Of a stretch of DNA of 34,935 nt, positions 1 to 34,935 are shown piece after piece. A program made the translations under genes and the position numbers. The stretch's first letter is position 1. Each line of letters begins with the position of its first letter. The stretch is from a virus: positions 1 to 34,935 of IMG/VR virus record IMGVR_UViG_3300044730_000623. One strand, given 5' to 3'. The notes under the pieces were generated by a model, which saw only the letters and a list, made by a program, of their open reading frames with translations, was not told the DNA's origin and did not search any database.

Positions 1-363
1 TTTCCTGTCGAGTTCGATATGAGGCCCGTCCTTGAAGGTCCGCCAATCGCCGCCCCAGACGATGGGCACCTTGAGTTCCTGCGCGGCCTTCTTGAAAGCG
101 TCCGCCACCGGCTTGAACGCAGGCCATTTCCATGTGATTTGCCCACCGACGACGGGAACGAAGTCGATAGCGTGACCCGTCAGGTGGCGCGACTTCATGG
201 TCTTCGACGCGCCCTTGGCGACCAGTTCTTTCTGGCGCTCGACCGTGCGCAAGCCTTCGGTGATAATGAACGGCGTCGGGCTAAGTTCAGCGGCGCGCTT
301 GACCACGCGCACAAGGTCGCCGTGCACGCCTTTCAGCGCGGCGAGGCTTCGGGTGTTGAGCAT
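1..363 (-). CDS. M15-family peptidoglycan endopeptidase, phage endolysin (3' end cut by window edge)
   Basis: Zinc peptidase expected to cleave peptide cross-links of peptidoglycan at lysis. 121 residues are present, starting at the ATG at 363. The family signature is clear: SRHLTGHAID at residues 58-67 gives zinc ligands H60 and D67, and DGPHIEL at 112-118 gives D112 (catalytic acid position) and the third ligand H115. There is no signal peptide, so it needs a holin. It begins two bases after the tail-fibre stop, without a convincing Shine-Dalgarno, so it is probably coupled. The frame is open at base 1. If the window is circular, it continues from base 34935 for eight codons (VHAEYGAG) and ends with TAG at 34911-34909, giving 129 residues. 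That is a normal length for CwlK/VanY-like phage endolysins, so little is missing. Confidence 0.9.
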   Translation of the reverse strand, partial: MLNTRSLAALKGVHGDLVRVVKRAAELSPTPFIITEGLRTVERQKELVAKGASKTMKSRHLTGHAIDFVPVVGGQITWKWPAFKPVADAFKKAAQELKVPIVWGGDWRTFKDGPHIELDRK

Positions 364-365
364 GG

Positions 366-1796
366 CTAGTAGGCTTCGGCGTAATATCGAACGCGCCAGT
401 TTGCGCCTGTAATGGGAAAAGAAGCGCCCGTGGTTTTATTGTGGATGCGCCATTGGATGACGTTGGCTTGACGCACGTTTAAGTTTGTTGCGTCTGGTGT
501 CGCAGTCCAGCCCGATGCCGAGGCGCCGTCAAAGCTAGCGTTTGACCAAGTGACCACGTCGTTTAACGAGTAACCACCCTCCACAGATGCACAGCGAAGT
601 TCAGAATAAACAACAACAGGCCGGACACCCAATCCATGCGGCAATGTATTGAGGGCAGCAGACGAAATAGTCTGGTCCCCGCTGTAATACAAATACCGCC
701 CCTGCACCGTCAGCCACTGCCCGCCGTCCGAAATAATCGTGACCCGCGACATGCCGAAGGTCTGCCGCGTGGTTGCCCCGTCCAGTGTCTCCGAACCGTT
801 CGGGTCAATGACGACAGCATAATCCGTGGACGAATTGACCACGGTAATCGACTGCCCCACCATGGATGCGGCGGAAGGAAGGGTCAAAGTCGCCGTTGCC
901 GAGAGGGAGCCGAAGTAGATAAACCCGCCTGCGTTGGCCGTTGTCGCGCCGTAGTTTCCGGTCGCGGTGACAAGGGGCAAGGCCACGCTGCGCGCACTGA
1001 CACCGCTGGCCCGCTGGTAACTGACACACCGCCAGTTCGACCCGGTGGCGTCCTGCGCCGCGTCGTTGATAAATTCCGCCACGTCGCCCGCCACGGTCGT
1101 GATATTGACCGCACCCGGCAGAATGAAACTGGTGCCGTTGTGTGTCAGTTGCAGCGCCCCAGCAAAGCGCAACGATACCCGCCGCCCGCCCGAGCCGGTC
1201 GATATACCCGTGACCGTGGTCGTGCCCGTGACCGTAAACACCCCACCCCCCGTTGCCGGAAGCGAAAGCGTGCTGGCCGACGCAAGGTCAGTCCCCCGCT
1301 GCCAGAGACCCGCAAGCGCGTCGGGCGTCACCGCCTTGGTCGCGTCGGTGCCCGTCAGGACTTCAGACACATTGGCGGCGTTGATAAGGCTGTCCACCCC
1401 GCCTTCAAGAATCCAGGCGCTGTTGGCAGCATTGCGGCGGTAGACATTCCCGTCCGTCGTATTGTGATAGCGCAGGAACGGATAGGCGGTCGCTGGCGCA
1501 CTGGCCACGCTGATAATCTGGCTTGTCCCGTCCACCGGGTCCAGCGTGTCAATGGCCACGTCGGCACTGGTGGTCAGCACCACCTTGTATCGCCCGGCGA
1601 CGAGATAGATATCCCCGAAGCGCCCGTTCGCGTCTGCAACCACAGGGTTTGCATTGACGCTAGTCAATCCTGCGTCGGAATAAGTAGCCTTCGGGGTGGT
1701 GGTTCCTGTTTCATAGAAATAGGCTTTTGCGGCAATATGCGGTGTGCCGTTGCCGTCAGAAAGCTGTTGGCCGGAAAGCCAGAAGAGTTGAGCCAT
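366..1796 (-). CDS. Tail fibre / receptor-binding protein
   Basis: 476 residues. The N-terminal ~85 residues (AYFYETGTTTPKATYSDAGL, then NPVVADANGRFGDIYL) match the beta-rich attachment module common at the start of podovirus and siphovirus tail fibres and spikes. The middle is Gly/Ala/Thr/Ser-rich beta-structure, and the last ~120 residues look like a compact receptor-binding domain. A segment around residues 310-360 resembles the 147-aa protein at 9722-10165. The start has an AGGG-type ribosome site about 8 bases upstream. It lies after the ejection proteins and before the endolysin, the usual place for a distal host-range gene. Role as fibre is inferred from domain style and position; the receptor is unknown. 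Confidence 0.65.
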   Translation of the reverse strand: MAQLFWLSGQQLSDGNGTPHIAAKAYFYETGTTTPKATYSDAGLTSVNANPVVADANGRFGDIYLVAGRYKVVLTTSADVAIDTLDPVDGTSQIISVASAPATAYPFLRYHNTTDGNVYRRNAANSAWILEGGVDSLINAANVSEVLTGTDATKAVTPDALAGLWQRGTDLASASTLSLPATGGGVFTVTGTTTVTGISTGSGGRRVSLRFAGALQLTHNGTSFILPGAVNITTVAGDVAEFINDAAQDATGSNWRCVSYQRASGVSARSVALPLVTATGNYGATTANAGGFIYFGSLSATATLTLPSAASMVGQSITVVNSSTDYAVVIDPNGSETLDGATTRQTFGMSRVTIISDGGQWLTVQGRYLYYSGDQTISSAALNTLPHGLGVRPVVVYSELRCASVEGGYSLNDVVTWSNASFDGASASGWTATPDATNLNVRQANVIQWRIHNKTTGASFPITGANWRVRYYAEAY

Positions 1797-1824
1797 GGGA
1801 CTGCCCTTTAATGGAGTGTTCTAG

Positions 1825-2046
1825 ATGCCGATGTGGCGACAGATAGCCGCCCCGCTGATTATGGTCGGCGGCTTTGGTCTTATATTTGTGCTGTTTGGCA
1901 CTTACGGCCTAGCAGGCGCTTTTCTTGGCTTGCTGCCAACGTACTTTGCGTTCGGGGTCGGCCTTGGTTATTGGTGGGGCCACCCGTCAGACCAATACGT
2001 CATTGAACTTATGCGCATACTGCGTGCGCGCGGAATTATTCAGTAA
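1825..2046 (+). CDS. Small two-helix membrane protein on the opposite strand (holin or moron candidate)
   Basis: 73 residues with two hydrophobic helices (about 8-28 and 32-52) joined by a short Gly/Ala turn, then a charged C-terminus (HPSDQY...RILRARG). A GGAG site lies 8 bases before the ATG, so translation is plausible. It is the only plus-strand gene inside 20 kb of minus-strand late genes, and its last 11 bases overlap convergently with the 3' end of the 736-residue ejection gene. Size and topology fit a class II holin, and the endolysin lies nearby, but a holin would normally share the late promoter. A lysogeny-expressed gene (moron) altering the host membrane fits the orientation better. 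I recognise no family. Confidence 0.55.
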   Translation: MPMWRQIAAPLIMVGGFGLIFVLFGTYGLAGAFLGLLPTYFAFGVGLGYWWGHPSDQYVIELMRILRARGIIQ

Positions 2047-4246
2047 TTGCCTGCTGAATGACTGACTGATTTGCACCAATGGTGCCAGCAGTCGTTCTGG
2101 CACCAAGCACTCGCGCCAACTCATTGGATGACGAGCGAGCATCTAGCGCAGCCTTCAAGCGCAAAAGCATCTCCTGCGCTTTTTGCCCCTTTGTTTGTGT
2201 GAGGGCATTCGCAATGTCGCTGTACAGCTTATCCTCAAGCGCCAATCGCTCTTCAGGGGTGGCCCGCAACAGAACCTGGAAAATACGCTTTGTTGCCTGA
2301 CCAACGCTGCCTTGCTTCAGCAACTCCAGAACGGAAGAGCCGCCCAAGGCATTGACTTGATTTGTCGTAGCAGTGCGCGCGTATGTCTGAGAACCTTTTG
2401 CCACTGCCTGCTTCATCTGCGCAGCCTTGGCAAAGCGTCCAAGTTGCCCATAAAAGGCTCTAAATTCACGGTCGCCCAACACCAGTTTTAGCTTGTTGCG
2501 CGCATTCCTTGACGAAAGCTCGCGGATTGTTTTGGTCAGCTCCTCCGGCCCAACATCCGCATCGTCCGACAAGGCTTTGACCCGACCGAGCACGTTGTCG
2601 AGATAATCACGAATACCCTTCCTGACCGCCTCTGCTTCAGGCTTGGTTGCGCCCTTTAGTTGCATCACAACATCGTCAACGCTTGTTGCGTCTGACAGTA
2701 CAGTGCGCCCAAATTTTAGCGCCGCGACTTCACGCGCAGGCTCTGCCGCAGTGTCGAGGGCGGCTCGATACGGCTTAACATTGTCCGCAAGGGTATCGCG
2801 CACCAAGTTTGACAATCTCTCCAGCGCCCTTCCCATTTTTGTTTGTCCGCCAAGTTGGCCCATGCCGTCGCCTTGTGCAGCGAGAGCGTCGAGAGCCTCT
2901 TTGACGTAACTCATCTGGCGCATGTCGGGCATGGCCTTGAGCGTAATCGTTCCATCATCTGCAACCTGAAGCAGGCGCTGTAACGATTCGTCTCCGTCCA
3001 CCTTCATTAGTTTGGCCGCATATCCCCAAGCCTCGCCTGGAATGCGTTTAAAAAGGCCCTCTAGTTTTTGGCCCGACGCATTTGCGTAGTTGATTGGTTG
3101 CTTGAATGCGGCTTCATACGCTTCGTTGCGCGCCTCAGCGGTCCCCGACCGGATGGCAGTCATTCGCTGCCCAATGCCGACCGGCTTGCCAAGCGTGTTG
3201 TCTAAAGTCTCGCGCACCATACCGTCAGCACGGGCCAGCCTCTGGGCTATGGCCTCCCGCGCCGCTGTTGCACCCGGCCCGCTGCGCTGCAGGGCCGTGT
3301 CGAGAAGCTGCATAGAGGAATCGCCAGCATCTGCCAGCATGGCGTCTGCCCCACCCCTTGCTATCCTGTCGCGGCCTTTGGTTGTCAGTGTGTCGTCGGC
3401 TGCCAACTGACGCAGCAAGACCTCTGCCGCATCGCGGCTGATGCCGAGCCTTTTTAGCATTGCGTCCGAGGCAATAAAATCTGTTACCTTCTGCGCGCCG
3501 CCCGCAATGGCACCCCCGACGTAAGGTGAGACAAACCCAAGAGGGCCTGCAAGCACCGCACCAAAAGCAGCATTTCCTGCCCGGTTGCCAAAGCCCCCCT
3601 CCCCGCGCGTAAACATATCTGCGGCACCTATGCCCGACGCAATCGCACCTGTCTTTGCTGCCTGCCCAAGCGTTGGCATTACGATGCGGGCTGCTTTCTC
3701 TGTTTGCGTTGCAGTGCCGCCCAAACCCAGCGCACGGGCACCGGCAACCGCCCCCGCAACACCGCCGCCTATCTGCGTTGCCGTGTTTAAAGCGCCAAAC
3801 TGCTTTTCATTGTAGCGGCTTCGGGCGCGCTCATAATCCAGATTCTCTTGGTAGTCTCCGCCGCCGATGGGATTCAACGAATTGAGAAACGCGCTCGTTT
3901 CGTCGATACCGCCAAAAGCCCCGCTAGCAAAATCGCGGACAAAATTGTCGGCTGCGTTGAGCACACCTTGTCCGAAATAATCTTCGCTATTCGACGCACG
4001 CTGCTGCTCCTTGTTCACATAAGCGTCTGCAATGCCCGCCAGTGTCTGCTCATCTGCACCCGCCTTGCGCGCCTCGCGGTACTTCGCCTGAATGTCTGAC
4101 AAACCCATGCCCTTGAAGGGGTCGGCAGGCTTGCTGTTCTGTGACGTAACAAACTGCACCAATTCGTCCTGCGAAGGCTCAACACCGTCAGGCGTCGAAA
4201 CTTCAAATTCCTGCCCGTCAGGTGATGTAATCCGATACTTTGGCAT
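2036..4246 (-). CDS. Large ejection (internal virion) protein, P22 gp16-like position
   Basis: 736 residues, the third of three consecutive putative ejection proteins (7-20-16 order in P22). The N-terminus (MPKYRITSPDGQEFEVSTPD) is a short beta-segment seen at the start of many phage internal proteins. Residues ~155-265 hold several Gly/Ala-rich hydrophobic stretches able to insert in membrane, as expected for a protein that leaves the capsid and helps DNA cross the envelope. The rest is mostly charged alpha-helix. The start overlaps the previous stop (TGATG). The last 11 bases overlap the convergent membrane gene. No lysozyme motif is visible. Role is inferred from order, length and composition. 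Confidence 0.6.
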   Translation of the reverse strand: MPKYRITSPDGQEFEVSTPDGVEPSQDELVQFVTSQNSKPADPFKGMGLSDIQAKYREARKAGADEQTLAGIADAYVNKEQQRASNSEDYFGQGVLNAADNFVRDFASGAFGGIDETSAFLNSLNPIGGGDYQENLDYERARSRYNEKQFGALNTATQIGGGVAGAVAGARALGLGGTATQTEKAARIVMPTLGQAAKTGAIASGIGAADMFTRGEGGFGNRAGNAAFGAVLAGPLGFVSPYVGGAIAGGAQKVTDFIASDAMLKRLGISRDAAEVLLRQLAADDTLTTKGRDRIARGGADAMLADAGDSSMQLLDTALQRSGPGATAAREAIAQRLARADGMVRETLDNTLGKPVGIGQRMTAIRSGTAEARNEAYEAAFKQPINYANASGQKLEGLFKRIPGEAWGYAAKLMKVDGDESLQRLLQVADDGTITLKAMPDMRQMSYVKEALDALAAQGDGMGQLGGQTKMGRALERLSNLVRDTLADNVKPYRAALDTAAEPAREVAALKFGRTVLSDATSVDDVVMQLKGATKPEAEAVRKGIRDYLDNVLGRVKALSDDADVGPEELTKTIRELSSRNARNKLKLVLGDREFRAFYGQLGRFAKAAQMKQAVAKGSQTYARTATTNQVNALGGSSVLELLKQGSVGQATKRIFQVLLRATPEERLALEDKLYSDIANALTQTKGQKAQEMLLRLKAALDARSSSNELARVLGARTTAGTIGANQSVIQQAITE

Positions 4247-5283
4247 CAGTTTCCAACCTTGTTCACAGACCAGCCGCTTGTCTTGCCTGCAACAGCGGGG
4301 TTTGGCTTGCCGGTCGCAGCACCTTGCGCTGGAGGATTTCTGTATGCGTCAACACCAGCTTGCTGAAGCCTGTCATCATTGATGTTGCGCGCTCGATTTA
4401 TAATCGACTGAACAGTCCCAAGCTGCGCGTTCAACCCTTTCGTACCGCGCGCCATCTGCATGACACCCGTAGGGTCTTCGACAATCTTAGTCATCAGCAT
4501 ATAATCTGGACCGTTCAACACACCCAACTCATACAGGTTCTTCATCTGCATCAGCAGGTCGGTGTGCATTGTTTCAACGCTTGAAACTTCCGCGCCTCTT
4601 GTAAGCAGACGCCCGCCACTTGTGGTCTTACCAAGAGCCGTCGTATATGCTTTCAAGCTATTCTCCAGCTCGTCAATCTGTTTGTTGCTATTTCGTATCT
4701 TGCTTAGTTCTCCGGGCTGCAGCCTCGCCGGGTCACCCGGACCGCCAGGGATTGCGACAAGACGAGAGCCATCAGGACTATAATTGTAGCCAGAGGGTGC
4801 ATTTGGCCCGCCACCACCGCGCATGCTTGCCGCCGCCGCCGCGTAAGATTGCGCCGCGTTTGCGTTTGACGCCCTCACTTGGGCGTTGGTCCGTATTTCG
4901 TCCAGCTTGTAGCCGCGCTCTTTCCACTGCTGCTCGAGTTGGTCGCCAATGCTCATGGACTCGCTGATAATGCGGTCGCGCTGGTCAAAGCCGGGAACCT
5001 CGCCGTCCATGCCCAATTCGCGCATAACCTGTGCTGCACCTGCGGCCCACTTCTCAGGGGTATTAAGTGCCATGGCCGCGCGCGCGAGCGTGTCCTTGCG
5101 CCGCATGGCCTCTTGCAGTTGGCGGTCGTCCATTTGCCACTGGAACTGCTGGTCTGAACGCTGGTCCGCACGGTCCTGCCGCATGCGCTGGCGTTCGGCT
5201 TCCTTCTGGGCCTCCTGGCGCTCAAGGCCAGACTGATAGGCATTCAGGAAGTTGCCGACAATGTTGGGCTGCTGAATTTGCAT
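4246..5283 (-). CDS. Ejection protein, P22 gp20-like position
   Basis: 345 residues. The N-terminal third is a highly charged Gln/Arg/Glu helix, probably coiled coil (QEAQKEAERQRMRQDRADQR). An Ala/Gly-rich segment follows at ~140-165, then mixed alpha/beta sequence. No enzyme motif is seen. A strong GGAGG site lies 8 bases before the ATG. It sits between the 233-residue gp7-like gene (3-base gap) and the 736-residue protein (TGATG overlap), matching P22 gp20 between gp7 and gp16. Residue-level similarity to gp20 cannot be judged by eye, so the name describes position, not proven homology. Confidence 0.55.
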   Translation of the reverse strand: MQIQQPNIVGNFLNAYQSGLERQEAQKEAERQRMRQDRADQRSDQQFQWQMDDRQLQEAMRRKDTLARAAMALNTPEKWAAGAAQVMRELGMDGEVPGFDQRDRIISESMSIGDQLEQQWKERGYKLDEIRTNAQVRASNANAAQSYAAAAASMRGGGGPNAPSGYNYSPDGSRLVAIPGGPGDPARLQPGELSKIRNSNKQIDELENSLKAYTTALGKTTSGGRLLTRGAEVSSVETMHTDLLMQMKNLYELGVLNGPDYMLMTKIVEDPTGVMQMARGTKGLNAQLGTVQSIINRARNINDDRLQQAGVDAYRNPPAQGAATGKPNPAVAGKTSGWSVNKVGN

Positions 5284-5286
5284 GTA

Positions 5287-5988
5287 TTAGCCTCCGGGGG
5301 GCTGGCTGAAGTAATTCGACGGATAGCGCATGGTGCTCATGGGCACCTTGGAAACCGTGGGCGCTTGCGGCTTATCAAACCACCCGCCCTGATAAGCCCC
5401 ATACATTTGCGCGCCCTGACTGAGCGCGTTGTTGATACTGTTGCCCATGTTGATATAGCCCTGCGCCCGTGCATTGCCTGCGGCCTGATACGCATTGGCC
5501 TGACCCGACGCGGCGTTCGCACCAAACTGTCCGGTCTGCGTGGCAGCACCCGCACCCGTATCCACCATGCCGCCCAAGCGGCTGAGGTAGTTGTTGAAGT
5601 CGCCGAGATAAAGCTGGCCCGTGCGGTCGCCGATTTCCTGCGCGGTCGCGCCCGAGAACAGGCCCCCGCGTGCGGCGCGCGAAGCGTCTACAGCGCCGAC
5701 CGTGTCCTGCACCATGCGGGCGAGGAACGGGCTTTGCGTGTAGCCCTGAAGAGCAGCCTGATAGGCGTCCGGCCCTCCCATGCCAAGCAAGTCACCATAG
5801 CGGCCCAAGGCGGTAGCACCCGTGTCACGATAGGGTGCAAGGTCGGCGCGTGTCTGTTCGTACTGCTGGCGCTGAATGTCTGCAGACTGCTGTGCGGCTC
5901 TCTTCTGCGCGCTTGCGGCCTTGTTCCCGGCAGCAATACTGGCACCCGCGCCGATTGCGGCGCTTCCGACAATGGCAACTGCGACCAT
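5287..5988 (-). CDS. DNA-transfer / ejection protein, P22 gp7-like
   Basis: 233 residues (P22 gp7 is 229). The N-terminus is a hydrophobic Gly/Ala helix (VAVAIVGSAAIGAGASIAAG), then a Gln/Arg/Ala-rich helix, and a long Ala/Gly/Asn/Gln-rich repetitive region with motifs such as GLFSGATAQEIGDR seen in many podovirus DNA-transfer proteins. I chose the ATG at 5988 because a perfect GGAG site lies 8 bases upstream and it follows the GNAT stop directly; a longer frame opens at 6036 but would sit inside the GNAT gene. Expected to be packaged and released into the host envelope at infection. Confidence 0.65.
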   Translation of the reverse strand: MVAVAIVGSAAIGAGASIAAGNKAASAQKRAAQQSADIQRQQYEQTRADLAPYRDTGATALGRYGDLLGMGGPDAYQAALQGYTQSPFLARMVQDTVGAVDASRAARGGLFSGATAQEIGDRTGQLYLGDFNNYLSRLGGMVDTGAGAATQTGQFGANAASGQANAYQAAGNARAQGYINMGNSINNALSQGAQMYGAYQGGWFDKPQAPTVSKVPMSTMRYPSNYFSQPPGG

Positions 5989-5990
5989 GT

Positions 5991-6449
5991 TTAATCTCCA
6001 ATGTACTTGATAAAAAGCCTTTCGGCCTCGTCCCACCCGCTGCGCTCAAAGAGCCTTGAGGCGTCACGGGACAACTTGGTTCCTGTAAACAGGCGGCGCA
6101 CACCGCGTGCCTTCAGCGCATGTTCGGCACTGGCAAACAAGTTCGCGCCATTCATCCAAAGCCTGTACGAAGGCTTCAGGTAATAAAGGTCGTAAAACGC
6201 GCTGAGACACGACTTGTAGTGCAAGTGCGGCCTGACAATCGCAGTCAGATACCCAACGCAAACGCCACGGTCACGGCCAACCGTCACATGAAGCTGACCC
6301 GTGTCTGCGAGCCTTGCGTATTCGCCGTAATCCGGGTCAAGCGGGACGCAATCCTTGTGCATGCCGACTTCAAGCCAATGGTCTGGCCATAGCTGTTCAA
6401 GTTCGGCAACCACGTCGTGCCAGTTTTCAGTCTGAAACGTCACAGGCAT
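5991..6449 (-). CDS. GNAT-like N-acetyltransferase
   Basis: 152 residues with the GNAT layout: a central beta-strand (VCVGYLTAIVRP), a strand-loop-helix where acetyl-CoA would bind (FYDLYYLKPSYRLWMNGANL, ~85-104), a helix with AEHALKARGVRRL, and a terminal strand after SRLFERSGWDEAE. The pyrophosphate loop is degenerate, without the usual Q/RxxGxG/A, so activity is uncertain. It overlaps the upstream beta-hydroxylase gene by 10 bases and ends two bases before the gp7-like start, so the enzyme is encoded in the tail/ejection operon. The substrate is unknown; a virion protein is one possibility. Confidence 0.65.
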   Translation of the reverse strand: MPVTFQTENWHDVVAELEQLWPDHWLEVGMHKDCVPLDPDYGEYARLADTGQLHVTVGRDRGVCVGYLTAIVRPHLHYKSCLSAFYDLYYLKPSYRLWMNGANLFASAEHALKARGVRRLFTGTKLSRDASRLFERSGWDEAERLFIKYIGD

Positions 6450-6985
6450 GGGCGAATGTCGACGATAAGGGCAAGGCGGTCGTCGGCGCTGTTGTTCAGC
6501 ACTTCATGCTCCTGCGAATTGTCAAACCACCAGATGTCGCCGGTCTTCATGAACACTTGTTCGTCCCCTGCCCGAAACACAACACCAGGCAGGGACTGAA
6601 GTGCAATTTGGTATCGCTTGTAGTACCTTGCGTGCTCTCCGCCGTCGACGTGCGGATGAATGCGCTTTCCCGGTCTCAAGCGCGTGATAAGCACTCGCCC
6701 CAGACGCTCGCCTTCCACTTGCCGCATAAGGCCAAACACAATGCTGCGCACGCCCTGAATCTGGTTCAAGGCCGGATAGTTCTGGCTTTCGTGGGCGTCC
6801 ACAATGTCTTCGGCGCGAAGTGTGTCAGATTGAAACCGCAGCCATATGTCGTCACATTCGGCGTGGGGCGTGCCAGGATATACACGACGAAGGTCGTTGG
6901 TGTTCCAAAGGTCGGGGCGTGTCTGCAAGGCATGCACGATTGCGACCGTGTCAAGACCTTCGCAAAGCCTGTAAAAGTTTTTCAC
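6440..6985 (-). CDS. Aspartyl/asparaginyl beta-hydroxylase-like 2-oxoglutarate/Fe(II) dioxygenase
   Basis: 181 residues. The C-terminal half carries the complete double-stranded beta-helix signature: H112-V-D114 (in RIHPHVDGGEHARYYKRYQI), WWFDNSQEHEVLNN with H160 as third iron ligand, and R170 in DDRLALIVDI for 2-oxoglutarate. This matches the AspH/AspB family (Asp_Arg_Hydrox), which hydroxylates Asp/Asn side chains; phage members also act on other substrates. Start is GTG at 6985, overlapping the upstream stop as GTGA, so it is coupled to the collar-like gene. All expected catalytic residues are present, so I expect an active enzyme. Its substrate cannot be read from the sequence. Confidence 0.85.
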   Translation of the reverse strand: MKNFYRLCEGLDTVAIVHALQTRPDLWNTNDLRRVYPGTPHAECDDIWLRFQSDTLRAEDIVDAHESQNYPALNQIQGVRSIVFGLMRQVEGERLGRVLITRLRPGKRIHPHVDGGEHARYYKRYQIALQSLPGVVFRAGDEQVFMKTGDIWWFDNSQEHEVLNNSADDRLALIVDIRPCL

Positions 6986-7275
6986 CGCACCCTCACGATA
7001 AAGCCAACGTCATTGGGAATAGTAACGGTCGTGGCCGTGGTGACATAGGCAGCGTCGGTCTGGGCGTAGTCCCAGAGGTCGGGATAATCCGCCTTCGACA
7101 CAACCTGTCCGGTCTTGGCCAGAAAGCGCGCGTTGGGCGTGCCTGCGTATTTGATAGACCCACCCACCGGAATAAGGCTTTCCTCATGGTCGAGAATGGC
7201 CTGAAGAAAGCCCAAGACTTCCCGGTTGTCCCCATGCAGCTTTGCCGGCACGTTGGGCCTGACGCGGCGCACCAT
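6982..7275 (-). CDS. Small tail-collar-like protein
   Basis: 97 residues. The N-terminal ~35 residues form a charged helix (NREVLGFLQAILDHEESLIP), followed by GGSIKYAGTPNARFLAKTGQ, SKADYPDLWDYA and VTIPNDVGFIVRV. The order 'G-x-I-xYAG ... SKADYPDLW ... IPN' is that of phage tail-collar domains at fibre tips. It is short, so it may be a fibre-tip or baseplate piece. Its stop overlaps the GTG of the beta-hydroxylase. In P22, genes 26 and 14 occupy this interval between gp10 and gp7. Confidence 0.5.
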   Translation of the reverse strand: MVRRVRPNVPAKLHGDNREVLGFLQAILDHEESLIPVGGSIKYAGTPNARFLAKTGQVVSKADYPDLWDYAQTDAAYVTTATTVTIPNDVGFIVRVR

Positions 7276-7279
7276 GGGT

Positions 7280-7705
7280 TCAGTACCCGTCCAGCATGCG
7301 TTGACGGGCCTGCATGCGCGCGGCGTCGTCCATGCGCTGCATGATACGCTGGTTATTCATTGCCATGTTGCCCGCCCCCCCGGCCATGGCCGCGCGGGGG
7401 TCCTGCCCGCGCTCCCGCCCAAACAATGCAAGGAAATTCTGGAAGGGTGACGATTGCGGGCGCGGCATGGGTTGCGTGTTCGGCATGACACCCCGCGCGC
7501 GCGCAATGTAATCACGAATGCTTTCGGGCTGGGGCTGGGGCGCGCCTTGCGGAAGCGACCCCATAAGCGCCTGGCGTTCGGCTTCCCGCTGCTGCTGGTA
7601 ATACGCTTCCAGTTCCGCTTCCTTCTGCATGGCCTGAAGCCTTTGCATGTCATTGGCGTTGATACCGCCCTGACCGTTGCCCAGTTTTGAAAGCATGTTC
7701 GGCAT
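7280..7705 (-). CDS. Unknown Gln/Met/Pro-rich virion protein
   Basis: 141 residues, start chosen at 7705 because ATG overlaps the gp10-like stop as TAATG. The upstream open frame lies inside that gene. Low complexity: Gln/Glu/Ala helix (QRLQAMQKEAELEAYYQQQ), a Pro/Gln-rich linker (QGAPQPQPES), then a Met/Arg/Gln-rich C-terminus (NQRIMQRMDDAARMQARQRM). No domain recognised. It sits where P22 carries the tail-needle gene 26, but there is no visible needle-like heptad pattern across its length, so I do not assign that function. Confidence 0.55.
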   Translation of the reverse strand: MPNMLSKLGNGQGGINANDMQRLQAMQKEAELEAYYQQQREAERQALMGSLPQGAPQPQPESIRDYIARARGVMPNTQPMPRPQSSPFQNFLALFGRERGQDPRAAMAGGAGNMAMNNQRIMQRMDDAARMQARQRMLDGY

Positions 7706-9135
7706 TAGTTGGTTCCCACCTGAATATCTGCCCACGCGCCGAGAAACACGGCCTTCACCGGGTCGGACACGCGAAAGCGAATAATGCGTTGACGATAGCT
7801 GCCGCAGGCAAACCACACCGCGCGCCATTTGTTTTGCCCCACTGGCCCCATGGCCGCAGGGCGCGGGTCAGACCACGTTCGCCCGCCGTCGTCGGAATAG
7901 CACATGAGCACCTGAGGGTTAGACCCCTGCCCCGTCACCAACCCCACCCCGGCTTCGATATCCAGTTCCAGACGCGGCATGAAGGCCCTGCGCCCGTCAT
8001 GGTGCAGTTGCAGGCTGGTGGCTTCTCGGACGAGGCCCATGCCCCCTTCGGCATAGCTGTCGGCCAAGAGTTCGTAGAGGTTCCCGTCGCTGGAGCCGAC
8101 CACCTGGCGCTGGCCGTTCAAGGTCAGGTTGCGCGCGTCCCAGCCCCCCGTCGCGTCCGACCCCATGGGCCAGGTGCCTGACTTCCGGTAGGACCAGAGG
8201 TTGGTCGATATGTCCCACGCAAAGGACCATTCGTTGGGCAACGTCAGCACATAAAACAAGTGCCCGCGCTGCTGGTAGGTGAAGGCACTGAGCGCCGAGA
8301 GGTCGGACACCTGTTCCAGATAGTTGTCCACTTCCGGCGGGCTAATCTTGCGCGGCGCGTAGCCTTCGGCGCGATAGACGCTGACCCCGCCCGCCCGTCC
8401 GTCACGCCCCACCCATGTCAGGCCACTATCAACGACCACAGCCGTGTCACGGGCAACGCAGCCGATATTGGCCGCAGCCGTTGCGGTCTTGGCGAAGGCA
8501 TTCGCCCCGCTGTCGCCGGTCGGGCCCCACCATTCAACGGAACGTGAGCCCAGCAATGCCACGTCATTGGCAACCGCACGAATGGCGACCAGATTGTCGC
8601 TTTCCGCTTCGCCGGTAGCGAAGTTGTTGGCCGGGAACGTCGTGTCGTTGATTAGCTTCCAGCGAAAGCGCCCTGAGTTCGCGACCGATATCAGCGAATA
8701 GCTGGCAATCGACGTGCAGCTTGACGCCTGTTCGAACCCACCCCCCGAATGTTCACTCAAGGCCAAGGTCGGCACGTCAAACTGGTAGGATTTGATTTCG
8801 CCGACGATATCAATCTGCGCGCCGTTGTAGGCCATATCGACCGGCAGACTGCCTTCAATGGTGCCGAGCGCCGTGGTCGAGCCACCGCCCGTCACTGCAT
8901 GAAGTGTAGTGCCGACCACCACATAATGCTGGTCGCCCGCCGTGATTTGCCCCCGCACTTGCCCCCCGCCAATCGTGGAGAAAAGATTGCGTGTCGGCGT
9001 GCCATAGCAGACAAAGTCCGTGCGCCCTTCGCCTTCGACCGGCTCGCCATACATGTTGACGAGCGAGGTCATGCCCGCCGATTTCGACCGACCGACATTG
9101 AAGGCTCGCCCGAAGGGCACGCGGATACGGGGCAT
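7705..9135 (-). CDS. P22 gp10-like tail accessory / packaged-DNA stabilisation protein
   Basis: 476 residues (P22 gp10 is 472). The N-terminus (RIRVPFGRAFNVGRSKSAGM, then LVNMYGEPV and YGTPTRNLF) has the layout of the phage_stabilise family: a short lead, an N-x-Y motif and a 'GTPG' type turn before beta-propeller-like repeats. The rest is beta-rich. Start at 9135 gives a TAATG overlap with the previous stop; a TTG nine bases earlier is less likely. It plugs the portal-connector channel after DNA filling in P22. Located downstream of the gp4-like connector, as in P22. Confidence 0.65.
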   Translation of the reverse strand: MPRIRVPFGRAFNVGRSKSAGMTSLVNMYGEPVEGEGRTDFVCYGTPTRNLFSTIGGGQVRGQITAGDQHYVVVGTTLHAVTGGGSTTALGTIEGSLPVDMAYNGAQIDIVGEIKSYQFDVPTLALSEHSGGGFEQASSCTSIASYSLISVANSGRFRWKLINDTTFPANNFATGEAESDNLVAIRAVANDVALLGSRSVEWWGPTGDSGANAFAKTATAAANIGCVARDTAVVVDSGLTWVGRDGRAGGVSVYRAEGYAPRKISPPEVDNYLEQVSDLSALSAFTYQQRGHLFYVLTLPNEWSFAWDISTNLWSYRKSGTWPMGSDATGGWDARNLTLNGQRQVVGSSDGNLYELLADSYAEGGMGLVREATSLQLHHDGRRAFMPRLELDIEAGVGLVTGQGSNPQVLMCYSDDGGRTWSDPRPAAMGPVGQNKWRAVWFACGSYRQRIIRFRVSDPVKAVFLGAWADIQVGTN

Positions 9136-9725
9136 TAGGACCAAATCACCTGAATGTAGCCATTGAACCCGGCGTCATTGGCGGTCGAAGCAAAAGCCCC
9201 GTCGCCCGGACTGCCACCCGTCGTCCCGGCCAAGGCCCCGGAGAATGTCGCCCCGCCCGCCCTTCCCGGCGTGCCCGCTGCTTCTTCACCGGGCGGCGTG
9301 GCCACATAGCCCGAACCGCTTTGGCCCGTGATATTGGTGTCCCCGCCTGAGGCCGTTCCGCCAGTTCCGTCCGCAAGGTTGGTGCCTTTGTTCCCACCAT
9401 TGCACGTCACCGACACGGCAGAACCGTTCAGGGTTCCGGATACCGTCGTATTGCCACCATTGTTGCTGGCCGACCCTGACCCAATCGCGACAGTGAGCGT
9501 GGTTCCCCATTCACCAGCCAGAACCGCGCGCGTGAGGTAGGCAAAGCCGCCCCCGCCCCCTGCCGACCCGTCAACAGGGGACACGCGCCCAAAAGCGGCC
9601 CCACCCGCCGCCTGCGCCCATATCTGCACCGTCGTTGCACCATTGGGAATGGTAATCGACGTGGTGCCGGGGAAGTAAAGTTCGCCCATGTTGAAAGGCT
9701 GTCCGGTAATGACGACGCCCGTCAT
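9135..9725 (-). CDS. Gly/Thr-rich virion protein, probably fibre or tail-associated
   Basis: 196 residues, strongly Gly, Ala, Thr, Ser and Asn rich, with beta-strand/turn repetition (NNGGNTTVSGTLNGSAVSV). The N-terminal motif SITIPNGATTVQIWAQAAGG resembles the glycine-rich adhesin domain (GAATTVT-type) found at tips of tail fibres. No catalytic motif. Starts in an ATGA overlap with the 147-residue gene and ends in a TAATG overlap with the gp10-like gene. Confidence 0.55.
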   Translation of the reverse strand: MTGVVITGQPFNMGELYFPGTTSITIPNGATTVQIWAQAAGGAAFGRVSPVDGSAGGGGGFAYLTRAVLAGEWGTTLTVAIGSGSASNNGGNTTVSGTLNGSAVSVTCNGGNKGTNLADGTGGTASGGDTNITGQSGSGYVATPPGEEAAGTPGRAGGATFSGALAGTTGGSPGDGAFASTANDAGFNGYIQVIWS

Positions 9726-10165
9726 GACGACAATCCGGTGCTGCCGGTGATTATCCAGGTGTTCGTTGCCACCTTGCGCAAGGTTGCGGTATTGCCGCGC
9801 GCCAGCGTGCGGGTGGCCGGGTCTGCACCCAGCGTGCCCACCCCGTCACCGCGCACAATGACGACACTTGCGCCCTTCGCAATCGTGACCGTGGTGGCTG
9901 TGGCCGAGCCGCCATTCGTATTATCCAGCAGAATGGTCGTGCCAATTGGAAATGCTACTGTTGCATTAGCCGGGACCGTCCACGTCTGGGCCGTGTTGTC
10001 GCCCTTGTAAATCACCTTGCCATTGTCCGACAAAGTCAGCGTATAGCCCGTGCCCCCCGTGCGGGTGTTCATGGGCGTGCCACGAAAGCCGACCGTCCGG
10101 TCACTGGTGGACCCGGTGTCGGAAATGTCCACGTCACCCGTGGCGCTGTTCTTGACCACACCCAT
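9722..10165 (-). CDS. Small beta-rich virion protein (fibre-tip-like)
   Basis: 147 residues. ATG at 10165 lies just after the upstream stop; the longer frame starts inside that gene. The C-terminal ~90 residues follow a pattern frequent at the ends of tail fibres: PIGTTILLDNTNGGSATATT, IAKGASVVIVRGDG, then NTATLRKVATNTWIITG. A similar segment occurs in the tail fibre at 366-1796, so these may be related modules. Role in the virion inferred. Confidence 0.5.
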   Translation of the reverse strand: MGVVKNSATGDVDISDTGSTSDRTVGFRGTPMNTRTGGTGYTLTLSDNGKVIYKGDNTAQTWTVPANATVAFPIGTTILLDNTNGGSATATTVTIAKGASVVIVRGDGVGTLGADPATRTLARGNTATLRKVATNTWIITGSTGLSS

Positions 10166-10166
10166 G

Positions 10167-10463
10167 TCAGGGCACCGAGACAAGGTTGGAGTAAATGCCG
10201 GTCGGCGAACCCGTAATGAGCACGCGCACTTCAGCGTCGGCCCCGAGTGTCACTTCAAGGAACCCGTTCGCCGTGAGGCTGGCCCCCGTGATATTCGTCG
10301 CCGTGCCGTTGGCGTTCTTCGCCTGAAGCTGCAAGGTCGCCGCGTTGAACGTGCCTTCCGCTTCCCAAATGTAGTCACCACCCTTCACGGTGACATAGTT
10401 CCCCGTCGCCGCTGCATTGCTGAGTAGCGTCAGGTTTTCGACATAGTAGGTATTCATGGACAT
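10167..10463 (-). CDS. Hypothetical small structural protein
   Basis: 98 residues, beta-strand rich (YYVENLTLLSNAAATGNYVT, WEAEGTFNAATLQLQAKNAN). The alternating Thr/Asn/Ala composition is like that of small decoration or fibre-associated proteins. AAGGAA lies about 10 bases before the first ATG; a second in-frame ATG follows two codons later. Between the gp4-like connector and the fibre-like genes. No family recognised. Confidence 0.55.
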   Translation of the reverse strand: MSMNTYYVENLTLLSNAAATGNYVTVKGGDYIWEAEGTFNAATLQLQAKNANGTATNITGASLTANGFLEVTLGADAEVRVLITGSPTGIYSNLVSVP

Positions 10464-10476
10464 TGCGTGTGTTCCT

Positions 10477-10824
10477 TCAGAAATAGTCCGTGACTACGGG
10501 TTCCTTGGCTGACCGTTGGCTGACATGCCGTTCGAGAAGGCGATAACCCGTGTCGCCCAAGGCATAGGGGATTTCGCTGCCCGGCCCGCGCCCATAGATT
10601 TCCGCGCACTGGCCCGCAATGACCTGCGCGTAAGGAAGCGCAGCCGCGTCGGGAATGGCACTATCAATCCAGTAAACCAGACCCTCTTCAATCAGCCATG
10701 CCCGCACCTTGTCGGCCCGCCGTTCAATGCGGTCCCGGTCGTCTGCCGACAACGCTTGACCCGGACCAATCAGGCCCAGTTCCTCGCCGACCAACTGATA
10801 GAGGTCTGTGTTCGTGATTGTCAT
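10477..10824 (-). CDS. Head-tail connector, P22 gp4-like tail accessory factor
   Basis: 115 residues, mainly helical. It has the features of small adaptor proteins that bind under the portal: an N-terminal helix (NTDLYQLVGEELGLI), a charged middle (DDRDRIERRADKVRAWLIEE) and a Trp/Tyr/Pro segment (VYWIDSAIPDAAALPYA). Position after the coat genes and before the gp10-like gene matches P22 gene 4. P22 gp4 is larger (166 aa), so homology is tentative. ATGA overlap with the preceding gene. Confidence 0.5.
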   Translation of the reverse strand: MTITNTDLYQLVGEELGLIGPGQALSADDRDRIERRADKVRAWLIEEGLVYWIDSAIPDAAALPYAQVIAGQCAEIYGRGPGSEIPYALGDTGYRLLERHVSQRSAKEPVVTDYF

Positions 10825-11078
10825 TCGGCAGCCTCTTCAACCACGACCTTGCGGGGCCGTCCGCGCTTGGGCTTCGGCGCGTCGAAGACGTTCTCGACCA
10901 TGACCGTGTCAGCCTCTTCGTCCATGGCTTCGAAAAGCGGGTGTCCCTTCAGCTTGGCAATGGCCGCAGGGTCAGTGACGACCACCCACACACCGACCGG
11001 GAATGTGTACCCGTACGCACGGGTTTCCGCTGGCACGTCGTCTGGCTTCAAATAGCCGCCTGTGAATCTGATAAGCAT
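10821..11078 (-). CDS. Small protein with a basic AT-hook-like tail
   Basis: 85 residues from the ATG at 11078, which has GGAG at good spacing; the longer frame starts in the terminator-like hairpin. Residues 1-60 are beta-rich (RFTGGYLKPDDVPAETRAYG, VGVWVVVTDPAAIAKLKGH) and the end carries PKPKRGRPRKVVVEE, an AT-hook-like GRP core. Possibly a DNA- or capsid-interior contact; its abundance and role are unknown. It is first after the terminator-like hairpin downstream of the capsid genes. Confidence 0.55.
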   Translation of the reverse strand: MLIRFTGGYLKPDDVPAETRAYGYTFPVGVWVVVTDPAAIAKLKGHPLFEAMDEEADTVMVENVFDAPKPKRGRPRKVVVEEAAE

Positions 11079-11092
11079 GGTTTCTCCGTCGC

Positions 11093-11126
11093 AAAAACGG
11101 CCAGGGGCGGACATAAGCCCGCCCCC
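11093..11126 (-). terminator. Terminator-like hairpin downstream of the capsid genes
   Basis: Read on the minus strand, a perfect 7-bp stem GGGGCGG/CCGCCCC (11119-11125 with 11104-11110) with an 8-base loop is followed by TGGCCG and five T. The T run starts about six bases after the stem, so termination may be partial. It sits in the 60-bp gap after the major capsid and second head protein, where phages often reduce read-through so that capsid genes are expressed more than tail genes. Confidence 0.5.
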
Positions 11127-11138
11127 GTGCCTTCATTG

Positions 11139-11573
11139 TTATGGCAGAGCCAGAATGGTCCCAATCATGCCAAGGCTAATCGTGCCAGAGGTTGGCACCG
11201 TGCCACCGGGGTTTGCAGCCACAGCGCCGGTGATGACCGTCTCCGCCGTGTACACATAGCCAGCACCCGTGACTGCGCTGGAAAACGCAGCCGTGCCCGT
11301 CTGACCGATATTTGTCGCCGCAAAGAGACGGTCAGCGTCTCCTGCGTCACCGACATTATAGGTCAGCGTGGTTGCGCCGTCCAAGTCAGTCGAACGCAGA
11401 ACGCTTGAAATCAGCACGAAGCCCTTCGGCACCTTGCCAAATTCAAACGTGTCCGCCGTCGTCAGTGCCGCTGTCACCGGCACTTCGAACCAAAGAACGA
11501 TTGCGTTCCCCGGGTGAGGACCAACGCCCACGTTGGGGCTGTTGGCAAGCTGCCTGCTTTTATACAGAGCCAT
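11139..11573 (-). CDS. Head decoration-like or second abundant head protein
   Basis: 144 residues from the ATG at 11573 (AAGGA site about 8-10 bases upstream). Beta-rich, with few charges in the C-terminal half (VTAALTTADTFEFGKVPKGF, TAETVITGAVAANPGG). It lies directly downstream of the major capsid gene, just before the terminator-like hairpin, the classical place of a decoration or cement protein. No family recognised; assignment is by context. Confidence 0.5.
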   Translation of the reverse strand: MALYKSRQLANSPNVGVGPHPGNAIVLWFEVPVTAALTTADTFEFGKVPKGFVLISSVLRSTDLDGATTLTYNVGDAGDADRLFAATNIGQTGTAAFSSAVTGAGYVYTAETVITGAVAANPGGTVPTSGTISLGMIGTILALP

Positions 11574-11593
11574 GAGTTGAGTCCTTTCTAAAA

Positions 11594-12748
11594 TTAATCG
11601 CCAGTGCCCGAGGTATATACGGTCACAATCCCATGTTGCTTCGACGCCGAGCTTGCGCCCGTCGCAAAGTGCAGCTTGGCAATGCCCCGCAGTTCCTCGA
11701 TTGCAACGCCAGGACGGAACTTGTAGTCGCCCGTCGTGTCGGTAATCGGCGTTGGCTCCTGACCCCACGCAACCGCCATGGCCTGCTGGCCGCAGAGGAA
11801 GTTGGGTTCGACCGAAATCGAACCGTTACCCGCCGCCGCAAACCTCGCCGACGTGGTAATCAGCGTCGAGATTTCCTCAATCTGACGGACGATGACGCCG
11901 TCATAAATGAGGTCGCCATCCTGGAACAGCGGGTTCGAGTTCATGCCGCCACCTTCACGCGCGCGCGCGTCACGGTTGGCATTTATCATGACGCTGTCGT
12001 TCTTCAGGTCGCGGAACGAGCGAGCGCCCGCGAACATGACGAAGTATTCGCGCCCGTCTTCCAGACGGAACGGACGAATGGCAGGGCTTGCAGCCTTGGC
12101 CATGCGCTTGGCAAGCGAAACCACCGAAGCGGTCAGCTTGTCGTTCGTCGAGTCAACGGCACCCAGACCCGTGGCATGGTTTGCGTTCCAGTTTCCCGTG
12201 GCTGACCCGAAGAGGATACGGTCCTGGTTGGCAGCGCACCACGTATTGTAGTTCGCATCCGTCGCACCCGTCACCACGACGTTGCCGTCGCTGTCCACGA
12301 TATCCGTCGCCGGAACCGAAGACGTGGTGACCGTCGGGCCTGCCATGTATTTAATCATGTCAGCCCGCAGCGTGTCCGAAGACCACAGCTTGAGCATGTC
12401 ACGACCGGCATTCAGCAGGTCGATTTCGGTCTTGTACTGCGTGGACTTCGGCACCTTGACGGCGTTACGAATCCAGTCAACCGAAACAGCGCAGTTGTAG
12501 TTGCCAAGCTGCTCTTCCTTGCCGTCGAGAACGCCCGAACCACGCACACCGGCGGCGGTGAGTTTCGTCACCAGCGGGATGTTGATGGTCTTGCCGTTTT
12601 CCGAAGCAAGTTCGTACTTGGTCATGATGATGGAAGAAGACTTGCGGCCCATGTAGGGCAGGAATCCGGACTCGCGGACATATTCCGCGAGGTAGTCGCT
12701 CGACCACTTTTGCTTTTCCAAAGCGGACGAAAGAAGTGTCTCTGCCAT
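11594..12748 (-). CDS. Major capsid protein
   Basis: 384 residues. N-terminal helix (LLSSALEKQKWSSDYLAEYV), then a strand region ending in INIPLVTKL, DWIRNAVKVP and a long spine-like helix (KTEIDLLNAGRDMLKLW). The C-terminal half has NDSVMINANRDARAREGGG, PLFQDGDLIYDGVIVRQIEE and NFLCGQQAMAVAWG. This succession is typical of the N4 gp56/DUF4043-type HK97-fold capsid proteins. It follows the scaffold gene directly, with AAGGA before the ATG. Probably the main virion protein. Exact family is my judgement without alignment. Confidence 0.8.
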   Translation of the reverse strand: MAETLLSSALEKQKWSSDYLAEYVRESGFLPYMGRKSSSIIMTKYELASENGKTINIPLVTKLTAAGVRGSGVLDGKEEQLGNYNCAVSVDWIRNAVKVPKSTQYKTEIDLLNAGRDMLKLWSSDTLRADMIKYMAGPTVTTSSVPATDIVDSDGNVVVTGATDANYNTWCAANQDRILFGSATGNWNANHATGLGAVDSTNDKLTASVVSLAKRMAKAASPAIRPFRLEDGREYFVMFAGARSFRDLKNDSVMINANRDARAREGGGMNSNPLFQDGDLIYDGVIVRQIEEISTLITTSARFAAAGNGSISVEPNFLCGQQAMAVAWGQEPTPITDTTGDYKFRPGVAIEELRGIAKLHFATGASSASKQHGIVTVYTSGTGD

Positions 12749-12760
12749 GGCAGATGTTCC

Positions 12761-13546
12761 TTATGAACGGAACACCGCGTTAAACGCCTCCCCCGGCCCG
12801 ACGGGCACGTTGGGGCCTTTGCCGCCCGCACTAGGTGCAGACGCCAAGCTAGGGCGTGGTAGCGGTGTCGATTGCGGGGACGGTGCAGATGTCCCGGCGT
12901 TCACCGCTTGTGTCTGGGGTTTGACATAGCCATTCGCTTCGGCCCATTTCTGGGCCCAGGCTTCAGGGTCGTCGTCGCCAATCTTCGACAAGCGCATGGA
13001 ACGCTGGTGCTGCTGCACCACGAAGTCATAAGGGTCGACCTGACGTTGGACGGTGGCCCAGAGATGCGGATTGGTCTGCAGTTCTCCTGCAAGCCATTCC
13101 TCCGCAGCCTTGACCTTTTCAGCCCCATGCTGGCGCGAGGCCGTGGCATGGCTGATGGACGTTATGATTTCCCAGCGGTCACGTGCCCGTTGCGTTTCCA
13201 GTTGGCGGTTGAAGCCGTCCGGGTCTGCAATCGGGTCAATCAACTGCTGAGGCTTTTCAGCCGCTTCCACCTTTCGGCGATACTCTTCGAGTTCGCGTTC
13301 GAGGCGTTGGCGCTTTTCGCGTTCGTCCAGAACAGCGGCCATGGGTATGTATCCGGGCGGTGGCTGTACGGGCGCACCAACCGGCTGAACCGGGGCTGTG
13401 GTCTGGCTTTCCAGAGCGGGCGCTGGGGGCGGCGGCTCCGGGTTGGCAGGCGGCGCGGAATTGGCTTCCGGCGCGGGCTGCGTGTCTTCTTTCGGCGCGA
13501 AACGTCCTTGCTCGTCCCGTAGAAACGAGAGCTTGTCGTCTGTCAT
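12761..13546 (-). CDS. Scaffolding protein
   Basis: 261 residues starting at the ATG at 13546, which has AAGGG at good spacing. Composition is typical of scaffolds: an acidic N-terminus, a long Pro/Ala-rich linker (residues ~20-75), a central charged helix rich in Glu/Arg/Lys (EREKRQRLERELEEYRRKVE) and a second helical region, ending with a Ser/Pro/Gly tail and FNAVFRS. It is immediately upstream of the major capsid gene. Expected to guide procapsid assembly and then leave. Confidence 0.75.
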   Translation of the reverse strand: MTDDKLSFLRDEQGRFAPKEDTQPAPEANSAPPANPEPPPPAPALESQTTAPVQPVGAPVQPPPGYIPMAAVLDEREKRQRLERELEEYRRKVEAAEKPQQLIDPIADPDGFNRQLETQRARDRWEIITSISHATASRQHGAEKVKAAEEWLAGELQTNPHLWATVQRQVDPYDFVVQQHQRSMRLSKIGDDDPEAWAQKWAEANGYVKPQTQAVNAGTSAPSPQSTPLPRPSLASAPSAGGKGPNVPVGPGEAFNAVFRS

Positions 13547-13626
13547 GTTTTCCCTTGGGTGTACGCCCGTCAAAGTCGGCGGCACTTCAAAACGCCCGTT
13601 CCTACGGCGGCGGCCCGTGTCTGCTG

Positions 13627-14295
13627 TCAGTGCAACAGCAACATGTCTTCGTCTTCGTCCTCGTCCGCTTCGCGTGCCAGGCGCACACGTTCACGAACGA
13701 GCCGATAAAATTCGTTGATTTCGTCCAATGCCTGCACCAATGCGGCGCGGGCGTCGGTATCAAGGCCGGTCGGCGCAAGGGCCAGCACTTCGCGTGCGGC
13801 CTGCTTGGCCTCTTCAGCCTGCTCGATAATCTCAGGCGGGGCGTCTTCAAGGTCGCGCCCCAGAATGTCCGCCATGAACTGGCGAACGTCGTCAATCTTG
13901 TCCCGCCGCTTGTTCCGGCGCTTGTAGGCGTAAGGGTCCCACCCGCCCTTCGAGCCGCCTTCGTCAACCGGCGTGCCCGAAAGCGTGCCGGTCGAAGACA
14001 GCGTCAACAGCCCAAGCGTGGCCGACAGGCTTCCCGATAGCCCCCCGCCCGTCAGCGTGCCGTCCGACACAAGGGTGAGCGTGCCCAAGGTCTTTGACAG
14101 CGTGCCGCTGAGGCCCGCCGCCAAGGTGCCCGAGGCTGACAGCGTGGCCGTGCCCAGCGTTTTGGACAGCGTGCCCGTCAGGCCATTGGCCAGCGTGCCG
14201 GAACCCGAAAGCGTCACCGCCCCCAAGGTCTTCGACAGCGTGCCGTTGATATCGCTTCCCGCTGCCTGCGGTCCAAGCAGCGTGAGAAGCGTCAT
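13627..14295 (-). CDS. Unknown protein with four tandem 23-residue GTLSKTLG repeats and an acidic helical tail
   Basis: 222 residues. Residues 17-109 are four tandem repeats of ~23 residues, consensus (N/T/S)GTLSKTLGxxTLSxSGTLAxGL; the third is 24 long and the fourth is degenerate. A basic stretch (YAYKRRNKRRDK) follows, then a helical segment with Glu/Ala/Arg and an acidic end (EADEDEDEDMLLLH). The repeats should stack as a beta-solenoid or alternating strands. It sits between portal and scaffold, so a head or neck role is likely. No known family named. Confidence 0.6.
   Translation of the reverse strand: MTLLTLLGPQAAGSDINGTLSKTLGAVTLSGSGTLANGLTGTLSKTLGTATLSASGTLAAGLSGTLSKTLGTLTLVSDGTLTGGGLSGSLSATLGLLTLSSTGTLSGTPVDEGGSKGGWDPYAYKRRNKRRDKIDDVRQFMADILGRDLEDAPPEIIEQAEEAKQAAREVLALAPTGLDTDARAALVQALDEINEFYRLVRERVRLAREADEDEDEDMLLLH
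13969..14247 (-). repeat. Four tandem ~69-bp repeats inside the GTLSKTLG protein gene
   Basis: The coding DNA contains four in-frame copies of ~69 bp (third copy 72 bp), each beginning with codons for GTLS and containing a 'TLG..TL' core. Copies one to three keep the words GACAGCGTGCC and GTCTTTGACAG or close variants on the plus strand, so they arose by recent duplication, while the fourth has diverged. All unit lengths are multiples of three. Confidence 0.75.
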
Positions 14296-14308
14296 GTCAG
14301 TCTAGCCT

Positions 14309-14473
14309 TCAGACCAGAGCGGAAAGCTGTTCAAGCGTGGTCTGCGTTTCGCCCAGTTCCGCTTCAATCTGCGTCAGTTGGACCGTGTCGCCCAAGCGGA
14401 TAGCGGTTTCCCGCTGCGCCGACAGGTACAAAATGCGCGCTTCAGCCAGGCTGATAAGTTCAACGACGGTCAT
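14309..14473 (-). CDS. Small helical protein, 54 residues
   Basis: The frame starts at ATG 14473, overlapping the upstream stop as ATGA, and ends with TGA 14 bases before the next start. The product begins MTVVELISLAEARILY and ends LEQLSALV; it is one or two amphipathic helices with Gln/Glu/Thr (QRETAIRLGDTVQLTQIEAE), coiled-coil like. It fills the only gap in this stretch with the same coupled spacing as its neighbours, so I take it as real. Function unknown; many phages have a small coiled-coil gene near the portal and scaffold. Confidence 0.6.
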   Translation of the reverse strand: MTVVELISLAEARILYLSAQRETAIRLGDTVQLTQIEAELGETQTTLEQLSALV

Positions 14474-16083
14474 ACCAACACCACCATTTCCTGCGCGACC
14501 GTCGATAGGTGCGATTGCAACAGCACCACGTCATAGGTGTCGTTGCCGTCGATGGCGGCATAGCAGGCCATGCGCTGGCCCAAGGCCGCCGTGCCCGCCT
14601 GAAGGAAGTCGGTCGGGGTGAAGGGACTGAGCACACGGTTCTGCACGTCGAAGCGCCAGATTTGGTTCACGGCGCTCGCGGTGTAGATGTTCATGTAGAA
14701 CATGCGGCCTTCGTTGTCGCAGGGCGCGTAGGCCCCCGACGTGCCAACCGTCAAGGCAACCGCGCCGTCATAGGTGATGGCGCCCGTCCATGTCCCGGTA
14801 ATCGTCGCCGCGATGTCCAGCACGTCCAGCGTCACCGCACCGCCACGGAAAAAGTAACAGAACGAATGGCGTGCGTTATGGCCTGTGTCGGGCTGAATGC
14901 CGAAGCTTGGTGCCCACATGCCACCCGACGCATTCGCCGCCGGGGCCGCGCCGAAATAGGTCGTGGACCACGCATTCGACGCAATGTTGTTCGTGCCATT
15001 GTTCACCGTCGCGTCACCGTAGTTGTAGGTATAGACGGTGGTGGTGGCGCTGGAACGCACCAGCATGAGGTTCGGCAGTTCAATCACGAACTTGGCACTG
15101 GTCGAAGGCGTCGTGGTCCAGTTGGTGCCGAGCGTATAGACCGCGCTGGGGCCTGCCGTGTGGCTGGCGATAATGCGCCGCTGTCCGACCGAGGCAGGTG
15201 TGGTCGTATCTTCGACAATGCGGATTTGGAAGTTGCGGTATTCGTTGGCGGCAACAACCGCGTCACCCAATGTCGCCTGGCCTGTCAGGGTTCCCGCTGC
15301 CGAGCCGGTGGCCGTCAGGGCATAGCGCGAGACAACGCCCGTGTCATAGTTATACGCGCCCTTCACCATGCCGTCGCCGGGGGAGTTGTCGTAGGGCGTA
15401 TACTGTTCGTCCAGCACCATGATGGAACTGTCGGTGCCGATGGTGGCGGGCAAGCCGGTCGTCGAAAGGCCGGTCGAGAGCGTGTTCGACGCAACCTCGA
15501 ACGAGCGCCAGATATTCGACGCTGTAGTGCCCGCACCCAGCATGAACACGCGACCGCCGATAATCTCGTAGCGCGCGCCTGTGGCAGGCGTAAAGCCAAA
15601 GCTGCTGGCAACGTCGATGACCGGCGTCGTGCCGGCGCTGTTGCCGACGATATAGCGTTCAGCAGTCTTGCCAGCCGTCGTGTCGATAATGCGCAGCTTG
15701 AAGCCGTATTCACCCGAGCCGCCGCGATTGGCCAGCATGTTGAGGCCAACGGCAGTAGGCAGTGCAGTCGAGAGCGTGACCCGCGTCGTGGTCGCACCCG
15801 CCGCAATCGTGCCGACAAGGCCTAGGGACGGGGCAAAGGCCATGGCCGCGCCCGCGCCAAACGTACCGGCCAAGGCAGGCGACTGCACGAACGACCAGCC
15901 CTTGGTCACGATATTGTAGCGGTTCAGGACCGTGTTGGATGCAAGCTGATAGACAAACGGATTGCGGCTTACGTCCGAGCGCATGTCCGACGCAAAGCAA
16001 GTCGCTGCCGCATGCGCGTTGGGTGCAGGCGCAATCTGCGCCCACATGAGCCGGTCAATGACTTTCTTGAAGTTGTTGGCCAT
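14470..16083 (-). CDS. Large beta-rich structural protein of unknown family
   Basis: 537 residues, rich in Ala, Gly, Thr, Ser, Tyr, with few charged residues. Predicted by eye to be repeated beta-strands (VGTIAAGATTTRVTLSTALP, VVSRYALTATGSAAGTLTGQ). Motifs such as GGRVFMLGAGTTASNIWRSF and QIWRFDVQNRVLSPFTP look like beta-propeller blades. Start overlaps the preceding stop as TAATG. It belongs to the block between portal and scaffold that P22 lacks. Probably an exposed virion component, perhaps a head fibre; no enzymatic motif is visible. Confidence 0.6.
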   Translation of the reverse strand: MANNFKKVIDRLMWAQIAPAPNAHAAATCFASDMRSDVSRNPFVYQLASNTVLNRYNIVTKGWSFVQSPALAGTFGAGAAMAFAPSLGLVGTIAAGATTTRVTLSTALPTAVGLNMLANRGGSGEYGFKLRIIDTTAGKTAERYIVGNSAGTTPVIDVASSFGFTPATGARYEIIGGRVFMLGAGTTASNIWRSFEVASNTLSTGLSTTGLPATIGTDSSIMVLDEQYTPYDNSPGDGMVKGAYNYDTGVVSRYALTATGSAAGTLTGQATLGDAVVAANEYRNFQIRIVEDTTTPASVGQRRIIASHTAGPSAVYTLGTNWTTTPSTSAKFVIELPNLMLVRSSATTTVYTYNYGDATVNNGTNNIASNAWSTTYFGAAPAANASGGMWAPSFGIQPDTGHNARHSFCYFFRGGAVTLDVLDIAATITGTWTGAITYDGAVALTVGTSGAYAPCDNEGRMFYMNIYTASAVNQIWRFDVQNRVLSPFTPTDFLQAGTAALGQRMACYAAIDGNDTYDVVLLQSHLSTVAQEMVVLV

Positions 16084-16526
16084 TAGCTAATCCTGCTTCG
16101 CACGCAATCGGACCAAGCAGACAGGTTCGCGCCATACACCTGAATGCGGCCCTGAAGCGTGTCGATGGTGCTTAAGTTGGTGACGGTCGAGCACGTCGTG
16201 ACCGTGGTAACCGTGGTGACGGTGCCAGATTCCAGAATGACCGTGCCGCGCTGGCGCTGCTGCGAGCGGTCATAGCCCTGCGGGGCGTTCAGCGCATTGA
16301 TGATGCGGGAAAGCTGAAGATGGTTTTCCTCGTCGTGTATCTTCAGCGCATTGTCGATAACCGTGACGCCTTCGACCGCAATCGGCAACGGATTGGCACT
16401 GCTAACGTCCGCCGCCGCGCCGTCCGCCCCGGCTGCAATCTTGACGCGCTGGTAAAGCACGCCGCCGATATCGTCGGCAGCTACGGTCGCGCCCGAGCCG
16501 GGCGTATATCCTACGTTGTCAGCCAT
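16083..16526 (-). CDS. Hypothetical structural protein
   Basis: 147 residues from ATG 16526, a TGATG overlap with the preceding gene. N-terminus MADNVGYTPGSGATVAADDI, then a strand segment GVLYQRVKIAAGADG, a helix (HDEENHLQLSRIINALN) and a Thr/Val-rich stretch encoded by repeated ACC/GTC codons (VTTVTTVTTCSTVTNLST). The N-terminal pattern 'D-I-G-G-v-x-Y-Q-R-V-K' recurs in phage structural genes of unknown role. Part of the extra portal-scaffold block. Confidence 0.55.
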   Translation of the reverse strand: MADNVGYTPGSGATVAADDIGGVLYQRVKIAAGADGAAADVSSANPLPIAVEGVTVIDNALKIHDEENHLQLSRIINALNAPQGYDRSQQRQRGTVILESGTVTTVTTVTTCSTVTNLSTIDTLQGRIQVYGANLSAWSDCVRSRIS

Positions 16527-16933
16527 CAGGCATTCCCGTCTGTGAGCGTGAAGGTGTTGATGGTGAAGGACTGCCCCGCCGTGAATGACGCGCTGCTGAC
16601 TTCCATGTCCCCACCGCCACCCGTCGCCGTGACCGTGCCTTGCAGGTGGCAAGTCGTGCCAAGGCTGTCGTAAAGCCGGAAATGCGCCGCCGTGCCCGTG
16701 TTGTTGGCTGACAGGTCTTGCCAGCTTCCGGCCAAGGCTTTCGTGCCGCTAGACGCATTGGCCATCCAGTCACTGGGCAGTGTCAGTTCAGCCAGGATGG
16801 TCCCGCTGTCAGCGGTTCCGCAGTTGGCAGGGGCAGCGCCCGTGCGGATGCGGATGATGGCACTGGTCCCCACCGTGGTTTCAATCGCGTCGAGGCGCGC
16901 ATTGCGCACCGCTGTCGATAGCTGAATGGCCAT
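16526..16933 (-). CDS. Hypothetical structural protein
   Basis: 135 residues, starting in a TAATG overlap with the portal stop. N-terminus MAIQLSTAVRNARLDAIETT is an amphipathic helix followed by IRIRTGAAP, then a beta-rich body (TAAHFRLYDSLGTTCHLQGT) ending in FTINTFTLTDGNA. I have the impression of a widespread but uncharacterised phage protein often beside portal genes. No motif points to a role. Confidence 0.6.
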   Translation of the reverse strand: MAIQLSTAVRNARLDAIETTVGTSAIIRIRTGAAPANCGTADSGTILAELTLPSDWMANASSGTKALAGSWQDLSANNTGTAAHFRLYDSLGTTCHLQGTVTATGGGGDMEVSSASFTAGQSFTINTFTLTDGNA

Positions 16934-19113
16934 TAGTTGATTGACCCCGTCACAATTTCCACTCGCTTCTCACCCGTGCGCGGGTCCTTGACCAAACGCT
17001 TCGGCGCGGCCATGACACCGGCCACCTGCGCAATCGCCTGCGCTGCCTGCCCGATACCGTCCGCCGCTTGGGCCATGACCTGTGCGTTCTGCGCCATGAC
17101 TTCCGCCGTCTGCGCCTGCACCGCGATAATGGCCTGTGCCGTCTGCTGCTGTGCCGCCACCATGGCTTCCTCGCCCGGTGTCAGGTAGCTGATTTCAGGC
17201 CCCCCCATGTCGTCGCCTTCCATGGGTTCTGCCGTGGCACGGGCGCGAATGCTGGACTTCATGCTGGCCTCGCGCATGGTGTTGACGTGGCCTTGCCGGT
17301 CGGACACGAACTTGAACTGCGCCAACTGCATGTCGCGCTGGTGCTTCATGTCTTCGGCTTGCTGCTGGCGGACCATTTGCTGCTGCTGGGCTTCGGCGTC
17401 CATGGCCATTTGTTCCCGCTTGGCCATGAGGATGAGCGCCTGCTTTTCCTTTTCCGCCTCAATCTGCACCATGGCGGGGTTGGGCTGCTGCTGGGCCATT
17501 TGCGCCTGCTGTTCCTGCGCCTGCTTCAGCTTGTCCAGAAGCAAGCGCTTCTTGGGCAGGCTCGAGGCTTCAATCAGCACGTCGGGCGGAATCGGCATGC
17601 CCGCTTGCACCAGTTCGGCCAAACGCTGGAACTGCTCTTCCTGAATGACTGCCGTGTCCGGGGTGCTATCGATGACAATGTCCACATCCATGTCGGCGGG
17701 TGCGTTCTGCATCTGCATGGCAGGCTGTCCCGTCATCGGGTCAATCTGCGGCATGCCCGTCATGGGGTCCATGGCAGGCTGGGGCACGTTCAAGCCCACG
17801 AAGCGCGGGGCATTCTCGTCGTCCGTGACCCGTATCCACTTCGGCTCGTTCCAAAACTGCTTGATGGCGTCCCAGAAGGCCCGATAGCACCGCAGCGTCC
17901 AGTCGTCAAACTGCGCCAAGAGCGGGGCCTGTTCGGTGAGACCAGCCTGCTGTTCGGCCAGAATGGCGCGGCCCGATTGGCTCGCCCCCTGCCGACCGAC
18001 AATGCCAGGCGTCGGGCTTTGGCGGCGCATTTCTTCCTTGGCGTCCCGCAAGAGTTCCAGATGACCGGGAGCCAAGTTCCGGTCGCCCAGCTCTTCAATC
18101 TGACCCTCGCGCGCTTCGATAATCCCGTCCGGCTTCGCCCACTGCTGCCTGACCGTATCAATGTCGATGACGCCGGGGTCAACCCTGAGCTTGGCCACGT
18201 TCAGGATATGCACGGCCTTGCTTCGCGCCTTGTTGATGGCGTCCTGCGGCCCGAGCATGTCGCGCACGATGCCATAGCGGCAGTTGTCGATGTCGACGTA
18301 AGCCGACTGCGCAAGGATGGCACAGCGCGGGCGTCCGGTCTTGCTGTCCAAGAACGGGCTTGGGCCGCTTTCCAGAATGCCGCCCGAGACGAAGACGCAC
18401 TTCTCCCAATCGCCGCCTTTGCGCTTGTACATCTCAAAGCACATGATGCGGCGCGCTCGGCTGTCCACCCACGCCCAGCCGTCTTTCGGTCGGTCGCGGT
18501 AGGTGTCGGAAGCACTCTGGTCGTAATTGAACGATGTGCGGATGGTTTCGGCTTGGTCAGGGTAGAGGTCGATGATGTCCTGCTCATCCATCCACTTCGC
18601 GATGCCCATGTACCTTGCGTCACCAAAGTCCGTGTCGCGGCTGTACGGGTCATAGAAGAACTCTTCAGGCCGGATGCGGCGCAGGCCAATCTCAGCCCCT
18701 TCCGCCATTTCCGTCACGCCCGCGCAAATGCCCCAGACCAGAAAGTCCTTCAGGCAATCGCGGCGCTTTGATTGGAACCGCGTCACGTCCGCCACATAGC
18801 GCAGCCCGTCCGTGGCGACTTCGGCACTATCTTGGTCCTTCGGTGTGCGGCCCCACCCCTTCGGGTCGGTTCTTCCGCGTTCCACAATGCCGATGATGGC
18901 GTTGACCGCAGGCTTCACATGATTGAACGCAAGGGCGGGCTGGCCACGCGCCTCGAGCGTGCGGCGTTCGGCGTCGGTCCACTGGATGCCGTCATAGTAG
19001 TTCTGCCAGACCTGAGCGTCCCGGCGCGCGCGGTCCAGCATATCCATGGCGACCGTGGCTTTGCGCTTCAGGTCGGCCAGATAGGCGTCCGCTTCTTTCT
19101 GGTCATAAGCCAT
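16933..19113 (-). CDS. Portal protein, P22 gp1-like
   Basis: 726 residues, essentially the size of P22 gp1 (725). Features: N-terminal helical region (VAMDMLDRARRDAQVWQNYY), the 'W...Y.G.QW...R..L..RGQPAL.FN..KP.VN...G' run typical of P22-type portals, wing/stem segments in the middle (RRIRPEEFFYDPYSRDTDFG), and a C-terminal Gln/Met/Ala-rich long helix (~530-640) like the P22 portal barrel. The next segment, to ~700, is Ala/Gln-rich with AQAIIAVQAQTAEVMAQNAQ. It lies directly downstream of TerL with a one-base overlap. It forms the DNA entry ring of the capsid. Confidence 0.85.
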   Translation of the reverse strand: MAYDQKEADAYLADLKRKATVAMDMLDRARRDAQVWQNYYDGIQWTDAERRTLEARGQPALAFNHVKPAVNAIIGIVERGRTDPKGWGRTPKDQDSAEVATDGLRYVADVTRFQSKRRDCLKDFLVWGICAGVTEMAEGAEIGLRRIRPEEFFYDPYSRDTDFGDARYMGIAKWMDEQDIIDLYPDQAETIRTSFNYDQSASDTYRDRPKDGWAWVDSRARRIMCFEMYKRKGGDWEKCVFVSGGILESGPSPFLDSKTGRPRCAILAQSAYVDIDNCRYGIVRDMLGPQDAINKARSKAVHILNVAKLRVDPGVIDIDTVRQQWAKPDGIIEAREGQIEELGDRNLAPGHLELLRDAKEEMRRQSPTPGIVGRQGASQSGRAILAEQQAGLTEQAPLLAQFDDWTLRCYRAFWDAIKQFWNEPKWIRVTDDENAPRFVGLNVPQPAMDPMTGMPQIDPMTGQPAMQMQNAPADMDVDIVIDSTPDTAVIQEEQFQRLAELVQAGMPIPPDVLIEASSLPKKRLLLDKLKQAQEQQAQMAQQQPNPAMVQIEAEKEKQALILMAKREQMAMDAEAQQQQMVRQQQAEDMKHQRDMQLAQFKFVSDRQGHVNTMREASMKSSIRARATAEPMEGDDMGGPEISYLTPGEEAMVAAQQQTAQAIIAVQAQTAEVMAQNAQVMAQAADGIGQAAQAIAQVAGVMAAPKRLVKDPRTGEKRVEIVTGSIN

Positions 19114-20594
19114 TATGCTGTCTTCCAGTTCTGCTGTGCCGCCAAGGACCGCGTGCGGGCATAGCGGTCTTCACCCTTGGGAGGGGCCGCCAGCCTGTAA
19201 ACGGCACTCGACGTGTCAGCGACCGCGCGCCCGATAAGGCTGCAAGCGTCCACTGCGTCGTCATGCTTGCCAGCCGGAAACCGCACCAACTGGTCAATGA
19301 TGTCATTCGCCCACGGGGCTTTCGGAAACGCTACTTTCCCGTTTGCAGCTAGAGCTTGAAACGCCCGCGCCCGCGTGGGCTTGTCGTGAATGGAACTGAC
19401 CCACTCCATTGCAACCCATGTCTTGCGTTCGGTCATGCGGCGGTCGAGGACACCCTCGATGGCCCGCTTGATGACGCCCGCTTCAGAAAACCAGATGAGC
19501 GGCTTGTGCTTCGCTACCAGGTCCAACTGCTTGTCTATCCAGACGCTGGCATTCGTCTGCCCGCGCCACCAATCCAGCGCATAGATGGTGCTGTCGGGAC
19601 CGATGCCCCAGACTGCATGCTCCGTGTAGTCGCCCCCTTCGTCGGTGACCGCCAAGTCGCTGGTGCCGTAGACGTTGACCTTGGGGAGGTCGTCGTAGCG
19701 CCGGAACCAATCGGCCTTGAAGAACGTGCCCTCGTCCGGCTGCGGGTCTTGCTGGTAAAGCGCCGACCAGAAGCGCGGCAGCGTGTTGCGCTTGATGCGT
19801 TGCAGGGCCTCAATCGGATAGGCTTCCGGCCACAAGGCGTGGCCTTCGTCGTCGATGGCGGGCAATTCCACCACTTCCCACTTGTCGCCGCCGTTGGCTT
19901 GCTGCTCAAGCAAATAGCCCGACAGGTCGTCTTCGTGCATGCGGTGGTTGATGAGGATGATGGCCCCACCCGGCATAAGTCGGTTGTAGACGCTGCCCTG
20001 ATACCAGTCTTTCACCCTGCGTCGTTCAACTTCGCTTTGGGCGTCGGCCATGGAGCCGAAGGGGTCGTCGATAATGAACTCGTCCGCGCCCTTGCCGAGA
20101 ATCTGCGAGCCAACACCAACCGCATAGAATATTCCACCGTGCCTTGTGTGCCAGCGGCCTGAAGCCTGGCTGTCGTCGGCGAGTTCGACGTGGGGGAACA
20201 GTCTTCTGTAGGGTTCGTCCCGGATGATGTTCCTGACTTCACGTCCGAAGTCATGGGCGAAGCTTTCTGATGCACTGGCACTGATAATCTGGCGGGTTGG
20301 GTTGCGGCCCAACACCCAAGCCGGATAGCGCCGTGAGGCGATTTCCGATTTCCCATGGCGCGGGGGCACCAAGAGCATAAGCCGGTCAATTTCGCGCCGC
20401 TCGACCCGTTCCAAGTGTCCGGCAATGACCCGGTGGTGGTTTGCGGTCTTGTACCGGTCGTAGGTGAATTCCGTGAACTCAATGAGGCTTTGTCTTGCCG
20501 TCCTGCGGCGCAGCAGTTCCGTCGCGGCCTGAATGTCGTCGGGCAATGATTGCAGCGAGTTCGCTGTCTGTAAGTTCGGCAATGGGGCGTTCAT
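19113..20594 (-). CDS. terL: Terminase large subunit
   Basis: 493 residues. ATPase: Walker A PPRHGKSE at 77-84 (K82, S83) and Walker B-like FIIDD at 173-177, with an INHRMHEDD coupling segment at 215-223. Nuclease: D313 in TSDLAVTDEGGDY, E371 in FSEAG, and HDDAVDA at 444-450. This is the usual RNase H-like set, so both activities should be intact. It starts 116 bases inside TerS; no later Met precedes the Walker A region except M73, so this overlap is real. P22-type neighbours suggest headful packaging. Confidence 0.92.
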   Translation of the reverse strand: MNAPLPNLQTANSLQSLPDDIQAATELLRRRTARQSLIEFTEFTYDRYKTANHHRVIAGHLERVERREIDRLMLLVPPRHGKSEIASRRYPAWVLGRNPTRQIISASASESFAHDFGREVRNIIRDEPYRRLFPHVELADDSQASGRWHTRHGGIFYAVGVGSQILGKGADEFIIDDPFGSMADAQSEVERRRVKDWYQGSVYNRLMPGGAIILINHRMHEDDLSGYLLEQQANGGDKWEVVELPAIDDEGHALWPEAYPIEALQRIKRNTLPRFWSALYQQDPQPDEGTFFKADWFRRYDDLPKVNVYGTSDLAVTDEGGDYTEHAVWGIGPDSTIYALDWWRGQTNASVWIDKQLDLVAKHKPLIWFSEAGVIKRAIEGVLDRRMTERKTWVAMEWVSSIHDKPTRARAFQALAANGKVAFPKAPWANDIIDQLVRFPAGKHDDAVDACSLIGRAVADTSSAVYRLAAPPKGEDRYARTRSLAAQQNWKTA

Positions 20595-20820
20595 TGGTCG
20601 TTGTTACGTCCACGCTTTGCGGGGCTTTGCCGTCAATGCGGTCAGCGATTTCCTTGAAAGCAGCAAGGTCGCCTTCGACGGCCTTCTCGACAACAGCAGC
20701 CGCGGCAATGGCAAGTTTCTTGCGCCCTTGCGGGTCACCTTCCTGCACTCTGTTGACAGCAATCAGCAGCGCATCGCGAATGAGTTTGTCCCGCTTGTTG
20801 CCTGAAGACGCACTGCCCAT
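20479..20820 (-). CDS. terS: Terminase small subunit
   Basis: 113 residues. Helix-rich (SSGNKRDKLIRDALLIAVNR ... AAAAVVEKAVEGDLAAFKEI) with ADRIDGKAPQSVDV near residues 60-75, a motif that recurs in many small phage terminase subunits and in related 'DUF5681-like' proteins. The C-terminus overlaps TerL by 116 bases. A pac site may lie in or near this gene, as in P22. The ~85 bp upstream of the start are AT-rich; no promoter is convincing there. Confidence 0.65.
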   Translation of the reverse strand: MGSASSGNKRDKLIRDALLIAVNRVQEGDPQGRKKLAIAAAAVVEKAVEGDLAAFKEIADRIDGKAPQSVDVTTTNERPIAELTDSELAAIIARRHSGRDGTAAPQDGKTKPH

Positions 20821-20905
20821 AATAATCTTCTAACCCGTTGATATTGAAATATTCTTTCGCGCCCTCGCCGAGCATTTTACACTTTATTGCGCAACCGGCT
20901 CCACG

Positions 20906-23695
20906 TCATGGCAAGGCGGCCCCGAATTGATTGTCGGCAACGATGTAATCGCTGGCGGCGACGATGGTGTATGTCGTGCCTTCAAATAAATTGTCGGTGA
21001 CAATCCAGTGCGTTACCCCGGCGATGTTCAAGTACACCTCATAAGCAGTGCCCGTGCGTGGCGGTGTGTTGTCAAACGCATTGCCCGAAATTCGACCCGA
21101 CTTGCTGACGTTCGACAGGACGTGGTTTTCCTTGTTGTTGCGGAAATTGTTTCCGCTAATCAGCAGCGCGGCCCCAGAGGCCGGGCCATTTGTGCGAACG
21201 CCTATGAAGTTGTCCACGATTCGGTTGCCGATGATGTGCGTGACTTCGCAATTGACCAGTTCAATTCCGATGCGATTGTTTCGCGCATTGGGCTGACCTG
21301 ATGCCCCGGTGGCACTGCTGACATACTGGTTGGTGATGTTTACGTTTGTGCAATCGTCCAAATAAATTGCATACTCTCCCGTGCCGTCGTCCGTATCAGT
21401 GCCGGTAGTGCCGTTGTTGGTTCCACCAAGGTCACAGCCGCCCCCCACAATGTTTACGGCGTCAAACCCCTTCATGCGAATATCGATTTTCTTGAAGACG
21501 CTCGTGCATGCGTTGATGAAAATCGAATTGCTGATGCCGTCGCCAGTGGTGTCGTCTGCATAAACGAAATAATCACCGAGCTGCGACACGACGTTATGTA
21601 TGCCGAAAAAATTTGTGCCCCTGAAGAATACAAAGTCTGAGGTGTTGTTGTACAAGAACCCGCCAGCGACATTCCCCGTCGCCCAAGAAATCTCCACCCC
21701 GCGCCAGAAACCCCTGATTTCGCAATCGTTGAGCGTAATCTTGCTGTTATTGCTGTCTGCGTTTGTGCCTGCCCACTTGATTGCAATTGACGAGCCAGCA
21801 CCGCTGAGTTTTTCAAACCAGACGTTTTCAATCATCATATTCGTCCAGTTGGCATTGTTGCCGCGCAAGTGCTCAAGCATGATGATGTTGCTGCTTGTGA
21901 AGAGGCGAACGTCACCGCTGCCCTTCCACTGAATCCTGCGTCCCTCTGGAATCGAAACCGCTGCGTCGAATTTGTAATTGCCCGGCGGGATGACCAAATT
22001 CGAGAATGCGTTACCAGACCCGCTTATCGTGGCATCTACTGCCGCCTGGAATGCCGTGTTGGCTGCGGTGACTCCAGCCCTGTCAGCCCCGAATTGCAGG
22101 ATGTTTATTTCCTGCGCTTCGGAAAGTTCCCAACGCTGCCCGCCAGAGCTTGTGATGTATTTTGTGTTCACCCCTGCGGTTGGCGTTCCGGCCACTCTTT
22201 TGTAAAGCGCGCCACCGCCATCGCCGACTGCGTTATAACCAGAAGTGCGGATGTGATTGATGCCTGCGTCAATCGTTGCACTGTTTACCGCCGTGACCGT
22301 GTCAAACTGGCCAACCATGCCCTGCGCAGTGGCAACGGAAATGGCTGTCGGAACGGCGGTGGATGCCGTACTGTTGGCGACAAAGGTGCGCGCGCCTTGC
22401 GTGGCGAGTTTGCTCAAAGCAATTGCGGCGCTGGCATTGACATCGCCGTCCACGATGACACCAGAACCAATCGCCGTGACACCGGCATTGCTGACTGTCA
22501 CGTCACCGGTCAGGGCGGTCACGGTTGGGACGTTTGAGGCGTTGCCCAACAGCACGCTGCCGCCCGTCATGCTGGCCAGCTTGCTGTACGCAATAGCCGC
22601 CGAGGCATTCACGTCGGCGTCTACAATGACGCCAGTGCCGATAGCAGTGGCGAACGACCCCGTGCCCGACCCCGTCACGTCGCCCGTGAGGGTAATCGTC
22701 TGGTCACCGCTGTTGGTTCCCGTCAGGCCCAGGTCGGTTTTCAGGGTCGCAAGCGTGTTGACTTCAGGCGCGCCCGAACCCGCTGTCTTTCTGTAAATCA
22801 GACTTGAGGTGGCCATGTTGGCCATTTGCGATAGACCAACCGCCCCCGCTGCAATCGTCGTGGCAAACGAGCCGGTTCCGGAACCAGTGACGTTGCCGGT
22901 CAGTGTAATCGTCTGGTCGCCAGAATTGGTGCCGGTCAGCCCCAAGTCAGTCTTGAGGGTCGCCAGTGTCTGCACTTCCGGGTCGCCCGTTCCGGCGCTC
23001 TTCCGGTAAATCACACTGGCCGTCGCCATGTCGGCCATTTTGGCCAAAGTCACGGCGTTGTTATCAATCGTCCAGACCGTGCCAGTGCTGGAAACCGTGA
23101 TGTCGCCATAATCCGCGTCACTGACCGGGCCACCGCCACCCCCACCACCTGGCGGGGTTGCCCATGTGCCGTCAGCACGCAGGAAGTTCGTCGTGCCGCC
23201 GCCGCTGGCCGGGGTGACACCCTTCAGCGTGTCGGTGAAGACGTTCAGGCTGGCGACCGCAGTCGGGTCCAACGTCCACGTTGAACCGGCACTGGAAACG
23301 ATAACGTCGCCCTTGTCGCCGTCGAGCGCCGTAGTCCCGCCGCCGCTACCAGCCGTTAAAAAAAAAGCGGGGTTTGCCGCGCGAGGCTGGATATAGACCC
23401 GAAATTGTTCAGTATCGCCGGCGGAAGTCTGCACCCGGAAATCGACGTGGCCATAACCAGCCAAGCGCTGGGTCAGGCGGGTCGTCGTGTTGGACGCATT
23501 GGAAATCACAACCCCGGTCGGCGTCCTTGTGACTAGGACAATGGTCGCGCCGTCAAGGTAAGCTCCCATATCGACAATATAGGTCAGGTTGTCGTCGTCT
23601 TCTTGGTAGGCCAGGAACTCCTGCGGGTTGATGACGGACAGACCACGGGTGGCATGGCGCTTGTTCTGGGCCAGCAATATGGTCCGGTCAGCCAT
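20906..23695 (-). CDS. Tailspike with right-handed beta-helix
   Basis: 929 residues from ATG 23695, with an AGG site at 7 bases; a GTG two codons earlier is less likely. Residues 1-110 are a virion-attachment-like beta-domain (FRVYIQPRAANPAFFL). Residues 110-480 form a Gly/Thr/Ala shaft with two 71-residue repeats. After GDGGGALYKR (491-500) the pectate-lyase-like part starts at NILQFGADRAGV with repeated 'N-N-x-I/V' turns to the end, a parallel beta-helix. Such spikes often cleave host polysaccharide, but catalytic acids cannot be assigned. In P22 the spike is last; here it is the first gene after the early terminator. Confidence 0.8.
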   Translation of the reverse strand: MADRTILLAQNKRHATRGLSVINPQEFLAYQEDDDNLTYIVDMGAYLDGATIVLVTRTPTGVVISNASNTTTRLTQRLAGYGHVDFRVQTSAGDTEQFRVYIQPRAANPAFFLTAGSGGGTTALDGDKGDVIVSSAGSTWTLDPTAVASLNVFTDTLKGVTPASGGGTTNFLRADGTWATPPGGGGGGGPVSDADYGDITVSSTGTVWTIDNNAVTLAKMADMATASVIYRKSAGTGDPEVQTLATLKTDLGLTGTNSGDQTITLTGNVTGSGTGSFATTIAAGAVGLSQMANMATSSLIYRKTAGSGAPEVNTLATLKTDLGLTGTNSGDQTITLTGDVTGSGTGSFATAIGTGVIVDADVNASAAIAYSKLASMTGGSVLLGNASNVPTVTALTGDVTVSNAGVTAIGSGVIVDGDVNASAAIALSKLATQGARTFVANSTASTAVPTAISVATAQGMVGQFDTVTAVNSATIDAGINHIRTSGYNAVGDGGGALYKRVAGTPTAGVNTKYITSSGGQRWELSEAQEINILQFGADRAGVTAANTAFQAAVDATISGSGNAFSNLVIPPGNYKFDAAVSIPEGRRIQWKGSGDVRLFTSSNIIMLEHLRGNNANWTNMMIENVWFEKLSGAGSSIAIKWAGTNADSNNSKITLNDCEIRGFWRGVEISWATGNVAGGFLYNNTSDFVFFRGTNFFGIHNVVSQLGDYFVYADDTTGDGISNSIFINACTSVFKKIDIRMKGFDAVNIVGGGCDLGGTNNGTTGTDTDDGTGEYAIYLDDCTNVNITNQYVSSATGASGQPNARNNRIGIELVNCEVTHIIGNRIVDNFIGVRTNGPASGAALLISGNNFRNNKENHVLSNVSKSGRISGNAFDNTPPRTGTAYEVYLNIAGVTHWIVTDNLFEGTTYTIVAASDYIVADNQFGAALP
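22628..23053 (-). repeat. Tandem 213-bp duplication in the tailspike shaft
   Basis: Two adjacent copies of 213 bp encode 71 residues each (about 215-285 and 286-356). The shared core is IYRK(S/T)AG(T/S)G-PEV-TLATLK followed by DLGLTGTNSGDQTITLTG and VTGSGTGSFAT. Protein identity is very high but DNA differs at third positions, so the duplication is not recent. The downstream DVNASAAIA-SKLA unit is repeated again near residues 361-374 and 418-431. The repeats lengthen the shaft in whole units. Confidence 0.8.
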
Positions 23696-23706
23696 GCACA
23701 CACCTG

Positions 23707-23751
23707 AAAAAAACAGGCGCGCGCAAGGCCCGAGGCCCGCGAACGCCTGTT
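23707..23751 (-). terminator. Rho-independent terminator between early/replication operon and tailspike
   Basis: On the minus strand AACAGGCG (23751-23744) pairs perfectly with CGCCTGTT (23719-23712), enclosing a GC-rich region with its own GGCC self-complementarity, and is followed by a run of T at 23713-23707. This is a strong intrinsic terminator ending transcripts from the replication operon just before the tailspike start. If late genes are transcribed from further upstream, an antiterminator would be needed to pass it. Confidence 0.85.
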
Positions 23752-23858
23752 CAAGTTTGTCGTAACGGAGGAGGAGAAACGGCGGGCAAACGCGAATCAG
23801 TACGCAGTTCGCCCGCTACACGTTTTCTGAATTAGTTCTTTTTTGCGTGCAAGCGGAT
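23752..23858. other. Gap between late-regulator candidate and terminator
   Basis: About 107 bases without a gene. It holds a purine run (GGAGGAGGAG) at 23766-23777 on the plus strand and an AT-rich stretch (ctgaattagttctttttt) near 23826. A late promoter may lie here, reading leftward, but I see no -35/-10 pair I would defend. Confidence 0.4.
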
Positions 23859-24356
23859 TTATGTCCTGAAGCCATAGTGCTTGGCCAAGGCGGTCGCTGC
23901 ATGGCGCAGGAGGTTCAGGGCTTCGTTGGGTGAACCCCCGTTGTGCTGCATCATCCACCGCCCGGCGCTGATACCTGACAGGGCGACCGCGTCCACCAAC
24001 TGGACCGCATGACGGTGCAGGGTTATGAGGGCCGAGATAGCATGGTCACGGCGGGCTTGGGCGGCAAGGCGGGTATTCGACAGGTCACCCGTCGCCCCGC
24101 TGATGGCTTGCTGGTAGCTGCCGACACAGGCGGGAAGCAGCCCCGCCAGGTAGGCGTCGGCATGCCAACGCTTAAGGGCGTCGGCTTCGTGGCTGTCGAT
24201 ATAGCCCCGACGAAGATACCAATCCGGCATGTCCTGTTCGACCCGAACGCGCTTCACTTTCGAGCGGGGGTCGGGCTGTTCAAAGACCCAGTGCGCATGG
24301 GTTCTGGCTTCGTCTGGGCCGTAGTCGGGGGGCTGGTTGTCGGGCTGGCGCTTCAT
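23859..24356 (-). CDS. Late-gene regulator candidate at the end of the early operon
   Basis: 165 residues from ATG 24356 (ATGA overlap with the previous gene). N-terminus is polar (KRQPDNQPPDYGPDEARTHA) and resembles the lead of several alphaproteobacterial phage regulators. The rest is helical: YIDSHEADALKRWHADAYLA, then ARRDHAISALITLHRHAVQL, and a C-terminal LLRHAATALAKHYGF. That layout recalls DUF6456-type proteins ('AA-R-L...G...L-xALdxLAxHYG'). It is the last gene before a strong terminator and the late operon, where lambda Q sits. Function is inferred from position; no zinc finger or HTH is evident. Confidence 0.5.
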   Translation of the reverse strand: MKRQPDNQPPDYGPDEARTHAHWVFEQPDPRSKVKRVRVEQDMPDWYLRRGYIDSHEADALKRWHADAYLAGLLPACVGSYQQAISGATGDLSNTRLAAQARRDHAISALITLHRHAVQLVDAVALSGISAGRWMMQHNGGSPNEALNLLRHAATALAKHYGFRT

Positions 24357-24910
24357 GGTTTGGTTCTGCAATTTTGCTGTGAGATGGCACGCTGTGCCGC
24401 AACGCTGGCCTTCAGGGCCTCGCTGACGCCCGGAAACTGACTGGCGGGTGCAGCGCTAGCCGAAGGTGCCTCCCCGCCGTCCACGACCTTCTGAAAGCCA
24501 CTGTCGGCCTTCCAGCGAAGGACTTGTGCTGCGCGGTGCGCCATCTCTTCGGCTTCGGTTCGCCCGTCGCGGCAGAAATCTTGCTCAAGCTGAAGATGGC
24601 GCGGCAGTCCCGGTGGCGGCATCTGCTCGCGCATGATGTCCACCAGATTGGCAACGGTGGGCCAGTAGGTCGAGCGGCGGATGTGTTCGGTCAGCGCGGC
24701 GTTCAGCCGTTCGGCGGGATAGGCCCCGAGGCTTGCGTGCCATTCCGCCGCCATCAGCCGCATGTCCGCGCCTCGTCGCTCGCCGTAATTCGCCAAACAG
24801 CGGGCCAAGAGCCTGGCAACGTCAGTCGATGACGCGCGCTGCGGCAAACCCGTGGCGGGCAATGTCGGAAAGCTGTTCGAGTTGCGATTTTCCGCTAATT
24901 CGTTGACCAT
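24353..24910 (-). CDS. Helicase-loader-like replication protein
   Basis: 185 residues, start supported by GGAG 6 bases before ATG 24910, although it overlaps the initiator gene by 89 bases. Core: DVARLLARCLANYGERRGAD, then MAAEWHASLGAYPAERLNAA and THIR-like RRSTYWPTVANLVDIMRE. This 'W...L..Y....l..A......S..WPt...L' pattern is seen in phage replication proteins paired with lambda O/DnaT-like initiators. The C-terminus is Ser/Ala-rich. Inferred to recruit the host DnaB helicase to the phage origin. No Walker motif, so not a DnaC ATPase. Confidence 0.55.
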   Translation of the reverse strand: MVNELAENRNSNSFPTLPATGLPQRASSTDVARLLARCLANYGERRGADMRLMAAEWHASLGAYPAERLNAALTEHIRRSTYWPTVANLVDIMREQMPPPGLPRHLQLEQDFCRDGRTEAEEMAHRAAQVLRWKADSGFQKVVDGGEAPSASAAPASQFPGVSEALKASVAAQRAISQQNCRTKP

Positions 24911-25628
24911 TTCGCGCTCCGTGGGCGTTCAAGGCCCAGTTAATCCACGTCCGTTTCCAGTCGATTTTCGTAGCCCCGCCGCCGCTTTTTGCGGCCCAGT
25001 AGTTGGCGAATTTCGTGGCCTCGGCGCGCAAGTCGATGGCAGGCAACTGGCCTTCAATCCGCGCATTTTCGCCGTCTTCCAGCCAATCGTCGGGCACGAC
25101 CGCGTCGGCAGGCCAGCGGGTTCCGCGAACTTCCCGGCTTGGTTTTTTCAAAACGGGCTTGGCAAGGATTTGGGGTTCTGGTGGGTCAGCGCGAACTTGT
25201 TCGCGCGCCTCTCTAATCTTCTCTTCTCTATTCTTATCTGTATCTACTCTTATCTGCGCCGTTTCTGAAACGTTACACGGCGTTTCATCGTGCGCCTCAT
25301 TGAGTTTTTGGCGCTTTTGTCGGAATTTTCTAACCCGGTCGGTTGAATTATCGCTGCTCTTCTGGTGGTCGTCCCAGTCGTGCAAGCGCAGCCCTGCGTT
25401 ACCAACACGAACAATGAGTCCGTTTCTCTGTAACGTTGCAAGAAACGTTTCAACCTGCGTTTCACCAAGGCGCATTGTCCAAGCAATGTCAGCCACTGAA
25501 GGCAAGCGCCCATCATCGTCTGACAGGCAGAGGCAGTTTGTCCAAAACCCAACCACCTCAAGACCCAGGCGTTGAAGTTTCGGGTTGTTGACAGTCCCCC
25601 GATAAAGGCGAAGCCATGGCTGGGCCAT
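24822..25628 (-). CDS. Replication initiator / primosomal DnaT-like protein
   Basis: 268 residues. The N-terminal ~105 residues are a winged-helix domain (AQPWLRLYRGTVNNPKLQRL ... MRLGETQVETFLATLQRNGL ... LRLHDWDDHQ) of the type in lambda O and DUF1376 initiators. A charged linker (~105-160) follows. The C-terminal ~70 residues, with FANYWAAKSGGGATKIDWKR and TWINWALNAHG, match the DnaT-like ssDNA-binding module. The gene contains an iteron cluster and an 18-bp palindrome, so the origin probably lies within it. The start directly abuts the preceding stop (TGAATG). Confidence 0.75.
   Translation of the reverse strand: MAQPWLRLYRGTVNNPKLQRLGLEVVGFWTNCLCLSDDDGRLPSVADIAWTMRLGETQVETFLATLQRNGLIVRVGNAGLRLHDWDDHQKSSDNSTDRVRKFRQKRQKLNEAHDETPCNVSETAQIRVDTDKNREEKIREAREQVRADPPEPQILAKPVLKKPSREVRGTRWPADAVVPDDWLEDGENARIEGQLPAIDLRAEATKFANYWAAKSGGGATKIDWKRTWINWALNAHGARNGQRISGKSQLEQLSDIARHGFAAARVID
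25189..25463. other. Putative replication origin: palindrome, AT-rich tract and CGTTTC iterons
   Basis: Three elements lie inside the initiator gene. (a) GCGCGAACTTGTTCGCGC at 25189-25206, a perfect 8-bp inverted repeat with a 2-bp spacer. (b) A ~50-bp pyrimidine- and AT-rich tract at 25207-25256, the least GC-rich stretch nearby. (c) Seven copies of the hexamer CGTTTC/GAAACG at 25260, 25267, 25281, 25421, 25442, 25446 and 25458; two pairs form palindromes (CGTTTCtGAAACG and GAAACGTTTC). A region of 204 bp would contain about 0.1 copies by chance. This mirrors lambda ori, where iterons plus an AT-rich region lie in gene O. Confidence 0.5.
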
Positions 25629-26189
25629 TCAAAATGCCTCCGCGAGTTGCTTGTTCTGCAAGGCCAGTGGCTTTGCCGTGTTCAGGATGATGCCGGCGTC
25701 GTTCAGGTCCGCGATGGGAACGCAGCGCCCCCACGTGTCGTTCAACTGGTCGCGTCGGCTCTGGGGCTTTTCCTCGTAGCGGTAGAGGTTGCCTTCGCTG
25801 AAGGCCCACTGCTTCAGGGCGAAGAAATCCAGCGTGTGCAGCTCATCCCGGTCGAGGAAGTGGTAGAGAAGCAAGTCGGCCTTCAGCTTGAACATCCAGC
25901 CTGGGTTCGACCCGCGTTCGGCATGTGAATGGCGGTTCTGCAAATTGCGGTTTGACCACGTCTCGAGAAACAGGTTCCCCGTGTATCGGCTTTCAGCCTT
26001 CACCTCGACCGAGCGAAGGAAGCCCTGCTTGTTCGTGAACAGCATGTCGCCCACGGTTTCCTGCAAGGCCATGGCGAGCGGCCCCTTGTCGTTCCAGACA
26101 AGCTGCCCGTCCGTCTTCTCTTTGAGATACGGGCGCAGGATGGTCATGCTCTCGACTTCGACCATGCGGGCGGATTGGAAGGCTGACAT
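25629..26189 (-). CDS. Putative PD-(D/E)XK nuclease
   Basis: 186 residues from ATG 26189 (TAATG overlap; purine-rich GGTGAGG site). Around residue 50: ETVGDMLFTNKQGFLRSVEVKAESR gives D (GDML) and E-V-K, the order D...ExK of PD-(D/E)XK enzymes, followed by a NLFLETWSNRN strand-loop. The C-terminus has DLLLYHFLDRDELHTLDFFA, probably the last conserved strand and helix. It may be an endonuclease of restriction or repair type; I cannot tell which. It sits immediately upstream of the initiator. Confidence 0.45.
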   Translation of the reverse strand: MSAFQSARMVEVESMTILRPYLKEKTDGQLVWNDKGPLAMALQETVGDMLFTNKQGFLRSVEVKAESRYTGNLFLETWSNRNLQNRHSHAERGSNPGWMFKLKADLLLYHFLDRDELHTLDFFALKQWAFSEGNLYRYEEKPQSRRDQLNDTWGRCVPIADLNDAGIILNTAKPLALQNKQLAEAF

Positions 26190-26404
26190 TACCGCCTCAC
26201 CGCCTTGTTGATTTTGAACCGTGGCACCCCGCCGACCATGTCGGAGCGGATGCCGATAACCGTGTGCGCGCTTTCGGTCTTTCCCTGGCTTTCGATTTCC
26301 ACGTTGACCAGATAGCCCCGGTCCGACCAGTAGGCCGTGATAATGCGGGCGAGCGCCTTTGCGCCCTCGACATTGCACCAGTCGCGTGTCGGCAGTTCTT
26401 TCAT
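26189..26404 (-). CDS. Hypothetical 71-residue protein
   Basis: Start at ATG 26404, ATGA overlap with the DUF1064 gene; ends in the TAATG of the putative nuclease. Composition: helix (NVEGAKALARIITAYWSDRG), then strands YLVNVEIESQ and HTVIGIRSDMVGGVPRF. A small alpha/beta fold, possibly a nucleic-acid-binding or accessory protein of the nuclease. No family recognised. Confidence 0.6.
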   Translation of the reverse strand: MKELPTRDWCNVEGAKALARIITAYWSDRGYLVNVEIESQGKTESAHTVIGIRSDMVGGVPRFKINKAVRR

Positions 26405-26712
26405 GCTTCCACCACGTCGATATTGAGCAGCGCCTTCATGAGTTTGACCTTGAGGCGATAGGTCGGTGTGCGCACACCCTTCACGTCCAGAACGACGCGG
26501 GCCTGCTTTGCCTTGTCGAAGAAGATTTCGTCGGCCACGTAGTCGCAAATGTGGTGCCCGTTGATTTCCAGCCTGAACCGCTTCTGGCGTTCGAGGTGGC
26601 TAATCTCACCCGCCTTCTCGCGCAGCTTGGATACGCACCAATGCTGGTATTCACGCTGGCTGGCAAAGCGGCCTTCTTCGGTCGTCACTGGCTTGGCGCG
26701 ATATTTGTTCAT
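26401..26712 (-). CDS. DUF1064-family phage nuclease-like protein
   Basis: 103 residues matching the DUF1064 layout: KYRAKPVTTEEGRFASQREYQH, then LREKAGEISHLERQKRFRLE, the Y-x-A-D metal-site part in ICDYVADEIFFDKAKQARVV, D-V-K (LDVKGVRTPTYRLKVKLM) and an amphipathic end. The D...E and DxK pattern is a PD-(D/E)XK-like nuclease site, and DUF1064 proteins are commonly found near phage replication and recombination genes. Start is ATG 26712, overlapping the micro-gene stop. Confidence 0.75.
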   Translation of the reverse strand: MNKYRAKPVTTEEGRFASQREYQHWCVSKLREKAGEISHLERQKRFRLEINGHHICDYVADEIFFDKAKQARVVLDVKGVRTPTYRLKVKLMKALLNIDVVEA

Positions 26713-26801
26713 GGTTGCGCGGCCCCGGCCAGAGGGTGAAACCGGAGCCGCGCGGGCACTGCACCGCCGGGCACGATTAGGCTGTGCAGTGCGTTGTTCA
26801 T
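26709..26801 (-). CDS. Candidate micro-gene, 30 residues
   Basis: The only space between DUF1064 and the 94-residue gene contains an open frame that begins with ATG 26801 and ends with TGA 26709, and each end makes an ATGA overlap with its neighbour. The product is MNNALHSLIVPGGAVPARLR plus FHPLAGAAQP. No SD is needed if coupled. This perfect fit to the operon's junction pattern is the argument that it is translated. Codon content is ordinary, and nothing is known of function; it may exist only to keep ribosomes coupled. Confidence 0.45.
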   Translation of the reverse strand: MNNALHSLIVPGGAVPARLRFHPLAGAAQP

Positions 26802-27082
26802 ATGCCAGCCGCCTTTGTCAGACTTGCAGCCTTCTCAGCCGTGGCACTGGGCATGGGCTTATCAAGAACCAGCGCCGCCGGGTCACGTACCGGCGTGCCC
26901 TTGATTTGCGCCGAGCAAATGCGCCAGTGCGCAAGTAGGCGGTCAACCAAGTGCTGCTTCTTGGACATGGTGCCCAGACCGATAAGCGGGTCGCGGTTCA
27001 CCTCGTCGATAATCTTGGAGATACTGTCGGCAGTCATTTCCTGAATGCCGCTTTCGCGCTTGATAGCTTCAAGCAGTTTCAT
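26798..27082 (-). CDS. Hypothetical 94-residue helical protein
   Basis: Begins at ATG 27082, 14 bases inside the DnaA-like gene. Segments: LLEAIKRESGIQEMTADSIS, then KIIDEVNRDPLIGLGTMSKK and HLVDRLLAHWRICSAQIKGT, i.e. amphipathic helices with a possible DNA-contact face. C-terminus is Ala/Ser/Lys-rich. No family recognised. Early-operon context suggests a regulatory or replication accessory role. Confidence 0.6.
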   Translation of the reverse strand: MKLLEAIKRESGIQEMTADSISKIIDEVNRDPLIGLGTMSKKQHLVDRLLAHWRICSAQIKGTPVRDPAALVLDKPMPSATAEKAASLTKAAGI

Positions 27083-27611
27083 GCTTCACCTCTTCCGTTT
27101 GGGGTTGACCCACCAGTTCAGCCAGTCGTTTCGCGCTGGCTTTTCTTGTCTGCCACTGGATTTCCCGCTGCGTGGGAACGCGCGGCAGCTTGGGCAATCG
27201 CGGCGGTCGCGGCGGATTGATTGGCGGGCACATGGTCGGCTGTGCCAGGTTGTGCATGACCGTCGTGTGGTCCTTGCCGCCGAAATACTGACCTATGCGC
27301 GGATACGACCAGCCCCGCACTTCGCGGATACGACGCATGGCGTCACGGCGCGCATAGACATACGGGCGCTTGCGCTCGTTGCTGCACAGGTCGGCAAAGG
27401 TGATTGACGTGGCATTCAGCGTGTTGTGCCACCACAGGATTTCTTCGACGAGCGAGCGGGTATCCTGACCCGGTGTGCGAATGTCGTCCTGAATCTTGCG
27501 CGCGTTCCAGATTGTCGATTCGGGGACACGAAGGCGAAACGACGCCTGCCGCGTGCATTCATTGTGAATTGGTAAATTTGATTGCGCGCATTCTTCCTTC
27601 ACGATGACCAT
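27069..27611 (-). CDS. DnaA domain-IV-like DNA-binding protein
   Basis: 180 residues. Residues ~80-120 contain RPYVYARRDAMRRIREVRGW, SYPRIGQYFGGKDHTTVMHN, the helix-turn-helix signature of DnaA domain IV (RQ.A.Y..R...S...IG..FGgrDHtTV.Ha). DnaA domains I-III, including the AAA+ ATPase, are absent. After it comes a Pro/Arg-rich linker and a helical C-terminus. ATG 27611 has a GGGGGA site. The protein could bind DnaA boxes and so load phage replication, block host initiation, or regulate transcription; which is unknown. Confidence 0.75.
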   Translation of the reverse strand: MVIVKEECAQSNLPIHNECTRQASFRLRVPESTIWNARKIQDDIRTPGQDTRSLVEEILWWHNTLNATSITFADLCSNERKRPYVYARRDAMRRIREVRGWSYPRIGQYFGGKDHTTVMHNLAQPTMCPPINPPRPPRLPKLPRVPTQREIQWQTRKASAKRLAELVGQPQTEEVKHETA

Positions 27612-27623
27612 GTATCGTTCCCC

Positions 27624-27869
27624 CTATTCTGCTGCTGACTGCTCGAATGCGCGGCGCGGTCCGGGCTTGCTGGTTTCCAGCAGGCTGTCGGAAATGGCGA
27701 ACTTGTTTTCGCCCGCAAGGCTGATGACGCGCGGGATGACCCACGCAGGGAGCCTGTTCGACTTCCGCCAGTTTGAGACGGCGGACGGGTTCACGGCAAA
27801 GAACACAGCGGCCTTGGAGGTTCCGCCTATGCGCTCGATTAGCTGGTCTACAGTTGTGATTTTCGTCAT
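27624..27869 (-). CDS. Cro/YdaS-like HTH repressor, first gene of the early minus operon
   Basis: 81 residues. An HTH unit spans TVDQLIERIGGTSKAAVFFA, then NPSAVSNWRKSNRLPAWVIP, with 'AVSNWR' as the recognition helix start. The C-terminus has no multimerisation domain that I can name. Size, sequence and divergence from the XRE gene place it as the Cro analogue. The ATG coincides with the predicted transcription start of its promoter, so the message may be leaderless; no Shine-Dalgarno is present. Confidence 0.8.
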   Translation of the reverse strand: MTKITTVDQLIERIGGTSKAAVFFAVNPSAVSNWRKSNRLPAWVIPRVISLAGENKFAISDSLLETSKPGPRRAFEQSAAE

Positions 27870-27875
27870 GTCGCC

Positions 27876-27905
27876 AGTCTATTCAAGCTGCTTGAACAGT
27901 GTCAA
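27876..27905 (-). promoter_or_regulatory. Early leftward promoter overlapping operator O1
   Basis: On the minus strand TTGACA (consensus -35; plus-strand 27900-27905), then an 18-bp spacer, then TAGACT (-10; 27876-27881). The 15-bp operator fills the spacer, so a bound repressor blocks RNA polymerase. The expected start is about seven bases after the -10, at or next to the ATG at 27869. Confidence 0.7.
27882..27896. promoter_or_regulatory. Operator O1, perfect palindrome
   Basis: TTCAAGCTGCTTGAA is a perfect 7-1-7 inverted repeat. The same word with one or two changes recurs at 28287 and 28318. A degenerate copy, gtcaagacccctgaa at 27901-27915 (10 of 14 non-central positions), lies next to it, 19 bp away, upstream of the weak plus-strand promoter. 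Confidence 0.8.
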
Positions 27906-27921
27906 GACCCCTGAATGTGAA

Positions 27922-27950
27922 CTGACAGCGCGCCCGACTGAAAACATCAT
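27922..27950 (+). promoter_or_regulatory. Candidate weak promoter for the XRE repressor
   Basis: CTGACA (27922-27927), 17-bp spacer, CATCAT (27945-27950). The -35 is good and the -10 poor, the pattern of a maintenance promoter needing activation. The start predicted from it falls on the ATG at 27957, again leaderless. The degenerate operator just upstream could provide the activator site. Confidence 0.4.
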
Positions 27951-27956
27951 GTCGCC

Positions 27957-28223
27957 ATGAATCAACGTTCCTCACTCCCCGCCATTGCCAAGCGTCTCGA
28001 ATTGACGCGGACGGTTCTCGGGCTGTCGCAAGCCGAATTTGCCGAAGGTGCAGGCATAGCCAGGAACACCTATAATCAGTGGGAGAAGGCCAAGGGCAGG
28101 CCGCAGTTGGATGGGGCGATGGCGCTGTGCCAGACCTATGCCCTTACCCTTGACTGGATATACTTTGGCGAAAAAGCGGGCCTGAGCTATGCGCTCGCCC
28201 AGAAGCTCAACACCGCCGCTTGA
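27957..28223 (+). CDS. XRE-family HTH repressor (small CI-like)
   Basis: 88 residues: an N-terminal helix, then the complete XRE HTH, LTRTVLGLSQAEFAEGAGIA, RNTYNQWEKAKGRPQLDGAM, and a C-terminal LDWIYFGEKAGLSYALAQKL that may form a dimerisation helix. It lacks the LexA-like peptidase domain of classical CI proteins, so induction cannot use RecA-driven self-cleavage; release must use another route. Divergent from the Cro-like gene, with operators between and downstream. It is the only obvious lysogeny repressor in the window. Confidence 0.8.
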   Translation: MNQRSSLPAIAKRLELTRTVLGLSQAEFAEGAGIARNTYNQWEKAKGRPQLDGAMALCQTYALTLDWIYFGEKAGLSYALAQKLNTAA

Positions 28224-28286
28224 CAAAATTTGCAGACTGAATCACGGCGACCTACCGCACCGTCAGGCATATTGCTAAAATTTTAA

Positions 28287-28301
28287 TTCAGGCTGCTTGA
28301 A
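28287..28301. promoter_or_regulatory. Operator O2
   Basis: TTCAGGCTGCTTGAA, one mismatch from perfect symmetry. Its start is 31 bp before that of O3, about three helical turns, so dimers on both could contact each other on the same face. Confidence 0.7.
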
Positions 28302-28309
28302 CTTTTCGC

Positions 28310-28338
28310 TTGCATGATTCAAGCGGCTTGAATACAAC
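28310..28338 (+). promoter_or_regulatory. Rightward promoter of the recombination operon, overlapping O3
   Basis: TTGCAT (28310-28315), 17-bp spacer, TACAAC (28333-28338). As at the leftward promoter, the operator lies inside the spacer. It should drive the coupled operon starting at 28367. Confidence 0.55.
28318..28332. promoter_or_regulatory. Operator O3
   Basis: TTCAAGCGGCTTGAA, perfect symmetry around the central base. Consensus from all three sites is TTCARGCNGCTTGAA, and N is central, as in lambda-type operators. Confidence 0.75.
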
Positions 28339-28366
28339 AACCACGTCACAACGGAGGACGTGGACA

Positions 28367-28576
28367 ATGACATTCAAGAAGAAACAAGACTGGACACCCG
28401 GCGCGACGGTGCGCGTTGGGTTCATGACGCTGACCGTCGTTCGCAAGGTGGCGACACCCGGTGACTTCCACCCTGACGTTTATCACCTGACCGCCACGAA
28501 CGGGCGCGCATACACCTTCCAGCCGCATCACGGTCTGTCAGCTGGTCACCACGCCGGCGCGGGGGAAATGTCATGA
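28367..28576 (+). CDS. Hypothetical 69-residue protein, first gene of the rightward operon
   Basis: GGAGGA eight bases before ATG 28367 is one of the strongest ribosome sites in the window, so this start is well supported. The product is a small beta-rich domain: KKKQDWTPGATVRVGFMTLT, then VVRKVATPGDFHPDVYHL, TNGRAYTFQPHHG. SH3-like small barrel is possible. ATGA overlap with the next gene. Confidence 0.65.
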   Translation: MTFKKKQDWTPGATVRVGFMTLTVVRKVATPGDFHPDVYHLTATNGRAYTFQPHHGLSAGHHAGAGEMS

Positions 28577-28731
28577 CCCCGGAGCGTTTCAGCGCAGCGG
28601 TCGTTATCGCTGCCATTTTCTTTGGCGCGGGTCTGACCGCCTTCAATATCGGGCGATACGACGCCCAGCAGCGCATTTCGTGCAAGGCGCTGAAGCCCCT
28701 CACCCTGCCAGTGAAGGGGACGCTGCCATGA
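28573..28731 (+). CDS. Small single-pass membrane protein, 52 residues
   Basis: Begins at ATG 28573 (ATGA overlap) and ends with TGA overlapping the next ATG. The product starts MTPERFSAAVVIAAIFFGAG, giving a transmembrane helix (~7-25), then LTAFNIGRYDAQQRISCKAL and a short Pro/Leu end. Charges suggest the N-terminus outside or inside is uncertain. Early-operon single-helix proteins sometimes modify the host membrane or exclude other phages. Confidence 0.6.
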   Translation: MTPERFSAAVVIAAIFFGAGLTAFNIGRYDAQQRISCKALKPLTLPVKGTLP

Positions 28732-28940
28732 AGAACCGCGCACAAATCGAAGAAGCATGCCAGCACCCTGACTTGCTGGCCGCAGCCGAACAACTGACCG
28801 TCGCGGAGAACCTGAAGAAGGAACTGGCCGCCGAGCGTCATGTAAGCACGGCGAAGGCTGTCGCTTATGAAATGGCCCTCACCCAATGGGCGCGCGCAAG
28901 CATGAAGTTTGAGCGGCTCCTGTCGGAGGCGCTGGCATGA
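28728..28940 (+). CDS. Hypothetical helical protein, 70 residues
   Basis: Start at ATG 28728 (ATGA overlap). Product: KNRAQIEEACQHPDLLAAAE, then LTVAENLKKELAAERHVS, AKAVAYEMALTQWARASMK; long amphipathic helices with heptad-like Leu/Ala spacing. No family recognised. Confidence 0.6.
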   Translation: MKNRAQIEEACQHPDLLAAAEQLTVAENLKKELAAERHVSTAKAVAYEMALTQWARASMKFERLLSEALA

Positions 28941-29161
28941 CCAACGTCACCAACCTGTTTTCAGAGACGGAGCGCCTGAGCAGTCAGGACGCTTTGAAGA
29001 GCGCCATCAGGCAGCAACTCGCAGCAGCGATTGGAATCCTGCAGCGCGAGGAAACCCCAGACGCGGACATATTGTTTGTCCTGCGCCGCATGGAAGAGGC
29101 CGCGAACCTTGTTCGCGTCATGTACGAAATGCGCGAATTGAAGGAGGATGTCCGTGTATAA
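28937..29161 (+). CDS. Hypothetical helical protein, 74 residues
   Basis: ATGA overlap with the previous gene. Mainly helical: SSQDALKSAIRQQLAAAIGI, then DILFVLRRMEEAANLVRVMY and a charged end. Residues 50-65 could be a coiled coil. Overlaps the next gene by 8 bases. No family recognised. Confidence 0.55.
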   Translation: MTNVTNLFSETERLSSQDALKSAIRQQLAAAIGILQREETPDADILFVLRRMEEAANLVRVMYEMRELKEDVRV

Positions 29162-29399
29162 AGATTACGTGGGTCCAGACAGCAAGTGGCTGGACGAAGA
29201 CGTGGACGACATCGCCGCCGTTCAGCAGCAAATCGAAGCCCTTCGCCGACTTGTCAACCGCCTGAAAATGAACAGCGTGGCGGGCAAGAAGTGGCAAGAA
29301 GAAATCTACGATTTGCTGGAAGTCGCACTGCACGACAGCAGCACTGAATGGCTGGTCCAGAAGGGTCGTGACCTGACGGCCATTCGGGAGCCGTTCTGA
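29154..29399 (+). CDS. Hypothetical acidic helical protein, 81 residues
   Basis: I chose the GTG at 29154: the AAGGAGG at 29141-29147 is six bases upstream of it, whereas it directly abuts the ATG at 29148. The product YKDYVGPDSKWLDEDVDDIA, then IEALRRLVNRLKMNSVAG is helical. It ends TGATG into the exonuclease, so coupled. Function unknown; the position suggests a recombination accessory role. Confidence 0.55.
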   Translation: MYKDYVGPDSKWLDEDVDDIAAVQQQIEALRRLVNRLKMNSVAGKKWQEEIYDLLEVALHDSSTEWLVQKGRDLTAIREPF

Positions 29400-30160
29400 T
29401 GGACAGGCGCGGTTATATCGGCGGGTCAGACGCAAACATTATCCTGTCGGGCGATGCACAGCGCATTGCCCGGCTGGTCGCGGAGAAGCGCGGCGAAGTG
29501 GAACCGGAAGACCTGTCCCGGTCGCTTCCGGTTCAGCTTGGCGTGTGGACGGAGCAGTTCAATCGGAACTGGTACGAACTACAGACCGGGAACCAAGTGA
29601 CCGGGGTGGACGAAGTCTGGACGCACCGGGACCATACGTTTATCCGCGCCAGGCTGGACGGATTTGTGGGCGACGCAGTTTATGAAGCCAAGCACGTCAA
29701 TCCCTTCGGCGATATCGAAGCGGTCGTGCAGCGGTACATGCCGCAGCTTCACCACTACATGACGGTGACGGGAAAGCGCTCGGCAATACTCAGCGTACTG
29801 GTCGGCACGCAGCGGTGGGAATGTTTCACCGTCGATTACGACCCGTTTTATGCCGACTTGCTTTTGAACGCCGAACTTCAGTTCTGGAACAACGTCCAGA
29901 ATGGCGGGGACGTGACCCCAGTCACGGCAGAACCACCCAAGCCCCGCAATGCGAAGCTGAAGGTGGACATGACGGGCCACAATGAGTGGGCCATTCTGTC
30001 TGGCGTCTGGGCGGAAACCACCGACGCGGCCAAGCGCAACACATGGGCCGTGAAGGAGCTGAAAGCATTGGTGCCAGCAGACGCCGCCGAAGCAATCGGT
30101 CACGGCGTGATTATCAAGCGCGCGGCGAATGGCAATCTCAGCATAAGGGCTGCGAAATGA
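29399..30160 (+). CDS. YqaJ/lambda-type recombination exonuclease
   Basis: 253 residues. Hallmarks of the YqaJ/lambda-Exo superfamily: an N-terminal IGGSDANII, then ARLVAEKRGEVEP, and VQLGVWTEQFNRNWYELQTG with the G..tE motif. The metal-binding D is in FIRARLDGFVG and the E-x-K is YEAKHVN (residues ~95-101); then Q-Y/H-Y in PQLHHYMTVTG. This 5'-3' exonuclease makes 3' overhangs for the Erf annealing protein two genes downstream. Catalytic residues look intact. ATGA into the HNH gene. Confidence 0.85.
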   Translation: MDRRGYIGGSDANIILSGDAQRIARLVAEKRGEVEPEDLSRSLPVQLGVWTEQFNRNWYELQTGNQVTGVDEVWTHRDHTFIRARLDGFVGDAVYEAKHVNPFGDIEAVVQRYMPQLHHYMTVTGKRSAILSVLVGTQRWECFTVDYDPFYADLLLNAELQFWNNVQNGGDVTPVTAEPPKPRNAKLKVDMTGHNEWAILSGVWAETTDAAKRNTWAVKELKALVPADAAEAIGHGVIIKRAANGNLSIRAAK

Positions 30161-30519
30161 AGCGCCCCGCAATCAGCGCCAGCATGAAGCTGGAAGCCCT
30201 GAAGGCGGGCCAGGTTCAGGCGGCTTGCTATATCTGCAAGCGCGTCTGTCCGTGGGACCAGTTCCACTTTGACCATATTCAGGCGCTTGTGGATTCCGGC
30301 ACCCACGAAGCGAGCAATTTAGCGGTGATTTGTGTATGGTGTCACCGTGACAAGTCGGCGTTCGAGCACCAGCGAAACGCCAAACACAAGCGCCTGAAAA
30401 TCGCGCGCGAACTGCACGAAAAGATTGTGTCGGGCGAAATGGACCGCCCGCAAAGCAAACTGAAAGGCCGCAAGTTCAGCGGCTGGCGGAAGTTCAACGG
30501 GGAAAGGGTGAAGTCATGA
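30157..30519 (+). CDS. HNH endonuclease
   Basis: 120 residues. Zinc-binding CYICKRVC (CxxC) and CVWCHRD (CxxC) bracket the HNH core FHFDHIQALVDSGTHEASNL, with the HNH-type His and the final AFEHQRNAKHKR helix. It lies between the exonuclease and Erf genes with ATGA overlaps on both sides. It could be a junction or invading-strand nuclease working in the recombination pathway, or a captured homing enzyme. The surrounding junctions show no duplicated ends, unlike the second HNH gene. Confidence 0.8.
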   Translation: MKRPAISASMKLEALKAGQVQAACYICKRVCPWDQFHFDHIQALVDSGTHEASNLAVICVWCHRDKSAFEHQRNAKHKRLKIARELHEKIVSGEMDRPQSKLKGRKFSGWRKFNGERVKS

Positions 30520-31145
30520 ACATGGAACATGGAAACGCCGCGCTGTTTGCGGCATTGGCCCAAGCGCAGGGCGCAGTCGAAAACGCCACGAAGGGTTCAA
30601 TCAACCCGCACTTCAAGTCCAGATATGCCGACTTGGCGGAAGTGTTGAACACGGTACGCCCGGTCTTTTCGGCCTATGGGCTTGGTATCCTGCAATCCAG
30701 CGCCTTTGACGGCGCGACCGTGTCGGTCACGACGACAATCACGCACAAGGACGGCGGCTATGTCAGTTCGACGGCAAGCTGCGTTCCGGCCAAGTTCGAC
30801 GCGCCTGGCATTGGGGCTTGCACGACCTATCTGCGCCGCTATGGCCTAGCCGCCATGACGGGCGTGGCGCAGGAAGACGACGACGGCAATGCTGCTTCTG
30901 GCCGACCAAGCCAGCCTGCCGACAATGCCCGCCAGCCCGACCGCAGTCAGGCGGCGCGTGCGTTCGTGACGGAAAGCATTAAGGCCATTGGGTCACTGCA
31001 GACTGAAACCGCGCTGGACGATTGGTACGCCGAAAACGCACCGAAGCTGGCGAGGCTGAAGGAAAGCTACGCCGACGAAGCCAAAATGATTGCGGGCGCG
31101 TTGGCCGAACAGCGCAAGGCGCTGGTCAGGGTGGCGGCTGAATGA
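30516..31145 (+). CDS. erf: Erf-family single-strand annealing protein
   Basis: 209 residues. ERF-superfamily motifs: ALAQAQGAVENATKGSINPH, FKSRYADLAEVLNTVRPVFS, YGLGILQSS, THKDGGYVSSTAS and FDAPGIGACTTYLRRYGLAA, ending in TGVAQEDDDGNA. This matches the ERF core that forms annealing rings. After an Ala/Gln/Pro-rich linker, the C-terminus is helical. With the exonuclease it makes a SynExo-type recombination pair for genome circularisation and repair. The name is by family, as in P22. Confidence 0.85.
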   Translation: MNMEHGNAALFAALAQAQGAVENATKGSINPHFKSRYADLAEVLNTVRPVFSAYGLGILQSSAFDGATVSVTTTITHKDGGYVSSTASCVPAKFDAPGIGACTTYLRRYGLAAMTGVAQEDDDGNAASGRPSQPADNARQPDRSQAARAFVTESIKAIGSLQTETALDDWYAENAPKLARLKESYADEAKMIAGALAEQRKALVRVAAE

Positions 31146-31462
31146 GCAACACCCGCCCCCAATCTGAATTGTATCGCGAAGCCGCCATGAAGTGGGCTGA
31201 CTTGGACGCCGCCGCGCGCATGCTTGAGGAAGGCAAGAGTGCCGTCCTAAGCCAGCGCATGACGGCACTGGGGGACATGGCCGTCAGCAAGGCGGAACTC
31301 ACCGTCAAGGCCAGCGACTTCTGGTCGGACTATATCAAGAAAATGGTGCGCGCCCGGACATTGGCGAACCAGGCGAAGGTCGAAGTCGAGTTTCTCCGCA
31401 TGCGCCATTGGGAAGCCACGCAAGACCGCGCGGACCATAGGTATGAGGCCCGAATGTCATGA
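31142..31462 (+). CDS. Hypothetical recombination-linked helical protein
   Basis: 106 residues, coupled to erf (ATGA). All-helical with ELYREAAMKWADLDAAARML, ALGDMAVSKAELTVKASDFW, SDYIKKMVRARTLANQAKVE and an end VEFLRMRHWEATQDRADHRY. Such small proteins occur after erf in many phages; a role in modulating recombination is possible. Its last 18 bases are the left copy of the direct repeat. Confidence 0.6.
   Translation: MSNTRPQSELYREAAMKWADLDAAARMLEEGKSAVLSQRMTALGDMAVSKAELTVKASDFWSDYIKKMVRARTLANQAKVEVEFLRMRHWEATQDRADHRYEARMS
31445..31462 (+). repeat. Left 18-bp direct repeat flanking the HNH cassette
   Basis: GAGGCCCGAATGTCATGA, identical to 31843-31860. Start-to-start distance is 398 bp, exactly spanning the HNH cassette. 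Both copies end in the ATGA that is stop plus start. Confidence 0.85.
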
Positions 31463-31860
31463 GGCGAAAAATGCCAAGCAGGGAACAGATTGCAAGATAT
31501 TGGCGTGACCATTCAGGTCGCGAGAAATTTCGGGACGTACATGGCGACGATTGCTTTGCTTGCGGCGATACGTTGCGCCTTGAGCGGTGCCATATCGTAC
31601 CGAAACACAAAGGGGGGACGGACGCGGTCGATAACTTGCACGTCCTGTGCGCGACCTGCCATGTTCACTCTGAAAATATCGCCGACTATTGGCATTGGTT
31701 TGACGGTAAAAAACTGGATTGCGGAATTAATCGCATATTGTCGTCTTACTCGCCTGAATCCATATGGGCAATCGCTGGCAAAAGGCTGTTAGCTGTCGGC
31801 ATTTCGCATGAGGAATTTTTAGAATCATTGCGGGCTTGCCGCGAGGCCCGAATGTCATGA
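31459..31860 (+). CDS. Second HNH endonuclease, inserted cassette
   Basis: 133 residues. HNH core: CFACGDTLRLERCHIVPKHK, then GGTDAVDNLHVLCATCHVHS, with His-Val/Ile-Val, Asn-Leu-x-x-Leu-Cys and CxxC zinc pairs. N-terminal helix MPSREQIARYWRDHSGREKF and a C-terminal DCGINRILSS helical region. The last five codons are EARMS, the same as the end of the upstream gene, because they come from the 18-bp repeat. The gene is visibly AT-richer than its neighbours. Probably a mobile HNH element that landed between two genes and kept their coupling. Confidence 0.85.
   Translation: MRRKMPSREQIARYWRDHSGREKFRDVHGDDCFACGDTLRLERCHIVPKHKGGTDAVDNLHVLCATCHVHSENIADYWHWFDGKKLDCGINRILSSYSPESIWAIAGKRLLAVGISHEEFLESLRACREARMS
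31843..31860 (+). repeat. Right 18-bp direct repeat flanking the HNH cassette
   Basis: Identical to 31445-31462. Recombination between copies would excise 398 bp and place the upstream gene directly in front of the 42-residue gene with the same ATGA coupling. Confidence 0.85.
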
Positions 31861-31985
31861 CCAACACCCCCGACCCTTCACGTCTGGAGCGCCTGATAGC
31901 TGCATTGCTTGCTTTGCTGGCAGACAGGGAAGCCACGATTAAGGGGCTGCGGCGGGAACTGGACAGGAAGGACGAAGAGCCATGA
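31857..31985 (+). CDS. Small helical protein, 42 residues
   Basis: Begins at ATG 31857 in the right 18-bp repeat and ends with TGA 31983-31985 overlapping the next ATG. Product MTNTPDPSRLERLIAALLAL followed by a helix of LADREATIKGLRREL ending KDEEP. Coiled-coil-like. Probably the original downstream neighbour of the 106-residue gene. No family recognised. Confidence 0.55.
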   Translation: MTNTPDPSRLERLIAALLALLADREATIKGLRRELDRKDEEP

Positions 31986-32185
31986 CCGCGCACCCCTGCC
32001 CCAACTGTCGCGGCACTGGAATTGTCCGTCCGCACCGGAAGCTAACCGACGAACAGGTTTCCAACATGCGCCGTGACCTGGACGCGGGCGAGGCGTTGGC
32101 GTCGGTTGCCGCGCGCTATGGGGTGGCACCCAGCACGGCAGGGGCTATTCGCGACGGGCACTTGAGGAAGGAACGAAGGGTATGA
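31982..32185 (+). CDS. Small zinc-motif/HTH DNA-binding protein
   Basis: 67 residues. N-terminal CPNCRGTG (CxxCxGxG, the DnaJ-type zinc-ribbon half motif), then TDEQVSNMRRDLDAGEALAS, VAARYGVAPSTAGAIRDGHL, a Hin/resolvase-like HTH. Only one Cys pair, so metal binding may need a dimer. Possibly a transcription regulator of this operon or of the methyltransferase gene downstream, with which it has an ATGA overlap. Confidence 0.65.
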   Translation: MTAHPCPNCRGTGIVRPHRKLTDEQVSNMRRDLDAGEALASVAARYGVAPSTAGAIRDGHLRKERRV

Positions 32186-32778
32186 CCGTCAGGCCCGCGC
32201 GTATCTTGGTCGCCTGTGAGTTTAGCGGCGTAGTCCGTCGCGCCTTCCGCGCCAAGGGGCATGACGCATGGAGTTGTGACTTGCTTCCGGCGGAAGATGG
32301 GAGCGAGTTCCACATTCAGGATGATGCTAGGTTCGTTGCATATGGGGGGGGGTGGGACATGATGATAGCGCACCCGCCCTGCACTCACTTGGCCGTTAGT
32401 GGGGCTAGATGGTTCAAGGAAAAGGCTGCGGAGCAGAACGCGGCGCTGTCGTTCGTGTGGGTGCTATTGACGGCCCCCATTAAGCACATTGCCTTGGAAA
32501 ACCCGGTCAGCATCATCTCAACCCGCATCAGGAAGCCAGACCAGTGCATCCAGCCCTACGAGTACGGGCACGGGGAAACCAAGAAGACCTGCCTCTGGCT
32601 CAAGAACCTGCCGAAGCTGGTCCCCACCAACATCGTGGAAGGCCGCGAGGCGCGCGTGCACCGGATGCCGCCTGGGCCTAACAGGTGGAAGGAACGCTCG
32701 CGCTTTTATCCCGGCATTGCCGCCGCAATGGCCGACCAGTGGAGTGGGTACGTCATGGAAGGATTGAACGCAGCATGA
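32182..32778 (+). CDS. Small phage C5 cytosine DNA methyltransferase-like protein
   Basis: 198 residues. Motifs in order: ILVACEFSGVVRRAFRAKGH (SAM-binding motif I, with ACEFSG for FxGxG), MIAHPPCTHLAVSG with the catalytic PPC of motif IV, IALENP (ENV-like motif VI), and a C-terminal RSRFYPGIAAAMADQW like motif X. It is about half the size of host Dcm-type enzymes, and the target recognition domain is very short. This is a common small phage type; activity and target base are unproven. Its presence suggests either self-protection from restriction or regulation. Confidence 0.75.
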   Translation: MTVRPARILVACEFSGVVRRAFRAKGHDAWSCDLLPAEDGSEFHIQDDARFVAYGGGWDMMIAHPPCTHLAVSGARWFKEKAAEQNAALSFVWVLLTAPIKHIALENPVSIISTRIRKPDQCIQPYEYGHGETKKTCLWLKNLPKLVPTNIVEGREARVHRMPPGPNRWKERSRFYPGIAAAMADQWSGYVMEGLNAA

Positions 32779-32933
32779 TCCAGCGCACCACCAAGACAAC
32801 GGTTAAAATGCAACTAAGGGAAATGAGGCGTCAGGTCCGCGTTTCACTGCGAAAACGGCACTACGCCAAGTATCGATACGCACGCGCGTGGCTGAAGGCG
32901 CACGCCGCATTGCTGCGGGAGACTGCGCAGTGA
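32775..32933 (+). CDS. Small very basic protein, 52 residues
   Basis: Starts at ATG 32775 (ATGA overlap), stop TGA 32931-32933 overlapping a GTG start. Product IQRTTKTTVKMQLREMRRQV, RVSLRKRHYAKYRYARAWLK, with high Arg/Lys/Tyr content and no acidic cluster, so nucleic-acid binding is possible. First gene with a GATC site (32777-32780). No family recognised. Confidence 0.5.
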   Translation: MIQRTTKTTVKMQLREMRRQVRVSLRKRHYAKYRYARAWLKAHAALLRETAQ

Positions 32934-33499
32934 CGCTGTACACAGGCTCCGGCTCCCTACCCCATCACGTCTATTGCCTGGTAGACCGCGCGCATGTGCG
33001 GAAAGACGGCCAAGGCTTTGAGCCTTGCGTCTGGTTTGGTCTTCGATCGTATCCGGCGCGGGCGTGGGGGTGCCACGTCATGCTCGAATGTGGCGCGGTG
33101 GTGAGGGATCTTCCCCTGCACGCGTTGGCTCACGGGGAAAGCCCTGCGCCATGGACAGTCAAGCAGGCCCAGACGTGGGATTGCTACGGGTGGCAATTCA
33201 GCCTGCATGCCTACAGCTACCTGCACGGGCTGGAGGCGCGCGCCAAGTGTGATGGAGAAGAGGCGCGCGGAGATTACCTGTTTACTGCCTTGCCGATCGG
33301 CGATGGGTACACAGCCGATCCGGGCCAGAGCAAAGAGTTCATGTTCCTGCGATTGAACAACGGAAGGTTTACGGCGCAGCCTACCAACCATGTCTTGTTC
33401 GACGAGGCATCTTTTACCGAAGATGAGGGGTGGCCAGTGGACATCCAGCGGCAAACAGAAGTGTGGGCGTGTGAGTGGAGGGATGCAGATGGGAATTGA
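32930..33499 (+). CDS. Unknown 189-residue protein at the start of the integration module
   Basis: GTG 32930 overlaps the previous stop (GTGA) with GGGAGA upstream; a longer frame lies over the preceding gene. No obvious domain. Features: VYCLVDRAHVRKDGQGFEPC, WGCHVMLECGAVVRDLPLHA and DVQ-type end (VDIQRQTEVWACEWRDADGN). Rich in Trp, Cys and His for its size. Contains four GATC sites in 570 bases, unlike genes to the left. Overlaps the excisionase-like gene by 11 bases. Could be an enzyme or an integration accessory factor. Confidence 0.6.
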   Translation: MTLYTGSGSLPHHVYCLVDRAHVRKDGQGFEPCVWFGLRSYPARAWGCHVMLECGAVVRDLPLHALAHGESPAPWTVKQAQTWDCYGWQFSLHAYSYLHGLEARAKCDGEEARGDYLFTALPIGDGYTADPGQSKEFMFLRLNNGRFTAQPTNHVLFDEASFTEDEGWPVDIQRQTEVWACEWRDADGN

Positions 33500-33734
33500 A
33501 TTGAAGCGCCCGATCGAGCGCCTGGCTTATCGCCGGCCAGAAGCGGCCGCGGCACTGGGTGTGAGCGAGAGCAAATTTCTGGATTGGGAAAGAAGGGGGA
33601 TTATGCCACGCCCCATCCACGTTGATGGATGCCGTCTGTACGATGCCGAACAAATCCGGATTGCGTGGGAAGCGCTCAAGGACGGATCCGAGCCGCCGGC
33701 ATTTGATAATTCAAACCCCTATGATGTGGCATGA
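33489..33734 (+). CDS. Excisionase-like HTH protein
   Basis: 81 residues from ATG 33489, with GGAGGG about 8 bases upstream; an in-frame ATG lies two codons earlier. Sequence LAYRRPEAAAALGVSESKFL, DWERRGIMPRPIHVDGCRLY is a MerR/AlpA-type winged helix as found in excisionases and phage Xis. YDAEQIRIAWEAL ends the domain. ATGA overlap with integrase, so the two are made together. Likely directs excision by binding near attP; three GGTGGCTAACCT sites there are candidate targets for Int or Xis. Confidence 0.75.
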   Translation: MGIELKRPIERLAYRRPEAAAALGVSESKFLDWERRGIMPRPIHVDGCRLYDAEQIRIAWEALKDGSEPPAFDNSNPYDVA

Positions 33735-34765
33735 TCAAGCAGGTCTCCCTTCCCTTCCTGCACGTCTACAAGGACCGGCATGGCCGGATCCGGAGATATG
33801 CAAGGAAGAGGGGGCGGAAGATCACACTGCGGCTGGATCCCACGGATCCGGGGTTCCTGGCAGAATATCAAAGAGCCATTGATCTTCTTGACCAGAAGGT
33901 TGAAACGGCAACGCCTCAGTCATGGAGCGCGCTTGTTGTTGACTATCTTTCCAGCGCTCATTTCCACCAGCTTGCCCCGCGCACCCGTGCCGAAAATCGT
34001 CGTGAGGTGGATCGGATCAGGATGAAGTGGGGGCCTCTTCCCGTTTCGCGCCTCGAGCCGCGCCACATCCTGAAGTGGCAGGATGAGATGAAGACCTTTC
34101 CGGGCCGCGCCAACAACATGCTGGCAACCCTGAAAATGCTTCTCGCGTTTGGCAAGACAAGGGGCTACCGGCACAACTCGCCGGCGGATGGGATCCGGGA
34201 ATTGAAGTCCGGCAAATACCGCTCATGGACGGAAGGGGAGATCGGGGCCTTTGAGGCAAGGTGGCCACAAGGAACGCGCGAGCGGCTGATCTTTGACCTC
34301 GCATTGTATACGGGGCAAAGGCGCTCGGACCTGCTGGCAATGACCAGGGCGCACATCTCAAATGGGGTGGTGGGCGTGATCCAGCAAAAGACGGGGGAGC
34401 GGGTTGCGATACCTATCCACCCTGCCCTGCAGGCCAGTCTCGACGCCTACCCGTCCAAGGGCCTTCACCTACTCCAGCGGCTGGATGGGAAACCTCTGGG
34501 GGTCCGGGATCTGTCACAGATCTTTGCCGGCGCCGTTGAGGCTGCAGGGCTTCCTGCCGCTTGCGTGCTTCATGGCCTCAGATACTCGGCCGCCAGACGG
34601 CTGGCAGACGCTGGGGCAACGCCGCATGAGATCATGGCGATTACGGGCCACAGAACCTTGGGCATGGTGGAGAAATATACCCGCGAGGCCACGAAGGACA
34701 TTCTGGCAAAGAAAGCGATCAAGAGATTGCGCGCAGGAACGGGAACAGAACCTGAAGGTGGCTAA
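33731..34765 (+). CDS. int: Tyrosine integrase
   Basis: 344 residues. All catalytic residues are visible: R197 (TGQRRSDLL), K220 (QQKTGERVAIPIH), H281 and R284 (HGLRYSAARR), H307 (ITGHRTLGM) and the nucleophile Y316 (EKYTRE). The N-terminal ~60 residues are a basic arm-binding region (KQVSLPFLHVYKDRHGRIRR), and 60-150 is the core-binding domain. The gene points to the tRNA-derived core about 60 bp downstream, and its stop codon lies inside the first arm repeat. Site-specific recombination into host tRNA-Pro(GGG) is expected. Confidence 0.93.
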   Translation: MIKQVSLPFLHVYKDRHGRIRRYARKRGRKITLRLDPTDPGFLAEYQRAIDLLDQKVETATPQSWSALVVDYLSSAHFHQLAPRTRAENRREVDRIRMKWGPLPVSRLEPRHILKWQDEMKTFPGRANNMLATLKMLLAFGKTRGYRHNSPADGIRELKSGKYRSWTEGEIGAFEARWPQGTRERLIFDLALYTGQRRSDLLAMTRAHISNGVVGVIQQKTGERVAIPIHPALQASLDAYPSKGLHLLQRLDGKPLGVRDLSQIFAGAVEAAGLPAACVLHGLRYSAARRLADAGATPHEIMAITGHRTLGMVEKYTREATKDILAKKAIKRLRAGTGTEPEGG

Positions 34766-34768
34766 CCT
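34757..34768 (+). repeat. Arm-type repeat 1 (GGTGGCTAACCT)
   Basis: First of three identical 12-mers around the attachment core. It covers the integrase stop codon (TAA 34763-34765). Same orientation as the other two. Confidence 0.7.
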
Positions 34769-34779
34769 TGGGGCTTGAT

Positions 34780-34791
34780 GGTGGCTAACCT
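34780..34791 (+). repeat. Arm-type repeat 2 (GGTGGCTAACCT)
   Basis: Second copy, starting 23 bp after the first, i.e. about two helical turns, so two integrase or Xis units could bind the same face. Confidence 0.7.
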
Positions 34792-34825
34792 ATCCAGCGG
34801 AACAAGACTAAGCCATTGAAATAAT

Positions 34826-34870
34826 TGGTCGGAGCGACAGGATTTGAACCTGCGACCCCCAGTCCCCCAG
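34826..34870 (-). other. attP core: 3' part of a tRNA-Pro(GGG) gene
   Basis: Minus strand reads from the anticodon loop (position 32 at 34870; anticodon GGG 34868-34866) through the anticodon 3' stem, variable loop, T-arm GCAGGTTCAAATCCTGT, acceptor CGCTCCG, discriminator A and CCA (34828-34826). The sequence beyond position 32 is unrelated to a tRNA (34871 on), so no functional tRNA is here. A 45-bp identity block beginning in the anticodon loop is a classic tyrosine-integrase crossover region that rebuilds the host tRNA on integration. Confidence 0.85.
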
Positions 34871-34903
34871 GGCGGCGAAATGGCTTATATGTCAACGACA
34901 TGG

Positions 34904-34915
34904 GGTGGCTAACCT
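34904..34915 (+). repeat. Arm-type repeat 3 (GGTGGCTAACCT), other side of the core
   Basis: Third identical 12-mer, 34 bp beyond the end of the tRNA-like core. Its complement supplies the stop codon (TAG) of the endolysin if the ends are joined. Arm sites on both sides of a core define an attP. Confidence 0.65.
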
Positions 34916-34935
34916 GCCCCATATTCGGCATGAAC

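Follow-up and report, generated by a model that had tools for sequence, protein, structure and literature searches.

The genes described here lie within a window of 34,935 nucleotides, which is the whole stretch of viral DNA that was analyzed. They are all encoded on the minus strand and are transcribed in the order gp10-like gene, 141-aa ORF, collar-like gene, hydroxylase, GNAT, gp7-like gene and the gene of a 345-aa protein (Table 1). The gene calls reproduced the coordinates and the order which had originally been predicted for the three genes between the flanks. Both flanking assignments, gp10-like and gp7-like, were likewise confirmed by PHROG profiles.

Table 1. Genes around the hydroxylase and GNAT genes in the window
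Gene product	Position	Strand	Evidence or remark
Head closure Hc3, gp10-like flanking gene	7705-9144	-	phrog_578, E 1e-86
141-aa protein, no family	7280-7705	-	between gp10-like and collar-like genes
Small collar-like protein, 97 aa	6982-7275	-	weak tail-fibre PHROGs; relative in L188 is Pfam Collar
Fe(II)/2-oxoglutarate hydroxylase, PF05118 (Asp/Asn beta-hydroxylase) family, 181 aa, GTG start	6440-6985	-	PF05118, E 1.8e-15; model; invariant active site
GNAT (acetyltransferase-like), 152 aa	5991-6449	-	PF00583, 20.9 bits; phrog_1249; model
P22 gp7-like DNA ejection protein, 233 aa	5287-5988	-	phrog_598, E 4e-30
345-aa protein, gp20 position downstream of gp7	4246-5283	-	position alone; no family match

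The collar-like stop and the GTG start of the hydroxylase overlap by 4 nt. Hydroxylase and GNAT overlap by 10 nt, the GNAT ATG being located within the 3' end of the hydroxylase gene, and a gap of only 2 nt separates the GNAT stop from the ATG of gp7 (position 5988), with a GGAG inside the GNAT end. These tight junctions are signs of translational coupling across the collar-like, hydroxylase, GNAT and gp7 genes and are consistent with the coupling claimed in the original prediction. The 141-aa protein, which occupies the tail-needle (gp26) interval, has a charged, probably helical N-terminal half.

A complete Asp/Asn beta-hydroxylase with the residues H112, D114, H160 and R170 had been proposed, and these residues are present as described. 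The protein scored 57.6 bits against PF05118 (curated cut-off 22.6). An AlphaFold2 model, built from an alignment of 55 sequences, showed the complete fold with a mean pLDDT of 95. It matched proline-3-hydroxylase with Z 15.5 (rmsd 2.5, 148 residues aligned) and human AspH with Z 14.1 (rmsd 2.9, 155 aligned); with Z values of 14-16 for proline hydroxylases and human AspH the model belongs to the 2-oxoglutarate oxygenase fold. The nearest solved structures include free-amino-acid hydroxylases, namely proline hydroxylases and a nucleoside-antibiotic beta-hydroxylase, but the protein hydroxylases human AspH and PHD2 reached fold scores nearly as high. In a set of 112 phage relatives made non-redundant at 90% identity (contig L002/L031 left out), the iron ligands H112, D114 and H160 as well as N164 were invariant in 112/112, and R170, the 2-oxoglutarate arginine, was kept in 111/112. 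In contig L002/L031 several genes, including gp10 and GNAT, are split over several frames, probably by sequencing errors.

The phage protein thus shares with human AspH and the PF05118 family an above-cut-off profile match, the double-stranded beta-helix fold and the conserved metal and 2-oxoglutarate ligands. It differs in its length of 181 aa, in the location of its gene next to ejection genes and in the retained HxD aspartate. Cellular relatives of the hydroxylase in Roseobacter genomes (L129, L146) have an ABC transporter gene in their neighbourhood, in which no phage genes were detected. A hydroxylase of the same family also follows a different major capsid type (Phage_capsid_4) in L064 (7001-7564) and L065, where neither GNAT nor gp7 was detected.

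The gene called GNAT-like in the original prediction passed the Pfam cut-off for Acetyltransf_1 (PF00583) only marginally (20.9 versus 20.7 bits), yet it matched the acetyltransferase family phrog_1249, and its model showed the full GNAT fold (mean pLDDT 95). Compared with solved GNATs the model reached Z 16 over 142 residues, and the matched folds include active acetyltransferases. In 105 relatives H24, Y44, Y67, H77 and D87 were invariant, and K125 was kept in every relative that has a residue at this position. Within the acetyl-CoA loop (R/Q-x-x-G-x-G/A) R96 and G101 are conserved but the first glycine is not (M99 in the window), and acetyltransferase activity is therefore likely rather than certain. 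In summary, the phage protein resembles the PF00583/phrog_1249 GNATs in fold and family matches but departs from them in its marginal Pfam score and in this glycine. The best match of the GNAT profile among solved structures was the N-terminal acetyltransferase NAA30 (E 4.6e-5).

To determine the distribution of this arrangement, viral contigs were scanned with a hydroxylase profile, which gave 428 relatives, and with a narrow GNAT alignment in the reverse direction, which gave 297. The best 80 of each scan were kept; both samples consist of the closest matches, near-duplicates included, and describe this subfamily rather than all phage GNATs. In the hydroxylase-centred set a GNAT occupied the next slot in 76/80 contigs, including six divergent GNATs, and a gp7 profile derived from the first loci detected gp7 in 69/80; three of the remaining contigs end inside or at the cassette. 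In the GNAT-centred set the hydroxylase was directly upstream in 80/80 and gp7 was present in 76/80. The recurrence is far beyond chance, and the same gene pair near gp7 homologues in other phages, for which a search had been suggested initially, was thereby found. The same order was present in the isolate Pseudomonas phage PfAn1. It also occurred in contigs of bacterial genomes which are probably prophages and whose titles name Paraburkholderia, Janthinobacterium, Massilia and others.

The composition upstream of the hydroxylase was less constant. The 97-aa collar-like protein of the window has only weak tail-fibre PHROG matches, and a relative in the same slot of L188 clearly matches the Pfam Collar domain (E 2.4e-18). 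However, the collar-like gene is found upstream in this clade only, and in most loci the position is taken by unrelated small proteins, which rules out the collar protein as a constant substrate. A family of ~112 aa (phrog_20100, unknown function) recurs in the collar slot of many loci, e.g. L062:6675-6997.

The cassette has also been rearranged. Several contigs have cassette and gp7 on the upstream side of gp10, kilobases away, rather than on the downstream side, with the internal order kept. Of the 26 viral contigs related to Limnohabitans phage DC33, 25 share with it the gene order terL, hydroxylase, GNAT, small protein and head-tail connector (terL/portal layout), and the last one breaks off within the hydroxylase gene. 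The small protein has a hydrophobic, Ala/Gly-rich N-terminus and weak PHROG matches, and may be regarded as ejection-like by its N-terminus only. The taxonomy line of DC33 (PQ492659.1, here L021) reads Inoviridae; this label looks wrong, since genes for a large terminase and a head-tail connector are present in its 39-kb genome.

Replacement and loss of single genes were observed as well. A divergent GNAT occupies the usual GNAT slot in L035-L040 and relatives. L039 (7530-7985) and L040, which has the same layout, carry an extra ORF between hydroxylase and divergent GNAT that resembles HNH-type homing endonucleases by sequence. MW202665 and L279 lack the intervening GNAT: here the next gene after the hydroxylase encodes a DNA-ejection protein, assigned to phrog_21132 by a test of the MW202665 copy. 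Conversely, the hydroxylase is missing between collar, divergent GNAT and gp7 of L188-L190 and L192; no copy of it was found elsewhere in these records, which may be fragments. The near-isogenic loci L189 and L185 (gp10 96%, GNAT 90%, gp7 89% and collar 88% identical) differ by the whole hydroxylase gene. From the hydroxylase-free and GNAT-free loci it follows that the small ejection protein, and not the collar, is the neighbour that stays constant, and that either enzyme can occur without the other.

For the 87 loci with hydroxylase, GNAT, gp7 and gp10, distance correlations, calculated from simple alignments and not from trees, were r 0.535 for hydroxylase and GNAT, 0.33 for hydroxylase and gp7 or gp10, and 0.79 for gp7 and gp10. 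Hydroxylase and GNAT distances thus agreed better with each other than either did with gp7 or gp10, and the two enzymes travel together in partial independence from the structural genes.

The gp7-like protein itself scored 19.5 bits against Pfam P22_gp7, below the cut-off of 28, but matched the PHROG ejection profile phrog_598, through which it is homologous to P22 gp7. Unlike P22 gp7, its relatives start with a hydrophobic MVAAA-type or an MP(V/I)GT-type N-terminus, and the type covaries with the GNAT: most main GNATs are accompanied by the MVAAA-like type and the divergent GNAT by the MP(V/I)GT-like type. Together with the NAA30 match this may be a lead towards N-terminal acetylation of gp7; however, as the genes are adjacent, recombination explains the covariation equally well. 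The alignment of gp7 relatives contained no invariant Asp or Asn, and none of the residues of collar, gp7 and gp10 tracked the presence of the hydroxylase in close relatives (three hydroxylase-free loci compared).

Based on gene content, the intact folds, the conserved hydroxylase active site and the conserved order, we propose that hydroxylase and GNAT together make up a conserved enzyme cassette which is linked to the gp7 gene of short-tailed phages and modifies gp7 or an ejection partner. We assign this reading a probability of roughly 0.45. Both enzymes would act in the host cytoplasm during infection, prior to packaging: the Fe(II)/2-oxoglutarate hydroxylase would hydroxylate a putative target residue of gp7 or of an ejection-complex partner, and the GNAT would acetylate gp7 or such a partner. 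The modification would tune solubility, assembly or membrane insertion of the protein. The intact genes, the invariant active site and the adjacency to gp7 across different layouts fit an action on a virion or ejection protein, and to this extent the modification of virion proteins suggested by the original prediction holds as a plausible reading. Its extension to tail proteins fared less well: as the collar is not a constant member of the cassette, these are weaker candidate substrates, and gp7 would be the leading one. Several findings count against the proposal, namely the missing invariant Asp/Asn and hydroxylase-tracking residue, the dispensable hydroxylase, the unusual GNAT loop and the free-amino-acid hydroxylases among the nearest folds.

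The GNAT shares its slot ahead of the small ejection protein with P22 gene 14 and T7 gene 13 according to the P22 and T7 gene tables, and the GNAT of phage SIO1 has been equated with T7 gp13 in print (PMC6775973). Combined with the marginal Pfam score and the non-conserved first loop glycine, this would fit a GNAT-fold protein acting mainly as a non-catalytic assembly factor of ejection proteins, with the hydroxylase as an accessory that modifies it or gp7. We consider this unlikely. Sequence profile comparisons based on small template alignments gave no match of the GNAT to T7 gp13 or P22 gp14 (PF11090, PF11039), and R96, G101 and several polar residues are strongly conserved in a fold that matches active acetyltransferases.

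A similarly low likelihood applies to enzymes that modify a host protein or counter host defence and are held beside gp7 by late expression and inherited gene order. The absence of the hydroxylase from some close relatives and the partly independent transmission of both enzymes would agree with such a role, but the adjacency to the ejection gene has survived rearrangement as well as replacement and loss of the GNAT. Successive action of hydroxylase and GNAT on a small molecule such as a free amino acid, to which the nearest folds and weak NCBIfam matches (nonproteinogenic amino acid hydroxylase, aminoglycoside acetyltransferases; all far below cut-off) could point, is improbable given the virion gene as constant partner, the nearly equal scores of protein hydroxylases and the N-terminal acetyltransferase as best solved match of the GNAT profile.

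The original prediction had also stated that enzymes are rarely placed in this interval. For GNATs this is incorrect: GNAT genes adjoining ejection genes recur in Zobellviridae, and SIO1-like phages carry a GNAT beside internal virion genes, with SIO1 pc40 suggested to correspond to T7 gp13 (PMC6775973). These phages share the neighbourhood of GNAT and internal virion or ejection genes with our loci but no hydroxylase partner was reported there. The GNAT of roseophages CRP-4 and CRP-5 was interpreted as part of host metabolism (PMC6918029), and PMC12195039 counted the DC33 hydroxylase among metabolic genes, giving no genomic context for it. The open-access literature searched, outside of which lie most subscription papers and bioRxiv preprints, contained no published hydroxylase-GNAT-ejection arrangement and nothing relevant on hydroxylated virion proteins or the enzyme pair, in agreement with the initial statement that no such described system was known. 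The gene association is real, widespread and, as far as searched, undescribed, and a putative role in modifying the ejection machinery is plausible.

After synthesis in the cell, ejection proteins are packed into the head, pushed out through the narrow tail and refolded into a channel. We regard it as possible, although more tentatively than the cassette reading itself, that an oxygen-dependent hydroxylase and an acetyltransferase form a widespread system which modifies an ejection protein ahead of packaging, and that this step is either essential for genome delivery or fine-tunes it. Should ejection proteins indeed be hydroxylated and acetylated by phage enzymes, genome delivery would include an extra chemical step and virion maturation would be oxygen-dependent. 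Since PfAn1, which carries the cassette, is a cultured phage, and named bacteria have it in their genomes, the question of modification is directly testable.
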